Source: Arthrobacter crystallopoietes (GTDB lineage Bacteria > Actinomycetota > Actinomycetes > Actinomycetales > Micrococcaceae). Taken from it: 64,000 bases of DNA. Under the pieces are notes generated by a model, which was not told where the DNA came from, searched no databases, and saw only the letters and a list, made by a program, of their open reading frames with translations. A program made the translations under genes and the position numbers. This document shows positions 1-64,000 of the stretch, piece after piece. Position 1 is the stretch's first letter, and each line of letters opens with the position of its first letter. The stretch lies in contig NZ_CP018863.1 in assembly GCF_002849715.1 (NCBI RefSeq), positions 2,480,001-2,544,000 of the forward strand, written 5' to 3'.

Positions 1-112
1 GCCCTTACGGACTAGATTATGTGCCCTGCATCACAAAAAGTATGGGTAGAACGTCAAGGGATTAACGGAAGACAGTGGACAGTCTGTAAAGGACTTCGTC
101 CCGCCGTCGAAA

Positions 113-1003
113 TCAACTCCCGGCAGTCGCCCGCCTCGCCCGGGTGGTGAACAGTACGCCCGCAATCACCAGACCCGCGCCGAGGATCTGCATTCCCGTG
201 ATCGTCTCGCCGAGGAGGAAGTAGGCGCCCAGCATCGTGCCCACTGGCAGGAAGTTCAGGTACACGGAGGCCTGCGAAGCACCCAGGATCGCAACGGCGC
301 GGTTGTAGAGGATCAGCGCCACCACGGAGGGAAAGACGCCCAGATAGACCAGCCCCCACCAATGGCCGCTGCTGCCCAGATCCGGCACCCCCAGGATCAG
401 CCACTCGCCCACCACAAACGGGAGCAGCATCAGCACGGACAGCCCGGTCATGACCAGCACCGAGCCGTAGGACGGGAACAGGTGCAGGTACTTCCGCACG
501 CCGATCGAGTACAGGGCCCAACTGGCCACGGCTCCGATCATCAGCGCGTCGCCGGCATTCCAGCCCAGATCCCCGAGTTGGAAGACCTGCCCTTCCAGTA
601 CCACCCAGACCGATCCGAAGAGCGAAAGCGCCACCCCGAAAAGCTGGATCCACCGCAGTTTTTCCCGCAGCAGCCAGGCGCTGAGTGCCACCGTCACCGC
701 CGGGATGGCCGCCTCCAGTACCGAAACGTTGGTGGCCGAGGTGAACTGCAACGCGGCGTACAGGAACGTGGTGAAGGCAGCCACCCCGGTCACGGTCATG
801 AACAGCAGCGGCTTGAAATGCTGCCGGAACAGCGGCGCGGCCTGCCGCGCGCCGCGGTACCCGACAGGCAGCAGGACCACGAACGCAATCGCCACCCGCA
901 GGAACGCGATGGTGAACGGCGGCAGGTCGTCCAGCGCTTTCCCCACAAGAATGTTGCCCGAATAAAAAACCACCACGAGAATGCACATCAGGTAGGCGCG
1001 CAT
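113..1003 (-). CDS. EamA/DMT-family transporter
   Basis: Predicted inner-membrane metabolite exporter of the drug/metabolite transporter superfamily, 296 residues, about the usual length. The chain is hydrophobic throughout, consistent with ten helices in two EamA repeats; the first begins MRAYLMCILVVVFYSG and a charged tail (TTRARRATAGS) ends it. The frame stays open far upstream, but the start at 1003 is chosen because GAGG lies about ten bases before it and the upstream translation is low-complexity read-through. It is divergent from the NAD(P)-binding gene at 1100. The substrate cannot be told from sequence. Confidence 0.88.
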   Translation of the reverse strand: MRAYLMCILVVVFYSGNILVGKALDDLPPFTIAFLRVAIAFVVLLPVGYRGARQAAPLFRQHFKPLLFMTVTGVAAFTTFLYAALQFTSATNVSVLEAAIPAVTVALSAWLLREKLRWIQLFGVALSLFGSVWVVLEGQVFQLGDLGWNAGDALMIGAVASWALYSIGVRKYLHLFPSYGSVLVMTGLSVLMLLPFVVGEWLILGVPDLGSSGHWWGLVYLGVFPSVVALILYNRAVAILGASQASVYLNFLPVGTMLGAYFLLGETITGMQILGAGLVIAGVLFTTRARRATAGS

Positions 1004-1099
1004 CACGGGTCCTCTATGATCAGCAGCAAGGGGCAACCTCAGCATCGCCCGTTGACGCCGCCCGCGCCAAATCGTTCCACCAGCAAAGGAGCCTGACCA

Positions 1100-1867
1100 G
1101 TGGCAGCAGTACTGCTGACCGGCGGAACCGGAGCCCTCGGCCGCGCCGTCGAACCCGCCTTGCTCGAGCGAGGCCACACGGTCCGCCTCCTCAGCCGGCG
1201 CGAGCCGCCCGCCGGGCGCGGGCCGGGCACCTGGGTGCGCGGTGACCTCCAAACCGGAGACGGCCTCGACACGGCGGCCCACGGCGTCGACACGATCATC
1301 CACTGTGCAACCTCCAACGGCCGCGGCGACATCAGAAGCACCGAAAACCTCATCGCAGCGGCCCGCAAGGCCGGCAACCCGCACCTGATCTACGTCTCGA
1401 TCGTCGGCGTGGACAGCATTCCGATGTCCTACTATCGGGCCAAATTCGAGGCCGAGCAGCGGGTCGAAACCTCCGCGCTGCCGTGGACCATCCTGCGCGC
1501 CGCCCAGTTCCACAAACTCGTTTTCGCCCTGTTCGCCGCGCAACGCCGGCTGCCGCTGGTCTTCGCCCCGGACCTCCTCTTCCAGCCAATTGACGTCCGC
1601 GATGTCGCAGCGCACCTGGCGGAACTGGCAGCCGCAGGCCCCGCGGGCAGGGCCCCGGACATCGGCGGCCCGGAAATACTCTCCGCCGAAGAAATTGCCC
1701 GCCTGACCCTCGAATCCCTCGGCGTACGACGGCGGGTGGTTCCGTTGCGATTCCCAGGCAAGATGTTCGCCGCGTACAAGGCGGGCAACAACCTCGTCCC
1801 CGGAAATCCGGTAGGAAAGCGGACCTTCGCCGAGTTCGCCGCCGAGCAGGTGGCTGCCGGTCCATAA
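1100..1867 (+). CDS. NAD(P)-binding NmrA/SDR-like protein
   Basis: An atypical short-chain dehydrogenase of the NmrA/NAD(P)H-binding type, 255 residues. The N-terminus carries the Rossmann glycine pattern TGGTGALGR (residues 7-15), followed by R/D-rich strands and a central YYRAKFEAEQ segment resembling the YxxxK region. Start is GTG with AAAGGA upstream. Such proteins act as quinone reductases, epimerases or redox sensors, and nothing here fixes the substrate. The gene stands alone, followed by a duplicated 22-base sequence. Confidence 0.85.
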   Translation: MAAVLLTGGTGALGRAVEPALLERGHTVRLLSRREPPAGRGPGTWVRGDLQTGDGLDTAAHGVDTIIHCATSNGRGDIRSTENLIAAARKAGNPHLIYVSIVGVDSIPMSYYRAKFEAEQRVETSALPWTILRAAQFHKLVFALFAAQRRLPLVFAPDLLFQPIDVRDVAAHLAELAAAGPAGRAPDIGGPEILSAEEIARLTLESLGVRRRVVPLRFPGKMFAAYKAGNNLVPGNPVGKRTFAEFAAEQVAAGP

Positions 1868-1882
1868 CTCGGGAAGCATGCG

Positions 1883-1929
1883 GCGGACCTAACCGGTGAA
1901 GCCCGCAGCGGACCTAACCGGTGAAGCCC
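1883..1929. repeat. tandem 22-bp direct repeat
   Basis: Two exact 22-base copies beginning GCGGACCTAACCGG, at 1883-1904 and 1908-1929, period 25. They lie in the 137-base gap between the NAD(P)-binding gene and the alcohol dehydrogenase. The tandem arrangement could hold a pair of regulator sites for the downstream gene or be a slippage duplication. Confidence 0.8.
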
Positions 1930-2004
1930 ACCGCGGACGGAGCATCCGTAGTCCAGATTGTGCCAGTCCAGACCCTTGAGAACTGATCAACCCGAAGGAG
2001 AACG

Positions 2005-3162
2005 ATGATCGCAGCCATCCTGCACTCAGCCATGCCAGCCGGACAGCCCGGACAGCCCGGACAGCCCGGCGGGACAGGGCCAACGCGCTATGCCGACGCG
2101 AAGCCCCTGGTTATCGAAGAACTAGAGCGGCCCGAACCGCGCGCCGGGGAGCTGGGCGTGTCCATTACGTATTCCAGCCTCTGCCACTCGGATCTGTCCG
2201 TGGTCGATGGTTCCCGCGTCCGCCCGCTGCCGATGGCGCTGGGGCATGAGGCGGTAGGGCGGGTAGTTACTGTGGGCGAGGGCGTCAATGACGTCAAAGA
2301 GGGCGACCACGTGGTGCTGGTTTTTGTCCCCAGCTGCGGAAGCTGCCGCGCCTGTGCTGCCGGCCGGCCCGCCCTCTGCCACCGCGCCGCCGAGACCAAC
2401 GGCTCCGGCGACCTGCTGCACGGCGAAGCCCTGCTGAAGACCGCCGAGGGAAAGCGGATCAACCACCATCTGGGCGTGTCCGCCTTCGCGGACTACGCCG
2501 TCGTTGCCCGCGAATCCGTCGTCGTCATCAACGATGATGTACCGGACACGGTGGCGGCGATGTTTGGCTGCGCGGTGCTGACGGGCATGGGTGCGGTGCT
2601 CAATACAGCTGCGGTCCAGGCCGGGCAGTCTGTTGCGGTGTTCGGCCTTGGCGCCGTGGGCCTTTCGGCGGTCATGGCGGCCAGCCTGGCCGGGGCCAGC
2701 GACATCATTGCGATTGATCCGAATCCGGGCAAACACCAGCTGGCCTTGGACTGCGGGGCCACCGCCGTGGGAACGCCGGACGACGCCGGAGAGCTGATCG
2801 CCGAGGCGACCGGCGACGGCGTCGACGTCGTGGTGGAAGCGGTCGGGTCCGCCAAGGTCATCGCTTCCTGCCTGGAGCACGTCACCCGCGGCGGTGCCGT
2901 GGTCTCCGTCGGCCTGCCCCACCCCTCGGCCGAGCTGACGGTCCCGGCCCTGCAGTTCGCCGGGGCGGGCAAGCGCCTGCTCGGGTCCTACATGGGCGAC
3001 GCGGTGCCGGAGCGGGACATTCCGCGGTACCTGGAGCACTGGCGGGCGGGAAAGCTGCCGGTGGAGCTGCTGTACACGGACACCAAACCGCTGCGCGAGA
3101 TCAATGAAGGCCTGGATGCGCTGGCAGCGGGGCAGGTGGTCCGCCGCCTCTTCCAGGCCTGA
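2005..3162 (+). CDS. zinc-dependent alcohol dehydrogenase (MDR family)
   Basis: Medium-chain NAD-dependent alcohol/aldehyde dehydrogenase, 385 residues. Catalytic zinc ligands are visible in LCHSDLS and GHEAVG, structural zinc cysteines in PSCGSCRACAAGRPALC, and the coenzyme fold in GLGAVGLS. It resembles class III-like dehydrogenases, though the alcohol used is unknown. Start ATG at 2005 has AAGGAG at good spacing. Odd: residues 11-21 hold a collagen-like GQPGQPGQPGG insertion encoded by a 9-base tandem repeat, inside what is normally the first beta strand region. Convergent with the ParA-like gene. Confidence 0.9.
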   Translation: MIAAILHSAMPAGQPGQPGQPGGTGPTRYADAKPLVIEELERPEPRAGELGVSITYSSLCHSDLSVVDGSRVRPLPMALGHEAVGRVVTVGEGVNDVKEGDHVVLVFVPSCGSCRACAAGRPALCHRAAETNGSGDLLHGEALLKTAEGKRINHHLGVSAFADYAVVARESVVVINDDVPDTVAAMFGCAVLTGMGAVLNTAAVQAGQSVAVFGLGAVGLSAVMAASLAGASDIIAIDPNPGKHQLALDCGATAVGTPDDAGELIAEATGDGVDVVVEAVGSAKVIASCLEHVTRGGAVVSVGLPHPSAELTVPALQFAGAGKRLLGSYMGDAVPERDIPRYLEHWRAGKLPVELLYTDTKPLREINEGLDALAAGQVVRRLFQA

Positions 3163-3169
3163 CGGCTGC

Positions 3170-4414
3170 CTAGAAGCCCCTCGCCACCGCGGCGGCCGCG
3201 CGCAGCCAGGCACGCTGGGTCTCCGGCTGCAGGGCGTTGAACCGGATGGGCCCGTTGACCAGCGCCGGGTCGTACGGAATCCGGACTACCTCGCGCACGA
3301 ATTCGCGGAAACCGGTCTCGATCCGGTCCGCCTCGATCTTCGCGCGCTTGCGGGTCTCTCCGGTCATGCCGCGGCCCGCGTCGGTCGATTCGGAGACAAT
3401 AACGACGGCGTTGCGCGCGAGTTCCGCTTCATGGTCACCGCGTGCCGCGAGGGTCTGCAGGGTGAGCCGCGCGGCCTCGGCCCGGTCTTCCATCGCGGTC
3501 ACCGGCACCACCAGCTGGTTGGTGTGGTCGATCATCCGGCGCCAGTTGGCGGAGCGGGAAGTGTTCCCGGAATCCATCACGATCAGCCGGTAGTACTTGC
3601 AGGCCACGCGGTGCGCGATGTCCACTTCCTCCGCGGTCACCTCGTGGTCGCCTTCCTCGTTTTCGTCCGAGCGCAGCACATCGAACTTGTCCGCCGCCTG
3701 GTGATGGACGTAGTGGGCAAGATCGGCCGCGTTGGATTCGGGGGAGAGGAGCTTGCTGGATGAGTCCACCAGATCCAGCACGCTCGAGGCATGCGGGCCC
3801 TGCTCGGTGCGCCAGCCCAGCGTGCCCTGTGACTCGTTGTTGTCCCACGCCAGCACCGGCCCGCCGCCGTAGCGGGCCAGAATGGCGCTGAGCATGACCA
3901 CGGTTGGAGTCTTGTTGGCCCCGCCCTTGCGATTGACGACGGCGACGGTCCGCGGCCCCGGCCAATGCTGGCTGACGAGCTGTATGTCCGCCCGCTCGGC
4001 CAGCTCTTCCTTGGACGGTTCCACCCGCACGCCCATTTTCGCCAGCACGCCGCGCCAGCCCTTGGTGGCGGGCTCCTTCGCCGAGCCGGTGACCAGGAAC
4101 GACGTCTCCCGAAGATCCCGCCGGCGCCGGGCCTGCACGCCCTCCTGCGGCTGGGGCCCCTGCTCGGCGTCCGTGGCACGTGGCCCGGAATCCGTACCAG
4201 CTGCCGGTTTCACCTCAGCCGGCGGGGGAGAAGTCTGAAGGTAACCCGCCTCCCGCGGGGACGCCGGTTCGCCGTCGTTCTGTTGCCTGCGCAGCCGCCG
4301 GCTGGGCGGCTGGAACTCGTCGGTGCCGGTGGTGTCCGGGTCAGAACGTTCTCCGGCGTCGTTGGTCCGAGTGGCAGCATCAGCTGCCGGAAAGTCCGGA
4401 ACTTGCCTGGTCAT
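3170..4414 (-). CDS. ParA/MinD-like P-loop ATPase with disordered N-terminus
   Basis: A 414-residue ATPase of the SIMIBI/ParA-MinD class. The deviant Walker A is NRKGGANKT (residues 161-169) and a Walker B-like LIVMDSGN follows near residue 290. The first 110 residues are Pro, Arg and Gln rich and probably disordered. No ParB or parS candidate is adjacent, so a chromosome or plasmid partition role is not supported by context. Related actinobacterial proteins with long N-terminal tails accompany secretion (EspI-like) or polar-localisation systems. The start has AGGA upstream. Confidence 0.82.
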   Translation of the reverse strand: MTRQVPDFPAADAATRTNDAGERSDPDTTGTDEFQPPSRRLRRQQNDGEPASPREAGYLQTSPPPAEVKPAAGTDSGPRATDAEQGPQPQEGVQARRRRDLRETSFLVTGSAKEPATKGWRGVLAKMGVRVEPSKEELAERADIQLVSQHWPGPRTVAVVNRKGGANKTPTVVMLSAILARYGGGPVLAWDNNESQGTLGWRTEQGPHASSVLDLVDSSSKLLSPESNAADLAHYVHHQAADKFDVLRSDENEEGDHEVTAEEVDIAHRVACKYYRLIVMDSGNTSRSANWRRMIDHTNQLVVPVTAMEDRAEAARLTLQTLAARGDHEAELARNAVVIVSESTDAGRGMTGETRKRAKIEADRIETGFREFVREVVRIPYDPALVNGPIRFNALQPETQRAWLRAAAAVARGF

Positions 4415-4553
4415 AGCCGTCCTATCATCCGGGGAGGTGAAATGATTTACTACTGATCATCTCCGGCCTGCTTCAGATGAACAAATGAAAACGGCAGTAA
4501 AGACGCATCTGTGGATAGTTCTGCCCATGCGGGCGCGGCGGGGTTTGCGGCGC

Positions 4554-5264
4554 TTAGCGCCCGTTGTCGCCGAGATCATAGCGGTACGTGCGGGCGCGCA
4601 TGCCGTCCCGGGTGGGGTGCTCGTCCACCGCGCTCCAGTTGAGGCGTTCATAAAACGGTGCCGCGCTGCCTTCGCCGAGCAGTGCGACCAGTTCCGCCCG
4701 CGTGGCCCCTGCAGTGTGCGCATCTTCCAGGAACCGGCTGAGGAGTTCCTGGCCGGCGCCGGTGCCCCGGGCAGCGGAGTCAACGGCAATGGCAGTAACG
4801 ACGGCGATCTGCCCGCCGGAAGCAGCGGTGGCCTCAGTCCTGGCGGCCGGTACGGCGGTGGGGGTGCGGCGCGATTTCGGCGTGAGGATCCGCTTGAGGT
4901 AGGCCCGCCCGCGGGTACGGACAAAGTGGGCGCCAAGCCGGGGCCGCTGGGCCAAAGCCAACAACCCTGCCAAGGCAAGCCGGACGCGGTGGCGGCGGAC
5001 GACGTCGTCAATATGGCGGAATTGATCGGTAGAGCCCACCAGGAAGCCGACGGCCTGCGCGCCCTGGTCATCAACGCGCTCGGCCACCAAAGCAATGCCA
5101 AAGGGCGAGTCGAGGAAGCTCGCATGCCAGCGGCGTACAAAGCGCTCGCCCATCTGCGGGAACAGCCCGTCGGGCACGTAGCGGCACTGCCAAGCCGCCA
5201 TGGTGGTGAGGTCGGTCGGCGTGGCCGGGCGCACGGTTACGCTCGGAACGTCTGGGGCAGGCAA
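4554..5264 (-). CDS. GNAT-family N-acetyltransferase
   Basis: Acetyl-CoA dependent N-acetyltransferase, about 236 residues. The acetyl-CoA motif is visible as AIAVDSAARGTGAGQELL, followed by a helix and a FYERLNW strand typical of motif B. A TTG start at 5264 is preferred because AGGAG sits five bases upstream and the fold begins at once (VTVRPATPTDL). An alternative GTG start at 5336 adds 24 residues but its GAGGA is directly against the codon. A basic Arg-rich insertion separates the two halves of the domain. Substrate unknown. Confidence 0.82.
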   Translation of the reverse strand: MPAPDVPSVTVRPATPTDLTTMAAWQCRYVPDGLFPQMGERFVRRWHASFLDSPFGIALVAERVDDQGAQAVGFLVGSTDQFRHIDDVVRRHRVRLALAGLLALAQRPRLGAHFVRTRGRAYLKRILTPKSRRTPTAVPAARTEATAASGGQIAVVTAIAVDSAARGTGAGQELLSRFLEDAHTAGATRAELVALLGEGSAAPFYERLNWSAVDEHPTRDGMRARTYRYDLGDNGR

Positions 5265-5548
5265 ATTAACTCCTGGGACGGGGAGGTGGCCAGCACCGAA
5301 CGCGGTTGTATCAATTGTCGACTGCAGACGGCCCACTCCTCTTTCTTTGATGACGTCTCATCTAATGTCTGTGCACAGTGTAAACGACCAACCTTTCCGC
5401 AAACTGACAAGCTCGGCAAGGCAGCCGCCGGACCCCGCCAAACGCCCCTCCCCAAGCGGCCCGTCCGCTCCTACACTTAACGCTTGGGGCGTGGACCGCC
5501 CGCGCCTTTCAGTAATCGGGTTCATTTACCAGAATGCAGGTGAGCGCA

Positions 5549-5941
5549 ATGACTGGACGTGTAGTGCATTTCGAGATTCCCGCGGAAGACGAGGAACGGG
5601 CAAGGAACTTTTACAACGCGGCCTTCGGCTGGAACATCCAGCCTATGCCGGAAATGAATTACAACATCGTCATGACCACGCCCTCCGATGACCAGGGCAT
5701 GCCGAAAGAGCCGGGCGCGATCAACGGCGGTATGTTCCGGCGGGAAGGCGAGCTGAAGACACCCATCATTACGCTCGACGTCGAGGACATCGATGCTGCG
5801 CTGGAGAAGGTGGGCAGCCTGGGCGGGTCCACGGTGGAAGCCAAAATGGCCGTCGGCGACATGGGGTTCGCGGCCTACTTCCGGGACAGCGAGGGGAATC
5901 TGATGGGCCTGTGGCAGACAGCCGCGGACTCCGGCGGTTAA
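5549..5941 (+). CDS. VOC (glyoxalase/bleomycin-resistance fold) protein
   Basis: Small 130-residue vicinal-oxygen-chelate protein with one complete module pair. It opens GRVVHFEIPAEDEERARNFY, the usual first strand and helix of the family, and has DVEDIDAALEKV in the second half. Start 5549 is chosen over 5534 because AGGTGAG precedes it at normal spacing. Members with this layout are often annotated as hydroxylases or lyases, but metal ligands are not conserved enough here to claim an activity. A GNAT gene follows closely. Confidence 0.85.
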   Translation: MTGRVVHFEIPAEDEERARNFYNAAFGWNIQPMPEMNYNIVMTTPSDDQGMPKEPGAINGGMFRREGELKTPIITLDVEDIDAALEKVGSLGGSTVEAKMAVGDMGFAAYFRDSEGNLMGLWQTAADSGG

Positions 5942-5976
5942 GGGGCAATCCGGCGGTTGCCCTTGCGGGAACTGCG

Positions 5977-6552
5977 ATGAATGGCAGAATCGCACTCATG
6001 AAGCTCCACCTGCCGCTCGCATGGCCCGCAGCGCCGCCATCGCACGCCGGCGTGGTGCTGCGTCCGTTCCGCGATTCCGACGCGCACCTCGCGGCCGAGC
6101 TCACGCAGGATCCGTACATTCGACTGATCAGCACCATTCCGGTCCGGCCCACCGCGGAAGAAGCGATGGAGTGGATCCTGCACCAGAACGGGCGCTTCAC
6201 CGAGGGGATGGGCTACTCCTTCGCCATCGCCGACGCCGCGACGGACCGGGCGCTCGGCCAGATCGGCATGTGGCTGAAGGCGGTGGAAACAGGAAGAGCG
6301 ACGGCGGGATACCTGGTTGCGCCGCCGGCACGCGGCCGCGGCGTGGGTGCAGCGGCGTTGTGCGCGCTCACCGCCTTCGCCTGGACTCTGCCCGTGCTGC
6401 ACCGCGTGGAGCTGTACATCGAACCGTGGAACACCGGGTCCATCCGCACGGCCGAAGCCGCCGGCTACCAGCGCGAAGGACTGCTGCGCAGCCACCAGAG
6501 CATCGGCGGCGAGCGGCGGGACATGCTGCTCTACGCCGCTATCCGGCCCTAG
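5977..6552 (+). CDS. GNAT acetyltransferase, RimJ/RimL type
   Basis: N-acetyltransferase of the RimJ/RimL group (about 191 residues), which acetylates protein N-termini or small amines. The motif GYLVAPPARGRGVGAAAL is the acetyl-CoA loop, and WNTGSIRTAEAAGYQREGLL is the characteristic RimJ/L C-terminal strand. Starts at 5977 or 5998 are both possible and ribosome-binding sites are weak. It follows the VOC gene by 35 bases and may be cotranscribed. Its stop overlaps the stop of the opposing gene at 6549. Confidence 0.85.
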   Translation: MNGRIALMKLHLPLAWPAAPPSHAGVVLRPFRDSDAHLAAELTQDPYIRLISTIPVRPTAEEAMEWILHQNGRFTEGMGYSFAIADAATDRALGQIGMWLKAVETGRATAGYLVAPPARGRGVGAAALCALTAFAWTLPVLHRVELYIEPWNTGSIRTAEAAGYQREGLLRSHQSIGGERRDMLLYAAIRP

Positions 6553-6992
6553 CGCGGGCGTGCCTCGTGGTGGGCCCGCCCGTGGGAGCGCCGGTCCTCT
6601 TTCATCTCGGCCTCGAACAGGTGCCGCTTACCTTCGGCGAGCTGATCGCGCGCGGCCTGCTCCACTGACTTGAACGCGGCGTAGTAGTTGTCGTCGTAGT
6701 CTTCGACGATCTGGAACGTCCACCGTCCGGCGATCACGTTCCGCCCCACAACCTCCTGCTCGACCCGGTCGGCCAGCTCGCCGTGCCCGGCCTGGCGCAG
6801 GAGCTCCGCGGCCTCGCCCAGGGCCAGGTCGGCCTTGCCGGTCAGGCGGTGGAAGCCGTACAGATAGCCGCGGGCGTGTTCAACGACCTCCAACGCCTCG
6901 GACAGCTTGCCCAGCGCTTCAACGGTTGCGTCATTCGTGCCCGCGGGGCGGCGGTGGGCATGGTCAGGACCATCATACGGAATGCTCGTCAT
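6549..6992 (-). CDS. conserved hypothetical protein
   Basis: A 147-residue soluble protein that I do not assign to a named family. It is mostly helical with a leucine/alanine-rich centre (EALGKLSEALEVVEHARGYL), an acidic-aromatic stretch (VEDYDDNYYAAFKSVEQ) and a charged His/Arg-rich tail. No signal peptide or membrane segment. Start is taken at MTSIPYDGPDHAHRR (6992). No good ribosome-binding site is seen, so a leaderless message is possible. It lies just after the terminator that follows the iron-binding lipoprotein gene. Confidence 0.7.
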   Translation of the reverse strand: MTSIPYDGPDHAHRRPAGTNDATVEALGKLSEALEVVEHARGYLYGFHRLTGKADLALGEAAELLRQAGHGELADRVEQEVVGRNVIAGRWTFQIVEDYDDNYYAAFKSVEQAARDQLAEGKRHLFEAEMKEDRRSHGRAHHEARPR

Positions 6993-7019
6993 GGGGAAAT
7001 TATTACCGCTGGAAGCGCA

Positions 7020-7061
7020 AAGTGCGACGCCGGCGCCCAACTTGGCACCGACGTCGCACTT
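7020..7061 (-). terminator. hairpin after the iron-binding lipoprotein gene
   Basis: Perfect 10-base stem AAGTGCGACG / CGTCGCACTT with a G/C-rich loop, placed 25 bases after the minus-strand lipoprotein stop. The plus-strand side is followed by GGTTTTTTGG, so the hairpin looks strongest for plus-strand transcripts, but gene order suggests it ends the minus-strand message. Confidence 0.65.
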
Positions 7062-7085
7062 GGTTTTTTGGTTTCGTTGGAGGGA

Positions 7086-8093
7086 CTACGGCAGCTGCGG
7101 GTCCACGCCGTAGTGCTCGGCCAGATCGGTGATCACGGCGTGCGCGCCCTGGATGCTGACCGAGGCGACGAAGGTTTCGTCGTCCACGTGGACAACGTCG
7201 CCCTTCAGTCGCTCCCACAGCGGGTTGGACTCGAAGGTCTTCTGCTGTTCGCGGGAGGCGTCGCCCTCGGCGCCCGAAGGCGTCCAGGCGCTGACCATGA
7301 CCAGGCCGGCGTCGGCCTTGAGGATCTGCTCCTCGGAGAGCGGGACGAAGATGGATTCGGTCGTGTCCGGCGCATCTTCGGGGCGGGGGATGTTCATATC
7401 GGCCATGATCTCGCCGATGAATGAATCGGTGGAGTACAGGCGCGCGGTGTCCTCGCCGGCGAAGCGCAGCAGTGAGTAGGTGGCTTCGGGGTTCTTCGCG
7501 AGGATTTCCTCGCCGACCTTCTTGGCGCGCTCTTCATAGCCGGCCACGAGCTCTTCGGCCTTGTCCTTCTTGCCCAGCGCCTCGCCGAGGAAGACCACGT
7601 TTTCCTTCCACGTGGGCCCGGTGCTGACCGAGAAGATGGTCGGCGCGATCTTGGAAAGCTGGTCGTAGAGCGCCTCGTGGCGGACCTGCGCGGAGACGAT
7701 CACGTCCGGCTCCAGCTCGAGGATCTTTTCCAGATTCGGCTCGGCGAGGGTGCCGACGTTGACCGCATCTGCGGTGGCTGCGTCCACGTCGCCGAGGTAG
7801 TCGGCGAACGGATCGCCCGGATCCTGCCGGTACTGGACGTAGCCGACCAGATCGGCCTCCAGCAGCAGGGCGGCATCGATGTAGCTCGGGTCGAGCGCGA
7901 CGACGCGCTTCGGCTCGGATTCGATGGTGGTTGAACCCATGGCATGTTCCATGGTCAGCGGGTAGCCGGAGCCGCCCGCAGGAGCGGAGGCGGCGCTGTC
8001 TTCGGTGGCGGCAGGTGCGCCGCAGGCGGCGGTGCCCAGGAGCGAGGCGCCGGCCACCAGTGCCAGCAATTTGGTCAGAACGGGTGTTTTCAT
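7086..8093 (-). CDS. iron-siderophore ABC transporter substrate-binding lipoprotein
   Basis: Extracytoplasmic receptor for ferric siderophores (PF01497/FecB-like), 335 residues. A lipoprotein signal ends SLLGTAACGAP with the lipidated Cys at 24. The fold begins RVVALDPSYIDAALLLEADLVGY and has the ILELEPDVIV segment typical of the family. Start 8093 is preferred (MKTPVLTKLLALVAG); a GTG 15 bases upstream is in frame. It is divergent from the permease and ATPase genes, sharing a promoter region with an iron box, so iron repression is expected. Confidence 0.93.
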   Translation of the reverse strand: MKTPVLTKLLALVAGASLLGTAACGAPAATEDSAASAPAGGSGYPLTMEHAMGSTTIESEPKRVVALDPSYIDAALLLEADLVGYVQYRQDPGDPFADYLGDVDAATADAVNVGTLAEPNLEKILELEPDVIVSAQVRHEALYDQLSKIAPTIFSVSTGPTWKENVVFLGEALGKKDKAEELVAGYEERAKKVGEEILAKNPEATYSLLRFAGEDTARLYSTDSFIGEIMADMNIPRPEDAPDTTESIFVPLSEEQILKADAGLVMVSAWTPSGAEGDASREQQKTFESNPLWERLKGDVVHVDDETFVASVSIQGAHAVITDLAEHYGVDPQLP

Positions 8094-8134
8094 GCGAGTC
8101 TCTTTCACGGTCTCAACGGCCTAAGCCGCGTAAC

Positions 8135-8153
8135 TTAGGTAAGGCTAAGCTTG
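8135..8153. promoter_or_regulatory. DtxR/IdeR-type iron box
   Basis: TTAGGTAAGGCTAAGCTTG matches the consensus TTAGGTTAGGCTAACCTAA at 15 of 19 positions. It lies between the divergent lipoprotein (start 8093) and permease (start 8220) genes. In actinobacteria the Fe(II)-bound regulator represses siderophore uptake from such sites, so both transcription units should be induced by iron starvation. Confidence 0.8.
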
Positions 8154-8219
8154 TCTCCGTCGTAGACTGTAGCAGTCGAAAAGACCGACGCTCCAAACCT
8201 CCCGTAATAGAAGGCGCTC

Positions 8220-9299
8220 TTGAAAACTGTCGATGCACCGGCCACGGGCACAGACTCCATTCCGGCTGCCGGGCTGCGCGAAACCGCGCTGCGGCTGCCC
8301 GTGCGCAGCGGAAAGGTGCGGCTGCGCTGGCTGGCCGCGGCCGTCGTCGTACTTTGCGCTGCAGTGGTGGCCAGTGTCTGCATCGGCAGCCAGCCTTCGT
8401 CGGTGGCGCAAGCCTGGCATGCGGTGGTGACGCCGACGGGAACCAACATGGACGTAACCATTCTGCAGCTGCGCTGGCCCCGGACGTTGACCGGGATTGC
8501 GGCCGGCATCTGTCTCGGCGTGGCCGGGACGCTCTCGCAGGGGCATACCCGCAATGCCGTGGCGGATCCGGGTCTGCTGGGCATCAACCAGGGGGCGGCG
8601 CTGGCCATCGTGGCCGCGACTGCCATCGCCGGGACCATGCTGCCGCTGACCCAAGCCGTGCTGGCGTTCGGCGGCGCGCTGCTGGCCAGCGTGTTCGTGT
8701 TCCTGATCGGGACCGCCGCCCGGCACGGCTCCACGCCGATCACGCTGGTGCTGGCCGGCGCCGCGGTCACCGCGCTGTGCACGGGGCTGGTGACCGGGAT
8801 CGTCCTGCTGAACGAGGCGGCCTTGGACACGTTGCGCTTCTGGCAGGTGGGCTCCATCGCCGGGCGCAACGACATCCTGCCGGCCATCTGGCCCTTCCTG
8901 CTGGCGGGCCTGGTGCTGGCGGCGATGAACATTCCGGCACTGAACGCGCTGGCGCTGGGCGAAAACACCGCCCGGTCGCTGGGCATCTCGGTACTGTGGG
9001 CGCGCTGCGCCGGCATCGCCGCGATCACGCTGCTGGCCGGATCCGCCGTGACCATGGCCGGCCCGATTGCGTTCGCCGGGCTGCTGGTTCCGCATATCGC
9101 CCGGGCCATGGTGGGGGCCGACTACCGCTGGCTGCTGCCGGCTTCCGCGGTGACCGGCGCCGCGCTGCTGCTGCTGGCCGATACCGCCGGACGGGTCATC
9201 GCGCGTCCGGGCGAGCTGTCCGTGGGCGTGGTGCTGGCCGTCATCGGCGCGCCCTTCTTTGTCTTCCTGGCCCGCCGCCGCAAGCTGGTGACCGTATGA
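8220..9299 (+). CDS. FecCD-family siderophore ABC permease, subunit 1
   Basis: Integral membrane subunit of a ferric-siderophore importer (BtuC/FecCD fold, about ten helices), 359 residues. Family signatures are LRWPRTLTGIAAGICLGVAG near the N-terminus and GPIAFAGLLVPHIARAMVG, the coupling region that contacts the ATPase, near residue 280. TTG start at 8220 has AGAAGG upstream. The stop overlaps the next ATG (ATGA), indicating translational coupling to the second permease. Confidence 0.93.
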   Translation: MKTVDAPATGTDSIPAAGLRETALRLPVRSGKVRLRWLAAAVVVLCAAVVASVCIGSQPSSVAQAWHAVVTPTGTNMDVTILQLRWPRTLTGIAAGICLGVAGTLSQGHTRNAVADPGLLGINQGAALAIVAATAIAGTMLPLTQAVLAFGGALLASVFVFLIGTAARHGSTPITLVLAGAAVTALCTGLVTGIVLLNEAALDTLRFWQVGSIAGRNDILPAIWPFLLAGLVLAAMNIPALNALALGENTARSLGISVLWARCAGIAAITLLAGSAVTMAGPIAFAGLLVPHIARAMVGADYRWLLPASAVTGAALLLLADTAGRVIARPGELSVGVVLAVIGAPFFVFLARRRKLVTV

Positions 9300-10387
9300 G
9301 CACCGTCACCCGCGACGGCGGCAACCCCGTCCGTTCGCTGCGCGTGCTGCGGGCCGGGCCGGTCTCCATCCGGGTCAGTCCGCGCGGGCTGTCCGTGGGC
9401 GGGGTGCTGATCCTGGTGCTGGTGGCGGCCATGGCCATCCACGTGGCCAACGGCGGCACCCCGCTCGCCCTGCTGGACGTGCTGCGCGCGCTGCTCGGAG
9501 ACACGTCCGATTCCAAGGTCCATCTGGCCGTGACCGAGTTCCGCGCGCCGCGGATGGTTGCCGCCGTCGTCGCCGGTGCCTGCCTCGCCGCCGCCGGAGC
9601 CATCACGCAGACCGTGGCCAGGAACCCGCTGGCCAGCCCGGACGTGCTGGGCGTAACGGCCGGGGCCTCGCTCGGCGCCGTCACGGTGCTGGTGGTCGCT
9701 GGCGGCGGGAATGCCGGACTGAGCGGGCTGGCCGCAACGATGGGCATGCCTCTGGCTGCCTTCGGCGCGGGCGTGCTCAGCGGCGTCGCGGTCTACCTGC
9801 TGGCCTACCGCGGCGGGATCGACAGCTACCGGCTGGTCCTGGTGGGGCTGGGCATCAACGGTTTTGCCGTCAGCCTCACCACTTGGCTGCTCACCCTCGG
9901 CGACGTCAGCAGCGCTGCCCAGGCGCTGACCTGGATGACGGGTTCGCTCAACGGCAAGGACTGGGCGCTGGTGCAGCCGATGGGGGCCATCGCCGTGGTG
10001 CTGGTGCTGGCCGCAGTCTTCTGCGGGCGGTGGCTGCTGCTGACAAGCCTGGGTGAGGACACCGCCGTCGGACTTGGAACCCGGGTTGGTGCGGTGCGGC
10101 TGACGGCCCTGACCATCGCGGTGCTGCTGGCCTCGGTGGGCACCGTGGTCGCCGGGCCGCTGGTGTTCGTGGCGCTCGCCAGCCCGCAGATCGCGCGCAT
10201 CCTGACCGGTTCGGTGGTGCCCCCGGTGGCAGTTTCCGCGTTGGTGGGCGCCGTGTTTGTGCTGCTGGCCGACACCGTCTCCGCCAACGCCCTGAGCGTG
10301 GCGCTGCCCGTGGGCGTTGCCACCGCGGTGGTCGGCGCGCCCTATTTGATCTACCTGATTCTGCGCTACCAACGGAGGCTCACATGA
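9296..10387 (+). CDS. FecCD-family siderophore ABC permease, subunit 2
   Basis: Second membrane subunit, 363 residues, forming a heterodimer with its upstream paralogue. It shows the same family blocks: FRAPRMVAAVVAGACLAAAG, then GPLVFVALASPQIARIL as the ATPase contact. The gene begins four bases before the upstream stop, and its own stop overlaps the ATPase start by four bases, so the three genes form one coupled operon. The first 30 residues are a cytoplasmic Arg-rich extension. Confidence 0.93.
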   Translation: MSTVTRDGGNPVRSLRVLRAGPVSIRVSPRGLSVGGVLILVLVAAMAIHVANGGTPLALLDVLRALLGDTSDSKVHLAVTEFRAPRMVAAVVAGACLAAAGAITQTVARNPLASPDVLGVTAGASLGAVTVLVVAGGGNAGLSGLAATMGMPLAAFGAGVLSGVAVYLLAYRGGIDSYRLVLVGLGINGFAVSLTTWLLTLGDVSSAAQALTWMTGSLNGKDWALVQPMGAIAVVLVLAAVFCGRWLLLTSLGEDTAVGLGTRVGAVRLTALTIAVLLASVGTVVAGPLVFVALASPQIARILTGSVVPPVAVSALVGAVFVLLADTVSANALSVALPVGVATAVVGAPYLIYLILRYQRRLT

Positions 10388-11187
10388 GCGCGCCCAGTAC
10401 CGGCGGGCGGCTGCGCGCCGACGCCCTGACCCTCGGCTACGACGGCCCCGACATTGTCCGGGAACTGTCGCTGACCGTGCCCGACGCCGCCATCACCGCC
10501 GTGATCGGGCCCAACGGCTGCGGGAAGTCCACGCTGCTGCGCGGGCTCGGCCGGCTGCTGGCGCCCCGGTCCGGAGCGGTCACGCTCGACGGCGAACCCC
10601 TGGCCAAGCTGTCCACCCGGCACGTTGCCACCAAGCTGAGCGTGCTGCCGCAGACGCCGGCCGCGCCGTCCGGGCTGACCGTTGCGGACCTGGTTTCGCG
10701 CGGGCGGCACCCGCGGCAGAAGTGGTACCAGCAGTTCTCCGTGGCGGACGAGGCCGTGGTCCTCGACGCGCTGGCGGCCACGGACAGCCTGGAGCTGGCG
10801 GACAAGCCGCTGGAGGATCTCTCCGGCGGCCAGCGGCAGCGGGCCTGGATCTCGATGACGCTGGCCCAGGAGACCGACATCCTGCTGCTGGACGAACCGA
10901 CCACCTACCTCGACCTGGCGCACCAGGTGGAGGTCCTGGAGCTGGTCCGCCGGCTCAACCGGGACCGCGGCCGCACCGTGGTGATGGTGCTGCACGACAT
11001 CTCGCTCGCCGCGCGCTACAGCGACCACATGGTGGCCATGAAAGACGGCCGGATTGTCGCGCAGGGAACCCCGGCTGAAGTCGTCACGCCGGAACTGCTG
11101 CTCGAGATCTTCGGGCTGGCCGCCCAGGTGGTGCAGGAACCGACAGCCGGACGGCCGCACGTCATCCCCCTGGGCGCCGGCGTCTAA
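10384..11187 (+). CDS. siderophore ABC transporter ATPase
   Basis: Cytoplasmic ATPase (FepC-like) powering ferric-siderophore import, 267 residues. Walker A GPNGCGKST (42-50), Q-loop LPQTP, signature LSGGQRQRAW, Walker B ILLLDEPTTYLD and the switch His in VLHDISLAARY are all present. It completes an importer with the two preceding permeases and the divergent lipoprotein under the iron box. No biosynthesis genes are nearby, so the siderophore may be foreign or made elsewhere. Confidence 0.95.
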   Translation: MSAPSTGGRLRADALTLGYDGPDIVRELSLTVPDAAITAVIGPNGCGKSTLLRGLGRLLAPRSGAVTLDGEPLAKLSTRHVATKLSVLPQTPAAPSGLTVADLVSRGRHPRQKWYQQFSVADEAVVLDALAATDSLELADKPLEDLSGGQRQRAWISMTLAQETDILLLDEPTTYLDLAHQVEVLELVRRLNRDRGRTVVMVLHDISLAARYSDHMVAMKDGRIVAQGTPAEVVTPELLLEIFGLAAQVVQEPTAGRPHVIPLGAGV

Positions 11188-11279
11188 CCACACTCAAACC
11201 GCCGCCGCACCGTCGCACCGCCGTCGGACGCGGACGTCGGGCCGTCGGATCCGGAGCGCCCCGCAGCCGTGCCGCTTCC

Positions 11280-12050
11280 CTAGGGGTTCCGCGCGCCGAA
11301 GGAGGTGGAGACTGCGAAGTCCCCGCCGACAATGTAGCTGCGGCGGTACTCGAGCGGGCGGCCTCCCGCATAACCCACGCGGTCGATCAGGAGCAGAGCC
11401 GTATCAGCGGCGCACTGCAGCGACCGGGCCTGTTCCTCCGTGGCGATGACGGCGGTGAGCCGTTCTTCGCCGCCGTCCAGCGAGATCCCGCACGCTTCCT
11501 CGAGTTCCTGGTACAAGGCAGTGTTGGAAAAGTCCCGCTCCAGCAGCGGCCCGACCTGTTCGGCCGGCAGCCAGACATCATCCAGCGCCAGCGGAACGTC
11601 GTCGGCATAACGCCGTCGCGAGAGGTGGAACAGTGGTTCGTCCGCCGCAAGCATCAACCGCTGGGCTACCGCTTCGTTTTGCTCCACTTCCTGGGCCAGG
11701 ACGTCACTGTAGTGCTCCATTCCCGCTTCCTGCAGTGTGGCGAAGAGGCTGTACACGGGACCGTAGGCTGTGCTTTTCCCCGCAACCACCTGCGGCAGGG
11801 CAACCGGCTTGCGGCCGCGTTGCGCGGTAACCAGCCCGGCCTCGCGCAGGGGCCGCAAGGCCGCGCGGATGCTGCCGCGGCTGGCACCGTATTCGTTGGC
11901 CAGGGCCAGCTCGCCGGGGAAACCGGTGCTGAATTCGCCCTTCTGCAGCCGGCGGTGCAGATCCCGGCTTATGGCTTCCCATAGCGGAGTTGCAGGCGCG
12001 GTGCCGCCGGGTTCGGAAGCTGAAGGTTTTGCCTGGTCCTGCCCGGTCAC
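11280..12050 (-). CDS. GntR-family transcriptional regulator (HutC/UTRA type)
   Basis: DNA-binding repressor of about 256 residues. The N-terminal winged helix (PLWEAISRDLHRRLQKGEFS; LANEYGASRGSIRAALRPLREAGLV) is followed by an arm and a C-terminal UTRA ligand-binding domain (PLFHLSRRRYADDVPLALDDV; IDRVGYAGGRPLEYRRSYIVG). GTG start at 12050 has GGAGG at good spacing. It is divergent from the DsbA-CcdA operon. A GntR-type palindrome in the shared promoter recurs at the start of the lipoprotein gene at 15533, so it probably regulates itself, the thiol genes and that lipoprotein. Confidence 0.9.
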   Translation of the reverse strand: MTGQDQAKPSASEPGGTAPATPLWEAISRDLHRRLQKGEFSTGFPGELALANEYGASRGSIRAALRPLREAGLVTAQRGRKPVALPQVVAGKSTAYGPVYSLFATLQEAGMEHYSDVLAQEVEQNEAVAQRLMLAADEPLFHLSRRRYADDVPLALDDVWLPAEQVGPLLERDFSNTALYQELEEACGISLDGGEERLTAVIATEEQARSLQCAADTALLLIDRVGYAGGRPLEYRRSYIVGGDFAVSTSFGARNP

Positions 12051-12068
12051 GTAGCCTCCATTGGAGAA

Positions 12069-12082
12069 AATGTATAAACATT
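12069..12082. promoter_or_regulatory. candidate GntR operator AATGTATAAACATT
   Basis: Arms AATGT and ACATT around ATAA, 18 bases before the gntR start and about 30 before the dsbA-like start. The core is close to the HutC-subfamily consensus GTMTAKAC and it overlaps a TATAAA that could be a -10 element. An unrelated stem GCGGCC/GGCCGC follows at 12084-12100. Confidence 0.65.
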
Positions 12083-12113
12083 TGCGGCCATTTCGGCCGC
12101 ACGAGGAGCCCGA

Positions 12114-12872
12114 ATGCCGTCGCACAAGCCAACTGCCCCAGCCAGCAACCCCCGCAACCGCAACTTTACCGTGACGGCCACGGTCCTTGGCGTGGCCGTG
12201 CTCCTGCTGTTCGTCGGCATCTTCGCCTACCAAGGGGGTAAATCGCAGCAGGCCGCCAGCGCCGGTCAGGGTGAACCGGCCGGAGCGAACGCCCAGCAGG
12301 GCAGTGCCGGCGGACTGGACATGTCCCGGCGCATAGCCGATGACCCCACTGCGCTGGGCGCCGTGGACGCCCCGGTGGTCATGGTCGAATATTCGGACTA
12401 CCGGTGCCCCTTCTGCGGCCTCTTCGCGCGCGACCCGCTGCCCGTCCTGGTGGAGAAGTACGTCGACAGCGGAGAGCTGCGCATCGAGTGGCGCGACCTG
12501 CCGGTCTTCGGCGAGGAGTCGATGCAAGCAGCACTGGCCGGGCGTGCCGCGGGGGAGCAGGGCAAATTCTGGGAGTTCAACAAGGCCGTCTACGCTGCCG
12601 CACCTGAACGAGGACACGCGGACCTGAACCGGGAGCGTCTGATCGGGTTCGCCGAGCAGGCCGGAGTGCCGGATATGAAGAAATTCGAGGCGGACCTGGA
12701 CTCGAAGCAACTGCGTGAAGCGGTAGTCAAGGACGCGCAGGAAGCGGCCTCCCTCGGAGCCACCGGAACACCTACCTTCCTGGTCAACGACACCCCCTTT
12801 GTGGGTGCCCAGCCGCTGGAGGCGTTCGAAAAGGCCATCGACGCCGAGCTGAACGAAGCGGGAAGCAAGTAA
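12114..12872 (+). CDS. DsbA-like membrane-anchored thiol oxidoreductase
   Basis: Thioredoxin-fold protein, 252 residues, acting outside the membrane. One N-terminal anchor helix (19-39) precedes a Gln/Gly-rich linker and a DsbA domain with redox pair CPFC (Cys98/Cys101) and cis-proline loop GTPTF. Such proteins form or isomerise disulfides in secreted proteins. GAGGAG precedes the ATG. The stop overlaps the start of the ccdA-like gene, which would supply or accept electrons, forming one thiol-redox operon under the divergent GntR. Confidence 0.92.
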   Translation: MPSHKPTAPASNPRNRNFTVTATVLGVAVLLLFVGIFAYQGGKSQQAASAGQGEPAGANAQQGSAGGLDMSRRIADDPTALGAVDAPVVMVEYSDYRCPFCGLFARDPLPVLVEKYVDSGELRIEWRDLPVFGEESMQAALAGRAAGEQGKFWEFNKAVYAAAPERGHADLNRERLIGFAEQAGVPDMKKFEADLDSKQLREAVVKDAQEAASLGATGTPTFLVNDTPFVGAQPLEAFEKAIDAELNEAGSK

Positions 12873-13741
12873 TGGAAATCGGTTACGCCGGAGCCTTCCT
12901 CGGCGGAATGCTCACGCTGCTCAGCCCGTGTTCGGCGTTGCTGCTGCCGGCGTTTTTCGCCTACGCCTTTTCCACCAAGACACGGCTGGTTGCCCGGACG
13001 GCGCTGTTTTATGCGGGCCTCCTTTCTACCCTGGTGCCGCTGGGGGTCTTCGCCGGGGCGCTCGGATCCCTCGTCACCCAGCACCGCCATGTCCTGGTGG
13101 CGGTGGCGGCCACCCTGGTGATCCTGCTCGGGGCGGCGCAGATCCTCGGCCTCCGGTTGCCCGCCGCCATCCGGAGCAATGCGCAAGCAGGTTCTTCCGG
13201 TCTCTCTGTTTTTGTCCTCGGGACGGTCTACGGTGTCGCCGGGGTCTGCACCGGGCCGATCCTCGGCTCCATCCTGACCGTGGCAGCAGTCGGCAGCAAC
13301 GCCATGTACGGCGGCATCCTGCTGGCGATTTATGCGCTCGGCATGGCGCTGCCGCTCTTCGCGCTGGCGCTGGTCTGGGACCGGCTGGGTATCAGCGGGC
13401 GCCGTTGGTTGCGTCCGCGCCCGCTGGTCATCGGCCGCTGGTCCAACTCCTGGATCATGGTCCTTTCCGGGATCCTCTCCATCGGGATCGGAGTCCTGCT
13501 GCTGGTCACGGACGGAACGGCAGGCCTTGGCGGCGTGCTCAGCGTCGGTGACCAGTTCCTGCTGGAAACCACGGTCAGCGGCGCGGCGTCGGGCATCTCC
13601 AACGCGGTCTTCGCCCTGATCGCGGCGGCGGTGCTGGCTGTCGCCGTCGTACTGTATCTCAGGAGCCAGCGGGCCCAGCGCGCAAGTGGCGGCTTCGCCT
13701 CGGTTGGCCCCGCGGCCCGGAACGACGAGGAAGAGCGATGA
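12872..13741 (+). CDS. ccdA: CcdA/DsbD-like transmembrane electron transporter
   Basis: Polytopic protein of the DsbD transmembrane-domain family, 289 residues, moving reducing equivalents across the membrane to extracytoplasmic thioredoxin-like proteins. The two expected cysteines are seen in LLSPCSALLLPAF and VAGVCTGPILGS. Helices continue to about residue 265, with a hydrophilic C-terminal tail. Start overlaps the dsbA-like stop by one base and the stop overlaps the next start (ATGA), so translation of all three genes is coupled. Confidence 0.9.
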   Translation: MEIGYAGAFLGGMLTLLSPCSALLLPAFFAYAFSTKTRLVARTALFYAGLLSTLVPLGVFAGALGSLVTQHRHVLVAVAATLVILLGAAQILGLRLPAAIRSNAQAGSSGLSVFVLGTVYGVAGVCTGPILGSILTVAAVGSNAMYGGILLAIYALGMALPLFALALVWDRLGISGRRWLRPRPLVIGRWSNSWIMVLSGILSIGIGVLLLVTDGTAGLGGVLSVGDQFLLETTVSGAASGISNAVFALIAAAVLAVAVVLYLRSQRAQRASGGFASVGPAARNDEEER

Positions 13742-14238
13742 GGAGCGGCCTGGCGTCACTGAAGGCTGCGCTTGCGCTGTGGCCGCGCCGGCGCTGGCTG
13801 GCCGCGCTCGCTGCCGCCACCGCCACGTATGTAGTGGTGGCCGTCCCGACCGATCTGATCGACACGCCGTTTTTCGGCCGCGAGGTAGCGCCGACCTGGT
13901 GGTCCTTCCCGGTCCTGGCCATCACGGCCGCGCTGGCAGGTTTGGTGGCCGCGACCTACGTGGCGCGACTGCCACAGGCGTCACCGGAGCGCGGGCAGCG
14001 GTTCGGCGTCGCGGGCGCCATCGTCTCGTTCTTCGCCGTCGGTTGCCCGGTCTGCAACAAAATAGTGCTCCTGGCCCTGGGCACCTCCGGGGCCATGCAA
14101 TATTTCGAGCCGGTCCAGCCGCTGCTTGCAGCGGCATCGATCGGCCTGCTGGGCGGGGCGTTCTACCGGCGTGCCACGTCCGAAGACCGCTGCGCGGTAC
14201 CGCAGAAAACAACGACGGCGGCACTCACCGGCCGCTGA
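13738..14238 (+). CDS. membrane protein with conserved CPVC motif
   Basis: A 166-residue, roughly four-helix membrane protein with no named family that I recognise. Its striking feature is a CxxC in a membrane-proximal segment, FFAVGCPVCNKIVLLALGTS, which would suit thiol-disulfide exchange or metal binding. Coupled by ATGA to the ccdA-like gene and probably part of the same electron-transfer chain. The final residues include another Cys (EDRCAVPQ). A VKOR-like role is conceivable, but the length and motif spacing do not show it. Confidence 0.8.
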   Translation: MRSGLASLKAALALWPRRRWLAALAAATATYVVVAVPTDLIDTPFFGREVAPTWWSFPVLAITAALAGLVAATYVARLPQASPERGQRFGVAGAIVSFFAVGCPVCNKIVLLALGTSGAMQYFEPVQPLLAAASIGLLGGAFYRRATSEDRCAVPQKTTTAALTGR

Positions 14239-14270
14239 ACCTCCGGCCGCGGAACGTCTGGCCCCGGAAT

Positions 14271-15533
14271 CTATCCCGGGGCACCCTGCTTTTCGGGGAC
14301 GGCCAAGGCATAGACGGTCCGCTCCTTCGTCGGGAACAGGGCCGTCCCATCGGGCAGCAGGGACACCGGGAGGACATAGTCGCCGGTGTCCAGAATGGCG
14401 CCGGAGTCTATGTCGATTTTGGCCGCTACGCCGTCGAGCTCGGCGTACGCCCCGCCCGGGCCGGCCGCCGTGATCCTCGCGCTGCGGGCGAAGCTCTTGG
14501 TCCATAAGGTGCCCGCACCGGGCCGGACAGCCGTGATCAGCTGCGACCCGTCGGTTAGCTCCGACGCCAGCAGGACCGTGCCGGAAGACCCGTCAGTCAC
14601 TGCCATCCCGGCCGGGGATCCGGCCAGCTGTCCCAACGGTTCGCCGGTTCGAAGATCGTAAACAACGTCCTGAGGCTTCATGCCCTGCTCCTCCCATCGC
14701 AGCACCACGACGCCCCCGGTGGCCGGCCCGTAACTGCCAGTGAACCGGACCTTCGCGCCCGCAGTTGTCCCGTTCGGCCGACGGAGTTCGTCCGCGGACC
14801 ACAGGGTGCCGCGGGAACCGGTATCGACGGCCAAGAACTTGGATTCGGTGCCGATCAAGGCCGCGCCGTGGTGTTCATAGAGAGCCGTTTCGCCCGCCGG
14901 GGTTTCGACGACGCTTCCGGTGCCCGCGTCCAGCAACGTGCCCGGCGTGGTGCCGGCCGTGAGCGCCTTCGGCGTGTTGGCGAAGATGAGTCCGTTTCCC
15001 GCGGAGGGGCCGGGAACTTCGGTGGGTCCCCACAGCACATCCCCGCTGCCAGCAGAGAAGGCGGTGGCCGTCGTGAAGCTGACCGGACCCTGCCCGTCTT
15101 GTCGGGCGTCGGAATCAAGAATAACGACGGCGGGCTGCCCGCCAACGCTGGTCAGCACCGTGCCCACACAGGACGGATTGGTATCGACGCGCCAGAGGGT
15201 GCCCTCGGCGTTGAAGCCGTAGAAGCTTAACGATGATCGGCCGTCCCGGGGGAAGGCCGAACCGATGAAGGTGGCCCCCGCGGCCGCCGGGGCACTGTCG
15301 ATCCTGACAGCCGAAGTCACCTCGAATCCGGGGAACAAGCGCGCACCATCGGTTGAGGCGGTTGAGGCGGTTGAGGCGGTTGGGCCGGTTGAAGCGAAGG
15401 GACCAGTGGGCGGCTTGCCGATATCCATGCGGTGCGCGGTGGGCAAGGTGGTGTCCGGTGAACAGGCTGCAACACCGAGCACGGCAACAAGGACGAGGCC
15501 CGCAGCGGCTCGCCGTCGTGAATGTCTATACAT
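14271..15533 (-). CDS. PQQ-repeat-like beta-propeller lipoprotein
   Basis: Secreted lipoprotein of about 420 residues. The signal ends VLVAVLGVAACSPD with the lipid-modified Cys at 24. The body is a string of short beta motifs (e.g. GTLWRVDT, DVLWGPTEVPG, GTLWSADELR, GTLWTKSF) of the PQQ-like propeller type, usually a scaffold or binding surface, not an enzyme. A Ser/Thr/Ala linker after the signal (TASTASTAS) is encoded by a 9-base tandem repeat. Start ATG at 15533 lies inside a GntR-type palindrome. Convergent with the CPVC gene. Confidence 0.85.
   Translation of the reverse strand: MYRHSRRRAAAGLVLVAVLGVAACSPDTTLPTAHRMDIGKPPTGPFASTGPTASTASTASTDGARLFPGFEVTSAVRIDSAPAAAGATFIGSAFPRDGRSSLSFYGFNAEGTLWRVDTNPSCVGTVLTSVGGQPAVVILDSDARQDGQGPVSFTTATAFSAGSGDVLWGPTEVPGPSAGNGLIFANTPKALTAGTTPGTLLDAGTGSVVETPAGETALYEHHGAALIGTESKFLAVDTGSRGTLWSADELRRPNGTTAGAKVRFTGSYGPATGGVVVLRWEEQGMKPQDVVYDLRTGEPLGQLAGSPAGMAVTDGSSGTVLLASELTDGSQLITAVRPGAGTLWTKSFARSARITAAGPGGAYAELDGVAAKIDIDSGAILDTGDYVLPVSLLPDGTALFPTKERTVYALAVPEKQGAPG
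15351..15395. repeat. 9-bp tandem repeat in the lipoprotein linker
   Basis: Five consecutive 9-base units, three identical (GGTTGAGGC) and two variants, encode the Thr-Ala-Ser linker between lipid anchor and propeller. Slippage here would change linker length without breaking the frame. Confidence 0.8.
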
Positions 15534-15534
15534 T
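15521..15534. promoter_or_regulatory. second candidate GntR operator over the lipoprotein start
   Basis: On the minus strand it reads AATGTATAGACATT, with core GTATAGAC, an exact fit to the HutC consensus GTMTAKAC. It differs from the site at 12069 in one central base. The start codon lies within it, so bound regulator would block initiation of a leaderless or very short-leader message. Confidence 0.65.
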
Positions 15535-15614
15535 TCGACGGCCACGCTACCATGCACAGGGAAGGCTTTTCCCGCCCGCGCATCGCGCCGGCTCAGAACG
15601 GACCAGGAGGACCC

Positions 15615-16004
15615 ATGCCCACAGCGGACAGCCCCATGCAAGATGCCCGTGCCGAGTCCAAGTCGCCGGGCCTGCTGGTCCACGGCGCGGGACCCGGCGC
15701 CCAGGATTGGCTGCCGGGCGTGCTGCGCAGCGCAACCAACGCGGCAGACGCCCTGCCGGCGGGGACCGCCATTGAAGTAGTCATCCAAGGCCCCGGAGTA
15801 GCCCTGCTCTCTGACGGATCAGGGTTCGCCGACGAAATCACCGCCGCGCTGGAGCGGCAAATCCGGGTTCTGGCCTGCGGAAACAGCTTGCGTTCGGCCG
15901 GCGTGCCGTCGGACCAACTGCTGCCGGGCGTCGCCACAGTCCCGGCCGCCATCGCCCACCTGGCCAGCAGGCAATGGGAAGGCTGGGCCTACGTCCGGCT
16001 CTAG
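15615..16004 (+). CDS. DsrE-like family protein
   Basis: Small soluble protein of 129 residues resembling the DsrE/YchN fold: EVVIQGPGVALLSDGSGFADEI, then a cysteine strand VLACGNSLRSAGVP and a C-terminal AHLASRQWEGWAYVRL. Family members shuttle sulfur or are uncharacterised. The Cys in LACGNS is in the usual position of the family cysteine. Start ATG at 15615 has an ideal AGGAGG. It ends eight bases before the convergent old yellow enzyme gene. Confidence 0.8.
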   Translation: MPTADSPMQDARAESKSPGLLVHGAGPGAQDWLPGVLRSATNAADALPAGTAIEVVIQGPGVALLSDGSGFADEITAALERQIRVLACGNSLRSAGVPSDQLLPGVATVPAAIAHLASRQWEGWAYVRL

Positions 16005-16011
16005 GAGCGGC

Positions 16012-17085
16012 CTAGTTCGCCAGGTACGGGTAGTCCGTGTAGCCTGCAGCGCCGTCGGTGTAGAAGGTCTTCGAGTCCGGATCGTTCAGCGGGAGGTTTT
16101 CCTGCCAGCGGCGGGCAAGATCCGGATTCGCGATGGCAGGGCGGCCCACCACAACGCCGTCGGCCAGCCCGTCGTCGAGGATCGCCAGTGCTTCTTCGCG
16201 GGTGGTAATGACGCCGAAGCCGTTGTTGAGCAGCACCGGACCGCCGAAGCGCGCGCGCAGTTCCTGGACCAGTGCACCGGCCGGTTCCTTGTGCAGGATG
16301 CTCAGGTAGGCCAGGCCCAGCGGGGCAAGGCCGTCCAGCAGCGCGGCGTAGGTTGCCCGAGTCTCTTCGGCGTCGAGCTCCAGGGCGCCCTGGACATTGT
16401 GTTCGGGGGAGATACGGATGCCCACCCGGTCCGCACCGATCTCGGCGGCAACGGCGGCGGCAACCTCAATGACGAACCGCGCGCGGTTCTCCGGCGATCC
16501 GCCGTACTGATCGGTGCGCTGGTTTGAGCTCGGGGCGAGGAACTCGTGCAGCAGGTAGCCGTTGGCCGAGTGCAGTTCCACGCCGTCCAGATCCGCTTCC
16601 ACCGCGTTCCGCGACGCCAACACGAACTCGTCGATGATGCCCGGCAGCTCATCGGTGTCCAGGGCGCGGGGAACCGGGAACGGTTTTTTGCCCTCGTAGG
16701 TGCGGGTCTCGCCGTCGATGGCAATGGCGCTGGGCGCAACAACCTCGTGGCCGCCGGTGGTGGCCTCGTGGGTGACGCGGCCGGCGTGCATGACCTGGGC
16801 GACGATCCGTCCGCCGTCGTGATGGACGGCGTCCGCGACAGCCCGCCAGCCGTCGATCTGTTCGGGCGTGACCAGGCCCGGCTGGCGCTGGAAGCCCTGT
16901 CCCGCGTAGCTCGGGTAGGTGCCCTCGGTGACGATCAGTCCCAGCGACGCGCGTTGCCGGTAGTGCTCGACAACCAGCGGTCCCGGAACGCCGTCCACGC
17001 CGGAGCGCATCCGGGTCAGCGGCGCCATGATGAGGCGGTTGGAGAGGTCAAGGGCGCCGACGGACAGCGGGGTAAACAGGCTCAC
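16012..17085 (-). CDS. old yellow enzyme family alkene reductase
   Basis: FMN-dependent ene-reductase (NemA/OYE type), 357 residues, reducing activated double bonds with NAD(P)H. Family features are LSNRLIMAPLTRMRS at the N-terminus, QVMHAGRVTH, the substrate-binding HSANGYLLHEFLAPSSNQRTD region, and the FMN phosphate loop ending VVVGRPAIANPDL. Start is GTG at 17085, with AGAAGGA five bases upstream; the longer open frame is rejected. No partner genes identify the natural substrate. Confidence 0.92.
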   Translation of the reverse strand: MSLFTPLSVGALDLSNRLIMAPLTRMRSGVDGVPGPLVVEHYRQRASLGLIVTEGTYPSYAGQGFQRQPGLVTPEQIDGWRAVADAVHHDGGRIVAQVMHAGRVTHEATTGGHEVVAPSAIAIDGETRTYEGKKPFPVPRALDTDELPGIIDEFVLASRNAVEADLDGVELHSANGYLLHEFLAPSSNQRTDQYGGSPENRARFVIEVAAAVAAEIGADRVGIRISPEHNVQGALELDAEETRATYAALLDGLAPLGLAYLSILHKEPAGALVQELRARFGGPVLLNNGFGVITTREEALAILDDGLADGVVVGRPAIANPDLARRWQENLPLNDPDSKTFYTDGAAGYTDYPYLAN

Positions 17086-17159
17086 AAAGGTCCTTCTTCT
17101 CAGTAATGCTTCCGCAGGAGGCAACCGAGCAGGCCGAAAAGTTATTCCGCCCCGGCCGC

Positions 17160-17927
17160 CTAATCCTCGTAGAAGGTCTTCGCCGGCCCCTGGTCCAGCG
17201 AGGTCACTATACCCGCGGCGACGTCGCGCAGCTTGATGTTCCGGGTGCTGGATGCGGTCTTCAGGATCTCGACGGCGGACTCCTGGCTGCACCGGTTCTG
17301 GGCCATGATGATGCCCACGGCGACATCGATGTCCGTCCGGGAGACCAAGGCAGCCTTCAGATTGTCGGCGGTCTCGGCGAGGTGGGTGAAGCGGACCGCC
17401 AGCATGAGGCCCAGCGACGTCTGCCGCACGAACTGCTCAACCAGCTCAACGGACTTCTCGTCGAACCGTCCGGGCCGGTGCGAGTAAAGATTCAGGGCTG
17501 CCTTGGTGTCTTCCTGAAGGTGGAACGGAACGGCAAGGATGGATCGCACACCAAGCTGGAGCACCGCCGTCGTATATTGCGGCCACCGCTCTTCCGTCTG
17601 GAGATCGGCAACGAGGACATTGACCTGCTCCCGCGAGGCGGTCATGCAGGGGCCGTCGCCGAACGCGTACTGGATCTCGTCCATGGCCTGCGCGTCTTCG
17701 CTGCTGCTGGCCACGGTGGCGGACCTCTTGTGCCGGAGCAACGTGATGCCGGTGAGGACCTCGTCGCCTGGGGTGGAGAGGCTGGAGGAGGACAGGCGCG
17801 CCAGCCCGTCGAGGAATTCCCCGACGTCGGTGCTGTTGAGAACGAGCTCCTGGAGGTGCTGGCTCAGGTGGGTATCGGTTTTAGCAGTGGACTCAGTGCT
17901 CAAGAACGTTGGCGCCGTTTCACTCAT
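17160..17927 (-). CDS. GAF and ANTAR domain regulator
   Basis: Transcription antitermination-type regulator, about 255 residues. An N-terminal GAF domain (about 40-170, with VLVADLQTEERWPQY and RSILAVPFHLQEDTKAALNLYS) senses a ligand. The C-terminal ANTAR domain (about 190-245: LKAALVSRTDIDVAVGIIMAQNRCS) binds paired RNA hairpins in target messages. The start at MSETAPTF lacks a clear ribosome-binding site. Common in actinobacteria in many copies; the target is not evident, and no ANTAR hairpin pair was identified nearby. Confidence 0.88.
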   Translation of the reverse strand: MSETAPTFLSTESTAKTDTHLSQHLQELVLNSTDVGEFLDGLARLSSSSLSTPGDEVLTGITLLRHKRSATVASSSEDAQAMDEIQYAFGDGPCMTASREQVNVLVADLQTEERWPQYTTAVLQLGVRSILAVPFHLQEDTKAALNLYSHRPGRFDEKSVELVEQFVRQTSLGLMLAVRFTHLAETADNLKAALVSRTDIDVAVGIIMAQNRCSQESAVEILKTASSTRNIKLRDVAAGIVTSLDQGPAKTFYED

Positions 17928-18088
17928 GCACTGCGCGGGCGTCCAGCCCTCGAAGAGCAATCCAAAACGGCCCGCTGCTGAACCGTACCGAAAAAGTATA
18001 GGCCAACGGCAACGCATCCGGCGGCATACCGCCCCGTGGCGGGAGTAATGCCGGACACATGGGCGGCGACATATATTCAGGCGTCTAC

Positions 18089-19435
18089 TCAGGCGTCGCC
18101 CCCGTTGCCGAGGACAGCCCAGGCGAAGGAACCCAGCTCCAATCCGTCACCGCCCACCTGAACGTCGCCGCCGCTGGCGAGAACCGCGCGGTTGCCCGCA
18201 GGCGCATCGATGCTCACGGGACTGTCGGCGAGGTTGAGCGCCACCGTGAGGGAATGCCCGTCGGCCGCCGCTTCATACACAACGTGCGCATTGGCCAGGT
18301 CCAGAACCCGGGTGCGCGCCCGGTGCAGCCAGGGATGACGACGCCGGACGCCGATCAGCTCCTGGTGCAGCCGGTAAATGTCCGCGCCCAGGCTGCTGAG
18401 CTCCGCCGGACTGTCCGGAAAGGCCGGCCGGACGGCGTCGTCCCCGCCGGCACGGTCCTCCTTCACGCCGCGGAACGCCTGCTCGTCGCCGGCATAAATG
18501 GACGGCGTGCCTCCCAGCGTCAGGAAGATAACGACGGCGTGGGGCAGCAGCGCGGTATTGTCCAGCCGGCTGGCGAGGCGGGTGACGTCATGGTTGCCCA
18601 CGAAGGTCATGGGCGCGAAGGACTCGAGGAAGGCGTTGTGCCGGTCCAGCGCGGCGGACAGTTCGTAGAGGTTGACGTCGTTGAGCGAACTCCAGACGGC
18701 CTTCCACAGCTCGTACTGGGTCACCGAGTCGAGCTCTCCTTCGGCTACCGCGGCTGCGTAGTCCCCGTGGATGAACTCGCCGACGAAGTATGCGTCCGGA
18801 TAGTCGGCGCGGACCGCGTCCAGCACCGGCGCCCAGAACGACGGCGGAACCGCATAGGCCGCATCCAGCCGCCAGCCATCCGCGCCGCGGGCCAGCCAGT
18901 ACTTCATCACCTCGACGACGAAATCGCGCACCTGCGGTTCTGCGTGGTTCAGGGCGACCAGGTGGTGGTGCCCCTCGAAGTCCTCGTAGTCCGGCTCGGC
19001 GCCCGGGCTCCACTTTCCGGCCGGCCAGGAAAGCCTGAACCAGGACGACGACGGCGCTGCCGGCCCCTCGCGGAGGACCTCTTGGAACCGGTCAAAGCTG
19101 CGGCCCACATGGTTGAAGACGCCGTCTAGCAGGACCCGCGGCCCGCGCGAATGGGCCGCGGCAATGAGGTCCTCGAAGTCGGCTTCGTCCCCAAGGCGCG
19201 GATCGATGCGGAAGTAGTCAGTGGTGTCGTAGCCGTGGGTCTCGGCGGCGAAAATTGGTCCGAGCGCAATTCCGGAAGCTCCCAGCTCCACTACATAGTC
19301 CAGCCACGCAGTCAGCCGCGGCAGCCGGTGCTGAACCTTGCTGCCGGTCGCGGGAGCGTCCCGTTCCGCCCCGACGAATCCCAACGGGTAGACCTGCCAC
19401 CAGATGGCGTTTTCGACCCAAGCCGGCCTGGCCAT
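18089..19435 (-). CDS. GH13 alpha-amylase family glycosidase
   Basis: Cytoplasmic (no signal peptide) alpha-glucan or oligosaccharide-acting enzyme, 448 residues. The catalytic set is complete: region I DGVFNH (104-109), nucleophile Asp191 in GWRLDAA, acid/base Glu220 in VGEF, and NHD with Asp283. A beta domain ends the chain. Lack of export and small size suggest trimming of internal maltodextrin, trehalose-like or sucrose-like substrates. AGAGG precedes the ATG at normal spacing. Divergent from the ferredoxin reductase gene. Confidence 0.92.
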   Translation of the reverse strand: MARPAWVENAIWWQVYPLGFVGAERDAPATGSKVQHRLPRLTAWLDYVVELGASGIALGPIFAAETHGYDTTDYFRIDPRLGDEADFEDLIAAAHSRGPRVLLDGVFNHVGRSFDRFQEVLREGPAAPSSSWFRLSWPAGKWSPGAEPDYEDFEGHHHLVALNHAEPQVRDFVVEVMKYWLARGADGWRLDAAYAVPPSFWAPVLDAVRADYPDAYFVGEFIHGDYAAAVAEGELDSVTQYELWKAVWSSLNDVNLYELSAALDRHNAFLESFAPMTFVGNHDVTRLASRLDNTALLPHAVVIFLTLGGTPSIYAGDEQAFRGVKEDRAGGDDAVRPAFPDSPAELSSLGADIYRLHQELIGVRRRHPWLHRARTRVLDLANAHVVYEAAADGHSLTVALNLADSPVSIDAPAGNRAVLASGGDVQVGGDGLELGSFAWAVLGNGGDA

Positions 19436-19472
19436 GAATGCCTCTTTCCGCTGAAGGATGCTACCTCCGGTA

Positions 19473-19494
19473 TTGTGTCAGCAATTGGACACAA
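19473..19494. promoter_or_regulatory. inverted repeat TTGTGTC-N8-GACACAA
   Basis: Perfect 7-base arms separated by eight bases, in the 155-base divergent region between the GH13 gene (start 19435) and the reductase-desaturase operon. Its size and symmetry fit a TetR-type operator. No regulator gene is adjacent, so the protein would act in trans. Confidence 0.6.
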
Positions 19495-19561
19495 AGACTC
19501 CCGAAAGTTCTTCCCACACGGTAGTTTCAAGAGTACGATCGTAGGTCCCGCGAGGAGAATT

Positions 19562-19594
19562 ATGGCTCAATCCGTCATAAGGGCGACGGCATGA
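19562..19594 (+). CDS. 10-codon leader ORF coupled to the ferredoxin reductase
   Basis: ATG with an excellent CGAGGAG eight bases upstream encodes MAQSVIRATA and stops at TGA overlapping the reductase ATG (ATGA). The reductase itself has only a weak site of its own (AAGGGCGACGGC). The peptide has no known function. The arrangement suggests that ribosomes entering here reinitiate on the reductase. Confidence 0.5.
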   Translation: MAQSVIRATA

Positions 19595-20673
19595 TCCGGC
19601 TCCGGCAGCTGGCGCAGGCCGCGTCCGTTCTGACAACCCCGTTGGCTCCCGAAGATATTCTGTCCCTGTTCAACCCGGTGTTCTCGGCCCGCCAAATGCG
19701 CGGCGTGGTGACCCGGGTCGTACCGGAGACAGCCGGGTCAGCCACCATTTATTTCCGCCCCGGCCCCGGCTGGCAAGCCCACCAGGCTGGCCAATGGGCG
19801 CGCATCGGCGTCGAACTGGACGGCGTGCGCCACTGGCGTTCCTATTCGCTGAGCACTGCCGCCGGCGAGGACCCGGCCATCACCGTGACCGACATCGGAG
19901 CGGTCTCGGGTGCCCTGGTGCGCAAGGTCAAACCCGGCGACGTGCTGTTCCTGGCCGCGCCGCAGGGTGACTTTGTCCTGCCCGAACAGCCCCGGCCCCT
20001 GCTGATGCTTACCGCCGGCAGCGGCATCACCCCGGTCATGTCCATGATCCGCACGCTCGTGCCGGCCCGCCCGGACGCAGACGTGGTGCTCATCCACTCG
20101 GTCCGGACCCCGCAGGACAGCATCTTCGGGGAGGAACTGCACGAACTGGCCGACCAGTTCCCGCGCCTGCACGTCCTCCACTGGTTCACCGGGGAACACG
20201 GCAGGTTCGATTTCAGCTCGCCCGCCGAGCTGGACCGGCTCTGCCCGGACTGGCGGGAACGCGCCGCCTACGCCTGTGGCCCCGAAGGCTTCCTCGATGA
20301 AGCCGAAGCGCTCTGGGCGCGCGAAGCGGCTGCGTCCAAAACCGGCGTTCCCGCGGTGACCGGCGCCCTGACCATTGAACGCTTCAGTACCGGCCTTGCC
20401 GGCGGCGAAGGGCACGACGGCGGCCTAGTCACCTTTGAGGCGTCCGACCGCGAAATCGAGGCGGACGGAAATACCCCGCTGCTCGACGTCGGCGAAGAGG
20501 CCGGTATCCTGATGCCCAGTGGCTGCCGGATGGGGATCTGCCAAAGCTGCCTCGCACCACTGCGCGCCGGACAAGTCCGCGACCTGCGGACCGGCGAAGT
20601 CCTCGGCGAACCCGGCCAACTCATCCAGACATGCATTACGGCAGCCGCCGGACCTGTCAACCTGGATCTCTAA
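19591..20673 (+). CDS. ferredoxin reductase with fused 2Fe-2S domain
   Basis: Electron-transfer flavoprotein, 360 residues: FAD-binding barrel (HWRSYSLSTA), NAD(P)-binding Rossmann domain (LMLTAGSGITPVMSM; YACGPEGFLDEAE) and a C-terminal plant-type ferredoxin domain with cluster ligands CRMGICQSC plus a later TCIT. Such proteins feed electrons to membrane fatty-acid desaturases or hydroxylases. The desaturase gene follows after 11 bases with its own AAGGAGG, so the pair forms a self-contained desaturase system. Confidence 0.93.
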   Translation: MIRLRQLAQAASVLTTPLAPEDILSLFNPVFSARQMRGVVTRVVPETAGSATIYFRPGPGWQAHQAGQWARIGVELDGVRHWRSYSLSTAAGEDPAITVTDIGAVSGALVRKVKPGDVLFLAAPQGDFVLPEQPRPLLMLTAGSGITPVMSMIRTLVPARPDADVVLIHSVRTPQDSIFGEELHELADQFPRLHVLHWFTGEHGRFDFSSPAELDRLCPDWRERAAYACGPEGFLDEAEALWAREAAASKTGVPAVTGALTIERFSTGLAGGEGHDGGLVTFEASDREIEADGNTPLLDVGEEAGILMPSGCRMGICQSCLAPLRAGQVRDLRTGEVLGEPGQLIQTCITAAAGPVNLDL

Positions 20674-20684
20674 GGAGGAAAATT

Positions 20685-21839
20685 ATGGAAAGCGTTTCCA
20701 CTACGGCCACAGCCCGCAGAACCGGTGCGCTCGCCGCATCAGGGCATCCACTGGTCCGACCGCCAGCGGCCGCCCATCTCTCCGATGAGCAGGTTGCCGA
20801 ACTCGGCCGCGAGCTGGACGCCATCCGCGACGAAGTCATCGCCGAGCGCGGTGCCTCTGATGCCGCCTACATCCGGCGGGTGATCAAGGCCCAGCGCGGA
20901 CTCGAGATCGCAGGCCGCGCGGCACTCCTGGCCGGGCGCAACAAGACCGCGTGGGTCACCGGCACCACCCTCCTGAGCTTCGCGAAGATTCTGGAGAACA
21001 TGGAGATCGGCCACAACGTGCTCCACGGCCAGTGGGACTGGATGCGCGATCCGGACATCCACTCCACCACCTGGGAATGGGACTTCGTCACCCCGGCACG
21101 TTCCTGGCAGCACACCCACAACGACCTGCACCACCGCTGGACCAACGTCATCGGCAAGGACAAAGACGTCGGCTACAACCTGCTGCGCATGTCGCCGGAC
21201 CAGCCGTGGCGGCCCTTCAACCTGGGCAATCCGCTGTGGAACGCGATCCTGGCGCCCGTGTTCGAATGGGGGATCGCCATCTACGACCTGGAACTGGTGG
21301 ATTACCGCGAGGGCACGAAGTCCAAGGCCGCTCTCGTCAGGGATCTCAAGGCCATGGGCCGCAAGGCCCTGCGCCAGTTCACCAAGGACTACGCCGCAAC
21401 GCCGATCGTGGCCATGGTCACCGGCTCCGGCAAGCAAGCGCTCTGGGGAACGCTGGCCGCCAACGCCGTCCGCAACGTCTGGGCGCATGCGGTCATCTTC
21501 TGCGGCCACTTTCCCGACGGGGCGGATACCTTTACCGAGGAAATGGTCGACGGCGAAACCCGTGGCGACTGGTATGTGCGCCAGATGATTGGATCGGCAA
21601 ACATCTCCGGTTCCAAGTTCATGCACCTGATGACCGGAAACCTGTCCCACCAGATCGAACACCACCTGTTCCCCGATCTGCCCTCCAACCGCTACATCGA
21701 GGTGGCCCCGAAAGTACGCGACATCTGCCGCCGCTACGGATTGCCCTACAACTCCGGCCCCCTGTTCAAGCAGGTCGGCTCCTCCTGGGCGAAGGTCTTC
21801 AAGTACGCCCTCCCGGACAAGGCTGCGCCGGCTTCCTGA
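20685..21839 (+). CDS. membrane fatty acid desaturase
   Basis: Di-iron acyl desaturase, 384 residues. The three histidine boxes are present: HNVLHGQ, HTHNDLHH and HQIEHH. The third box with Gln is typical of front-end or acyl-lipid desaturases and of mycobacterial DesA3-like stearoyl-CoA desaturases. Start 20685 follows a strong AAGGAGG. Fed by the upstream ferredoxin reductase, it would insert double bonds into membrane acyl chains, for example on cold shift. The shared promoter contains the TTGTGTC inverted repeat. Confidence 0.93.
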   Translation: MESVSTTATARRTGALAASGHPLVRPPAAAHLSDEQVAELGRELDAIRDEVIAERGASDAAYIRRVIKAQRGLEIAGRAALLAGRNKTAWVTGTTLLSFAKILENMEIGHNVLHGQWDWMRDPDIHSTTWEWDFVTPARSWQHTHNDLHHRWTNVIGKDKDVGYNLLRMSPDQPWRPFNLGNPLWNAILAPVFEWGIAIYDLELVDYREGTKSKAALVRDLKAMGRKALRQFTKDYAATPIVAMVTGSGKQALWGTLAANAVRNVWAHAVIFCGHFPDGADTFTEEMVDGETRGDWYVRQMIGSANISGSKFMHLMTGNLSHQIEHHLFPDLPSNRYIEVAPKVRDICRRYGLPYNSGPLFKQVGSSWAKVFKYALPDKAAPAS

Positions 21840-22005
21840 CTAAACTTCCTGACATCGGCTTGCTGACACCGGTCCGCGTTTTCTTGTCCTTCCTCTGCAC
21901 TTCTTGACTTTCCTACCCGGCAGGAACAGTGTTTGTGCAGCGCCGGAAAAGCCGCAGCGGATAAAACCTGCAGCAATGGGTTGCGCTGGGGAAGTGTGGC
22001 GTGTC

Positions 22006-22764
22006 ATGGAATCCACCGGTACGGGTCAACGAACAGGCAGGCAGCCCGGCGGAGGCATCCGCCGGGTGACCGGAGGGTTGTTCATCATCAGCGCCCTGAC
22101 CTTCGCCGGGGCGGCCACAGTCCTATCGGCGACGTTCGATTGGCCGGATATCCTGCGCGAGCCGACCGCTGTAGTGCTGCCGGCCTTTGCCGCCGGAGGC
22201 CCTGGCCTGGTCTGGACCTGGTTTGCGACCGCGTGGACGTACGGCATTCTTGCCGTTCCGATCCTGCTGCTGCCTGCCGCCCTGCGCAGGAGCGAGGACC
22301 CTGCGCTGCGCGCGGCCACCTACTTTGGTGCCACATCCGTGGTGCTGTCGCTCATCGGATTTCTGCGCTGGGTCTTCGTCGTGCCGCAGCTGGCCGAGGC
22401 TTACGTTGCCGGCGACGCTGCCACCAGGACCGCGGTGGACGCCGCCTGGACTGCCCAGCACCAGTTCGGCGGCGCGCTGCTCGGCGAGCACCTCGGCCAA
22501 CTGCTGGTCATCGGCTGGACCATAGCACTTAGTGCGGTCATCCTGCGCAGCCGCGTCCTGCCGCGCTGGCTTGGCGCCGCCGGCCTAGTCACCAGTGCCC
22601 TTTATCTGCTCAACCAGGGTGACATCCTGGCCACTGCCGTGCCCGGTTTCCCTGTCTGGGACCTTGCAGGGCTGATTGGCAGCTCAACGTGGGGACTGTG
22701 GGTTGCCGTCCTCGGCGCCGTCCTCCTGCTCAAACGAACGACGCCGGCTCCGATCCCGCAGTAA
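22006..22764 (+). CDS. DUF4386-like membrane protein
   Basis: Polytopic membrane protein, about 252 residues and six to seven helices, resembling the uncharacterised DUF4386 family (TGGLFIISALTFAGA at the start; EHLGQLLVIGWTIALS and LPRWLGAAGLVTSALYLLNQ later). The start is uncertain: ATG 22006 and an in-frame GTG 12 bases earlier both sit behind GGGGA. Function unknown. Convergent with the hemerythrin gene. Confidence 0.72.
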   Translation: MESTGTGQRTGRQPGGGIRRVTGGLFIISALTFAGAATVLSATFDWPDILREPTAVVLPAFAAGGPGLVWTWFATAWTYGILAVPILLLPAALRRSEDPALRAATYFGATSVVLSLIGFLRWVFVVPQLAEAYVAGDAATRTAVDAAWTAQHQFGGALLGEHLGQLLVIGWTIALSAVILRSRVLPRWLGAAGLVTSALYLLNQGDILATAVPGFPVWDLAGLIGSSTWGLWVAVLGAVLLLKRTTPAPIPQ

Positions 22765-22776
22765 GCCCGACGGCAA

Positions 22777-23352
22777 TCAGCCGGTGTGCCGTCCCGTGAG
22801 CTTGTCCCGGAGCCGGTCGACCATGCCCACACCGGGGCCGACGGTCTTGTGGAACAGCTCGGAGTGCGGCGCATGCGGGTGCGGTCGGGTCGGGGCCAGT
22901 TTCTTGGCTTTCTCGACCTTTTCACCCAGATCGATGAGTTTCTCGGCAGGGATGTGGGCGCGTAGCTGGGGGAATTGCTCGGACTCCTCGTCCTTCGCAT
23001 GGTGGCGCAACTTCGCCTCCAGTTCGCGGATTAGTTCCATGAATTCCGGATCAGCGGCGTTGACGTCTTCAACCTGCTTCATCAGGCGGACTATCTCGTC
23101 GTGCTCTTTCTTATCGTGCTCGACCTCTTTCGTACCGTTCGGCACGTGCTCTTCTACCGCCGGGTAGACGAACATCTCTTCGGCGACGGCGTGGCGCATC
23201 ACCTCTGCGATCACGGTATCGGCCAGATCCCGGCGCTGACTGGGATCGGATGTGCCCTCGATCTGTCCGATCAGCGCGACCATCTCCTGGTGGTCGGTCG
23301 TGAGGATATCGACGACATCCGTGCTTGTTGCACCACTACTGGACTCGGTCAT
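22777..23352 (-). CDS. hemerythrin HHE-domain protein
   Basis: A 191-residue cation-binding protein with a four-helix hemerythrin-like domain (about 14-145). Metal ligands are seen in TTDHQEMVALIGQIEG, MRHAVAEEMFVYPAV, EHDKKEHDEI and LRHHAKDEESEQFPQL. A basic C-terminal tail follows. Such proteins bind a di-iron centre and sense or buffer oxygen, NO or peroxide. Start has AGGAGG eight bases upstream. Monocistronic and divergent from the sugar transporter. Confidence 0.9.
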   Translation of the reverse strand: MTESSSGATSTDVVDILTTDHQEMVALIGQIEGTSDPSQRRDLADTVIAEVMRHAVAEEMFVYPAVEEHVPNGTKEVEHDKKEHDEIVRLMKQVEDVNAADPEFMELIRELEAKLRHHAKDEESEQFPQLRAHIPAEKLIDLGEKVEKAKKLAPTRPHPHAPHSELFHKTVGPGVGMVDRLRDKLTGRHTG

Positions 23353-23514
23353 GAGACGTCCCTCCTTTGGGTCGTTGCTCCCGTGCATTGGCAGTAACCG
23401 CCAACGTACCACCGCCCAACAGCAAGATCTACGCCTGTCCTAATATGGGCGTTCACCCCGGAATTCAAGGGCCCACGAGCGACGATAAGCTTACTGAGCA
23501 GTAGGCTGAGTTCC

Positions 23515-24918
23515 ATGCAGAAGCCCCTGGTCCACGAAAAGACTCCGCTCAAAGTCGTCATGGTCGCCATCGTTGCGGCGCTCGGCGGTTTCCTGTTCGG
23601 CTTCGATAGCGCCGTGATCAACGGCGCCGTCGACGCGGTGCAGCAGCAGTTCGGACTGGGCAGTGTACTGCTCGGCTTTACCGTCTCCTGCGCACTGCTC
23701 GGAGCGATGATCGGAGCCTGGCTCTCCGGCCCGCTCGCCGACCGCCAGGGCCGGGTCCGGGCGATGCTGGTGGCTTCCGTCCTCTTCACACTCTCGGCCG
23801 TCGGCTCCGGCCTCGCCTTCGGCGTGACCGACCTGATCATCTGGCGCTTCATCGGCGGCATCGGTGTCGGCATGGCATCGGTTCTCGCCCCGGCCTATAT
23901 TGCGGAGGTGTCGCCCGCGCACAGCCGCGGCCGGCTCGGTTCGCTGCAGCAGTTGGCCATCGTGCTCGGTATTTTTGTGGCATTGCTGACTGACGCGTTC
24001 CTGGCCGCAGTTGCCGGCGGGGCGGGGGAGCCGATGTGGTTCGGGCTGGAGGCCTGGCGCTGGATGTTCCTGGCCGAAACTGTTCCCGCCGTGCTGTACG
24101 GGCTGCTGGCCCTGCAGGTACCCGAATCGCCTCGCTATTTGGTAGCCAAAGACGAACTGGTGGGCGCTGCCAAGGTGTTGCGCGACGTCGTTGGCCTTAA
24201 CGGCAAGCAGGCGGTGCAGGACAAGATCCAGGCCATCCGCGAAACCATCCACAGCGAGGAACGGCAGGGACTCAAAGACCTGATGGGCGGCAAGGGTTGG
24301 CTGCTGCCCATCGTGTGGATTGGCATCTTCCTGTCTGTATTCCAGCAGTTCGTCGGCATCAACGTGATCTTCTACTACTCGACGAGCCTGTGGAGGTCCG
24401 TGGGCTTCAACGAGTCCGATTCCTTCAGCATTACCGTCATCACCTCGGTGACCAACATCGTGGTAACGGTGGTGGCCATCATGCTGGTGGACAAGGTGGG
24501 GCGCAAGCCGCTGCTGGTGGCTGGCTCGATCGGCATGTTGCTCTCGCTTGGCGTGATGGCGCTGTGTTTCAGCCAAGCCATCGGGACTGGCGAAGACGTC
24601 ACCCTGCCGCAACCGTGGGGTGTCGTGGCATTGATCGCGGCCAACCTGTTTGTGGTTTCCTTCGGCGCCACTTGGGGACCCGTGGTCTGGGTCTTGCTGG
24701 GGGAGATGTTCCCCAACAGGATCCGTGCCGTGGCGCTCTCCGTCGCCGCGGCCGCGCAGTGGCTGGCCAACTTTGCGATCACCACCACCTTCCCGTTCCT
24801 CGCGGATATCGACCTGACGCTGGCCTACGGACTGTACGCGTTCTTCGCGCTGCTGTCCCTGGTGTTCGTCTGGAAGTTCGTGCCGGAGACCAAGGGTAAG
24901 GAACTCGAGGCCATGTAG
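23515..24918 (+). CDS. sugar porter family MFS transporter
   Basis: Twelve-helix sugar:proton symporter or facilitator, 467 residues. Signatures include GGFLFGFDSAVINGA in helix 1, PLADRQGR in loop 2-3, PESPRYLV before the central loop, QQFVGINVIFYYS in helix 7 and the C-terminal VPETKGKELE. It most resembles glucose, xylose or inositol porters; the sugar cannot be assigned. Ribosome-binding site is modest (AGGCTGAG). Ends 12 bases before the convergent DUF222 gene. Confidence 0.92.
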   Translation: MQKPLVHEKTPLKVVMVAIVAALGGFLFGFDSAVINGAVDAVQQQFGLGSVLLGFTVSCALLGAMIGAWLSGPLADRQGRVRAMLVASVLFTLSAVGSGLAFGVTDLIIWRFIGGIGVGMASVLAPAYIAEVSPAHSRGRLGSLQQLAIVLGIFVALLTDAFLAAVAGGAGEPMWFGLEAWRWMFLAETVPAVLYGLLALQVPESPRYLVAKDELVGAAKVLRDVVGLNGKQAVQDKIQAIRETIHSEERQGLKDLMGGKGWLLPIVWIGIFLSVFQQFVGINVIFYYSTSLWRSVGFNESDSFSITVITSVTNIVVTVVAIMLVDKVGRKPLLVAGSIGMLLSLGVMALCFSQAIGTGEDVTLPQPWGVVALIAANLFVVSFGATWGPVVWVLLGEMFPNRIRAVALSVAAAAQWLANFAITTTFPFLADIDLTLAYGLYAFFALLSLVFVWKFVPETKGKELEAM

Positions 24919-24930
24919 CCGTGCCCGGTT

Positions 24931-26778
24931 TCACCAGGGTGGTTCGTTCGGTTGCAGCGGCCAGTCGTCGAAGGGCCGGTTCCAGTCTTCCGGTCCGCCC
25001 TGCAACGGCTTGTCGGCCGGTACCGCCTTCTTGGCAGCCTCGGATACGAAAGGTATTTGGGCCGATTCGGACGGCGTCGGAACGTACTGTGCCGTGGAAT
25101 GATCCGGTGTCGTGGCGCTGTCAGCCGTGATGAGCGGCAGCAGTGTTTCGACCTGTTGGCCGGGTGGGCCGGAGCCAGGTGTTAGTGAGGGTTCTGCCGG
25201 TGGAGGTGGAGACTCCAAGTCAGGTCCTTGTCCATCGGCCGCGAATCTTGGCGTGGCGTCGGGCAGGGAGATACCGGCGAGTCGGTAGCGGTTGCGGCGG
25301 GGTTTTTGGTCCGGGTCGATGTAGCGGGGCGGGATGAACCAGGGGATCCCGTCCCGGATGTCGATTTTCCAGTTTTCATCGTGCAGCAGATGGTGGTGGT
25401 ACGAACACAAAAGACAACCATTGTGAACTGACGTTGGGCCGTCGTGCTTTTCCCAGAATTCGATGTGGTGTGCTTCGGTCCAGGGAGCGGGCATGGTGCA
25501 GTCGGGGAAGGTGCAGCCTTTGTCGCGGGCGACGAGGGCGCGGCGCTGGGCGGGGGTGAACAGCCGTTGGGCGCGTCCGATGTCGAGGATTTCGCCTTTG
25601 CCGCCGAGGACGAGGGGGATGAGGTCGGCGTCGCAGGCGATTTTGCGGACGGTTTTGGGGCTGATCAGTCCGCCGAACACCGCGTCGGCGGAGGCGCCGA
25701 GCTGGTCCACCAGGTCCTGGTAGTCCAGGCTGATCATGATCTGGGGGCGGTGGCCGCCGCTGGAGGGGAGTTTGTCCGTGGACAGGGCGATCTGGCAGGC
25801 GCCGACGAGGCCTTGCAGCAGTTTCTGCGGCCGGGTGGGTCCTTGCCATTCCGGTTCCGGTCCCGCTCCGCCCGTGTCGGCGGTGTCCGCGGGGGTGCCG
25901 CCGGCTGTTGCAGGGTCTGCCGGGGTGCGGCCGGCTGTTGCGGGGTCTGCCGGGGTGCCGTCTTCCGAAGCGAAGGTGGTTTTGACGCGCGGGTTGGTCG
26001 CGGCGTTCATGACGGTGACGAGGTATTCGTATTGTTCCGGCGTAGCGGCGATGTCCAGGCGGTGGAGGCCCTGGCGTTTGCCGCGGTAGAACACGCCTTG
26101 TTTGGCGCGGAGTTGTTCGTCGGTGGGTTCGAGTCCGTCCGGGTCCAGGATGGCTTCCCAGCGTTTGATGATTTCGCGCAGGCCGTCGATATCTGATTCG
26201 GTGGCCTGCTGGGTGAGCTGCTTTTCCATCGCGGCCAGGCCCGCAGGCGGTGCGGTGGGGCGCACGCGTTCGAGGGCGTCGCGGATGAGGGTTGCGGCCT
26301 GGCCGCTGATCTTCGAGGAGGTCAGTGCTTCGCCGAGGCGTTCAAGTTTCGGGGGTGCCTGTTCTCCGGTCATCAGGGTCGATGGCATGGTGCTGGAGCC
26401 GACGCGGAGCCGGCGTTTGGCTTCGCCGCGGCTGATTTTGAGTTTCTGGCGGAGGTATTCGGCGGCGTCCTTGTATTCGGGCTTTTTCGGTTTGCCGTCC
26501 TGGCCGGTGCCCTGCACCGGGTCGGCCCAGGGGATGCGCTGGTCTGTTTCGCCTGTTTGGGCGATGTTCTGCTGGTCGACGGCGTGGGCGCCGATGACCT
26601 GGAGTTGCTCGACGGTTTTGGAGATCTCTTCGATGCCGGCAACGGTGGCGGCGAGGTCTTTGGGGGATTGCAGGAGCCATTCCTGTTGGAAACTGGCGGA
26701 GAAGTCCTGGAGGGCGGCCTGCACCGAAGCGAGGAAGCCTACGGGCTCCTGATGCGCTTCGACCGGTGCGATTGCCAT
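24931..26778 (-). CDS. DUF222 and HNH endonuclease domain protein
   Basis: A 615-residue protein of the DUF222-HNH type, often present in many copies in Arthrobacter genomes. The helical DUF222 region spans about 60-420. The HNH site near 470-510 shows CTFPDCTMPAPWTEAHHIEF with NGCLLCSYHHHLLH. A Thr-Pro-Ala-Asp repeat linker (encoded by 30-base repeats) interrupts DUF222. The tail is proline-rich. Start is taken at MAIAPVEAHQ; the longer frame is rejected for lack of family similarity. Function unknown, possibly DNA mobility. A 15-base direct repeat lies at both ends. Confidence 0.9.
   Translation of the reverse strand: MAIAPVEAHQEPVGFLASVQAALQDFSASFQQEWLLQSPKDLAATVAGIEEISKTVEQLQVIGAHAVDQQNIAQTGETDQRIPWADPVQGTGQDGKPKKPEYKDAAEYLRQKLKISRGEAKRRLRVGSSTMPSTLMTGEQAPPKLERLGEALTSSKISGQAATLIRDALERVRPTAPPAGLAAMEKQLTQQATESDIDGLREIIKRWEAILDPDGLEPTDEQLRAKQGVFYRGKRQGLHRLDIAATPEQYEYLVTVMNAATNPRVKTTFASEDGTPADPATAGRTPADPATAGGTPADTADTGGAGPEPEWQGPTRPQKLLQGLVGACQIALSTDKLPSSGGHRPQIMISLDYQDLVDQLGASADAVFGGLISPKTVRKIACDADLIPLVLGGKGEILDIGRAQRLFTPAQRRALVARDKGCTFPDCTMPAPWTEAHHIEFWEKHDGPTSVHNGCLLCSYHHHLLHDENWKIDIRDGIPWFIPPRYIDPDQKPRRNRYRLAGISLPDATPRFAADGQGPDLESPPPPAEPSLTPGSGPPGQQVETLLPLITADSATTPDHSTAQYVPTPSESAQIPFVSEAAKKAVPADKPLQGGPEDWNRPFDDWPLQPNEPPW
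24937..24951. repeat. 15-bp direct repeat, copy 1
   Basis: GGGTGGTTCGTTCGG, encoding part of the last codons (NEPP) of the DUF222-HNH gene. An identical copy lies upstream of that gene at 26889-26903, so the repeats bracket it. Confidence 0.75.
25895..25960. repeat. 30-bp tandem repeat in the DUF222-HNH gene
   Basis: Two 30-base units with three mismatches or fewer plus a partial third encode TPADPATAG-type repeats in a linker within the DUF222 region. Likely a slippage-prone spacer. Confidence 0.75.
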
Positions 26779-26888
26779 ACACCCAACGCTATAGAACACG
26801 TCTTCTAATAGCACGGAAAAAGCACCAATGTGGAGGACTAGTGCTGGGTGTACCCGTGGCTTCGGTGGCGCGCTCAATGAGTTGTGCG

Positions 26889-26903
26889 GGGTGGTTCGTT
26901 CGG
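26889..26903. repeat. 15-bp direct repeat, copy 2
   Basis: Exact second copy of GGGTGGTTCGTTCGG, about 110 bases upstream of the DUF222-HNH start. The 210-base gap around it (26779-26988) contains no gene I can support. Confidence 0.75.
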
Positions 26904-26988
26904 ATAAAGAATGAAAGTTGGCGTCGGAGGGATGCTGAAGGGGCGCGCGGGCGAAACGGTTCCCCTGGGACCCGCGCCCCACTTCGAT

Positions 26989-27291
26989 TCAGCCTCGTCG
27001 GCGGCCGAACACCAGCGACGCTACAGCCGTACCGGCGGTGACGGTGTAGACGGCAGGCCACGCGCCCATCTTCTTCGCCAGCGGGTGGGAGGCGCCAAAC
27101 GCAGCCAGGTATACGCCGGTCAAAGCTGCGGCGGTGCCGGTGCCAGCGTCGCGCTTCCATAAGGCGAAGGCAGCCGCACCTGCGGCGGCGAGCACGGCGC
27201 CGCCGAGCGGACGGTTCTTGGTGGCGCGGGCGGTTTGGAAGCCGCCGATCAGTCCGGCGCTCGTGACCAGCGGGGTCAGCAGGGAACTCAT
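26989..27291 (-). CDS. small three-helix membrane protein
   Basis: A 100-residue conserved hypothetical membrane protein with three or four helices (LLTPLVTSAGLIGGFQTA, GGAVLAAAGAAAFALW, AALTGVYLAAFGAS, AVYTVTAGTAVASLVFG) and a basic end GRRRG. TAAGGAG precedes the ATG. No named family or partner is recognised. Confidence 0.75.
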   Translation of the reverse strand: MSSLLTPLVTSAGLIGGFQTARATKNRPLGGAVLAAAGAAAFALWKRDAGTGTAAALTGVYLAAFGASHPLAKKMGAWPAVYTVTAGTAVASLVFGRRRG

Positions 27292-27377
27292 GGAATCTCC
27301 TTAGTCTGGGGCGATGTCCTCCAGCCTATCTGGAGCATAGACTGCCCCTATCTAACGGAACTTCCAAAGGACCCGAT

Positions 27378-27656
27378 ATGGGAACCGTCAGACGCCTGGC
27401 CGCAGATCTGAGGCTCGCCGACCTCGGCCGCGCCGTGAGTATTGTCGGCTTCAACCACGACGTCCACGCCGGCACGCTGTCCGGCTTCATTGTCCGCCGG
27501 ACCAAGGATGTCGTGGACATCCACCTGGACGGAATCCCGGAAACGGTTGCCGTGTCGCACGAGGCGATAGTCCTGATCCTGGAGCCGGACAGGGAGCAGG
27601 AAACTGTGCCGGTGTTGGAATCAGGCGGGGAACGGGAGGGCGGTCCCGACGGATAG
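27378..27656 (+). CDS. hypothetical protein
   Basis: A 92-residue soluble protein, probably all-beta at its core (RAVSIVGFNHDVHAGTLSGFIVRRT; VDIHLDGIPETVAVSHEAIVLIL), with an acidic Gly-rich tail. AAAGGA lies upstream of the ATG. No family is recognised. It is divergent from the small membrane protein and followed by an imperfect repeat. Confidence 0.6.
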   Translation: MGTVRRLAADLRLADLGRAVSIVGFNHDVHAGTLSGFIVRRTKDVVDIHLDGIPETVAVSHEAIVLILEPDREQETVPVLESGGEREGGPDG

Positions 27657-27726
27657 AGCCAGCCGCGCAGGTCGCAGAGGTTGGAGAGCCAGCCGCGCCG
27701 GACGCAGGGGGCTGATTGAGCCAGCC
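27656..27726. repeat. imperfect intergenic tandem repeat
   Basis: Three spaced copies of GAGCCAGCC (27656, 27686, 27718), the first two extending to GAGCCAGCCGCGC. They sit between convergent genes and may be a decayed terminator or slippage product. Confidence 0.55.
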
Positions 27727-27742
27727 AGCCCGGACGCCAAGG

Positions 27743-28303
27743 TTAGTCGACGGCGTTGCTGTTTTTGCCGGCGTCGTTGTTCTTGTCGCCGTACTGGTGC
27801 TTCGCCTCTTCGGGGTTCACCGCGCGTTTAAGCAGGGCCGGGATCACCCAGAGCAACGCGAGCATGACCAGCAGGACGCCGCCGCCCACGTAAATCGCCA
27901 CCTGGTCGCCCGCCACAACGTCGAGGATGAAGGCGACGCAGCCGGTGGCCATCAGCCCGATGCCGAGCACGGCCAGCTTCACGATGCGGTGCCCGTGCGC
28001 CACGGTGGAATCCTTCACATGCAGGCCGAAAAGCTTGCGGTGGATGGCTACGGGCGTGAGGATCAGGCAGGTCAGCAGGCCGGTGAACGTCAGCAGCGCA
28101 ACGTACAGGCCGACCTGGTAAGGTTCCAGGTCCTCGAACCGGGCCTGGAACGGCAGCGTCATGAGGAAGGCGGTGATGATCTGCGCGCCGGTCTGCATGA
28201 CGCGCAGTTCCTGCAGCAGATCGTTCCAGTTGCGGTCGAGTTTCTCCTCGAACGTCTCCCGGCGGCCCACCGAATCTTCGTACACCTGATCGTCCGTAGC
28301 CAT
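27743..28303 (-). CDS. DUF6328-like membrane protein
   Basis: A 186-residue protein with a cytoplasmic N-terminal helix ending RNWNDLLQELRVMQTG and four membrane helices (TAFLMTLPFQ; LYVALLTFTGLLTCLIL; LAVLGIGLMATGCVAFIL; VGGGVLLVMLALLWVIP). This layout matches the uncharacterised DUF6328 family of actinobacteria. The tail is charged and Asn-rich. No catalytic motif is seen. Divergent from the MarR gene by 66 bases, so the regulator may control it. Confidence 0.78.
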   Translation of the reverse strand: MATDDQVYEDSVGRRETFEEKLDRNWNDLLQELRVMQTGAQIITAFLMTLPFQARFEDLEPYQVGLYVALLTFTGLLTCLILTPVAIHRKLFGLHVKDSTVAHGHRIVKLAVLGIGLMATGCVAFILDVVAGDQVAIYVGGGVLLVMLALLWVIPALLKRAVNPEEAKHQYGDKNNDAGKNSNAVD

Positions 28304-28369
28304 CTCTCAAACTTACCGCCAAAGTACGACGGCGGAGGGTAAGTTCCAGCGAGGATTACCATTGGCGTT

Positions 28370-28987
28370 ATGCCAAGTTCTGATTCCGAGGGTCCGTCCA
28401 CGCCTGCTGCCGGGGGCGAGGCCGGGCGGGTGTCTGCCGAGGCCGGGCGGGTGTCTGCCGAGGCCGGGCAGGTACCGCCCGGCGCCGGCTACCCCGGGCG
28501 GGAGCTGATGCTGCTGCTGCAGAGTTTCACCACGGAGACGGACCGCTACATTGATGCGATGGGGCGGCGTTACGGCATGCATCGGACGGATCTGATGGCG
28601 TTGTCGGCGGTGCTCGAGGCGCAGCGGGAAGGGCGCACGGTCACACCCGGCATACTCAGTGCTCAGCTGTCGCTTAGTTCGGCGGCGACGACGGCGCTGG
28701 TGGATCGGCTGGGCAAGGTGGGGCATATGGTCCGCGAGCGCAGTGGAACCGACCGCCGGCAGGTGCAGCTGGAGATCACGGACAGCGCCCGCACTACCGG
28801 GGCGGAAATCTTCTCGCCGATGGTTGAAGAACTGATCCAGGTGGTTTCGCGGCATTCACCCGAGGAGATCGAGTTGCTGTCCACTTTCATGGCAGAGCTG
28901 CGCGACGGTCTGGTCCGGGCGCGGGAGAAAGCCGTGCGTCAGGAACCGAGCAGTTCCGGTTCGGCCGCGGCCAGCAGCGGCAGCTGA
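28370..28987 (+). CDS. MarR-family transcriptional regulator
   Basis: Winged-helix regulator, 205 residues. The MarR core (about 48-165) shows YGMHRTDLMALSAVLEA, the recognition helix SLSSAATTALVDRLGKVG and the wing VRERSGTDRRQVQLEIT. A 45-residue N-terminal extension, absent from typical family members, consists of repeats (AGRVSAE twice) encoded by a 21-base tandem repeat. Its last 49 bases overlap the end of the opposing isomerase gene. Possible targets are itself and the divergent DUF6328 gene. Confidence 0.88.
   Translation: MPSSDSEGPSTPAAGGEAGRVSAEAGRVSAEAGQVPPGAGYPGRELMLLLQSFTTETDRYIDAMGRRYGMHRTDLMALSAVLEAQREGRTVTPGILSAQLSLSSAATTALVDRLGKVGHMVRERSGTDRRQVQLEITDSARTTGAEIFSPMVEELIQVVSRHSPEEIELLSTFMAELRDGLVRAREKAVRQEPSSSGSAAASSGS
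28418..28479. repeat. 21-bp tandem repeat in the marR N-terminus
   Basis: Two identical 21-base units (28418-28438, 28439-28459) beginning GAGGCCGGGCGGGTGTCTGC and a third partial, diverged one to 28479. The period is a multiple of three, so copy-number change keeps the frame. Confidence 0.85.
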
Positions 28988-29502
28988 AGCACTAGCCACG
29001 GGCTGAAGGCCCACGGTGCAGCGTCCACCGCGCGGACGAGGGCGGCAGGGTCAGTCCAGCGCCACTCGCACACCTCGTCCGGCGTCGGCTGCGGATCGGT
29101 TTCCAGCATGGCTGTGTAGACCGGGCAGATTTCGTTCTCCACCACGCCGGAGGCGTCCAGTGCACGGTAGCGGAAGTCAGGCAGGACCGGCTTCAGCCCG
29201 GAAACGGCGACGCCGAGTTCCTGCGGAGCCCGCCGGATCACCGCTTCCTCCGTGGTTTCGCCCGGGGCCGGGTGGCCGCAGAACGAGTTGGTCCAGACGC
29301 CCGGCCAGGTCTGCTTGGTCAAGGCCCGCCGGGTGACCAGGATCTGACCGTCCGGGTTGAAGAGGTGGCAGGAGAAAGCCAGGTGCAGCGGGGTGGCCGC
29401 CGTGTGCACTCCGGACTTGTCGGCCACGCCGATGGCGGCGCCGTCGTCGTCAACCAGGACAACCTGTTCCACAGTGGACTCGCGGGACGGGAGATTGTTC
29501 AT
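28939..29502 (-). CDS. idi: isopentenyl-diphosphate delta-isomerase, type 1
   Basis: Interconverts isopentenyl and dimethylallyl diphosphate for isoprenoid synthesis in the cytoplasm. 187 residues with a Nudix-like fold. Catalytic Cys75 lies in NSFCGHP and the acidic pair in VENEICPV (Glu122/Glu124). Metal ligands are in LHLAFSCHLF. Start at MNNLPSRE; an in-frame ATG nine bases earlier is too close to its own GGGAAG. The last 49 bases overlap the convergent marR gene. The SDR-DUF2867 gene lies just upstream on the same strand. Confidence 0.93.
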   Translation of the reverse strand: MNNLPSRESTVEQVVLVDDDGAAIGVADKSGVHTAATPLHLAFSCHLFNPDGQILVTRRALTKQTWPGVWTNSFCGHPAPGETTEEAVIRRAPQELGVAVSGLKPVLPDFRYRALDASGVVENEICPVYTAMLETDPQPTPDEVCEWRWTDPAALVRAVDAAPWAFSPWLVLQLPLLAAAEPELLGS

Positions 29503-29528
29503 ACCGGCCATCTTCCCATCTTTCCCGG

Positions 29529-31058
29529 TCATCCAGAGATGGACGTGCTGCTCCGATATGCTGCTGCGCGTTGGATGATGTTGCGTGCCATGGACGGAAA
29601 GATGAGCCCGTGGAACGGAAGCACCAGCCACCAGTAAAGCTTGCCGGACAGGCCGCGCGGGAAATAGATGGCGCGCTGGCGGTAGATGGTGCCGGTAGCA
29701 GCGGCGCCAGCGCCGTCTCCGGCGCCGTCGTCTGAGCGGGCGGCCAGTGCGGACAGTTCCAGCCAGGCCTCGCCCGGCACCCGCATCTCGGCGCGCAGCC
29801 GCAGTACCTTGCCCGCGGGCGAGTCGTCAATGGCCTCCACTCTCCACCAGTCCACGGCGTCGCCCACGACCAGCCGGTCGGCATGCCGCCGCCCGCGGTT
29901 GTGCCCGGCGCCGCCCACCAGTTTGTCCAGCACGCCGCGGATGGCCCACGCGGCGGGCCAGGAGTACCAGCCGTTGGACCCGCCGATGCCTTCGATCACG
30001 CGCCACACGTGTTCCGGCGGCACGTCGGTGCTGCGTGTGCGCTCGTCCACGAAGACGGTCTGCCCGGCCCACTCGGGATCGCTGGGCAGCGGATCCGAGG
30101 GCGGGGCCTGCGAGGCGTTGGTCCAGCTGGTCTCCACCTCGCCGCTGGCCATCTTGCCCAGCGCCAACTGAACCGCCGAGCGGTAGCCGGTCAGTCCGCC
30201 GTCGGGCTTTGGAACGTAGTTGTCGATGTCGTGCTCGGCGGCCACGGCGTCGTGCTGGAGGGACTCCACCAGCGGCACGGCCATCGAGTGCGGGATCGGG
30301 GTGGTCAGCGCCACCCACCAGCCGGCCAGCTTCGGCGCGGGAATGGGCAGCGAGTAGACCCGCCGCCGCGCCAGCCCCGCCTGATGCGCATAGCCGTACA
30401 TGATGCCCGCGTAGGTCAGCACCTCGCGCGAACCGATGTCGAAGGTGCGGTTCAGGCCCGCCGGCACCTCGGGCGCATGCACCAGATAGTGCAGCACGTC
30501 GCGGATGGCGATCGGCTCGATCTTCCGCCGCACCCAGCTCGGCGCCGGCATGACGGGCAGGTTCTCCGTGAGATGGCGGATCATCTCGAAGGACGCGGAG
30601 CCGGAACCAATAACGACGCCGGCCTGGAACACTACCGCGGGCACGTCGCCTTCCAGCAGCACACGTCCGACGGCGGTACGCGAGCGCATATGCCGGGAGA
30701 GTTCAACGCCCTCCGGATGCAGCCCGCCCAGGTAGACAATCCGCTGGACGTGGGCGCGCGCAGCCGCGTCGGCAACCGTCCGGGCCATCTCGAGTTCCTG
30801 GCGCTCGAAGCCCTCGCCGGAGCCCATCGAATGGACCAGATAGAAGAAGGTCTCAACGCCATCGCACGCCCGCGCCACGGCAGCCGCATCGCCAAGGTCA
30901 CCTTCGACGATCTCCACCTGGTCGTGCCACGGGACGGCCTCGAGCTTCGCGGGGGAGCGCACCAGCACGCGGACTTGGTAGCCGGCCTCGAGCAGCCGCG
31001 GCACCAGCCGCCCGCCGATATAGCCGGTGGCGCCGGTTACCAGTACCCGTTGTGTCAT
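29529..31058 (-). CDS. SDR-family NAD(P)-binding protein fused to DUF2867
   Basis: A 509-residue two-part protein. Residues 1-290 are an atypical SDR with TGATGYIGGRLVPRLL and several helices. Residues about 330-509 match DUF2867 (VWRVIEGIGGSNGWYSWPAAW; FPRGLSGKLYWWLVLPFHGLIFPSMARNI), which resembles a START-like lipid-binding fold. This fusion is widespread in actinobacteria and unassigned. Start 31058 has AAGGA upstream. It precedes idi on the same strand with a 26-base gap, so the two may be cotranscribed. Confidence 0.88.
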   Translation of the reverse strand: MTQRVLVTGATGYIGGRLVPRLLEAGYQVRVLVRSPAKLEAVPWHDQVEIVEGDLGDAAAVARACDGVETFFYLVHSMGSGEGFERQELEMARTVADAAARAHVQRIVYLGGLHPEGVELSRHMRSRTAVGRVLLEGDVPAVVFQAGVVIGSGSASFEMIRHLTENLPVMPAPSWVRRKIEPIAIRDVLHYLVHAPEVPAGLNRTFDIGSREVLTYAGIMYGYAHQAGLARRRVYSLPIPAPKLAGWWVALTTPIPHSMAVPLVESLQHDAVAAEHDIDNYVPKPDGGLTGYRSAVQLALGKMASGEVETSWTNASQAPPSDPLPSDPEWAGQTVFVDERTRSTDVPPEHVWRVIEGIGGSNGWYSWPAAWAIRGVLDKLVGGAGHNRGRRHADRLVVGDAVDWWRVEAIDDSPAGKVLRLRAEMRVPGEAWLELSALAARSDDGAGDGAGAAATGTIYRQRAIYFPRGLSGKLYWWLVLPFHGLIFPSMARNIIQRAAAYRSSTSISG

Positions 31059-31185
31059 ATCCACCGTTTCCTTCAGCCTCGCAGTTGGGAAGATGATCGG
31101 CCATGACCATAGTTGCACGCCAAAGCGCTAAGCTTGCTGATTAGTTCCGGACAATTGGCCGGGCGAGGCAGAAAGAAGCCCCTCA

Positions 31186-32487
31186 GTGTTCGAAGCGCCC
31201 AGCATTCTGTTCTTCGAGGCAGGCCTCGCGGTCTTCGCCGCGGCGATCCTGCCCAAACTCCTGCGCAACATGCCGCTCTCCATGCCGATGGTCTTCCTCG
31301 GCGCCGGAATCCTCGCTTTCACCTTGCTCCGGAACCTGCCGGACCCGGATCCGGTCAAGTACGCCGAGTTCACCACACATCTGACCGAAATCTGCGTCAT
31401 CATCTCGCTCATGGGTGCGGGGTTGGCGCTGGACCGGCCGTTCCGCTGGCGCGAATGGTCCACCACCTGGCGCATGCTCGGGATCGTCATGCCGCTGTGC
31501 ATCCTGGTGGTGACGCTGCTGGGACTCTGGGTGCTGGGCCTCGGGCTAGCCGGAGCCATCCTTATCGCGGCGGCGCTCGCGCCCACCGACCCGGTGCTGG
31601 CCTCCGAGGTCCAGGTGGGCGAGCCTGCCGACGCCGAAACCGACGCCTACGAAGACGAGGTCCGCTTCGGCCTGACCTCGGAAGCCGGCCTCAACGACGG
31701 GCTGGCGTTCCCCTTCGTCTATCTGGCCATCGTGATGAGCCTGGTCGGGACGGCTCCGGAAGCCTGGTTCCCGCAGTGGTTCGCCGTCGACGTGCTGTGG
31801 CGCATCGGCGTCGGCGTGCTGCTCGGTTTCGGCACCGGCAAACTCCTGAGCCGGATCTTCTTCGCGGCACGGTACAAGAGCCTGCGGCTGTCCGAACATT
31901 CCGAAGGTTTCGTGGCGCTCGCTGCCACATTCCTGGCTTACGGCGTTGCCGAGATGGTTGAGGGCTACGGCTTCATCGCCGTGTTCGTCTGCGCCGTGAC
32001 CATCCGCTCTGCCGAACACACCCACGGCTACCACAAGGTGCTGCACAGCTACGTGGAGCAGCTCGAACGGCTGATGACCGTCGTCATCCTGGTGCTCCTC
32101 GGCGGCGCCATCGCCCGCGGCCTGCTGGCAGGAATCGGCTGGACCGAGGTGCTGGTGGCACTTGCCTTCCTGATCCTCGTCCGTCCGCTGGCCGGCTGGC
32201 TGGGCCTACTGGGCAGCAGGCCCGGACCGCGCGAACGCCTCGCCATCGCCTACTTCGGCATCCGCGGGATCGGCTCCCTCTACTATCTGGGGTATGCCCT
32301 CAGCCACGGGGAGTTCGACGCCGAAGCGCGCGAGCTCTGGGCCGTCGTCGGGCTGGTGGTGGCGATGTCCATCGTCCTGCACGGTGCTACCACGGCACCC
32401 CTGATGAACCGGCTGGATGCGCTGCGCAAGAAGGAAGCCGTGCGGAGGTTCGGCGACGAAAACCAGGCCCCCAACACCACGGTGTGA
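31186..32487 (+). CDS. CPA1-type cation:proton antiporter
   Basis: Na+(K+)/H+ exchanger of 433 residues and about 12-13 helices. The ion-binding regions are recognisable: AALAPTDPVLASEVQVG and LTSEAGLNDGLAFPFVYLA with the conserved Asp, plus FGIRGIGSLYYLGYAL. It would exchange monovalent cations for protons to control pH and salt stress. Start is GTG with AAGAAG upstream. No C-terminal regulatory domain. An AACGACGGC motif follows its stop by four bases. Confidence 0.92.
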   Translation: MFEAPSILFFEAGLAVFAAAILPKLLRNMPLSMPMVFLGAGILAFTLLRNLPDPDPVKYAEFTTHLTEICVIISLMGAGLALDRPFRWREWSTTWRMLGIVMPLCILVVTLLGLWVLGLGLAGAILIAAALAPTDPVLASEVQVGEPADAETDAYEDEVRFGLTSEAGLNDGLAFPFVYLAIVMSLVGTAPEAWFPQWFAVDVLWRIGVGVLLGFGTGKLLSRIFFAARYKSLRLSEHSEGFVALAATFLAYGVAEMVEGYGFIAVFVCAVTIRSAEHTHGYHKVLHSYVEQLERLMTVVILVLLGGAIARGLLAGIGWTEVLVALAFLILVRPLAGWLGLLGSRPGPRERLAIAYFGIRGIGSLYYLGYALSHGEFDAEARELWAVVGLVVAMSIVLHGATTAPLMNRLDALRKKEAVRRFGDENQAPNTTV

Positions 32488-32678
32488 CAAACAACGACGG
32501 CGGCAAGCGCGTTGCGCCGCCGGGTCACCTCCCGTCACAGCTCGAAACCGAGATAATAAGCATGCTGAATTTCGCGCTGAGCTAATTCGTCCGTATTCCG
32601 TGGACGGCCGGGCAAGGGCTGGTTAGGTTGGAGGAAGTGGCGTGCCGATACGCGGCGCACCCAGTAAGGAGGTTTTTG

Positions 32679-33260
32679 ATGGCTGCAAAGGACCGATCGA
32701 AGGCAGGCTTTACGGTACCGGGACTCTCGCTCGAGGATGGCTACAAGGTGGGCGAAACGCTGCAGATGCGGCTGCACGCCCTGAACGACCTGCAGCTGAC
32801 CCTCAAGCACGCACACTGGAATGTGGTGGGCCGCGATTTCATCGGCGTCCACGAAATGCTCGACCCGCAGATCGAACAGGTCCGCGCCATGGTCGACGCG
32901 GTCGCCGAGCGCATGGCCACCCTGGGTGTTTCGCCCAACGGGCTGCCCGGAGCCATGGTCAAGGCTCGCAGCTGGGACGACTACTCCATTGACCGAGCCG
33001 GTACCGCAGAGCATCTTGCCGCGCTGAACGTCGTCTACAACGGCGTGGTGGCGGACCACCGCAAGGCTATTGAGACGGTCGGCGAGCTTGATCCCATCAC
33101 TGAGGACATGCTCATCGGCCAGACTGCGGAGCTGGAACTCTTCCAGTGGTTCATGCGCGCGCACCTCGAGAACGCCGGCGGCGACCTCTCTACCGAGGGC
33201 GCCAAGACCGAGAAGGATGCAGCCACCAAGGCGAAGTCTAAGGACTCCAAGTCCAAGTAG
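32679..33260 (+). CDS. dps: Dps ferritin-like DNA-protection protein
   Basis: Dodecameric ferroxidase that stores iron and protects DNA, 193 residues. The inter-subunit ferroxidase site is seen in LKHAHWNVVGRDFIGVHEMLDPQIEQ, and the four-helix bundle continues to about 160. The Lys/Ser/Ala-rich tail (ATKAKSKDSKSK) is a typical DNA-binding extension. AAGGAGG precedes the start. The 190-base upstream region is richer in A/T than its surroundings and is likely the stress promoter. A strong terminator follows. Confidence 0.94.
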   Translation: MAAKDRSKAGFTVPGLSLEDGYKVGETLQMRLHALNDLQLTLKHAHWNVVGRDFIGVHEMLDPQIEQVRAMVDAVAERMATLGVSPNGLPGAMVKARSWDDYSIDRAGTAEHLAALNVVYNGVVADHRKAIETVGELDPITEDMLIGQTAELELFQWFMRAHLENAGGDLSTEGAKTEKDAATKAKSKDSKSK

Positions 33261-33319
33261 CCGCGCGAAGCGCCTGCCGGCCAATTTGTTGACCGCGGGA
33301 CGCTGAACGCAGGAACCAG

Positions 33320-33364
33320 GCCCGGCGGCCCCCCGGATATTCCGGAAGGGGGCGTCGGGCTTTT
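33320..33364 (+). terminator. Rho-independent terminator after dps
   Basis: Long G/C stem (GCCCGGCGGCCCCC paired with GGGGGCGTCGGGC, a few mismatches) around CGGATATTCCG, followed by TTTT. It lies between convergent dps and a membrane-protein gene. Confidence 0.82.
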
Positions 33365-33383
33365 GCCTGCTGTTGCGCTGCCC

Positions 33384-33962
33384 CTACCCCTCGGCGTTGA
33401 TGAAGCCGACGATGATTGCCGTCCACCAGGCCGTCTGCGAGATCAGCGCGCAGGAAACCATATGGAACCGCTGCCCCAGCGGCAGTTTCGCGAAGGTGGT
33501 GCTCGGCGGCATCTTGACGAGCCGCTTCATCAGCGGAATCAGCATGATCCCGTTCAGCGTCGCGATCAGCACCGCGGCAAGTTTCACCTGCGTCAACGGC
33601 TCGGTCAGTACCGGGTTCAGGAACACCCCGGTAGTGAGCAGGCCCGCGAGTCCGCCCCAGATCAAGGTCCCCGCTGCCCCATCCAACCGGATGGTTTCGC
33701 TCAGTTCCCGCCGGCCCAGCAGCCAGAGGAAACCGTGCCAGTCCACCAGGATGATGGCGCCGAAAGCCACCACCAGGGACAAGATGTGCAGAACCAAGGC
33801 GATGGTGAAGACCACGCCCTCCGTCCGCACGATGGATGAAAGGTAAACCGACAATGCCCACGCGACCACACCGGCGAAAACAAGTGCAGCCACCAACTTC
33901 CTGATGTCGCTCTCCGTGGCCGTCTTGCCCAGCCGGCGGTTTGCGGTTGCAAAAGTGCCCAT
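33384..33962 (-). CDS. five-helix membrane protein
   Basis: A 192-residue integral membrane protein with five clear helices (LVAALVFAGVVAWALSVYL; FTIALVLHILSLVVAFGAII; GTLIWGGLAGLLTTGVFLN; VKLAAVLIATLNGIMLIPL; AWWTAIIVGFINAEG). His residues in helix 2 and after helix 4 resemble haem-binding patterns of CopD-like or DUF2269-like proteins, but the family is not certain. GGAGG precedes the ATG at 33962. Divergent from the cmtR-like gene. Confidence 0.75.
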   Translation of the reverse strand: MGTFATANRRLGKTATESDIRKLVAALVFAGVVAWALSVYLSSIVRTEGVVFTIALVLHILSLVVAFGAIILVDWHGFLWLLGRRELSETIRLDGAAGTLIWGGLAGLLTTGVFLNPVLTEPLTQVKLAAVLIATLNGIMLIPLMKRLVKMPPSTTFAKLPLGQRFHMVSCALISQTAWWTAIIVGFINAEG

Positions 33963-34054
33963 AACGATCCTCCAGGGTGACGTTTCCGAGCCCCCTGAGA
34001 CTGAGCAACAACACCTCCAGATTGAGAGACGCACCAAACCCGCCAGCGGTTCAA

Positions 34055-34070
34055 TACATTAATCGATGTA
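34055..34070. promoter_or_regulatory. candidate CmtR-type operator
   Basis: TACAT-TAATCG-ATGTA, 5-base perfect arms, in the divergent region and overlapping the first possible ATG (34066) of the repressor gene. Placement fits autorepression. It also favours translation from the later GTG at 34081. Confidence 0.55.
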
Positions 34071-34410
34071 CTATGGGCTTGTGGAGACCATCGTTTATTC
34101 TTCGGTGCTGTCGCGGTTCTGCTACGCACTGTCAGACCCGACACGTGCAAGGATCTTGCTGGCCCTGCATGATGCGCCCACCTATCCGAGCGACTTGGCG
34201 GAACTGATCGGCGTCAGCCGGCAGAGCCTGTCGAACCACTTGGCCTGCTTGCGCGGCTGCGGACTGGTGGTTTCGGTCCCCGAAGGCCGCCGTGCGCGCT
34301 ACGAACTGGCCGATCCGAAACTGGGCCACGCGCTGACGGACCTCCTGGGTGTAGTGCTGGCTGTCGACCCGGCCTGCTGCAGTAACAGCGATGCCGAGGG
34401 GTGCTGCTGA
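34066..34410 (+). CDS. cmtR: CmtR-like ArsR-family metal-sensing repressor
   Basis: Cd/Pb-responsive ArsR/SmtB repressor, 114 residues. It matches the mycobacterial CmtR layout: ALSDPTRARILLAL, recognition helix SRQSLSNHLACLRGCGLV carrying the paired metal ligands Cys61 and Cys65, and a Cys-rich C-terminus (DPACCSN, EGCC) supplying the third ligand. A GTG at 34081 may be the true start. Its stop overlaps the transporter start (TGATG), so metal should induce the downstream efflux genes. Confidence 0.88.
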   Translation: MYYGLVETIVYSSVLSRFCYALSDPTRARILLALHDAPTYPSDLAELIGVSRQSLSNHLACLRGCGLVVSVPEGRRARYELADPKLGHALTDLLGVVLAVDPACCSNSDAEGCC

Positions 34411-35207
34411 TGCCCGCCCTCAAGAGCGATTCCCGGCTGGTACCTTCCGACGAACGACGGCGGGTGCTGTCCCGGCGCATCCGGTTCTTCGTCGCTGCCA
34501 CGATCACCTACAACGTGATCGAAGCAGTGGTGGCGCTCGCGGCCGGCACCGCAGCCTCATCCAGCGCACTGATTGGCTTCGGCCTGGATTCCATCATCGA
34601 AGTTTCCTCGGCCGCCGCCGTAGCGTGGCAGTTCGCCGGCCGTGATCCGGAAGCGCGGGAGAAGAAGGCCCTGCGCTTCATTGCGTTCTCCTTCTTCGCG
34701 CTGGCCGCCTTCGTCACGGTCGACGCATTCCGGTCCCTTATGGGCGCACGCGAACCTGACCATTCGAGCGTGGGCATCGTACTGGCCGCCGTCAGCTTGG
34801 CGATCATGCCATTGCTGTCCTGGGCACAGCGCCGCGCCGGCCGGGAACTGGGCTCGCGTTCAGCCGTAGCCGATTCCAAACAGACCCTGCTTTGCTCCTA
34901 CCTGTCCGGTGTGCTGCTGGTGGGACTCCTGCTGAACAGTTTGTTTGGCTGGTCCTGGGCTGATCCGGTGGCCGCCTTGGTCATCGCCGCGATCGCTCTG
35001 AAAGAGGGGCTGGAGGCGTGGAAAGGCGACGCGTGCTGCGCCCCGGGATTCCACTTTGATGTGGATAGCGATACCGAGAATCACGCGCCTTCGGCAACCA
35101 CGCTGTCAACCTCGGCCCAAGACGCCAGTCCACGCCCCAACAATACGAGCCTGAAGCTAGCCGCCAAGCCGGACTCCGGCAGCTGCTCCTGCTGCAGTCA
35201 CGATTAG
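34410..35207 (+). CDS. cation diffusion facilitator metal exporter
   Basis: CDF-type divalent metal:proton antiporter, 265 residues, six helices (first VAATITYNVIEAVVALAAG; fifth with ADSKQTLLCSYLSGVLLVGLL). It lacks the usual long cytoplasmic ferredoxin-like domain. Instead the tail has DACCAPGFHFDVD and ends GSCSCCSHD, a Cys/His cluster that may bind soft metals. Coupled to the CmtR-like gene, so Cd, Pb or Zn export is inferred. An in-frame GTG nine bases earlier is the alternative start. Confidence 0.9.
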   Translation: MPALKSDSRLVPSDERRRVLSRRIRFFVAATITYNVIEAVVALAAGTAASSSALIGFGLDSIIEVSSAAAVAWQFAGRDPEAREKKALRFIAFSFFALAAFVTVDAFRSLMGAREPDHSSVGIVLAAVSLAIMPLLSWAQRRAGRELGSRSAVADSKQTLLCSYLSGVLLVGLLLNSLFGWSWADPVAALVIAAIALKEGLEAWKGDACCAPGFHFDVDSDTENHAPSATTLSTSAQDASPRPNNTSLKLAAKPDSGSCSCCSHD

Positions 35208-35248
35208 ACTCATCCCGAGAAGCTCGCGAAACCCAAAGGAATTACCCC

Positions 35249-35917
35249 GTGACAGCCAAGTCCTCTATCAGCCTGCCCAACAAGATTGCCATCGGTCTCA
35301 TCGTCGCCACCGTGGTGGTGGTTATCGGCATCGTGGCACTCATCAACACGAAGGACGCCGCTACCCAAACAACACCGACGGAGGCCGCAGAGGTAATGCG
35401 TGCCGACAGCCACCGGCTGTCCACTGCCGAGGATGAAAAGGCAGTCCTGGTCGAGTTCCTGGACTTCGAGTGTGAATCCTGCCTCGCCGCCTACCCGTTC
35501 ATCGAGGATCTGCGCAGCACGTACGAGGGTGAGCTGACCATCGTCAACCGCTACTTCCCCCTGGCCGGCCATCCGAACTCTATGAACGCGGCCATTGCCG
35601 TTGAAGCAGCGGCAGCACAGGGCAAATTCGAGGACATGTACCACCGGATGTTCGAAACCCAGAAAGAGTGGTCCCACTCCGCCGAATCCAGGGCAGCCAC
35701 GTTCCGCGGCTATGCCGAGGACCTTGGCCTTGATATGGCAGCTTACGACGACGCCGTAGCGGATCCCGCTACCGCTGCCCGCATCGAGCAGGACAAGAAT
35801 GACGGCACCGCCCTCGGCGTTTCTGGCACGCCGACCTTCTTCCTCGACGGCAAGCTCATCGAGCCATCCAGTCTCGAAGAGTTCGAACAGCTCGTGAAGG
35901 ATGCCATCGCGAACTAA
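35249..35917 (+). CDS. DsbA-like thioredoxin-fold protein (CESC)
   Basis: Membrane-anchored extracytoplasmic oxidoreductase, 222 residues: one helix (about 13-31), then a thioredoxin/DsbA domain with LVEFLDFECESCLAAYPF (Cys75/Cys78) and the cis-Pro loop GTPTFFLDG. GTG start behind AAAGGA. It follows the metal exporter by 41 bases, so it is probably in the metal-induced operon, where it could repair metal-damaged thiols. It is distinct from the CPFC protein at 12114. Confidence 0.9.
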   Translation: MTAKSSISLPNKIAIGLIVATVVVVIGIVALINTKDAATQTTPTEAAEVMRADSHRLSTAEDEKAVLVEFLDFECESCLAAYPFIEDLRSTYEGELTIVNRYFPLAGHPNSMNAAIAVEAAAAQGKFEDMYHRMFETQKEWSHSAESRAATFRGYAEDLGLDMAAYDDAVADPATAARIEQDKNDGTALGVSGTPTFFLDGKLIEPSSLEEFEQLVKDAIAN

Positions 35918-35972
35918 CCGGACCGTCGGAGCCAACTAGGCCGGGGAAACTCCCTGGTCCAGTCAGCGCAAA

Positions 35973-36001
35973 GGGCGGCCTCCCTGGAAGGGAGACCGCC
36001 C
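35973..36001. terminator. bidirectional hairpin between convergent genes
   Basis: GGGCGGCCTCCC and GGGAGACCGCCC pair with one mismatch around TGGAA. The minus-strand side is followed by TTTGCG. It separates the metal operon from the repeat-protein gene. Confidence 0.75.
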
Positions 36002-36020
36002 TAGGCGGCAGGACCGGAGA

Positions 36021-36800
36021 TTAGCCGTCGAGTGCGGCAGTCTTCTCGGCAGCCTTGGCGGCCTTCCACTCAGACTTGCCCTCGGCCTTGATGTCCTTCC
36101 AGTCGGACTGACCCTGGGCCTTGGCGGTCTTCCACTCAGCATCCGCTGCGGCCTTGACGTCCTTCCAGGATGCAGGGGCCTCCTCAGCGGGTGCTTCTTC
36201 AGCCGGTGCTTCTTCAGCCGGAGCCTCGGGTGCTTCTTCAGCGGGTGCTTCTTCAGCCGGAGCCTCGGGTGCTTCTTCAGCGGGTGCTTCTTCAGCCGGA
36301 GCCTCGGGTGCTTCTTCAGCCGGAGCCTCGGGTGCTTCTTCAACCGGTGCTTCCTCGGCCGGTGCTTCGTCAGCCGGAGCCTCGGGTGCTTCCTCAGCCG
36401 GTGCTTCTTCAGCGGGTGCCTCGTCGGCCGGAGCCTCGGGTGCTTCTTCAGCCGGTGCTTCGTCAGCCGGAGCCTCGGGTGCTTCCTCGGCGGGTGCTTC
36501 TTCAACCGGTGCTTCCGGTGCCTCGGGTACCGGGACCTGGGGTAGTTCCGGAGCCGGTGCCAGTTCCTCGCCCGGCGTGGGGAGCGTCGGGTCGGCGATA
36601 ATCAGGGGTGAAAGGTACACGTTCTCGGCCGTGATTGACGCGAACGTGCCTTCCGTTTCATTGACGGCCGGGGCCGGCGCTGCTCCTGTAGCGTTCGGGT
36701 CTTCGACGGCCGAAGCAGCTCCTGCTCCTGCGGTGGTCACAACTCCTGCGACAACCACAGCTGCTGCAAGGCGGCCGGTCTTAGCGTTCCGAAACGTCAT
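36021..36800 (-). CDS. secreted Ala-Glu-Pro repeat protein with C-terminal Trp undecads
   Basis: A 259-residue exported protein of unknown function. A signal peptide ends near AGAASA|VEDP. A short globular stretch (TFASITAENVYLSPLIIADP) is followed by about 120 residues of EEAPAEEAPEAPADEAP-type repeats, strongly acidic and likely extended. The last 45 residues are quite different: W-K-x-x-K-A recurs every 11 residues four times, an amphipathic, basic undecad helix. The repeat region could span the cell wall and the Trp helix bind a surface polymer or membrane. GGAG precedes the ATG. Confidence 0.82.
   Translation of the reverse strand: MTFRNAKTGRLAAAVVVAGVVTTAGAGAASAVEDPNATGAAPAPAVNETEGTFASITAENVYLSPLIIADPTLPTPGEELAPAPELPQVPVPEAPEAPVEEAPAEEAPEAPADEAPAEEAPEAPADEAPAEEAPAEEAPEAPADEAPAEEAPVEEAPEAPAEEAPEAPAEEAPAEEAPEAPAEEAPAEEAPEAPAEEAPAEEAPAEEAPASWKDVKAAADAEWKTAKAQGQSDWKDIKAEGKSEWKAAKAAEKTAALDG
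36180..36530. repeat. low-complexity coding repeat
   Basis: Units of 12 and 24-27 bases built on GCTTCTTCAGC(C/G)GG and GCCTCGGGT alternate irregularly. The array encodes the acidic Pro-rich region of the secreted protein and is a likely site of length variation between strains. Confidence 0.88.
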
Positions 36801-36996
36801 TTTTGCTCCAATTCTTTTGGGGATTGTTGCGGTTTAAGCGTTACATCGGAGCCCCTGCCACTCGCAAACCTTGGAAAAATCGGGGTAATTTGCGGAAGGG
36901 ATTTGCGTAATGTGCGCACAAGCCAGCCGAACTATGCCACCATCTGCCCCTGCACCGGTTGAGCCGCAGAAGTAGTTACAAAGTGCTGGAGCGTGA

Positions 36997-37323
36997 ATGC
37001 GGAACGACTGCAATGATGGAGCCGTGATTACTGAACACGCGCTGTTGCCGGTCCGCCCCGGCCAGGAGGGTGCTTTCGAAGCGGCCTTTCGGGAAGCTTC
37101 GGCCATCATCTCCGCCATGCCGGGCTTCGGTGGGCTCTCGCTGTCCCGCAGCATTGAAGAGGGCAGCAAGTACTTGCTGCTGGTCGAATGGGACCGGCTC
37201 GAAGACCACACCGAGGGCTTCCGCGGATCCGCCGAGTACCAGCAGTGGAAGAAACTGCTGCACCATTTCTACGAGCCGTTCCCCACTGTGGAGCACTACT
37301 CGAAGGTGGTTACGGCTACTTAG
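36997..37323 (+). CDS. antibiotic biosynthesis monooxygenase-like (ABM) protein
   Basis: Small ferredoxin-like-fold protein of the ABM family, about 100 residues: TEHALLPVRPGQEGAFEAAF, then LSLSRSIEEGSKYLLLVEW and a HYSKVV end. Members include cofactor-free monooxygenases, haem-degrading enzymes and many of unknown role. ATG 36997 has GGAGCGTGA in front. The conserved fold begins at a GTG at 37024, whose GGAG is too close. The stop overlaps the convergent cupin gene by eight bases. Confidence 0.82.
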   Translation: MRNDCNDGAVITEHALLPVRPGQEGAFEAAFREASAIISAMPGFGGLSLSRSIEEGSKYLLLVEWDRLEDHTEGFRGSAEYQQWKKLLHHFYEPFPTVEHYSKVVTAT

Positions 37324-37597
37324 CCTCGACCTCCACGAAGACAAATTCGCCCGGCCCCGGGTTCACCACGTTGTGCTCGCTGCCCGCGGCCCTTGTGTAG
37401 GACTGCCCGGCGGTCAGCTGGTTCACGGAGTCGCCGTCGTTAGTCTGCAGTTGCAGTTCTCCGGTAGTCATCGGCACGACGACGTAGTCCAGCTCGTGCC
37501 GGTGCCAGCCCGTCTCGGTGCCGGGCGGGAACCTCCACTCGGTGACGCGGAACTGCTCGTTGTCGATCTGGACCGTGGCGATGGCCTTGCTGCGCAA
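37316..37597 (-). CDS. small cupin-domain protein
   Basis: Single-domain cupin of about 93 residues. Metal ligands are in GTETGWHRHELDYVVVPMTTG, with the second motif near AAGSEHNVVNPG. Start is TTG at 37597 with GGAGG five bases upstream; the longer frame has no such site. Such minimal cupins bind a metal and small ligand, and no activity can be inferred. Confidence 0.8.
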   Translation of the reverse strand: MRSKAIATVQIDNEQFRVTEWRFPPGTETGWHRHELDYVVVPMTTGELQLQTNDGDSVNQLTAGQSYTRAAGSEHNVVNPGPGEFVFVEVEAK

Positions 37598-37740
37598 TCT
37601 GTCCTCCAAACTCCCGTGCAACTTCACTATCCCTGCAACTCCCAACTTACTCAGTGCCAAGGGGGAAAGGCCGCTGATGCCGCGGTGCCGGTAAGGCATA
37701 TCCGGCAATCGCGGCGTCAGCGGCGGCTCCTCGGTTCGCG

Positions 37741-38598
37741 TCAGACTGCTAGTCTCCGGCGAATGAAGGCGGAAACCTGGTCCACCACGATGATGAGGAT
37801 CAGGACCACGATGATGTGGGTGAGCATCTCGTCGAATTGGAAGGACTTGATGGACTGGTTGATCAGCAGCCCGATGCCGCCGGCCCCGACGAGTCCGAGC
37901 ACCAGGGATGAACGGACATTGACGTCGAAGCGGTAGAGCAGCAGCCCGATGAACTGGGGCGTGGCCATGGGAATGGTGGCGTTAGCGACTTGCTGAAGCC
38001 GGCTGGCCCCAGCTGTGCGCAGCGCCTCCTGCGGGCCTTGGTCGATTTCCTCCATTGATTCGGCCCACAGCTTTCCCATGACGCCGGTGTTGTGGCAGAT
38101 CAGGGCCAGCACACCGGCGAAGGGTCCGAGGCCGACGGCGGTAACGAATATCAGCGCGAAAACGATGTCCGGTACGGCGCGGAAAAAGGACAAGACGGAA
38201 CGCGCAGCCTGGTAGATCGCCCGGTTGGGCGAAGTTGCGTTGGCCGCCAGAACTGCCAGCAGCAAAGCGGTGGGGATGGAGATGGTTGTGCCCAGGAGCC
38301 CGATCCACAGCGTGACCAGGGTGGCCTCAAGGCTGGGCTTCAGGACATCCTGCCAGTTCAGGTCAGGAGGGAAGGCGTCGCCGATGAAGCGGGCCATGCC
38401 CTCCCACCCCTGCACCAGCAGCGCGGGCCGGAAGCCGGTGCTTTGGAAGGCCAGGACGTGCAGCACGACCAGTACGACGACGGCGGCAGCCAGGCCACTG
38501 CGGCGCAATCCACGTGCCGGATCAGCGGGGACAGCCAGCTTCGCTACGGTGCGGCTGTCGGCGTCGTCGTTCGCCCTGTTCTTCGTGTTGATGCTCAT
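37741..38598 (-). CDS. phnE: phosphonate ABC transporter permease
   Basis: Membrane subunit of a phosphonate/phosphite importer, 285 residues, with six or so helices. Family blocks are LWIGLLGTTISIPTALLLAVL, FFRAVPDIVFALIF and the EAA-like loop EEIDQGPQEALRTAGASRLQQV that contacts the ATPase. An acidic N-terminal tail precedes helix 1. Its start overlaps the phnC stop by four bases. Together with phnC and phnD it feeds the catabolic enzymes encoded next door. Confidence 0.93.
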   Translation of the reverse strand: MSINTKNRANDDADSRTVAKLAVPADPARGLRRSGLAAAVVVLVVLHVLAFQSTGFRPALLVQGWEGMARFIGDAFPPDLNWQDVLKPSLEATLVTLWIGLLGTTISIPTALLLAVLAANATSPNRAIYQAARSVLSFFRAVPDIVFALIFVTAVGLGPFAGVLALICHNTGVMGKLWAESMEEIDQGPQEALRTAGASRLQQVANATIPMATPQFIGLLLYRFDVNVRSSLVLGLVGAGGIGLLINQSIKSFQFDEMLTHIIVVLILIIVVDQVSAFIRRRLAV

Positions 38599-39428
38599 GC
38601 TGCCTCACCGCGATCGGGGGAGTACAGCAGATCCTGCATGTCGGAGGTCAGGTTGCCGACCGCGTCGTTGAAGATGATTTTGCCCTTGAGCAGGCCGATG
38701 GCCCGGTCAGCGTGGCGCAGTGCCAGGTCAGGCTGGTGCAGTACGGCGGCCACCGCGAGGTTTTCCCGGTGGGCCAGATCGCCGAGCAGGCTCATGACCT
38801 GCTCGGCGGCATGCGGATCCAGCGCGGAAACCGGCTCGTCCGCCAAAACTACCTGAGCTCGCTGGCAGAGCGCGCGGGCCAGGGCAACGCGCTGCTGCTG
38901 GCCGCCGGACAGCCTTCCCACGCGGTCCAGCGCACGGTCGGCCATGCCCACGCGGTCCAGACAGGCCATGGCTTCCTCTTTCAGGCCCTTGGGGAAGAAC
39001 GCCGGGCTGAGCGAGCGGGCGGCGGACAGGCGGGCGAGTCCTCCGGCGCAAACGTTTTCCAAGGCCGAGCGCCGCGGCACCAGGTGGATTTTCTGGAAGA
39101 CCATGGCGGCATGCCGGCGGGCGCGGAGCAGGTGCTGGCCGCGAAGGCCGGACAGGTCCGAGCCGGACAACTCGATGCTGCCGCCGTCCGGTTCGGTCAG
39201 GCCCATGACGCACCTGAGCGTGGTTGACTTGCCCGAACCGTTGGCGCCCAGGAAGGCGACCAGTTCGCCGGCGCGGACGGAGAAATCGATACCGTCAAGC
39301 ACGGTGCGGCCGGAGAACTGCTTGGTCAGCCGGGTGACGTTCAGCAGCGGTGTGTCGAACGGGTCCAATGGTGCCGGCATTTCAGCCAGACAGGATGTGC
39401 CGGTTTGGTGGGAGGTGCGGGCTTTCAT
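38595..39428 (-). CDS. phnC: phosphonate ABC transporter ATPase
   Basis: Energising ATPase of the phosphonate importer, 277 residues. Walker A GANGSGKST (61-69), signature LSGGQQQRVALARAL, Walker B VVLADEPVSALD and the switch His in VLHQPDLALRHADR are present. The N-terminal 25 residues precede the family core. Start overlaps the phnD stop by one base and its stop overlaps the phnE start, so phnDCE translation is coupled. Confidence 0.94.
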   Translation of the reverse strand: MKARTSHQTGTSCLAEMPAPLDPFDTPLLNVTRLTKQFSGRTVLDGIDFSVRAGELVAFLGANGSGKSTTLRCVMGLTEPDGGSIELSGSDLSGLRGQHLLRARRHAAMVFQKIHLVPRRSALENVCAGGLARLSAARSLSPAFFPKGLKEEAMACLDRVGMADRALDRVGRLSGGQQQRVALARALCQRAQVVLADEPVSALDPHAAEQVMSLLGDLAHRENLAVAAVLHQPDLALRHADRAIGLLKGKIIFNDAVGNLTSDMQDLLYSPDRGEAA

Positions 39429-40354
39429 CAGGCGTCCTCCTCCGTCAGGCCCATGGTGTTGGCCAGCTCGAAGAGCGGCTGGTACGTCTCCTTGGACACC
39501 TCGACCATGGGGCCGGGAGGCGTCACGTCCAGGAAGGCGCCGACCTCGGCGATGGCTTCGGGCGGGAGGTTGAGCAGGGCGTCCTTGACCGCTTGTTTGA
39601 ATGCCGGGTCGGCATCGCCGGCTACCGTGATCGGGTCATTGGGGATGGTCGCCGATTCCCAGAGCTGGCGGAAGCCGGACTTGTCGAAGCTGCCTTCGGC
39701 TTCTGCCGTGGCGAGCGTCTGGGAGTTGATTTGTGCGGCGTCGACGGTGCCGTTGACCAGGGCCAGCAAGGCTTCCGGATGGCCGCCGGCATAATTCATG
39801 TTGAGCTCGGCTTCCTCGATGCCGGCCTCCCGCAGGGCGAAGCGGGGCAGCACGTCGCCCGAGGTGGAGCCGACGCTGCCCAGCGCCAGATCCTTGCCGC
39901 GGAGGTCCTCCACCGTCTGGATCGGCGAGTCCTTCGGGACCCAGATGCCGCCGGTGTAGCCGCTGAGTTCGCCGTCGGAAGTGCCGAACGAAGCCAGCGG
40001 CTCGGCGTTGGCCTGCTGGCTCGCGAAGACGTAGCCCAGCGGGCCGAACTGGCCCAGCTGCAGCTTGCCGTTGCGCATGGCGAGCACCTCGGCGGCGTAG
40101 TCCTCGACCACCTGCACGTTGACCGGGCAATCGAGTTCCTCGGCCAGTGCGTTGGCCAGGACGCGGTAGGCCGGTTCCAGTTTCGCGGGATCTTCGTAGG
40201 GCTCGATGCCGAACTGGATGGCGCCGCCGGGGCAGGTGGCGGAAGCCGTGCCGGCCTCGGCGGCATCGGAAGAGGCGCCGCAGGCGGTTAGCGTCAGGCT
40301 GGCGGCGGCGAGGGAGAGGAAGGCAAGCGGTTTGAGTTTGGGCTTGGAGGGCAT
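39428..40354 (-). CDS. phnD: phosphonate-binding lipoprotein
   Basis: Extracytoplasmic receptor of the phosphonate importer, 308 residues. Lipobox LTLTACGA places the lipidated Cys at 25. The fold shows IQFGIEPYEDPAKLEPAYRVLAN, the family N-terminal strand and helix, followed by GKDLALGSVGSTSGDVLPRFAL, the phosphate-loop-like binding segment of PhnD/SsuA-type receptors. First gene of phnDCE, 43 bases after the FAD oxidoreductase gene on the same strand. Confidence 0.92.
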   Translation of the reverse strand: MPSKPKLKPLAFLSLAAASLTLTACGASSDAAEAGTASATCPGGAIQFGIEPYEDPAKLEPAYRVLANALAEELDCPVNVQVVEDYAAEVLAMRNGKLQLGQFGPLGYVFASQQANAEPLASFGTSDGELSGYTGGIWVPKDSPIQTVEDLRGKDLALGSVGSTSGDVLPRFALREAGIEEAELNMNYAGGHPEALLALVNGTVDAAQINSQTLATAEAEGSFDKSGFRQLWESATIPNDPITVAGDADPAFKQAVKDALLNLPPEAIAEVGAFLDVTPPGPMVEVSKETYQPLFELANTMGLTEEDA

Positions 40355-40396
40355 GGGGAAGTCCTTTGGGTTGGAAGAGTTTGCGGTGGAGGGAGG

Positions 40397-41557
40397 TTAG
40401 GACAGCGTGACGAGGTTGCGTTCGGCCAGGCCGAAGGACACGGTCATGCCGATGCCGGAGGTGACGGACACTGCCGTGACGCCGGGCGCCATGGTGCGGA
40501 CGAACAGCGGGGCGGTATCGCTGGAGGCATAGATTCCCAGCCAGCGCTCTTTGACGGTCAGCTCGTCGAGGCCCAGGACGGATTGGATTTCCGCAAGCAG
40601 CCGCGAGCTGGTTGCCTCGGCCAGGAAAGGATCCTGCGTGAGGTGGTAGCTGTGTGAATCGCCGAGCAGCAGCCTGCCGTCCGGCCGCTGGGTAAACATG
40701 ACATTCGCGCCGACCTCCAGCAGTTCGGGTGCCGTGGCGGCAACCTCCTCGCGCAGCGCCTGGGCCGAGGGGACTTCCGTGAAGGCGTCGTAGCGCAGCA
40801 TGGAGGTTGCGGTGAGGACGGCCGGTTCCAAGTCGACCCCGGCGGGAGGTTCGGCCAGGGCCATCTGCAGGGCGCAGCGGCGGATGCCGTGTTCGGCGGC
40901 GGCCTCCGGGAACAGATAGTCCACATCGTGTCCCACACAGACGAATACCCGGTCCGCCTCAAGGACGCCGCGGTTGGTCCGGACCGCCGCTGTCCTTGTT
41001 GCCCCGGCCTCGAAGCCGGCGGCGGAGGTGTTCCACAGGACCGTGACGTTTGGCTGCTGCGACAGCCAGCCGGCCAGTTCCGCGACAGTGGTCCGCGGGT
41101 CCACCCGCAGATCGTCCCGGAGCCAGGCGCCGCCAAGGATCGATTCGCTGGCAGCGCCATCGGTGCGGAGCCTGCCCCGGACGTCGTCGGCGTCCAGCAT
41201 GAGGATTTGGCCAGGCTCGCGCAGGTCGGACAGTTCCTGCAGGACTGCCAGTTCGGTCGCCGCACGAGCAACGACGACGGCGCCGGATTCCGCTGCCCAG
41301 AAACCGGCCCGAGCGGCAAAATCGAGCCAGTGCTTTCGCCCGGTTTGGGCCAGTTCGTACAGTTCGCCGGACTGCGCCGTAATGCAGCAGTGGCCGAAAT
41401 TGCGGATGGACGCACCGACTGCACGGTCGTCCCGGTCAATGACGGTGACCGTGAGTCCGCGGTCGGCGGCCAGCGCTGCGTGGGCCAGGCCTATGATGCC
41501 GGCACCAACGATCAGGACGTCGGTGGATGCTGGTGGGAGAGGGGTTCCGGTGTTCAC
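40397..41557 (-). CDS. FAD-dependent oxidoreductase of phosphonate catabolism (TIGR03364-like)
   Basis: DAO-superfamily flavoprotein, 386 residues. The dinucleotide motif is VLIVGAGIIGLAHAALAADRG, and GIRRCALQMALAEP and the C-terminal VTSGIGMTVSFGLAERN complete the domain. This type recurs beside phosphonatase-like hydrolases and phnCDE. Relatives have been reported to oxidise N-substituted aminoethylphosphonates to phosphonoacetaldehyde; that activity here is inferred from context. First gene of a minus-strand operon continuing into phnDCE, divergent from the GntR regulator. Confidence 0.87.
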   Translation of the reverse strand: MNTGTPLPPASTDVLIVGAGIIGLAHAALAADRGLTVTVIDRDDRAVGASIRNFGHCCITAQSGELYELAQTGRKHWLDFAARAGFWAAESGAVVVARAATELAVLQELSDLREPGQILMLDADDVRGRLRTDGAASESILGGAWLRDDLRVDPRTTVAELAGWLSQQPNVTVLWNTSAAGFEAGATRTAAVRTNRGVLEADRVFVCVGHDVDYLFPEAAAEHGIRRCALQMALAEPPAGVDLEPAVLTATSMLRYDAFTEVPSAQALREEVAATAPELLEVGANVMFTQRPDGRLLLGDSHSYHLTQDPFLAEATSSRLLAEIQSVLGLDELTVKERWLGIYASSDTAPLFVRTMAPGVTAVSVTSGIGMTVSFGLAERNLVTLS

Positions 41558-41605
41558 GCTTTCGATAGTGGCGGCACCGGAGACCGGTGATCAAGCCAGA
41601 ACGGC

Positions 41606-41621
41606 ACTTGTATGGACAAGT
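41606..41621. promoter_or_regulatory. candidate PhnF-like operator ACTTGT-ATGG-ACAAGT
   Basis: Perfect 6-base arms spaced by four, core GTATGGAC close to the HutC consensus GTMTAKAC. It lies between the divergent FAD-oxidoreductase and GntR genes. A related ACTTGT-N7-ACTTGT direct pair lies at 41706-41724, overlapping the GTG start of the regulator. Confidence 0.62.
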
Positions 41622-41722
41622 TCACCAAGGCTTTCTTTTCGGGTGGTTCTGTTCACGAGAAGTTCACCATCCACCGCGCCAAATCAAGCGACCTGCAGCA
41701 CTCCAACTTGTATTATCAACTT

Positions 41723-42481
41723 GTGAACAACCTCCCCGGCCAGCCCAAACACCAGCAGTTGAGCGCAGAGTTCCGGCACCGCATCACCACCGGTGTGTGG
41801 CCGGAAGGGTTCCAGCTTCCCAGCGAGGCGGAGCTCTGCCGCGAATTCGGGACATCCCGCGGGCCGGTCCGCCAGGCCCTGTCCACGCTCCGCAGCGAGG
41901 GCGTGGTGACGGGCGGACGCGGCCGGCCGCCCATGGTGCGCGGCGCCGTGCAGTCACAGTCGTTTTCAACCTTCATGTCCTTTACCGAGTGGGCGTATTC
42001 CATCGGTATGACTCCGGGGCAGCGGACGTATGAGATTGCCCGCCGGCCAGCCGGCCCCCAGGCGGCCGAACAGCTGGACCTGGAGGCCGGGACATCAGTG
42101 GTCGAAGTGCTCCGGCTGCGCCTGCTGGACAACGCACCCGCGATGATCGAACGCACCAGTTTCGTGCTCGACGTCGGCCGGCTGCTCTTTGACTTCGACG
42201 CCGACAGCGGCTCCATCTTCAACTACCTGCGAAGCCAAGGAGTAGACCTCAGCCGCGCCCGCCGCACCATCGACGCGGTCGCCGCCGGCCCCGAGGATGC
42301 CGGCACGCTTCAGGTCGCTGAGGGCACGCCCCTGCTGCGCGAACGCCGGCTGACCTCGTCGGCGGACGGCCGCCGGGTTGAGTATTCGGAGGACCGCTAC
42401 CTGCCCGCCCTGACCAACTTCACCATCGAAAACACCAGTGAACACCGCGCCACCCTGGTGCGGATCGCCACCTCTGCTTAA
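41723..42481 (+). CDS. GntR/HutC regulator of the phosphonate cluster
   Basis: PhnF-like regulator of about 252 residues: winged helix (QQLSAEFRHRITTGVWPEGF; LCREFGTSRGPVRQALSTLRSEGVV) and C-terminal UTRA domain (VVEVLRLRLLDNAPAMIERTSFV; RVEYSEDRYLPALTNFTIE). The start is uncertain; GTG 41723 begins the domain but lacks a ribosome-binding site, so a leaderless message is possible. Ten bases separate it from the hydrolase gene, and it should repress both diverging units until a phosphonate-derived ligand appears. Confidence 0.87.
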   Translation: MNNLPGQPKHQQLSAEFRHRITTGVWPEGFQLPSEAELCREFGTSRGPVRQALSTLRSEGVVTGGRGRPPMVRGAVQSQSFSTFMSFTEWAYSIGMTPGQRTYEIARRPAGPQAAEQLDLEAGTSVVEVLRLRLLDNAPAMIERTSFVLDVGRLLFDFDADSGSIFNYLRSQGVDLSRARRTIDAVAAGPEDAGTLQVAEGTPLLRERRLTSSADGRRVEYSEDRYLPALTNFTIENTSEHRATLVRIATSA

Positions 42482-42490
42482 GGAGCCGAA

Positions 42491-43174
42491 ATGATTGAAC
42501 TCGCAGTATTCGACATGGCCGGAACAACCGTCGACGAACACGGAGACGTCTACACCGCACTGGAGAGCAGCGTCCGCGAAACGGGTGTCGAGGTGTCGCC
42601 GGCGCACCTGCAGGAGTGGATGGGGGTGGATAAGACCGAAGCCATCGCGGCGCTCATCGAGCTCGGCGGCGGCGTCGCCACCCCGGAACTCGTTGCCCAT
42701 ACTTTCGACCGCTTCCGCGAAATCCTTGCCGCAGCCTACGATGCCAACCCGCCGGTAGCACTTCCCGGCGTGGAAGATGCCCTTCGCGAGCTCAAATCCC
42801 GCGGCATCAAGGTGGCCCTGACAACCGGCTTTTCCGCCGATGTCGCCGGCCCGCTGCTGCAGGGACTCGGCTGGGGCATCGGCGATGACGAGCTGCTGGA
42901 CGCCGTCGTTACGTCGGATCAGGTAGCCGCCGGCCGTCCCGCGCCCTACCTGATCCACCGGGCCATGGAGCGTACCGGCGTCCATGATGTGCGCAGGGTC
43001 CTCTGCGCCGGCGACACCGCGGTGGATCTGCTCGCCGGAGTCAACGCCGGCGTGGTCGCCGTCGGTGTGCTCACCGGCAAGCTCGGGCGCGACGAGATGG
43101 CGCGGAACCCGCACAGCTACATCCTTGACGGCGTGAAAGATGTCCCGGCGCTCGCCGAAATGCAGTCCGCCTAG
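42491..43174 (+). CDS. phosphonatase-like HAD hydrolase (PhnX-like)
   Basis: HAD-superfamily hydrolase, 227 residues, resembling phosphonoacetaldehyde hydrolase, which cleaves the C-P bond. Nucleophile Asp8 lies in FDMAGTTVD. The cap domain has MGVDKTEAI with Lys48 at the place of the Schiff-base lysine of PhnX (MG-x-x-K). Later motifs are LTTGFS, Lys-poor AAGRPAPYLI and CAGDTAVDLLAG. With the FAD oxidoreductase and phnCDE it would complete uptake, oxidation and hydrolysis of an aminophosphonate. AAGGAG precedes the ATG. Confidence 0.87.
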   Translation: MIELAVFDMAGTTVDEHGDVYTALESSVRETGVEVSPAHLQEWMGVDKTEAIAALIELGGGVATPELVAHTFDRFREILAAAYDANPPVALPGVEDALRELKSRGIKVALTTGFSADVAGPLLQGLGWGIGDDELLDAVVTSDQVAAGRPAPYLIHRAMERTGVHDVRRVLCAGDTAVDLLAGVNAGVVAVGVLTGKLGRDEMARNPHSYILDGVKDVPALAEMQSA

Positions 43175-43188
43175 CTAGGCTGTGGTTG

Positions 43189-44259
43189 ATGGACACCAAT
43201 GAGATTCTGCTGCAGCGTGCCGGCCGCCTCGGGCACATCATCCTGAACCGGCCCAAGGCCATCAACGCGCTCAATGACTCGATGATCGCCGCGATCACGG
43301 CCGCGCTCCAGGAGTGGGCAACGGACGACGGCGTCGAAACCGTCCTGCTCTCGGGTGCGGGTGAGCGCGGGCTGTGCGCCGGCGGGGACATCGTCGCGAT
43401 CTACCGCCACATCCAGGCCGGCGCGGACAAGGAGGTGTTCTGGGAGGACGAGTACCGGATGAACTCGCTCATCTCGCGCTACCCCAAGCCGATCGTCGCG
43501 CTGATGGACGGCGTGGTGCTCGGCGGCGGCATTGGCCTCTCCGCCCACGCCTCGCACCGCGTGGTGACCGAACGGACCACGGTGGGCATGCCGGAAACGC
43601 GCATCGGATTCATTCCCGACGTCGGGGGCTGCTTCCTGTACTCGAGGGCACCGGGGGAGCTGGGCACCCACTTGGGCCTGACCGCCGGAACCGGTACCGG
43701 AGCGGACGCGATCCTGCTGGGCCTGGCCGACTACTTCGTTGACAGCGCGGACCTGCCGGAGCTGGCTGCGGCGCTCGCCGACGCCCCGGCGGACGAAGCC
43801 ATCGCGAGGTTCGCGCGCAAGGAGGTGCCGGCGTCGGGCCTTGAAAAGGAACGGCTCTGGATCGACGCCTGCTATGCGTACGACGACGCCGAAGAGATCC
43901 TCGCCGCGCTGCAGGAATCCGGCGAACCCAACGCCCGGGAGGCAGCCGCGGAGCTCGCCGCCAAATCGCCGACCTCCGTGAAGCTCACGCTCGAGGCCCT
44001 GCGCCGGGCACGCAGGATGGACACGCTCGAAGAAGTGCTGGACCAGGACTACCGCCTCGGCATCCGCCTGCTCGCAGCGCCGGACTTTGCCGAGGGGGTC
44101 CGTGCACAGGTCATCGACAAGGACCGCAACCCCAAGTGGAAGCCCGCCACCCTGGCCGAGGTGGACCGCGGGACGGTGGAGTCCTACTTTGCTGGCCTGG
44201 GCGAGGACGAACTCGGACTCAGTTCCGCGCAGATGCCGGCCGGCCGAACCAAGGCGTGA
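43189..44259 (+). CDS. enoyl-CoA hydratase/isomerase family, 3-hydroxyisobutyryl-CoA hydrolase-like
   Basis: Crotonase-fold enzyme of 356 residues, longer than simple hydratases and matching 3-hydroxyisobutyryl-CoA hydrolases of valine breakdown. It shows LNRPKAINALNDSM, the oxyanion-hole GERGLCAGGDIVAIY, GGGIGLSAHASHRVVTE and MPETRIGFIPDVGGCFLYSR. ATG 43189 directly follows an in-frame TTG and ribosome binding is weak. It follows the phosphonatase-like gene by 14 bases but has no metabolic link to it. Confidence 0.9.
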   Translation: MDTNEILLQRAGRLGHIILNRPKAINALNDSMIAAITAALQEWATDDGVETVLLSGAGERGLCAGGDIVAIYRHIQAGADKEVFWEDEYRMNSLISRYPKPIVALMDGVVLGGGIGLSAHASHRVVTERTTVGMPETRIGFIPDVGGCFLYSRAPGELGTHLGLTAGTGTGADAILLGLADYFVDSADLPELAAALADAPADEAIARFARKEVPASGLEKERLWIDACYAYDDAEEILAALQESGEPNAREAAAELAAKSPTSVKLTLEALRRARRMDTLEEVLDQDYRLGIRLLAAPDFAEGVRAQVIDKDRNPKWKPATLAEVDRGTVESYFAGLGEDELGLSSAQMPAGRTKA

Positions 44260-44363
44260 TCCGCGGGCGGCGGTAGTGGGGCCGTCGTCGTCGTTATCAA
44301 AACGTGATCTAGTATGGAAGGCGGCCGGGACTCAGCCCGCTGCCAATGAGGAATGGAGTTTCT

Positions 44364-44597
44364 TTGTCCACTCGTACCGTACTGAAACGTGCAATCGCCG
44401 CCACGGCCCTCGCCACCGGCATCGCTGCCCTGGGTGCTACTGCGGCCAACGCGGCCGGCATGAACTATGTGTATTGGGAGCCCTCCTACATGCACTGCAA
44501 ATGGAAGCAATGGACCGCGCAAAACGAGGAAGGCACCACGCTCCTTCGGGACTGCACGGAATCGAACGGCCAGTGGTACTTCACCACGCTGGAGTAA
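44364..44597 (+). CDS. small secreted two-cysteine protein
   Basis: A 77-residue precursor: basic N-terminus, hydrophobic core ALATGIAALGATAANA and likely cleavage after ANA, leaving about 46 residues. The mature part is aromatic-rich (YVYWEPSY, CKWKQW, QWYFTTLE) with Cys45 and Cys64, suited to one disulfide. TTG start at 44364 has TGGAG five bases upstream; ATG 44346 adds six residues. No family is recognised. Could be an extracellular inhibitor or signalling peptide, but nothing shows this. Confidence 0.72.
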   Translation: MSTRTVLKRAIAATALATGIAALGATAANAAGMNYVYWEPSYMHCKWKQWTAQNEEGTTLLRDCTESNGQWYFTTLE

Positions 44598-44648
44598 GCG
44601 GCCGCGGTTGCGGCGCTGTGATGATGGACACGGGCGGGATATAGCCGC

Positions 44649-44678
44649 TTGTCTTCAAGTACTTGAAGTTCCTATCGT
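44649..44678 (+). promoter_or_regulatory. MerR-type promoter with palindrome in the spacer
   Basis: A -35 TTGTCT and a -10 TATCGT are separated by 18 bases that contain the perfect 16-base palindrome CTTCAAGTACTTGAAG (44653-44668). The GTG start lies seven bases after the -10, so the message is probably leaderless. The long spacer with central palindrome is typical of MerR-activated promoters. Confidence 0.75.
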
Positions 44679-44685
44679 TGATGTT

Positions 44686-45147
44686 GTGAGCGCACCAATC
44701 ATCCGGCACACCTACTCGATCAAGGAGGCAGCGGCCCTGACCGGGCTGCCGGCCAGCACCCTGCGCTACTACGAATCCATCGGTGTCATTACCCCGATCC
44801 GTCGCGGCGCGAGCAGCAAGCACCGCGTCTACACGGACGACGACCTGGACCTTTTGACCTGGGTGTCGTGCCTGAGCGCGACGGGTATGTCTGTCGCCGA
44901 CATGCGCCGCTACCTCGCGAACGGAGACCTCGGGCCGGCCGCTGCCCCGGAGCAGATCGCGTTGTTGAAGGCGCAGCAGGAGCAGCTGGAGGACGAAGCG
45001 AGGTCCATCGCCCTGCGTAAACGGTACGTCGCGCTGAAAATCGACTACTGGCAGGCAGTCCACGCCGGTGACGGCGCCAAGGCCGAAAGGCTCTCGGACG
45101 AGGCACGCACGCTGGCCGAAGACCTCAAGAAAACCAGGAAACAGTAA
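44686..45147 (+). CDS. MerR-family transcriptional regulator
   Basis: Regulator of 153 residues. N-terminal MerR helix-turn-helix and wing: [28 protein letters not shown], then [31 protein letters not shown]. The dimerisation helix is [34 protein letters not shown]. One Cys (WVSCLSA) is placed as in AdhR/NmlR-type aldehyde or electrophile sensors. The alcohol dehydrogenase lies 80 bases downstream on the same strand, the usual partner of this subfamily. GTG start behind its own palindromic promoter. Confidence 0.88.
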
Positions 45148-45227
45148 ACAACACGCCCCTCAATTCGCGGACCCCATGGTCCGCCGATCCGGCGTGCCCA
45201 AGTCAGCCCCCTAAAAGGAGCAAACAC

Positions 45228-46274
45228 ATGACCACCATTGCCCACGCCTACGCATCCCCCTCACCGGACGGGGACCTCGTCCCTACGACCATCGAACGCC
45301 GCGACGTCGGACCGCACGACGTCCTGATTGAGATCAAGTACTCCGGCATCTGCCACTCCGACATCCACACCGTGCGCGGCGAGTGGGGGCCGCAGGCATA
45401 CCCGTTGGTTCCCGGCCACGAGATCGCCGGCATCGTCACCGAGGTTGGATCCGAGGTGACAAAGCACGCCGTCGGCGACCGGGTCGGCGTCGGCTGCATG
45501 GTCAACTCCTGTGGCGAGTGCAAGAACTGCAAGGCCGGCGATGAGCAGTACTGCCTCAACGGCATGGTGGGAACCTACGGCGTGACCGACCGCGACGGCA
45601 CCATCACGCAGGGCGGATACTCCACCCACGTAGTCGTTACCGAGGACTTCGTGCTCCGGATTCCGGACGGCATCGAACTCGACGTCGCCGCCCCGCTGCT
45701 CTGCGCGGGCATCACGACCTACTCGCCGCTGAACCGGTGGGGCGCCGGCCCGGGCAAGAAGGTCGCCGTCGTCGGTCTTGGCGGACTCGGCCACATGGCC
45801 GTCCAGCTCGCCCACGCCATGGGCGCGGAAGTCACCGTCCTCTCGCAGTCCCTCAAGAAGCAGGAAGACGGCCTCCGCCTCGGCGCGGACCGCTACTACG
45901 CGACCAGCGACGAGGCCACCTTCACCGAACTGGCAGGCTACTTCGACCTGATCATCAACACCGTCAGTGCGTCGATCGACATCAGCGCTTTCCTGGGGCT
46001 GTTGACCGTGGGCGGCGCCATGGTCAACGTCGGCGCGCCCGCGGAGCCGCTGCCGGTCAACGCCATGGCCCTTATCGGCGGACGCAGGTCCTTCGCCGGC
46101 TCCATGATCGGCGGCATTCCCGAAACCCAGGAAATGCTCGATTTCTGCGCTAAAAAGGGCATCGGGGCCGAGATCGAACTCATCTCCGCCGACAAGATCA
46201 ACGACGCCTACGAGCGCGTCCTCTCCTCGGACGTGCGCTACCGCTTCGTCATCGACGCTGCCACCCTCGTATAA
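45228..46274 (+). CDS. NAD(P)-dependent zinc alcohol dehydrogenase
   Basis: Cinnamyl-alcohol-dehydrogenase-like MDR enzyme, 348 residues, reducing aldehydes. Catalytic zinc ligands: [16 protein letters not shown] and the later [12 protein letters not shown]. Structural zinc: [17 protein letters not shown]. Cofactor loop: [28 protein letters not shown] precedes the ATG. With the upstream MerR regulator it likely detoxifies reactive aldehydes. It is not closely related to the dehydrogenase at 2005 (different length and zinc-lobe spacing). Confidence 0.93.
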
Positions 46275-46290
46275 CGCAGCGGCATAACCC

Positions 46291-46327
46291 GGAGCGTGGC
46301 GGATTCCTATCTGGCTCGCCACGCTCC
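46291..46327 (+). terminator. hairpin after the alcohol dehydrogenase
   Basis: Perfect 11-base stem GGAGCGTGGCG / CGCCACGCTCC around a 15-base loop, 17 bases after the stop. The following GAGGGATTCTGTTT has only a weak T-run. It separates convergent genes. Confidence 0.75.
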
Positions 46328-46340
46328 TGAGGGATTCTGT

Positions 46341-46814
46341 TTAGCGGACTTGAGGCCGCTCCAGGTAGGCTTCCAGGTTCGCCAGTGACGAGGCCAAACC
46401 GGCTGCATGGTCTTCTGCGGAAATGCCGGAAGGGACATCGTCGGCGCGGATATCCACCCGCGTTCCCTCGGCCACCGGCGTAACTTCCCAGGTCATCGTC
46501 ATCGTGCCGGCGTAGGCCGGATCATCCGATTCGAAGTCGACCGCCTGCACAACCCGGACGCCCCGAACAATCTCGACAAAACGTGCCTCGACGACGTCCG
46601 TGTCGCTCGTGGCCTTGCCTGCTGCCGTCGATGGGTCCGCATAGGTGAGGACCAAACGGTAGGAGCCGCCCGGCCGGGCGTCGAACCGCTCGAAGGTGCC
46701 GCTCATGCCCTCCGGCGGTAGCCAGGCCGCGAGCGAATCCGGATCGACGAGTGCGGAGAAGACTCGGTCAGGCGGCGCCGCGACAACGCGGTAGGCCTTG
46801 TCCGTGCGTGACAT
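46341..46814 (-). CDS. SRPBCC/AHSA1-domain protein
   Basis: START-like fold protein, 157 residues, of the Aha1-domain (AHSA1) group: AYRVVAAPPDRVFSALVDPDSLAAWLPP, the family N-terminal strand-helix, and MTMTWEVTPVAEGTRVDI. These small hydrophobic-pocket proteins are common and mostly uncharacterised. Monocistronic, convergent with the alcohol dehydrogenase. Confidence 0.88.
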   Translation of the reverse strand: MSRTDKAYRVVAAPPDRVFSALVDPDSLAAWLPPEGMSGTFERFDARPGGSYRLVLTYADPSTAAGKATSDTDVVEARFVEIVRGVRVVQAVDFESDDPAYAGTMTMTWEVTPVAEGTRVDIRADDVPSGISAEDHAAGLASSLANLEAYLERPQVR

Positions 46815-46904
46815 GGTTCCATCGTAAAGCCCCCCTGGCCTCCTGGGACCGGGGCGGGGTCGGACCGGAATCGAGGCCGGGCGGTACCACGACGAATGGC
46901 GTCG

Positions 46905-48089
46905 CTAGGGGTGCTTACGCTTCCAGACGGCGTGGCCCCAGCAGGCGGCCGCCACTAGGACGATGCTGACGAACAAACCGAGGCTGAAGATTGTGCCGTA
47001 GCGCCTCTCGTCCGCCAGGCCGGCGGTGAAAAAGGTGAACAGCGAGCCGCCCAGGAACAGCGAGAAGGCAAACAGGGACACGCTCGTGGCGCGTGCCTGC
47101 GGGGCGACGTCTGTGGCCCAGCCCTGCATGGAGGAGTGCAGGATGGCGTTGGATGCGCCGACCAGCAGGGCGGTCGCGGTCAGCGCCGCGGGCAGTTGCG
47201 ATAAGGAAGAGGTCAGGTAGGCGACGACGAGGACCAGTCCGCCGAGGGCCATGAGTCGAGTGCGGCTGAAATGGCGGACCAGGCGCCGCATCAGGCGGGC
47301 GCCGAGGATGACCCCGATACCGTAGCCGGCCGCGAGGACGCCCGCCAACGTGACCCCGATGCCGGCATTTTGCAGCGCCGGGACGAAGTAGGTCAGGATA
47401 CCCATGAGCACTGCGCCTTCCAGGGCTGCCAGAGCGTAAACGCCCAGCGCGGAGCCGGAAAACGCCAGGCGGAAGTTGGCGCCGCCGCGGTGGGCCGCCC
47501 CATCGCCCGCCACCCCGCGAAGCCAGATCAGCAGGACCAGACAGCCAAGGGCCGGCAGCGCGAAGACCAGCCGCCAATCGAGCAGAGCGGCCAACGTTCC
47601 CGCCGCGAGGGTGGCGATGGTGGTTCCCAGTGACGAGTAAATCTGCAGGTCGGAGAGGCCGCGGGCGCGCTCAATCCCGGTCCGGGTATCACCCAGGATG
47701 GTCAGCAGGGTCGGATACAACGCCCCGGCCATCAGCCCCGTGAAGGCCCTAGCCAGGAGGAGCGGGAGGTAGGCGCTGAACAGGGTGCTGGCTAACGCGC
47801 CGACCAGGACGCCCACCAGGGCCGTGCGCAGGACGGCCATGCGGCCGAACCGGTCACTGAAGAAGCCCCACACCGGCTGCCCCACCGCGTAAAGCAGAGC
47901 GTAGGCCGCCACGAGTTGGACGGCCTGGCCGAGGGACATCTCCGTCCGCTCGGCAAGCACCACCAGCATGGGCGGAGTGGCAAAGCGGTCGAAGAAGGAG
48001 AGGAAGCCAACGGATCGCAGAACGGAATCTGGCACGCGTGCCCGCGGCTTGCCGGACTCTCCAACGGAACCGGACGCGTGCGCCATCAT
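46905..48089 (-). CDS. MFS transporter
   Basis: Twelve-helix major facilitator, about 394 residues. Helix 1 region VGFLSFFDRFATPPMLVVL, loop 2-3 WGFFSDRFGRMAVLRT (family motif A) and helix 5 IYSSLGTTIATLAAGTLAA are recognisable. It resembles drug or metabolite exporters. Start at MMAHASG; an in-frame TTG 33 bases upstream lacks a binding site. The HTH regulator gene lies 47 bases upstream on the same strand, so they are probably one operon. Confidence 0.88.
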   Translation of the reverse strand: MMAHASGSVGESGKPRARVPDSVLRSVGFLSFFDRFATPPMLVVLAERTEMSLGQAVQLVAAYALLYAVGQPVWGFFSDRFGRMAVLRTALVGVLVGALASTLFSAYLPLLLARAFTGLMAGALYPTLLTILGDTRTGIERARGLSDLQIYSSLGTTIATLAAGTLAALLDWRLVFALPALGCLVLLIWLRGVAGDGAAHRGGANFRLAFSGSALGVYALAALEGAVLMGILTYFVPALQNAGIGVTLAGVLAAGYGIGVILGARLMRRLVRHFSRTRLMALGGLVLVVAYLTSSLSQLPAALTATALLVGASNAILHSSMQGWATDVAPQARATSVSLFAFSLFLGGSLFTFFTAGLADERRYGTIFSLGLFVSIVLVAAACWGHAVWKRKHP

Positions 48090-48136
48090 CTGTTCAGTAT
48101 TTCCTTGTCTTCGTGCGGGCAAGCTGAACTGCCGGG

Positions 48137-48697
48137 CTATTCCTCTACCGGGGAGTCGGACGGAATGACGATAGTGGACAGCACCCGCCGTTTCCGTTCC
48201 TTGCCTGGCGCGTTAGCCGAGTACCTCTGCACCACGTCCCGCATCTCGACGGCGAACTCTTCGAGCTCGCTGTCGGTCAGCCATAGGGCAGTCTGCCGAT
48301 AGCCTACGCCGTCGCGGACCAGATCCACCTTGCCGCGGTCCAGCGCGCCGTCAATGTACCGGTCGAAAAGTGCCAGCAGCCCGGCGGTAAAACCCATGAA
48401 GGCCTTGCGGTGATCCTCCGGCGACATCGAGGCCAGAGCATTCGCGGAAAGTTCGGTGGCTGCCAGGTCCAGGGCATATGTCCGCTCCGTGGTGCCCCTG
48501 ACCTGACGCTCCTCGACAACTGTCAGGACACCGGCCTCGGCGAGCGTGCGAATGTGCCGGTAGAGCGTCGCGGGCGGCACATCGGGCAGCTGCGAAGCCA
48601 TGCCGGCAGTGGTCAACGACCGACCGCCCAAGAGTGTCTGGCAGATCCGCAGCCGCACCGGATGAAGGACAAGGTCTGCACTGGATCGGTTGGCCAT
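48137..48697 (-). CDS. ArsR-like winged-helix regulator
   Basis: A 186-residue regulator with an N-terminal winged helix: VLHPVRLRICQTLLGG, LPDVPPATLYRHIRTLAEAGVLTVVEER and the wing TTERTYALD. The C-terminal half is helical (MGFTAGLLALFDRYIDGALD) and ends with a charged tail. This layout suits ligand-sensing repressors of drug or metabolite exporters. Same strand as the MFS gene and divergent from an alpha/beta hydrolase. The palindrome at 48725-48740 is its likely operator. Confidence 0.83.
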   Translation of the reverse strand: MANRSSADLVLHPVRLRICQTLLGGRSLTTAGMASQLPDVPPATLYRHIRTLAEAGVLTVVEERQVRGTTERTYALDLAATELSANALASMSPEDHRKAFMGFTAGLLALFDRYIDGALDRGKVDLVRDGVGYRQTALWLTDSELEEFAVEMRDVVQRYSANAPGKERKRRVLSTIVIPSDSPVEE

Positions 48698-48715
48698 GCA
48701 GCTATGTTCTCACTC

Positions 48716-48744
48716 TTGACAATGTTATCGCAATTGATAATAAT
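48716..48744 (+). promoter_or_regulatory. promoter of the hydrolase gene with embedded operator
   Basis: TTGACA (48716-48721), 17-base spacer and AATAAT (48739-48744) form a good sigma-70-type promoter toward 48785. The inverted repeat TTATC-GCAATT-GATAA (48725-48740) lies between the two boxes, so the adjacent winged-helix protein could repress it. Confidence 0.68.
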
Positions 48745-48784
48745 AGTCCCGTACACACCAAATACGGGAGTTGGGGGAGAGGTA

Positions 48785-50092
48785 ATGGCACGGTTGGCCG
48801 TGAACAACGGAGCTGTCCTGGTGAAGCTCAGCCGAGGGGAGAAGATCGCCGGTCTGCTGACGGATCTGACCATTCCTGCCGCTGCGGTGGAAGACGTGCT
48901 GGTCCTGAAGGACGGCTTCGCCGGTGTCACCGGCATGCGGGCGCCGGGCCTGGCACTACCAGGCCGCGTGCGCATCGGAACCTGGCGCGGCTCCCGAGGG
49001 AAGACCTTCGCCGTCGTCCATCAGGGAAGGCCGGCCGTGCAGCTGACGCTGAAGGACCAGAAGTACCGCCGTGTCGTCGTCGAGGTCAAGAATGTTGAAG
49101 ACGCAACGAGGCAGGTGCGGGAGGCCGCTGGTTTGGACGAGAGTGCGGCGCCGGTTCTGGAAGACGCCACCTTCCGGTCGGACGGCTTGAACCTCGCCGG
49201 AACCTGGACCCTCCCGGCCACCGGACCGGTGATGGGCCTCGCCCTCCTGCTCCCTGGGTCCGGCGAGGTTGACCGCAACTCGGACCACCGGCGCATGCCG
49301 CTGGGCGTCACCCGCGATCTGGCCGAGGCGCTGGCACTGGAGGGCATCGCTTCCTTCGGCTACGACAAGCGGGGCGTCGGTGCCTCCGAGGGCTCCTTCC
49401 TTGCCGCTGGCTTCCACCATAATTACGACGACGCTGCGGCGGCCCTCGAGCTGGTAGCCCGGCGCTCGCCGGAGCTGCCCGTCTTCGTGGTTGGCCACAG
49501 CGAAGGTGCCTTCCACACCACCGCGCTCGCTGCGCGCCATCGGGAGCGGGTTGCCGGCGTCGTCCTTCTCTCCGCCTCGGCGCACAGTGGCCGGGAAACC
49601 TCCCAATGGCAGGTCGGCCAGATCGCGGGCGCGCTGCCTGCCTTCCCGCGGCTGGTGCTGAAGCTGCTACGCACGGATCTGGCCAAGCAGCAGCGGAAGT
49701 CCATGGTGAAGCTCCATGCCTCGGACCAAGATGTGCTGCGGATGCAGGGCCGGCGGATGAATGCCCGCTGGATGCGCGAGTTCCTCCAGTTCGATCCGCT
49801 GCCGTTCCTCAAGCAACTGGACATGCCGGTACTGGCTATCAGCGGCGGCAAGGACCTGCAGGTCAACCCCGCCGACCTGGAGATCATCGCTGACGTGGTT
49901 CCGGGGCCGGTTGAGACCAAGTGCATTCCTGACCTGACCCACCTGCTCCGCCGGGATCCGCGGACGCCGATGCTCAGCGACTACAAGCGGCAGATCCGTG
50001 AGCGCACCGATGCCGAGGTCCTGGCGACGGTGGCAAGCTGGATGCGGACCCAGGTGCTGGCCACCGACCTGCCATCGAGCAAAAAGCAGTAA
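48785..50092 (+). CDS. alpha/beta hydrolase with N-terminal domain
   Basis: Serine hydrolase, 435 residues. The C-terminal domain has FGYDKRGVGASEG, the nucleophile elbow GHSEG and a late Asp in ISGGKDLQVNP, with His in PDLTHLLRR. Residues 1-115 form a separate beta-rich domain (VLVKLSRGEKIAGLLTDLTIP; KTFAVVHQGRPAVQLTLK) resembling a bacterial PH-like fold. Such fusions may tether the hydrolase to a membrane or partner. ATG behind GGAGAGG. Divergent from the winged-helix regulator. Confidence 0.85.
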   Translation: MARLAVNNGAVLVKLSRGEKIAGLLTDLTIPAAAVEDVLVLKDGFAGVTGMRAPGLALPGRVRIGTWRGSRGKTFAVVHQGRPAVQLTLKDQKYRRVVVEVKNVEDATRQVREAAGLDESAAPVLEDATFRSDGLNLAGTWTLPATGPVMGLALLLPGSGEVDRNSDHRRMPLGVTRDLAEALALEGIASFGYDKRGVGASEGSFLAAGFHHNYDDAAAALELVARRSPELPVFVVGHSEGAFHTTALAARHRERVAGVVLLSASAHSGRETSQWQVGQIAGALPAFPRLVLKLLRTDLAKQQRKSMVKLHASDQDVLRMQGRRMNARWMREFLQFDPLPFLKQLDMPVLAISGGKDLQVNPADLEIIADVVPGPVETKCIPDLTHLLRRDPRTPMLSDYKRQIRERTDAEVLATVASWMRTQVLATDLPSSKKQ

Positions 50093-50115
50093 GGGCTGGT
50101 GGCTACTTGGTGTGG

Positions 50116-51357
50116 CTACTTGGTGGCGTTGTGTGCATTCACGCGGCCATGGGCCCAGTGGGTGCCAGTGCCAGAGATTTTGTCGGCAGTTGATTCAATA
50201 TTGGCGCGAACGGACGTGTTGGTGGCGCCAGGATGTGAGCTCCAGGCAAGCGCGGCTGCGGCAGCGACGATTGGTGAGGACATGGAGGTGCCGTTGCCTA
50301 CGTCGTAGCCCCGAGAGCGGTTGTGCTGCCTGGCCAGAACAAAGTCGTGGTTCGGGAAGGTGGAGTAGACATTGACCCCTGGCGCGGCGACGTCCACCCA
50401 CTTGGCACCATAGGTTGAGAAGGACGCTTTCGCGTCGTTGTTGTCGGTTGCCGCGACCGCAATAACGTTAGGATATGCGGCCGGGTAGATCTTGGACTGA
50501 CTGCCGGTGTTACCAGCTGCGGCAACGAGCACAGCACCTTTGTTCCAGGCGTTGTTGACGGCAGCTTCCAGGGTCCGTGATGAGGTTCGCTGTCCGATGC
50601 TCATGTTGATGACCTTGGCCCCATTGCTGACGGCCCAATTGAGAGCGTTCGCGATGCCGGATGTAGTGCTGACCCCGCTGTCGTTGAGAACTTTGCCATC
50701 CAGGATCGTGCAGCCCGGGCATACACCGGCGACACCCTCCGTGTTGTGGACGCCGGCAACAATGCCGGCGACATGGGTGCCGTGGCCGTAATTGTCTTCA
50801 CCGGCTACCCCATTGCTGAAGTTGGCCCGTGCAACCACCTTGGATGTGATGTCGGGATTGTCGCTTGCGACACCCGAATCGAGAACCGCAACTTTTATGC
50901 CCCCACCGGTCGTGACGTTCCAGGCTTCGACGGCGTCCACATCAGCGTCCACTTTGCCCCCGGCTACAGATAGGTCCCCGGCAGTGTTGGTGAATGACTG
51001 ACCCTCGTTGTACAGGGCGTATTGCCGCGGGAAATACTCATCAGTTGTAGCGGCAGTAACGAGCTCGTCCGGCTCGGCATACTCAACCGCCGGGTTCCGG
51101 TCCAAGGCTTGGATGAGTTGGGATTCTTTACCTGCCGGTACTTTGATGAGGCGGGCGCCAGTGCTGCCGATACCTGGGCCCTCGCTGAGGCCATGCTGGC
51201 GCAGTACGTCGGAGGCAGTACCGTGGTCGCGGAACTTGACGATTATTTGTCCGGCGACGGGTGATGATTCGGATGCTGCGTTGCCGGGGGCTGCCAAGGT
51301 GACTGTGCCTAATCCGATGATTGCCGCTGTGAAGCTGGCGAGCATGACTTTTTTCAT
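50116..51357 (-). CDS. secreted subtilisin-like serine protease (S8)
   Basis: Exported subtilase, 413 residues. Signal peptide 1-28 (ends NAASE) and an I9-like propeptide (about 30-100, GQIIVKFRDHGTASDVLRQHG) precede the catalytic domain. Triad Asp160 (AVLDSGV), His192 (YGHGTHVAG), Ser358 (NGTSMSSP), with oxyanion Asn in AAAGNTG. Two Cys in GVCPGCTILD may form a disulfide. It degrades external protein. The base composition is visibly lower in G+C than neighbouring genes, a possible sign of transfer. Confidence 0.94.
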   Translation of the reverse strand: MKKVMLASFTAAIIGLGTVTLAAPGNAASESSPVAGQIIVKFRDHGTASDVLRQHGLSEGPGIGSTGARLIKVPAGKESQLIQALDRNPAVEYAEPDELVTAATTDEYFPRQYALYNEGQSFTNTAGDLSVAGGKVDADVDAVEAWNVTTGGGIKVAVLDSGVASDNPDITSKVVARANFSNGVAGEDNYGHGTHVAGIVAGVHNTEGVAGVCPGCTILDGKVLNDSGVSTTSGIANALNWAVSNGAKVINMSIGQRTSSRTLEAAVNNAWNKGAVLVAAAGNTGSQSKIYPAAYPNVIAVAATDNNDAKASFSTYGAKWVDVAAPGVNVYSTFPNHDFVLARQHNRSRGYDVGNGTSMSSPIVAAAAALAWSSHPGATNTSVRANIESTADKISGTGTHWAHGRVNAHNATK

Positions 51358-51445
51358 GAAGCTATCTTGCTCTTGTCGCCACTGGTTGGATAGCCCAAGG
51401 CGTGACCCCTAATTTGGGATTCTTCGGCCCCGACCCCGCGCCGGA

Positions 51446-52150
51446 CTACCTCTGAGCCGGGCGACGGCGGGACGTCCACCCTTGCTCATGCAGGCGTTCG
51501 AAACCGTCCAACAGCAGATCCAAAGCGAACTCGAACTCGAACTGGTCGTCGCAGCCCTGGCCGACCACGGATTCGTCGTCGTGGTCCGCCCTCATAGCGA
51601 TCGCCATGACGTGCGGATACTTCTCGGCCATCGCGTGCAACATGGCTGGCGGGATTTCCGCCGGGGCGGTGGCGGAGTCGTCGAACACTTCCTGCGTGAA
51701 GCCCCACATCCGGCTCCCCAGCGCGTGCATTACGTGATGGGTCAGATCCACCGAGAACCCGCCAGCCCGGAACATCCCGATCATGGCGTCCATATACTCC
51801 AGCACCACGGGCGACTTGTTCGTCCGCGACTCGATCACCCGGCGTGCCCACGGGTGCCGGAGCAGGATCCGCCGCGCGGCGAGGACCCGATGCCGGACCG
51901 TGCTCTTCCAGTCCTCACCACCTGCCCCTGTGTCGACCTCGCCAACGATGACGTCGACCATGCCGTCCAGCAGCTCTTCCTTGTTCGCGACGTGCTTGTA
52001 CAGCGCCATCGGCACCACGCCCAGCTCCTGGGCAAGCTTCCGCATGCTCAGCGGCTCGACTCCTGACACATCCGCAAGAACGACGGCGGCACTCAGCACA
52101 CGTTCCCGGCTCAGGGGAGTGCGGCGTACGGTTTCCGTCTGCTCGGCCAT
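51446..52150 (-). CDS. TetR-family regulator
   Basis: Repressor of 234 residues: N-terminal helix-turn-helix (LADVSGVEPLSMRKLAQELG; PMALYKHVANKEELL) and a TetR_C-like effector domain (RRILLRHPWARRVIESRTN; LDLLLDGFERLHEQGW). Start at MAEQTET behind AAGGGG. Two near-identical palindromes in the divergent region are its obvious operators, so it should repress itself and the DUF2306 gene. Confidence 0.9.
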   Translation of the reverse strand: MAEQTETVRRTPLSRERVLSAAVVLADVSGVEPLSMRKLAQELGVVPMALYKHVANKEELLDGMVDVIVGEVDTGAGGEDWKSTVRHRVLAARRILLRHPWARRVIESRTNKSPVVLEYMDAMIGMFRAGGFSVDLTHHVMHALGSRMWGFTQEVFDDSATAPAEIPPAMLHAMAEKYPHVMAIAMRADHDDESVVGQGCDDQFEFEFALDLLLDGFERLHEQGWTSRRRPAQR

Positions 52151-52190
52151 CTGTAATCCCCTTCTTTGGGCAGCCAATTTCTATTGACAA

Positions 52191-52205
52191 GTGTACGCCG
52201 TACAC
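52191..52205. promoter_or_regulatory. TetR operator 1, inside the promoter of the DUF2306 gene
   Basis: GTGTACGCCGTACAC, a perfect palindrome about a central C. It occupies the spacer between TTGACA (52184-52189) and TAACTT (52207-52212), 17 bases apart, so bound repressor blocks the plus-strand promoter. Confidence 0.85.
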
Positions 52206-52223
52206 CTAACTTTAGTTGCATCA

Positions 52224-52240
52224 GGTGTACGCCGTACACC
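52224..52240. promoter_or_regulatory. TetR operator 2
   Basis: GGTGTACGCCGTACACC, a perfect 17-base palindrome with the same core as operator 1. The centres are 34 bases apart, about three helical turns, so two dimers could bind the same face. Confidence 0.85.
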
Positions 52241-52290
52241 AGCGACAAAATCGGACCGGTTCTCAAGGCCCATCCAGCGAAGGATTCGAA

Positions 52291-53052
52291 ATGAACGCCA
52301 GCAGAAAGACTGCGACTGTGGTGATGGGGACGGAAATGAAGGAAAGCCTCCGCGTCCGTCGAAGCACTCGAGGCCGGTGGCTCGTGCCCGCCGGCTTGAT
52401 CTTCGTCAGCCTCATCCCGGTGTTCTTCGGGACGGCCCGCCTCGCTGAGCTGACGGGAGGGGCCGCAGTGACACCGGCCAACCACAGGTTCTTCGACTCG
52501 CCCCTCCCGGTGCTGATCCACATTCCCGCCGCCATCGTGTACTCCCTGGTCGGGGCGTTCCAGTTCGTTCCCTCGCTCCGTCGCGGCAAGCGCGGCAGAC
52601 CCAGTTGGCATCGAATCGCCGGGCGGATTCTGGTACCCGCAGGCCTGCTCGTAGCACTGTCCGGTCTGTGGATGGCTGTCTTCTACGACCTTCCGGCAAG
52701 CGACGGACCGCTTCTGCTCGTTTTTCGATTGATCTTCGGTTCGGCCATGGTGGCGAGCATTATCATGGGCATTCTCGCGATCCGGCGTCGGGACTTTTCC
52801 GCGCACGGCGCGTGGATGGCACGCGGCTACGCCATTGGTATCGCCGCGGGAACCCAGGCACTCGTGAGCATCCCATGGCTGCTCCTAGTCGGCCCGGCCG
52901 ACGTGCTGACCCGCGCACTGCTCCTCGGTTCGGCATGGGTGATCAATCTAGCGATCGCCGAGTACTTCATCCAGCGTCGCGCCCGCCGGGCCGCGCGAAC
53001 AAACCACGTATCCAGTCCGCTGGGCACGCCTGCGGCAACAGCCTCCCGCTGA
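52291..53052 (+). CDS. DUF2306 membrane protein
   Basis: Polytopic protein of 253 residues and about seven helices of the uncharacterised DUF2306 family, with HANxxxx-type features HIPAAIVYSLVGAFQFVPSLR, WHRIAGRILVPAGLLVALSG and FSAHGAWMARGYAIGIAAGTQ. The conserved His in several helices suggests haem or quinone binding, not demonstrated. AAGGA precedes the ATG. It is the target of the divergent TetR through paired operators, implying induction by a specific compound. Confidence 0.87.
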   Translation: MNASRKTATVVMGTEMKESLRVRRSTRGRWLVPAGLIFVSLIPVFFGTARLAELTGGAAVTPANHRFFDSPLPVLIHIPAAIVYSLVGAFQFVPSLRRGKRGRPSWHRIAGRILVPAGLLVALSGLWMAVFYDLPASDGPLLLVFRLIFGSAMVASIIMGILAIRRRDFSAHGAWMARGYAIGIAAGTQALVSIPWLLLVGPADVLTRALLLGSAWVINLAIAEYFIQRRARRAARTNHVSSPLGTPAATASR

Positions 53053-53079
53053 TCACTTGCTGCGATCAGCGCCGTCCAG

Positions 53080-53937
53080 CTACATACCGGGCATGTCGGG
53101 CGACATGTCCGGTTCCATGTTCTGCGACATTCCGGGGGCCGGATGTAGCCCGGGCAAAAGAGCCGGATTCGCCGGAACAAGCACGGCGAAGACAATCAAG
53201 GCGACACCGGTGATCTTGCTGAAAGCGATCCCATGCGACCAGGTCTTTTCCAGCAGGATTGCCGCGGCTATGACCGCCATCCACGCCAGATTCATTGTGC
53301 CCACCAGGATCAGCACAACCATCATTCCCCAGCAGCACCCCACGCAGTAGGTGCCGTGGTACAAACCAACCCGGATGTCGCGGAGGGGACCTTTGTATCT
53401 GGAGACGTGGAGGAGGAATGCGAGCGGGGAACGGCAGTGCCGCAGGCAGAAATTCTTTAGCGGGGTCAGCTGGTAGATCCCAGCTGACACGAGCAGACCT
53501 GCTCCTATCCACGGGGCCGTGTCCGGCACCTCCGTGGCTAGCATCCCGAACACTTCAGCCGCCCCGTAGGCAATAAGGCCAAACAGAATCCAGGTCAGCA
53601 GGTAGCCGATAAGCAGGGCGGCAGAGCGCGCAGCTCTGACCCAGACGTTCTGAACGGTTCGAATCGAGCGAAGATATGCGGATAGAAGGGGTGCCAAAGC
53701 GGGGAACATCATGGCGGTCATCATGAGTGTCCAGCCAGCGAGGAATCCCGCTAGGCCGATCCCCATCGTTCCGGGACCGGCTGGCATTCCGCGCGCGGCG
53801 AGGACCGTGAGATACCAAGCCACGAAGGCGCAAGCAATCAGCACCACTAGACCCGGATGTGGCCGGGCCAAGATGGTGCCTGCAGAACCTTTATGCTGAC
53901 CAGGCGAAGGGAGCTGAGAAGGAGTTCTTGCCGGCAT
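53080..53937 (-). CDS. DUF2182 membrane metal-binding-like protein
   Basis: Integral membrane protein of 285 residues and about seven helices of the DUF2182 family. Characteristic blocks are WTLMMTAMMFPALAPLL, QLTPLKNFCLRHCRSP and GTYCVGCCWGMMVVLI. The Cys/Met clusters suggest metal handling. The tail is Met/Asp-rich (GMSQNMEPDMSPDMPGM), another copper-like pattern. It overlaps the end of the DUF1326 gene by 47 bases, a pairing seen elsewhere, so the two probably act together. Confidence 0.88.
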   Translation of the reverse strand: MPARTPSQLPSPGQHKGSAGTILARPHPGLVVLIACAFVAWYLTVLAARGMPAGPGTMGIGLAGFLAGWTLMMTAMMFPALAPLLSAYLRSIRTVQNVWVRAARSAALLIGYLLTWILFGLIAYGAAEVFGMLATEVPDTAPWIGAGLLVSAGIYQLTPLKNFCLRHCRSPLAFLLHVSRYKGPLRDIRVGLYHGTYCVGCCWGMMVVLILVGTMNLAWMAVIAAAILLEKTWSHGIAFSKITGVALIVFAVLVPANPALLPGLHPAPGMSQNMEPDMSPDMPGM

Positions 53938-54496
53938 TGTCCCAGCTCATCCCGAACACATCGACGCGCCCTTTGCTGGCCGTACCGGCTGCCAAGGTGT
54001 CGGCTGGGAAGCCCACTCCGCTAACTTTGATGCCCTTCTCTGTAGGATCCATGGGCGAGACGAAGTCCTCCACCGCAACATCCAAGGCAGTGCCGACCTT
54101 GACCTGGTGCTGGCGTCCGTTGTCGGAGTAGGTGATGTCCATAGACTCCGAGCCCGCCATCTCACCAACCAATTGACCCAGATCTTCCATCGGGCCACCC
54201 AGTTGGCCGCCGAACACTGCAGCGAGAGCTTCGGCCTGCTCCTTGGAGGCTGCCGAGTCCAGGAGTAAGCCGAGTTTCCAGCCTCCCTCGCTCATGAGTG
54301 CAGGCGCATCGCCGACGATGCAGACATTCAGGCCGCCAACATCGACCCCGTTTACTTCGCCGGTATCTACATGGAACGCCAGCGCAGCATTGCAGCGCTC
54401 GTTGTCGGCTGGGGCGGTAAGGCCCGAAGTCGAGCACGGACAAACCATGTCGCAATTGCAGTTTTCGAAGTATGTACCTTCAACATGCCAAGCCAT
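53891..54496 (-). CDS. DUF1326 protein
   Basis: Soluble 201-residue protein of the DUF1326 family. The signature is at the N-terminus: GTYFENCNCDMVCPCSTSG, with five Cys in about 15 residues, then NERCNAALAFHVDTG. Such a cluster could bind a metal ion and pass it to the adjoining DUF2182 membrane protein, but the function is unknown. Start at MAWHVEG behind AGGGG. Base composition is lower in G+C than average for the window. Confidence 0.88.
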   Translation of the reverse strand: MAWHVEGTYFENCNCDMVCPCSTSGLTAPADNERCNAALAFHVDTGEVNGVDVGGLNVCIVGDAPALMSEGGWKLGLLLDSAASKEQAEALAAVFGGQLGGPMEDLGQLVGEMAGSESMDITYSDNGRQHQVKVGTALDVAVEDFVSPMDPTEKGIKVSGVGFPADTLAAGTASKGRVDVFGMSWDNAGKNSFSAPFAWSA

Positions 54497-54580
54497 TTTG
54501 AGGCCCCTTCCGCAATAAAAGGCATCCCCGCTATGAATTTTCCTCTCGGCCAGAAGTGGAATCAAGGCATTTTCGTCTAG

Positions 54581-55168
54581 TTAGGCGGCCAGTAGAAGGT
54601 TGTTCCGCAACGACCGGCGTTCACCGGCGGCAGGAGAATCTGACGGCGGCAAATACTCACGACGGCGGCGCTCCAGCCGCCGCTGCCGGCCAGGCGAGGG
54701 CAGCCGCGCGCCCTTCCTCCGATTGCACCTCGCCCAGGCAGCCACAAAGTTCTGCAGCGAAGTCGAACCACCGCGGGACCACGGGTAGAAGTGATCGCCG
54801 TGCTCGGCAGGACGCGAACAACGACGGCGGAACCCGGCTTCCAGCTCGCAAAGCCCACCGGCGCGGCCCATGCCATCGCGGCGCTGCTGCCGGGTGAACC
54901 GGCGCGCCGGATCGCGCCGTCGGGCATCTTGAGCTGTCATGATTGCGCCGACCACTGCGAGCAAGGCCATCGCAACCACAGGAGCTACGGCAACGGGCAC
55001 GACCTGAGCCGCCAACCCGCCCAGCATGTCCGCTGGGCCGGTAGGCGTAGCTGGCACCTCGGACTCCTGCAGTGCAAGGAGCATGGATGCCAGCAGCCAT
55101 AATGTTGCGGCGGCGCGCACAACCTGCAGCAAATGGCGCGACCAATAGATGCGAGCGAGTTCAGACAT
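54581..55168 (-). CDS. membrane-tethered HNH-type nuclease-like protein
   Basis: A 195-residue protein with two predicted membrane helices (about 13-34 and 50-79) and a basic C-terminal domain with HNH features: Cys107 and Cys117, HGDHFYPWSRGG (His126), Asn140 and ARCNRRKGA (Cys148/Asn149). The last 40 residues are very Arg-rich. A nuclease domain held at the membrane is unusual; a role in incoming-DNA degradation or competence is possible but speculative. GGGGG precedes the ATG. No neighbour clarifies it. Confidence 0.75.
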   Translation of the reverse strand: MSELARIYWSRHLLQVVRAAATLWLLASMLLALQESEVPATPTGPADMLGGLAAQVVPVAVAPVVAMALLAVVGAIMTAQDARRRDPARRFTRQQRRDGMGRAGGLCELEAGFRRRCSRPAEHGDHFYPWSRGGSTSLQNFVAAWARCNRRKGARLPSPGRQRRLERRRREYLPPSDSPAAGERRSLRNNLLLAA

Positions 55169-55255
55169 TTTCCCCCAACCAGAACTGTTCTCGGGCTATT
55201 CAACCAAGAACAGTCCCAATCGGGGAATCAGGCATACACAGATGCTCGCTGTGTC

Positions 55256-56128
55256 CTAGTTTTTCGGGACAACCAACTCATGCTGGTGCACCTTGGACTC
55301 CTGCTCGCCCAGGATGCCACCGGCAAGCTTTAGGGTGTCGCCCTCCTGCAGGTAGGGGAAGCGTCCGGACATGGCGACGCCTTCCGGAGTGCCGGTGTTA
55401 ATGAGGTCGCCGGGTTCGAGCACCATGTACTGGGACAGCCGGTAAACCAGTTCGACGGCGTCGAAAACCATGTCCGTGGTGGAGCTGTCCTGGCGCGGAT
55501 TGCCGTTGACCCAGGTCTGCAGCCGCACGCCGGCATCACCGGCCGCGTGGACTTCCGCCGCGGGGACAAGCCACGGCCCAACCGGGGTGAACGTGGGGCA
55601 TGACTTGCCCAATGTCCACTGCACACCCGAATGCTCCAGTTGGAACTCGCGCTCCGAGATGTCGTTGGCCAGTACGTAGCCGGCAATGCAGTCAACCGCG
55701 TCGGCCGGGGAAGCGAGGTAGCTGGCGCGCCGGCCGATCACCACGCCGAGCTCCACCTCCCAGTCCACTTTTTCCGCGCGCGGCGGGATGACGACGTCGT
55801 CGTTTGGGCCGATCACCGTGTTGGGGTGCTTGTAGAAGACGATGGGCCGCTCGGGAATGGGGTTGCCGGATTCGGCGGCGTGGCCGGCGTAGTTCAGGCC
55901 GATGCCAAGCACGGCGCCGGGCCGGGCAATCGGCGCGCCGACGCGCAGGCCGGCAGTATCAAAGGGCGCCAAGGCTTCGAGCGGCAGCTCGTCCAGCCGG
56001 TGTGCCCAGGTTTCCAGGAACGCCCCGTCGATATCGGCGGTGACCGGCCGCAGGTCGTACGTCTTCCCCTCCGTGGAGACGAAGACGGGTACTTCCTGTC
56101 CGGCTTCGCCGATGCGCATAACTTTCAT
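55256..56128 (-). CDS. fumarylacetoacetate hydrolase family protein
   Basis: FAH-superfamily enzyme, 290 residues. Metal-site and fold motifs: GIGLNYAGHAAESG, FYKHPNTVIGPND, VDWEVELGVVIGR and INTGTPEGVAMSG. Members hydrolyse C-C bonds of diketo acids or act as hydratases; bacterial FAH-type ureidoglycolate lyases are also known. Its position beside allantoin genes and the GntR regulator makes ureidoglycolate breakdown a plausible inference. AAAGGA precedes the ATG at 56128. Confidence 0.88.
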   Translation of the reverse strand: MKVMRIGEAGQEVPVFVSTEGKTYDLRPVTADIDGAFLETWAHRLDELPLEALAPFDTAGLRVGAPIARPGAVLGIGLNYAGHAAESGNPIPERPIVFYKHPNTVIGPNDDVVIPPRAEKVDWEVELGVVIGRRASYLASPADAVDCIAGYVLANDISEREFQLEHSGVQWTLGKSCPTFTPVGPWLVPAAEVHAAGDAGVRLQTWVNGNPRQDSSTTDMVFDAVELVYRLSQYMVLEPGDLINTGTPEGVAMSGRFPYLQEGDTLKLAGGILGEQESKVHQHELVVPKN

Positions 56129-56300
56129 GCGGGGTCCTTTCGCTGGGTTCTGGGATCCGCGCCGGGCAACCACACCGAGCCGGCAGTCGTCGGCAGCAGT
56201 GAGCCGCCGAAGTCCTGTTCCATGATATGGAAACTAATTCTCGCTACGCGGTAGGGCGACTTTATCCAGCGTCGCCTGGTGCGTCAAGTTTTCCGGAGCT

Positions 56301-56996
56301 TCAGGGATTCTGTCGTTGCTGTTCCTGCAAGGCCCTGCGGTAATCGTCCGGGAACTGATCGTGGTACTTCTCAACATGGTGTGCGGACTGCGCGGCCGCC
56401 TGCTCCGGATCACCGCTGGCAATGGCTGTCCAGAGTTCCCGGTGTTCCTCGATCAGTTCGGGCAGGTCGGTGGCGTAGCGGAGCAACCAGTTCATCCGCC
56501 CCTGCAGTGGTTCCAGCGCGGTCCGCAGGAAGTCATTGTCCGCAATCCGGGTGATTTCCTGATGGAAGGCGCTGTTGGTGCGGAGGGCTTTAAGCAGTGA
56601 CCCCTCGGCGAAGTGGCGTTCCGCCTCGTCAAGATGGCCCTTTAGTCGGTCCAAGTCGTCGGGGGTTGCGCGGACCGCCGCGAGCCGGCAGGCCAGCACC
56701 TCCAGGGAATGCCGGACGGCAAAGAGGTCTTCGACATCTTTCTCGCTCAGGCTGCTTACTTCCGCACCTCGGGCCCCGCGATCGCTCACGAGGCCTTCCT
56801 GTCGGAGCATTCGCAGTGCCTCGCGGACTGGAAGGCGGGAAACGTGGAACTCGGCGGCAAGGTCGCGTTCCACCAGCGGGGTGCCGGGGACATAGCGGCC
56901 CTCGAAAATCCTCGAACGGATCGCATCGCGCACAGTATCCCGAAGCGGTTTGTCCTTTTCGGAGGTTCCACCTGTGCGACTCATCGTTTTCTCCAT
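56301..56996 (-). CDS. GntR-family regulator with FCD domain
   Basis: FadR-type regulator of 231 residues: winged helix (LRDTVRDAIRSRIFEGRYVPG; LAAEFHVSRLPVREALRMLRQEGLV) and an all-helical FCD effector domain (FAVRHSLEVLACRLAA; NSAFHQEITRIADNDFL; EEHRELWTAIASGD; AHHVEKYHDQF, with the metal-binding His pattern). Start 56996 behind TGGAG; an ATG 12 bases later is equally good. Twin palindromes upstream are likely operators. It probably controls the flanking FAH gene and the permease-racemase-allantoinase operon. Confidence 0.9.
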   Translation of the reverse strand: MEKTMSRTGGTSEKDKPLRDTVRDAIRSRIFEGRYVPGTPLVERDLAAEFHVSRLPVREALRMLRQEGLVSDRGARGAEVSSLSEKDVEDLFAVRHSLEVLACRLAAVRATPDDLDRLKGHLDEAERHFAEGSLLKALRTNSAFHQEITRIADNDFLRTALEPLQGRMNWLLRYATDLPELIEEHRELWTAIASGDPEQAAAQSAHHVEKYHDQFPDDYRRALQEQQRQNP

Positions 56997-57049
56997 TCGA
57001 TCTCCAGAACCGCAACACGGGCCTAAGCGGTTGGGGTAAAAACAAAGCC

Positions 57050-57061
57050 TTGCGATCGCAA
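57050..57061. promoter_or_regulatory. palindrome TTGCGATCGCAA
   Basis: Perfect 12-base palindrome, 54 bases upstream of the FCD-GntR start. It shares the pattern TTGNGATCNCAA with a second site 33 bases away, consistent with a pair of operators for this dimeric regulator. Confidence 0.62.
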
Positions 57062-57082
57062 AAAGCGTTTCGGAATCTCCTC

Positions 57083-57094
57083 TTGGGATCCCAA
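57083..57094. promoter_or_regulatory. palindrome TTGGGATCCCAA
   Basis: Perfect 12-base palindrome of the same TTGNGATCNCAA pattern. Centre-to-centre distance of 33 bases puts both sites on the same face of the helix. Confidence 0.62.
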
Positions 57095-57454
57095 AATCCT
57101 AGTGGCGCCGCCGAATGCGGTCAAACAAAACTTGGCTTCCTGCGCATACAGAAGTGGCGACCTTAGCTAGCGATCAAACGAACGACGACGGCGGCCGCTA
57201 ACGTTCCGTCCGGACCGCCACTTTTCGTTGGGCGCACCCGCCACTGAACCACTGCCCGGCAGTGCGTTCAAACCGCCGTCTGGCCTTCAATGGCGCGGCT
57301 TTGGGCTTTATTCGCATACCAACGCCGTGATCCCGCGGTAGTCCGCCGATGGGGCCTTGACCGGGGCCTCCGCTTCCTTGACTGTGATTGGTGTCACCCC
57401 TAACCTTATTTCAATTCCTGAAAACAATTTTCCGCTCTATGAAAACAGGTAGCA

Positions 57455-58939
57455 ATGACTGCATTACAGGACCAGAGGTCAGCGTCGACCGCACTGCCCC
57501 TGAGCACCCGTCTCTACAACGAGGATCTGGCACCCACCAAAAAGGCAGGCCGCACGTGGTCGGCCTATAACATTTTCACCTTGTGGGCCAATGACGTCCA
57601 CAGCCTCGGCAACTACGCCTTCGCCATCGGGCTCTTCGCCCTGGGGCTGGGAGCGTGGCAGATCCTGCTGGCGTTCCTCGTCGGCGCAGTCCTGCTCTTC
57701 CTGCTCCTGAGCCTCTCGGGCTTCATGGGGGAGAAGACCGGTGTTCCCTTCCCGGTCATGAGCCGCATTGCCTTCGGCATCCACGGCGCGCAGCTGGCCG
57801 CCGTCGCCCGTGGCGGCGTGGCCATCGCCTGGTTCGGCGTCCAGACCTATCTGGCCTCCGTGGTCCTGCGGGTGATGCTGACGGCCATGTTCCCCGGACT
57901 GGCACCGCTGGACACCAACAACTTCCTCGGCATGTCCACCCTCGGCTGGATCTCCTTCGTGGCGCTCTGGATCCTGCAGGTCATCATTGTCAGCTTCGGC
58001 ATGGAAATGATCCGCAAGTACGAGGCCTTCGCCGGCCCGGTCATCCTCGTCACCATGCTAGCCATCGCGGTCTGGATGTTCATCGAGGCCGGCGGCTCCA
58101 TCGCCCTCTCCACCAACGAGAGCCTGACCGGCGGCGAGATGTGGCGGCAGATCTTCGTGGGCGGCGCCCTCTGGATCGCCATCTACGGCACGTTCGTCCT
58201 GAACTTCTGCGACTTCACCCGCTCGGCCACCAGCAAGAAGGCCATCACCCGCGGCAACTTCGTCGGCATCCCGCTGAACATGCTCTTCTTCGGCGCCATC
58301 GTCGTCGTACTTGCCGGTGCGCAGTTCAAGATCAACGGGCAGATCATCGAGAGCCCTTCCGACATCGTGCAGACCATCCCCAACACCTTCTTCCTGGTGC
58401 TGGCCTGCCTCGCGCTGCTGGTGCTCACCGTGGCCGTGAACCTGATGGCCAACTTCGTGGCACCGATCTACATGTTCACCAACCTCTTCCCGCGCCGACT
58501 GAACTTCCGCTCGGCCGCCATCGTCAGCGCCGTCATCGGCCTGGTGATCCTGCCCTGGAACCTCTACAACAACCCGGTAGTGATCGTGTACTTCCTGGGC
58601 GGCCTCGGCGCCATCCTCGGCCCGATCTTCGGCGTCATCATGGCCGACTACTGGATCATCCGCAAGGCGCAGATCAACGTCCCGGACCTGTACACCGAGG
58701 CAGCCAACGGCGAGTACCACTACAAGCGCGGCGTCAATCCGCGGGCCATCATTGCCCTGGTGCCGGCCGCCGTCATCGCGATTGTGCTGGCTCTGGCGCC
58801 TGCCTTCAGCGCCGTCGCCGGGTTCTCCTGGTTCTTCGGCGCAGGCCTGGCCGCGGTGTTCTACCTGATCGTGGCCGACCGCACGGCTCGCTTCCGCGAC
58901 GTCGACGGCGAAGCACTCGCCGTCGCCAGCGCCCACTAG
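57455..58939 (+). CDS. NCS1-family permease (allantoin/hydantoin/uracil type)
   Basis: Nucleobase-cation-symport-1 transporter, 494 residues and twelve helices. Family features are LYNEDLAPTKKAGRTWSAYN, FTLWANDVHSLGNYAFAIG, GEKTGVPFPVMSRIAFGIHG and the C-terminal IFGVIMADYWIIRKAQINV. It imports allantoin or a related cyclic ureide with Na+ or H+. First gene of the operon with the racemase and allantoinase; a modest AGGT serves as binding site. Confidence 0.93.
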   Translation: MTALQDQRSASTALPLSTRLYNEDLAPTKKAGRTWSAYNIFTLWANDVHSLGNYAFAIGLFALGLGAWQILLAFLVGAVLLFLLLSLSGFMGEKTGVPFPVMSRIAFGIHGAQLAAVARGGVAIAWFGVQTYLASVVLRVMLTAMFPGLAPLDTNNFLGMSTLGWISFVALWILQVIIVSFGMEMIRKYEAFAGPVILVTMLAIAVWMFIEAGGSIALSTNESLTGGEMWRQIFVGGALWIAIYGTFVLNFCDFTRSATSKKAITRGNFVGIPLNMLFFGAIVVVLAGAQFKINGQIIESPSDIVQTIPNTFFLVLACLALLVLTVAVNLMANFVAPIYMFTNLFPRRLNFRSAAIVSAVIGLVILPWNLYNNPVVIVYFLGGLGAILGPIFGVIMADYWIIRKAQINVPDLYTEAANGEYHYKRGVNPRAIIALVPAAVIAIVLALAPAFSAVAGFSWFFGAGLAAVFYLIVADRTARFRDVDGEALAVASAH

Positions 58940-58983
58940 CGTTCACTAACAACGACCAATCCCTATCCAGCAGGAGAATTACT

Positions 58984-59730
58984 GTGCGCATCCTCGTCGT
59001 GAATGTGAACACCACCGAGTCCATGACCGAAGCCATCGGCCGGCAGGCAGCCGCCGTGGCCTCGCCGGGCACCGAGATCGTTCCGCTGACCCCGCTCTTC
59101 GGCGCGGACTCGGTGGAGGGCAACTATGAAAGCTATCTGGCCGCCATCGCGGTGATGGAAACGGTCCGCAACTACCCCGAACCGTTCGACGCCGTCATCC
59201 AGGCCGGCTACGGCGAGCACGGCCGCGAAGGCCTCCAGGAAATCCTGGACGTCCCGGTCGTGGACATCACCGAAGCCGCAGCCAGCACCGCGCAGTTCCT
59301 CGGCCACAAGTACTCCGTGGTCACCACCCTGGACCGCGCCGTCCCGCTGATCGAGGACAGGCTCAAGCTGGCTGGACTCGACGCCCGCTGCGCCTCCGTC
59401 CGCGCCAGCGGCATGTCCGTCCTGGGCCTGGAGGAGGATCCGGATGCGGCTGTCAACGCCATTGTCGCGGAAGCCGCCATCGCCGTCGCCCAGGACAAGG
59501 CGGAAGTGATCTGCCTCGGTTGCGGCGGGATGGCCGGCCTCACCGAGCGCGTGATCGAGCGGACCGGAGTGCCCGTTGTCGACGGCGTTGCTGCCGCCGT
59601 CACGATCGCGGAATCCCTGGTTCGGATGGGACTAACGACGTCGAAAATCCGCACCTATGCGCCGCCGCGGCCTAAAACCTTCAAGAACTGGCCGCTGAGC
59701 TCCGTCCCGGTGCTCGCCGGCCAAGCCTAA
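58984..59730 (+). CDS. Asp/Glu/hydantoin racemase family protein
   Basis: A 248-residue member of the hydantoin/allantoin racemase family, interconverting enantiomers so that a stereospecific allantoinase can use both. N-terminal VRILVVNVNTTESMTEAIG is typical. The second catalytic cysteine is present (ICLGCGGMAGL, Cys180). The first, normally in a CFGDPG-like motif, is replaced: QAGYGEHGREGL has Gly75 there. So it may be a one-base racemase variant, an isomerase or inactive. GTG start behind AGGAG, 44 bases after the permease. Confidence 0.88.
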   Translation: MRILVVNVNTTESMTEAIGRQAAAVASPGTEIVPLTPLFGADSVEGNYESYLAAIAVMETVRNYPEPFDAVIQAGYGEHGREGLQEILDVPVVDITEAAASTAQFLGHKYSVVTTLDRAVPLIEDRLKLAGLDARCASVRASGMSVLGLEEDPDAAVNAIVAEAAIAVAQDKAEVICLGCGGMAGLTERVIERTGVPVVDGVAAAVTIAESLVRMGLTTSKIRTYAPPRPKTFKNWPLSSVPVLAGQA

Positions 59731-59778
59731 CCAGCAACGCGAACCACCTACCCGAACTACCCACAGGATTGCAGAACC

Positions 59779-61161
59779 ATGACAGAAACCATCAGCCGCG
59801 CCGCCTCCGCACCCGCCGGCCCCGCCACCGCCTATGACCTGGTTATCCGCGGTAACCGGATCATGACCACCGCCGGCGAAGTTGCCCGCGAAGTCGGTAT
59901 CCGGGACGGAAAGATCGTCGCCATCGAGCCCCTGGGCAACAACCTCGAAGGCGCGGAGGTCATCGAGCTCTCCGCCGAGGAAGTCCTGCTCCCGGGCCTC
60001 GTGGACACGCACGTCCACGTCAACGAGCCCGGCCGCACCGAATGGGAAGGCTTCGCCTCCGCCACTCGTGCAGCTGCCGCCGGCGGCGTCACCACGATCA
60101 TCGACATGCCGCTGAACTCCATTCCGCCGACCGTCAACGTGGACGCGCTCGAGCAGAAGCGGGCCGCGGCACGCGAGCAGGCGTTCGTCGACGTCGGCTT
60201 CTGGGGCGGGGCCATCCCCGGCAACCAGGGCGACCTGCGCGGCCTGCACGACGAGGGCGTCTTCGGTTTCAAGTGCTTCCTGCTCCACTCCGGCGTGGAC
60301 GAATTCCCGCACCTGGAAGCGGATGAGATGGAATCAGACATGGCCGTCCTGAAGACCTTCGACTCCATCATGATCGTGCACGCGGAGGACTCGCGCGCCA
60401 TCGACCGCGCGCCCACCGCCGAGGGCGACCACTACGACAAGTTCCTGGCCTCCCGCCCCCGCGGTGCCGAGAACGTCGCCATCGCCGAGGTCATCGAACG
60501 CGCCCGCTGGACCGGCGCCCGCGCCCACGTGCTGCACCTGTCCTCCTCGGACGCGCTGCCGATGATTGCTTCTGCAAAGCGCGACGGCGTCCGCATCACC
60601 GCCGAAACCTGCCCGCACTACCTCACGCTCATCTCCGAGGAAATCCCGAACGGCGCCACCGCGTACAAGTGCTGCCCGCCCATCCGCGAGGCCGGCAACC
60701 GCGAACTGCTGTGGGAGGGCCTGCTGGACGGAACGATCGACTGCATCGTCTCGGACCACTCGCCCAGCACGCTGGACCTGAAGGACCTCGAGAACGGTGA
60801 CTTCGCAGTCGCCTGGGGCGGTGTATCCTCGCTCCAGCTCGGCCTGTCGCTGATCTGGACCGAAGCCCGCCGCCGCGGCATCACCCTGGACAAGGTCATC
60901 GACTGGATGTCCACCAAGCCGGCCGCGCTGGCAGGCCTGAACTCCAAGGGCAAGCTCGCGCTTGGCTACGACGCCGACCTGTCCATCTTCGCACCGGACG
61001 AGTCCTACGTAGTGGATCCCGCCAAGCTCCACCACAAGAACCCCATCACCGCCTATGCGCAGAAGCCGCTCTCCGGCGTGGTCCGCAAGACCTACCTGCG
61101 CGGACAGCAGATCGACAGCCAGACCCCGGCCGGACAGTTGCTCCGCCGCGGCATGGCCTGA
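59779..61161 (+). CDS. allB: allantoinase
   Basis: Cyclic amidohydrolase opening the allantoin ring to allantoate, 460 residues. Metal ligands start with DTHVHVNEPGRTEWEG; GGVTTIIDMPLNS is the allantoinase-specific stretch. The carbamylated Lys is in FGFKCFLLHSG, and later ligands in IVHAED, HVLHLSS and CIVSDHSP. It follows the racemase by 48 bases. Allantoate-processing enzymes are not in the window except possibly the FAH-family gene. A strong hairpin follows. Confidence 0.94.
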   Translation: MTETISRAASAPAGPATAYDLVIRGNRIMTTAGEVAREVGIRDGKIVAIEPLGNNLEGAEVIELSAEEVLLPGLVDTHVHVNEPGRTEWEGFASATRAAAAGGVTTIIDMPLNSIPPTVNVDALEQKRAAAREQAFVDVGFWGGAIPGNQGDLRGLHDEGVFGFKCFLLHSGVDEFPHLEADEMESDMAVLKTFDSIMIVHAEDSRAIDRAPTAEGDHYDKFLASRPRGAENVAIAEVIERARWTGARAHVLHLSSSDALPMIASAKRDGVRITAETCPHYLTLISEEIPNGATAYKCCPPIREAGNRELLWEGLLDGTIDCIVSDHSPSTLDLKDLENGDFAVAWGGVSSLQLGLSLIWTEARRRGITLDKVIDWMSTKPAALAGLNSKGKLALGYDADLSIFAPDESYVVDPAKLHHKNPITAYAQKPLSGVVRKTYLRGQQIDSQTPAGQLLRRGMA

Positions 61162-61173
61162 CCCAACCACCAG

Positions 61174-61207
61174 GGCGGCTGCTGCACATCGAAGTACAGC
61201 AGCCGCC
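61174..61207 (+). terminator. hairpin between allantoinase and peptide gene
   Basis: Perfect 11-base stem GGCGGCTGCTG / CAGCAGCCGCC, 12-base loop, 12 bases after the allB stop and 27 before the peptide ATG. Without a T-run it may act as a terminator, an attenuator or an mRNA-stabilising end. Confidence 0.7.
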
Positions 61208-61234
61208 TCGACACCACGAAAGGCAGCAAGTCCC

Positions 61235-61348
61235 ATGAGCAGCTCCACGGCGAGTACCCTGATCAACACGTTTGCCGTCGGCGACGAGGGCGTTGCGAGC
61301 TGTGAAGATTCCACTTGCCTCTACTGCAACGGCCCGGAGACGGACTGA
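61235..61348 (+). CDS. 37-residue Cys-rich peptide, copy A
   Basis: Tiny ORF whose product begins MSSSTASTLINTF and ends ASCEDSTCLYCNGPETD. It is credited as a real gene because an independent paralogue 540 bases away shares both ends at protein level while many codons differ by synonymous changes, showing selection on the peptide. Three Cys spaced CxxxxCxxC. The binding site is weak (AAAGG far upstream). No family is recognised. The leader-plus-conserved-tail layout resembles a modified-peptide precursor or a small metal-binding peptide; both are inference. Confidence 0.68.
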   Translation: MSSSTASTLINTFAVGDEGVASCEDSTCLYCNGPETD

Positions 61349-61392
61349 TCCTGCGGCCGCCCCGGCGAAAGGATCATCGGTCCCCGCGGAGA

Positions 61393-61659
61393 TCATCCCC
61401 CGCGAAGATCGGCGAGTATGTCCTCGCTGCTTTCATCTAGCCGGGTTCTGGCAAGCAGGGTGAAGTCCACCGATCCCGTAGACGCGGCAGGACGGACGGC
61501 ACCTCGGAGCAACAGCCGTTCAAAGGCTGAGGACGACGGCGGGATAAGCGTCGCCGCGACCTCGCCCTTGATTGTCACGTCGATGATCTCCCCGCTTTTG
61601 ACGCGCTCAAGGATCTTGCGGCTCTCGTTGCGAAGCTGACGATGGGGAATGGTAGTCAT
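61393..61659 (-). CDS. Phd/YefM-type antitoxin, apparently orphan
   Basis: An 88-residue DNA-binding antitoxin: TTIPHRQLRNESRKILERVKSGEIIDVTIKGEVAATLIP is the Phd/YefM N-terminal domain. The C-terminal segment (FTLLARTRLDESSEDILADLRGG) is the type that wraps a PIN-family (VapC) toxin. GGAGGTG precedes the ATG. The toxin gene expected downstream is missing: only 44 bases separate the stop from the peptide gene. It lies antisense between the two peptide genes. Confidence 0.87.
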   Translation of the reverse strand: MTTIPHRQLRNESRKILERVKSGEIIDVTIKGEVAATLIPPSSSAFERLLLRGAVRPAASTGSVDFTLLARTRLDESSEDILADLRGG

Positions 61660-61682
61660 GCTTGACACCTCCGTAGCAGGGG

Positions 61683-61697
61683 TTGCAACTGTAGCAA
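61683..61697. promoter_or_regulatory. candidate antitoxin autoregulatory site
   Basis: TTGCAAC-T-GTAGCAA, a palindrome with one mismatch in seven, 24 bases upstream of the antitoxin start. Phd-type proteins normally bind such sites in their own promoter. The octamer ACAGTTGC within it recurs at 61809-61816 upstream of peptide copy B. Confidence 0.5.
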
Positions 61698-61891
61698 ATC
61701 CGCCGAAGCATGACTCTGCCGGCACCTTCGGAACAGGCTGCACGGCGACGTGCAGCAACCGCCGTCGGCGTCCCACCGTTCAGGTTTCCTAACCGGTACC
61801 CGTCGAAAACAGTTGCTGTACCTGATGCGAGGTCACCGGCATGCTGGACTATGGAAGCAGCACCCAATTCAAAGTCTAGAAAGGTACCCAC

Positions 61892-62041
61892 ATGAGCAAC
61901 TCAACGGCGAGTACTCTGATCATCACTTCGGCAGCTGGCAACGGTCCGGCACGGTTCTTCAATGCGGACGCCATCGGCCCGTACGACGCAACCTGCGAGG
62001 ACTCGACCTGCCTCTATTGCAACGGTCCAGAGACGGACTAA
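61892..62041 (+). CDS. 49-residue Cys-rich peptide, copy B
   Basis: Paralogue of the peptide at 61235: starts MSNSTASTLIITS, ends ATCEDSTCLYCNGPETD, with a 12-residue insertion between (RFFNADAIGPYD). Start ATG has AAAGG six bases upstream. The last 14 residues are identical to copy A but several codons differ (e.g. GAG/GAA, TCG/TCC, TAT/TAC). It stops five bases before the convergent MFS gene. Secretion signal is absent, so export, if any, would need a dedicated system. Confidence 0.72.
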   Translation: MSNSTASTLIITSAAGNGPARFFNADAIGPYDATCEDSTCLYCNGPETD

Positions 62042-62045
62042 GCGC

Positions 62046-63455
62046 CTACTCATTGACCGGTCCGGCCTCTGCCGGAAGGTTGCGGATGCCCCACGCCGAG
62101 ACGAGGCCTCCGGCGATGGCGAGGATGGCGACGACCGCGAGTACCCGGCGGAAGCCGTCGTCGTCGAGCACGGCCCCGAGAATGACGCCGGCGAATGCCA
62201 CGGCGATCAGCCCGGCGATGCGTGAGACTGCGTTGTTGATGGCGGATCCGATTCCGCTCTCGCCAGGACCGACAGCGGAGAGGATGGCGGAGGTCAGCGG
62301 GGCGACCGTGATGGCAAGGCCCAGCCCGCAGACGAGTAGACCTGGCAGCAGCTGTGTCCAGAAGTCCACCGGGATTCGCACGGCCGTCATCATCAAGTAA
62401 CCGGCACCGATCACCAGCGGACCCACCGCCATAAAGATACGCGGGCCGAACCTCCCCGCCAGACCACCGAAGGTGCCGGATAACAGCAGCATCAAAATTG
62501 CAACGGGGATGGTAGCCAGCCCGGCTTCGGTTGCGGAGAACCCGGCGACCTGCTGAAGGAACAGGACTACCACCAGCATGCCCAACGACAGCGCGGCGTA
62601 GATGAGCGCTGTGGCGATGTTGCCGATCCCGAAGTTGCGCATCCGGAACAACCGCAGCGGCATCATCGGATGAGCGGTGCGGTTTTCCCACCAGAGGAAG
62701 AGTGCGAAGGACACCACCCCCAAGGCCAAGGAAACTGCGACGCCGGGATGGCTCCAGCCAAGCCGTTGCTGCTCGATCAGCGCAAAGACCGTTCCGCCCA
62801 AGCCGACCGCGGCCAGCACAGCGCCAACCACATCCAGCGGCGGCCGGCCTTGCACGGAAGTCTCTAGCTTGAGCCGCCCGAGAATTACCAGGGTGACGGC
62901 AATGGGGAGCACGTTGATGGCAAAGATCCAGCGCCAGTTAAACAGGTCGACCAGAAGCCCGCCGAGCAATGGTCCCGCAATGGCGGAGGTACCTGTCCAG
63001 CCGGCCCATAAACCGATGGCCCTGCCCTGGGCTGCATCCCTGTAGGAGGACATGATCAGCGCCAGCGAGCTCGGCACAAGCAATGCGCCGCCGATACCCT
63101 GGACGGCACGCGCTGCAATCAGCACGCCGCCGGCCGGCGCCAGCGCGCAGGCCAGGGACGCCAAGCCGAACAGGACCAGGCCCAGCCGGAGTATGCGGAC
63201 CCTGCCGAACCCGTCGGACAGGGAGCCGGCAATGAGGATGAGGGCGCCGAGAGTCAGAAGGTAGGCATCGACAACCCACTGCTGCAGCGCCAGTCCACCG
63301 CCCAGATCATCGGTCATCGCGGGCAGCGCGACGTTGATAATCGCACCGTCGAGGAACGCCACGAACGAGGCCAGGATCGCGACCCACAGCACCGGGCGGA
63401 GCGCAGGATCGAGGCGGACCGCTGCCTTGCGCTCCGTGCGAGAACGCTTGTTCAT
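62046..63455 (-). CDS. DHA2-type MFS drug/metabolite exporter
   Basis: Fourteen-helix EmrB/QacA-like proton antiporter, 469 residues. Family landmarks: FVAFLDGAIINVALPAM in helix 1, GSLSDGFGRVRIL (motif A), QGIGGALLVPSSLALI (motif C region) and WAGWTGTSAIAGPLLGGLL. It exports drugs or peptides-like metabolites; no substrate is known. GAGG precedes ATG 63455. It is convergent with peptide copy B, leaving open whether the two are functionally linked. Confidence 0.92.
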   Translation of the reverse strand: MNKRSRTERKAAVRLDPALRPVLWVAILASFVAFLDGAIINVALPAMTDDLGGGLALQQWVVDAYLLTLGALILIAGSLSDGFGRVRILRLGLVLFGLASLACALAPAGGVLIAARAVQGIGGALLVPSSLALIMSSYRDAAQGRAIGLWAGWTGTSAIAGPLLGGLLVDLFNWRWIFAINVLPIAVTLVILGRLKLETSVQGRPPLDVVGAVLAAVGLGGTVFALIEQQRLGWSHPGVAVSLALGVVSFALFLWWENRTAHPMMPLRLFRMRNFGIGNIATALIYAALSLGMLVVVLFLQQVAGFSATEAGLATIPVAILMLLLSGTFGGLAGRFGPRIFMAVGPLVIGAGYLMMTAVRIPVDFWTQLLPGLLVCGLGLAITVAPLTSAILSAVGPGESGIGSAINNAVSRIAGLIAVAFAGVILGAVLDDDGFRRVLAVVAILAIAGGLVSAWGIRNLPAEAGPVNE

Positions 63456-63587
63456 TCCTGCCTCGCTTCCGGATCGGCTACCGAAGCCGCCGCCGGGATG
63501 CCGCGGCAAAGCGTTGCTCCAACTCTAGCGAGGATTCACGACGACGACGGCGTACAGGTCTGCGTTATGGACCACGCCTGGCCAAGC

Positions 63588-64000
63588 TTAGTTACTTTGG
63601 CAGGCATCACGTTCTGGTCCATGCACGAGCTCGTGATTGGGCGTATCTGCTGCCGGACGAGGCGTTTCGGTAGGGGCGGAAAGCTCCCTTTCAAGCCGAT
63701 GCGCCACAAGGGCGGCACCTGCCCCCATTGCTGCGAGAACCGCGGCGGAAGTCCAGGCGATGGTGGGGCCGAAGCCGGCGAACACGATGCCAAATGCCAG
63801 CGGACCAAGGGACCCGCCAATGTAGGTCCCGCTTTGGGCGATGCCTGTTGCGCGGGCCGTGAAGGGGTGGGAGCGGTGCGAGACGACATAGTGCACGAGT
63901 CCGTTCCATCCCCAGCCAAAGCCGAAGGCAAGGATGCAACCGGCCGCGAACGCGATTTGGTTTCCCGAAGCGATGGCAAGCAATCCCGCGCATCCTATGG
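63588..64000 (-). CDS. MFS transporter, C-terminal part (cut by window edge)
   Basis: The frame runs off the right end without a start, so only the last 137 or so residues are seen. Helices are visible in QIAFAAGCILAFGFGWGWNGLVHY, GSLGPLAFGIVFAGFGPTIAWTSAAVLAAMGAGAALVAH, and RATGIAQSGTYIGGS is a typical MFS loop-helix. The His-rich HYVVSHRSHPFTARATG lies between helices. The tail is Pro/Glu-rich and hydrophilic. Probably a CynX- or metabolite-type MFS permease; the substrate is unknown. Confidence 0.78.
   Translation of the reverse strand, partial: IGCAGLLAIASGNQIAFAAGCILAFGFGWGWNGLVHYVVSHRSHPFTARATGIAQSGTYIGGSLGPLAFGIVFAGFGPTIAWTSAAVLAAMGAGAALVAHRLERELSAPTETPRPAADTPNHELVHGPERDACQSN

Follow-up and report, generated by a model that had tools for sequence, protein, structure and literature searches.

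Two short genes in a 64,000-nt stretch of Arthrobacter crystallopoietes DNA (contig NZ_CP018863.1, positions 2,480,001 to 2,544,000; hereafter the window) are one corner of a much larger family of small proteins, joined by a Cys-containing C-terminal tail that is under selection. We read both ORFs as unmodified, cytoplasmic micro-proteins that would act in trans, with the tail binding a metal or an Fe-S cluster, and give this reading a probability of roughly 0.4. The two genes and their surroundings are as follows.

57455..58939, + strand: permease for cytosine/purines, uracil, thiamine, allantoin (Pfam/NCBIfam)
58984..59730, + strand: Asp/Glu/hydantoin racemase (Pfam/NCBIfam)
59779..61161, + strand: amidohydrolase (allantoinase/dihydropyrimidinase type), the gene before copy 1 (Pfam/NCBIfam)
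61218..61223, + strand: GAAAGG ribosome-binding site of copy 1, kept in 4/4 aligned orthologues
61235..61348, + strand: tail peptide gene, copy 1, 37 aa, the last gene after the hydantoin/allantoin-type operon
61301..61348, + strand: conserved tail of copy 1, CEDSTCLYCNGPETD-stop
61879..61884, + strand: GAAAGG ribosome-binding site of copy 2, kept in 7/7 aligned orthologues
61892..62041, + strand: tail peptide gene, copy 2, 49 aa
61994..62041, + strand: conserved tail of copy 2, CEDSTCLYCNGPETD-stop
62046..63455, - strand: MFS transporter, convergent to copy 2, start codon provisional

The original prediction had placed ORFs of 37 and 49 residues on one strand here; both were found, each with its GAAAGG ribosome-binding site. 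As it had described, the ends are shared, with one difference in the first ten residues and none in the last 15, and the codons differ mostly synonymously: when the final 17 codons are aligned, the copies differ at 9.0 of 10.7 synonymous sites and at 1.0 of 40.3 non-synonymous ones. Copy 1 follows the permease-racemase-amidohydrolase operon by 73 nt, and its orthologues adjoin the same operon at three loci (L022, L023, L088). Copy 2 has orthologues in six other genomes of the genus. The convergent exporter gene that had been noted encodes the MFS transporter, whose stop lies 5 nt from that of copy 2, and a same-strand downstream gene is absent for both copies. Between the copies lies an 88-codon ORF on the minus strand (61393-61659), which looks antitoxin-like and has no Pfam match at 0.001; L022 and L023 carry other gene calls between the two copies. 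The genome has a third paralogue some 0.8 Mb from these two (L152, C1:3356563-3356703, predicted start), with the tail CGFGSGRCPYCDGPETD. Upstream of it, at a distance of about 2.5 kb, is the end of a penicillin-binding-protein gene.

Homologues were found widely elsewhere by profile and protein searches, as the original prediction required. A whole-peptide profile, used at a loose limit (E 0.1) at which many matches fell short of the C-terminus, matched 78 of 295 Micrococcaceae genomes. A tail-only profile (E 0.002) matched 89 of 395 genomes of the family, in 11 of 32 genera; five of its listed matches end before the last column, and setting aside the four genomes that had just such incomplete matches lowers the count to 85 of 395 genomes, in 9 of 32 genera. 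At the level of the order, 21 of 297 genomes matched (E 0.01), and on reading the tails from that search we found the real tail outside Micrococcaceae in only four genomes, which belong to a single genus of another family. At two loci from the other family (L154, L155) the peptide gene is isolated, flanked on each side by an opposite-strand gene, and has 128-197 nt before it as room for a promoter. A phylum-level search (E 0.001) matched 2 of 396 genomes, both Micrococcaceae.

A protein search, run without any filter on the tail, gave 80 proteins at E values up to 10, and the 31 read from it all end in GPETD. The names listed were 'hypothetical protein' (Arthrobacter, Pseudarthrobacter) apart from one, a member that JGI calls 'pyruvate-formate lyase-activating enzyme'. 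Ten members were compared with Pfam and with NCBIfam, and none rose over a curated cut-off in either library, for which the earlier statement that no known family is recognised therefore holds. Within the open-licence literature, titles and abstract openings held nothing on this tail or on an Arthrobacter small-protein family. Plasmids queried with four sequences gave one real member, on p232 of Arthrobacter sp. Rue61a (E 6, recognised by its tail), with the other rows at chance level; phages gave no match to a blended query. The plasmid member (L161:5926-6054) is unannotated and lies about 160 nt before a proline-racemase-family operon; p232 itself is typed as conjugative. The family, sharing only this ending and often placed by nutrient-use genes, suggests an unrecognised small-protein module of soil bacteria, of unproven function.

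Filtering 130 loci (L022-L024, L049-L106, L152-L160, L190-L249) for C..C..PE[TS]D-stop gave 129 distinct genes. The filter itself sets the Cys residues at -10 and -7, the P, E, T or S and D that follow, and the stop directly after Asp. Outside the filter, Tyr or Phe at -8, before the last Cys, is present in all 129 peptides, and Gly at -5, before the Pro, in 114. Tails end in PETD in 125 peptides and in PESD in four. A further Cys precedes the pair within 10 residues in 125 of the 129, at a spacing of 3 in 79, 4 in 27, 5 in one, 6 in four, 8 in 12 and 9 in two; the remaining four, all from one genomic context, have two Cys only. Spacing 3 (CX3CX[YF]C) occurs in 31 of 47 contexts (defined below), and the window copies have spacing 4 (CX4CX[YF]C). 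Four loci missed the filter, all in the second batch of 60. Two of these are one-residue variants, ending in PEAD and GAETD; the other two, L208 and L210 from the same genome, lack the stop, L210 with a Cys-to-Arg change as well, and are apparently decaying members.

Across 74 genes, all four codons for each of Gly, Pro and Thr occur in the tails, as do all three stops, so the constraint is on the peptide and not on the DNA. In ten partly overlapping sets of orthologues or paralogues, pN/pS summed over pairs was 0.03-0.36 for the tail and 0.14-1.24 for the N-part, where it exceeded 1 in two sets. This Ka/Ks-type check upheld the claim of selection on a peptide and placed the strongest constraint in the C-terminal 16-17 residues. 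In the copy-2 set of the window, from four close genomes, the N-part is constrained as well (pN/pS 0.14).

Predicted lengths, with starts picked by script from start codon and ribosome-binding site, run from 16 to 69 aa (median 42, n=129). We sorted the 129 genes by similarity of their neighbours into 47 contexts, 28 of them single. Among the 101 peptides with an N-part of at least 12 residues, N-part similarity (E 0.001) joined 45 pairs within contexts and 16 between contexts, all 16 of the latter inside the MSxSxxSTL group to which the window copies belong. Between contexts, that group apart, the tail is the sole shared element detected. The conserved head that had been described thus stands inside the genus but fails across the family, where the tail is conserved instead. 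By predicted start, 13 of the 129 genes encode just 16-18 aa, 12 of them in one context (a DUF1775 operon), and in these forms little more than the tail may suffice. At L056, L058, L064, L066 and L081 the peptide overlaps an upstream ORF of 65-79 codons by 1-14 nt; by eye, this ORF is like the N-part of some relatives (P0065). An AlphaFold2 model of copy 2 (28 sequences) had no confident fold (mean pLDDT 55.1, pTM 0.13), with no helix of at least 4 and no strand of at least 3 residues, a result that is neutral towards a metal-bound form.

Genomic surroundings were classed from the calls of our own codon-usage gene caller, counting neighbours only if they had at least 90 aa. A same-strand upstream gene was present for 94 of the 129 genes, within 300 nt for 64. 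The next gene was convergent for 53, in 24 of the 47 contexts, and on the same strand for 72; for four, no next gene was called. Genes with a convergent next gene and a same-strand upstream gene within 300 nt form a terminal class of 35, in 14 contexts. The internal class has 18 genes in 9 contexts. A leader-like class, with a same-strand gene at most 300 nt downstream and no same-strand gene of at least 90 aa within 300 nt upstream, has 32 genes in 10 contexts, 18 of the genes sharing one context. Six genes in five contexts are isolated between opposite-strand genes, and 38 fall in none of these classes.

Annotated examples give the impression of a catabolic and uptake theme among the neighbours, which we offer as description. 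They include (by Pfam/NCBIfam) amidohydrolases and a Glu/Leu-type dehydrogenase (L051, L240); a PutA-type proline/aldehyde dehydrogenase (L090, and by similarity L062 and L065); flavin and copper amine oxidases; an agmatine-deiminase-like protein and an amidase; a glutaminase with an amino-acid permease and a TPP enzyme; an amino-acid (glutamine-type) ABC transporter beside glutamine synthetase adenylyltransferase; urocanase, histidinol-dehydrogenase-like proteins, aldehyde dehydrogenases and an FMN-dependent dehydrogenase; and dicarboxylate, malonate, citrate and betaine-type transporters. Some of these neighbours are several hundred nt away. Other surroundings are non-catabolic: proteins with DUF1775 and DUF4232 are encoded in the largest context, of 23 genes (by Pfam at L052 and L066, the rest by similarity), one has a UbiA/glycosyltransferase operon, and the third paralogue of the window's genome lies in penicillin-binding-protein surroundings.

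Two further elements were noted before the window copies.

61173..61208, + strand: hairpin between the amidohydrolase gene and copy 1, with 14 of 15 stem positions paired and a 6-nt loop
61774..61891, + strand: copy 2 upstream region, 118 nt, aligning in 7/7 genus members

The arms of the hairpin (61173-61187 with 61194-61208) are GC-rich. Among four orthologues 96.7% of cells pair, two pairs having changed on both sides, and the covariation score was reached by 29 of 500 shuffles, which is moderate support for a conserved hairpin. Spacers before many, not all, other copies hold strong hairpins (L082, L087, L101, L218). For copy 2, sequence further upstream than the 118-nt region could not be aligned in the genus members. 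The region contains RACCGGTA...GRAAA at 61791-61809 as well as GCTxTAC...CCxGC...GCTGG blocks, and is probably a promoter/operator. The motif at 61791 stands before 6 of 7 copy-2 genes; elsewhere in the window and in the examined loci of at least 4 kb it was not met. This restriction, with the conservation of the region, suggests that a separate promoter serves copy 2, which would not be part of the operon of copy 1. A 20-base pattern modelled on the upstream motif of an orthologue had no match in the window, and so missed even the window's own element. A consensus scan at the window copies gave no promoter and one weak terminator-like site, not above chance. Twenty loci searched for known RNA families at the gathering threshold gave only one tRNA.

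Several other accounts of the family have to be weighed. The last ten residues might arrest translation on the stop codon, thereby controlling the next gene, in the manner of TnaC or CutF/CruR. Constraint does reach the stop codon while the N-part varies, the 32 leader-like genes are placed as such a peptide would be, and the Rue61a plasmid copy stands before its proline-racemase-family operon. CutF has a C-terminal Pro-rich motif, a CxxxC and a downstream target (PMC9973294); the tail peptides are like CutF/CruR in having a Cys motif near a constrained C-terminus, and some precede an operon with a DUF1775 protein. They differ in that the end of the tail holds no proline pair and no Pro-rich stall motif, and no signal peptide was seen by eye. 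They differ also in the 53 genes whose next gene is convergent, 35 of them no more than 300 nt from a same-strand upstream gene; at such loci, leader action is excluded because a leader needs a downstream target, and the six isolated genes likewise speak against it. This rules it out for both window copies, and for the family as a whole we consider it unlikely. Nor do we favour the reading as a precursor of a ribosomally made modified peptide (RiPP), which the original prediction had raised. On that account the tail would be a core, and an enzyme from another locus would convert it (by thioether, Fe-S-assisted or PEARL-type modification) into a cofactor or metallophore. A constant tail rich in Cys, Thr and Asp would suit a core, and mycofactocin provides a precedent for a C-terminal core behind a leader. 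The likeness of the tail peptides to mycofactocin and other C-terminal-core RiPPs ends with that constant segment: the genome of the window has no RRE or SPASM match. No leader conserved for enzyme recognition was found, N-parts being unrelated between contexts, the window group apart, and nearly absent in 13 of the 129 genes, and no maturation enzyme was noticed among annotated neighbours. Five enzyme families, PF05402 (PqqD/RRE), PF05114 (MNIO), PF13186 (SPASM), PF02624 (YcaO) and PF05147 (LanC), have no match in the window's genome. Searched in 34 genomes chosen from earlier results, these five profiles matched, in the same order, 0, 0, 1, 1 and 0 of 17 tail-bearing genomes and 5, 0, 1, 7 and 0 of 17 tail-less ones; the families are no commoner where the tail is present. 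The lack of these five families and of a leader shared across contexts counts against a precursor, which we hold to be quite improbable.

A different possibility is that the free C-terminus is a tag recognised by a protease adaptor, chaperone or regulator, the Cys residues only shaping a zinc-bound turn. The stop directly after Asp is required by our filter, but the GPETD end of all 31 filter-free proteins is independent of it, and only 4 of the 60 second-batch loci, the two variants and two stop losses above, depart from the pattern. No partner is known for such a tag. This account overlaps our preferred one and is inseparable from it on these data; as a separate explanation we give it a modest chance. 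GPETD also resembles the sortase motif LPETG; by eye the peptides have no signal peptide or membrane anchor, and we set the likeness aside. There is last the suspicion that ORFs so short in GC-rich DNA arose by chance, or belong to a DNA or RNA element that merely looks coding. Against it stand the synonymous variation of the tail codons, the use of three stop codons and the ribosome-binding sites. The strict tail pattern, moreover, occurs twice in the window and in none of 60 second-order Markov windows. Over 1.56 Mb of fetched loci, C..C.. was followed by PETD-stop 127 times and by each of the other 23 residue orders 0 times, a control that is indicative only, the loci having been preselected for the tail. 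As far as sequence allows, chance ORFs are refuted, and we attach almost no credence to them.

Our preferred reading remains that of a trans-acting micro-protein. At the window copies there is no downstream target, and the genome has none of the five RiPP-enzyme families searched; this points to a small protein that would act in trans through its tail. The tail would be the working part, its three thiolates binding a metal ion or Fe-S cluster, and metal or Fe-S binding seems the most natural chemistry for such a sequence; of what the original prediction offered, a small thiol metal ligand is the leading candidate. A single shared partner would recognise the constant, free GPETD end. Since many genes for the use of amino acids, amines and organic acids have this tail made next to them, we propose that it may report, or adjust the cell for, a change to substrates of this kind. 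Production of copy 1 would accompany that of the hydantoin/allantoin-type operon, and copy 2 would be expressed from the conserved region that precedes it.

The closest parallel is the cluster loop of radical-SAM enzymes such as BioB and PqqE, in which CX3CX[YF]C holds a [4Fe-4S] cluster. The same Cys spacing is found in 79 of the 129 peptides and the aromatic residue before the last Cys in all of them. There were weak, motif-level matches to the PqqE cluster loop in the PDB (E 0.3) and to the BioB loop (E 0.35), and the JGI name 'pyruvate-formate lyase-activating enzyme' for one member is a hint at that same level. The likeness goes no further than the motif. No enzyme domain surrounds the loop here, and a free GPETD end follows it; a TIM-barrel SAM domain was absent, the peptides having 16-69 aa and the ten members compared having no Pfam domain over cut-off. 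Short peptides are able to hold [4Fe-4S] clusters (PMC10946529). Several observations run against our reading. The spacing of the Cys varies, as a strict Fe-S site would disfavour, and is 4 in the window; four of the 129 peptides, all from a single context, lack a third Cys within 10 residues; 32 genes in 10 contexts sit where a leader peptide would; and the tail-only forms belong almost wholly to one context and depend on predicted starts. Binding of Zn or Cu, or simple redox chemistry, would suit the tail equally well.

Two other comparisons bear on the family. AcnSP, a cyanobacterial small-protein regulator of central metabolism, is like the tail peptides in its length of about 40 residues and its association with metabolism; it is reported to resemble the N-terminus of aconitase, and we claim no sequence relation to the tail peptides. 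The Euplotes pheromone ER family (PF06360) shares a C..C-x-Y-C-x-G-P stretch. That match was below threshold (E 0.011, 16.5 bits against a cut-off of 25) and in an unrelated organism, and we took it as chance.

Annotation mostly overlooks genes of 16-60 codons. Those described here carry a near-constant C-terminal module that recurs in 47 contexts; the N-parts before it are otherwise unrelated. The module is under selection, and none of the libraries searched has a name for it. Its paralogues and orthologues, apparent tail-only forms included, make a natural set for testing very short functional peptides, and the family is a direct test case for whether Fe-S clusters are held in vivo by CX3CX[YF]C peptides that are not part of an enzyme. 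A bolder version, which we think unlikely, is that a constant metal- or [4Fe-4S]-bearing C-terminal peptide, in its shortest form perhaps of 16 residues, is made next to dozens of unrelated operons for substrate use and serves as a shared 'substrate in use' signal to a single receptor. If that were true, the signal would be the peptide counterpart of a second messenger, arising anew whenever the tail is joined to an arbitrary N-part.
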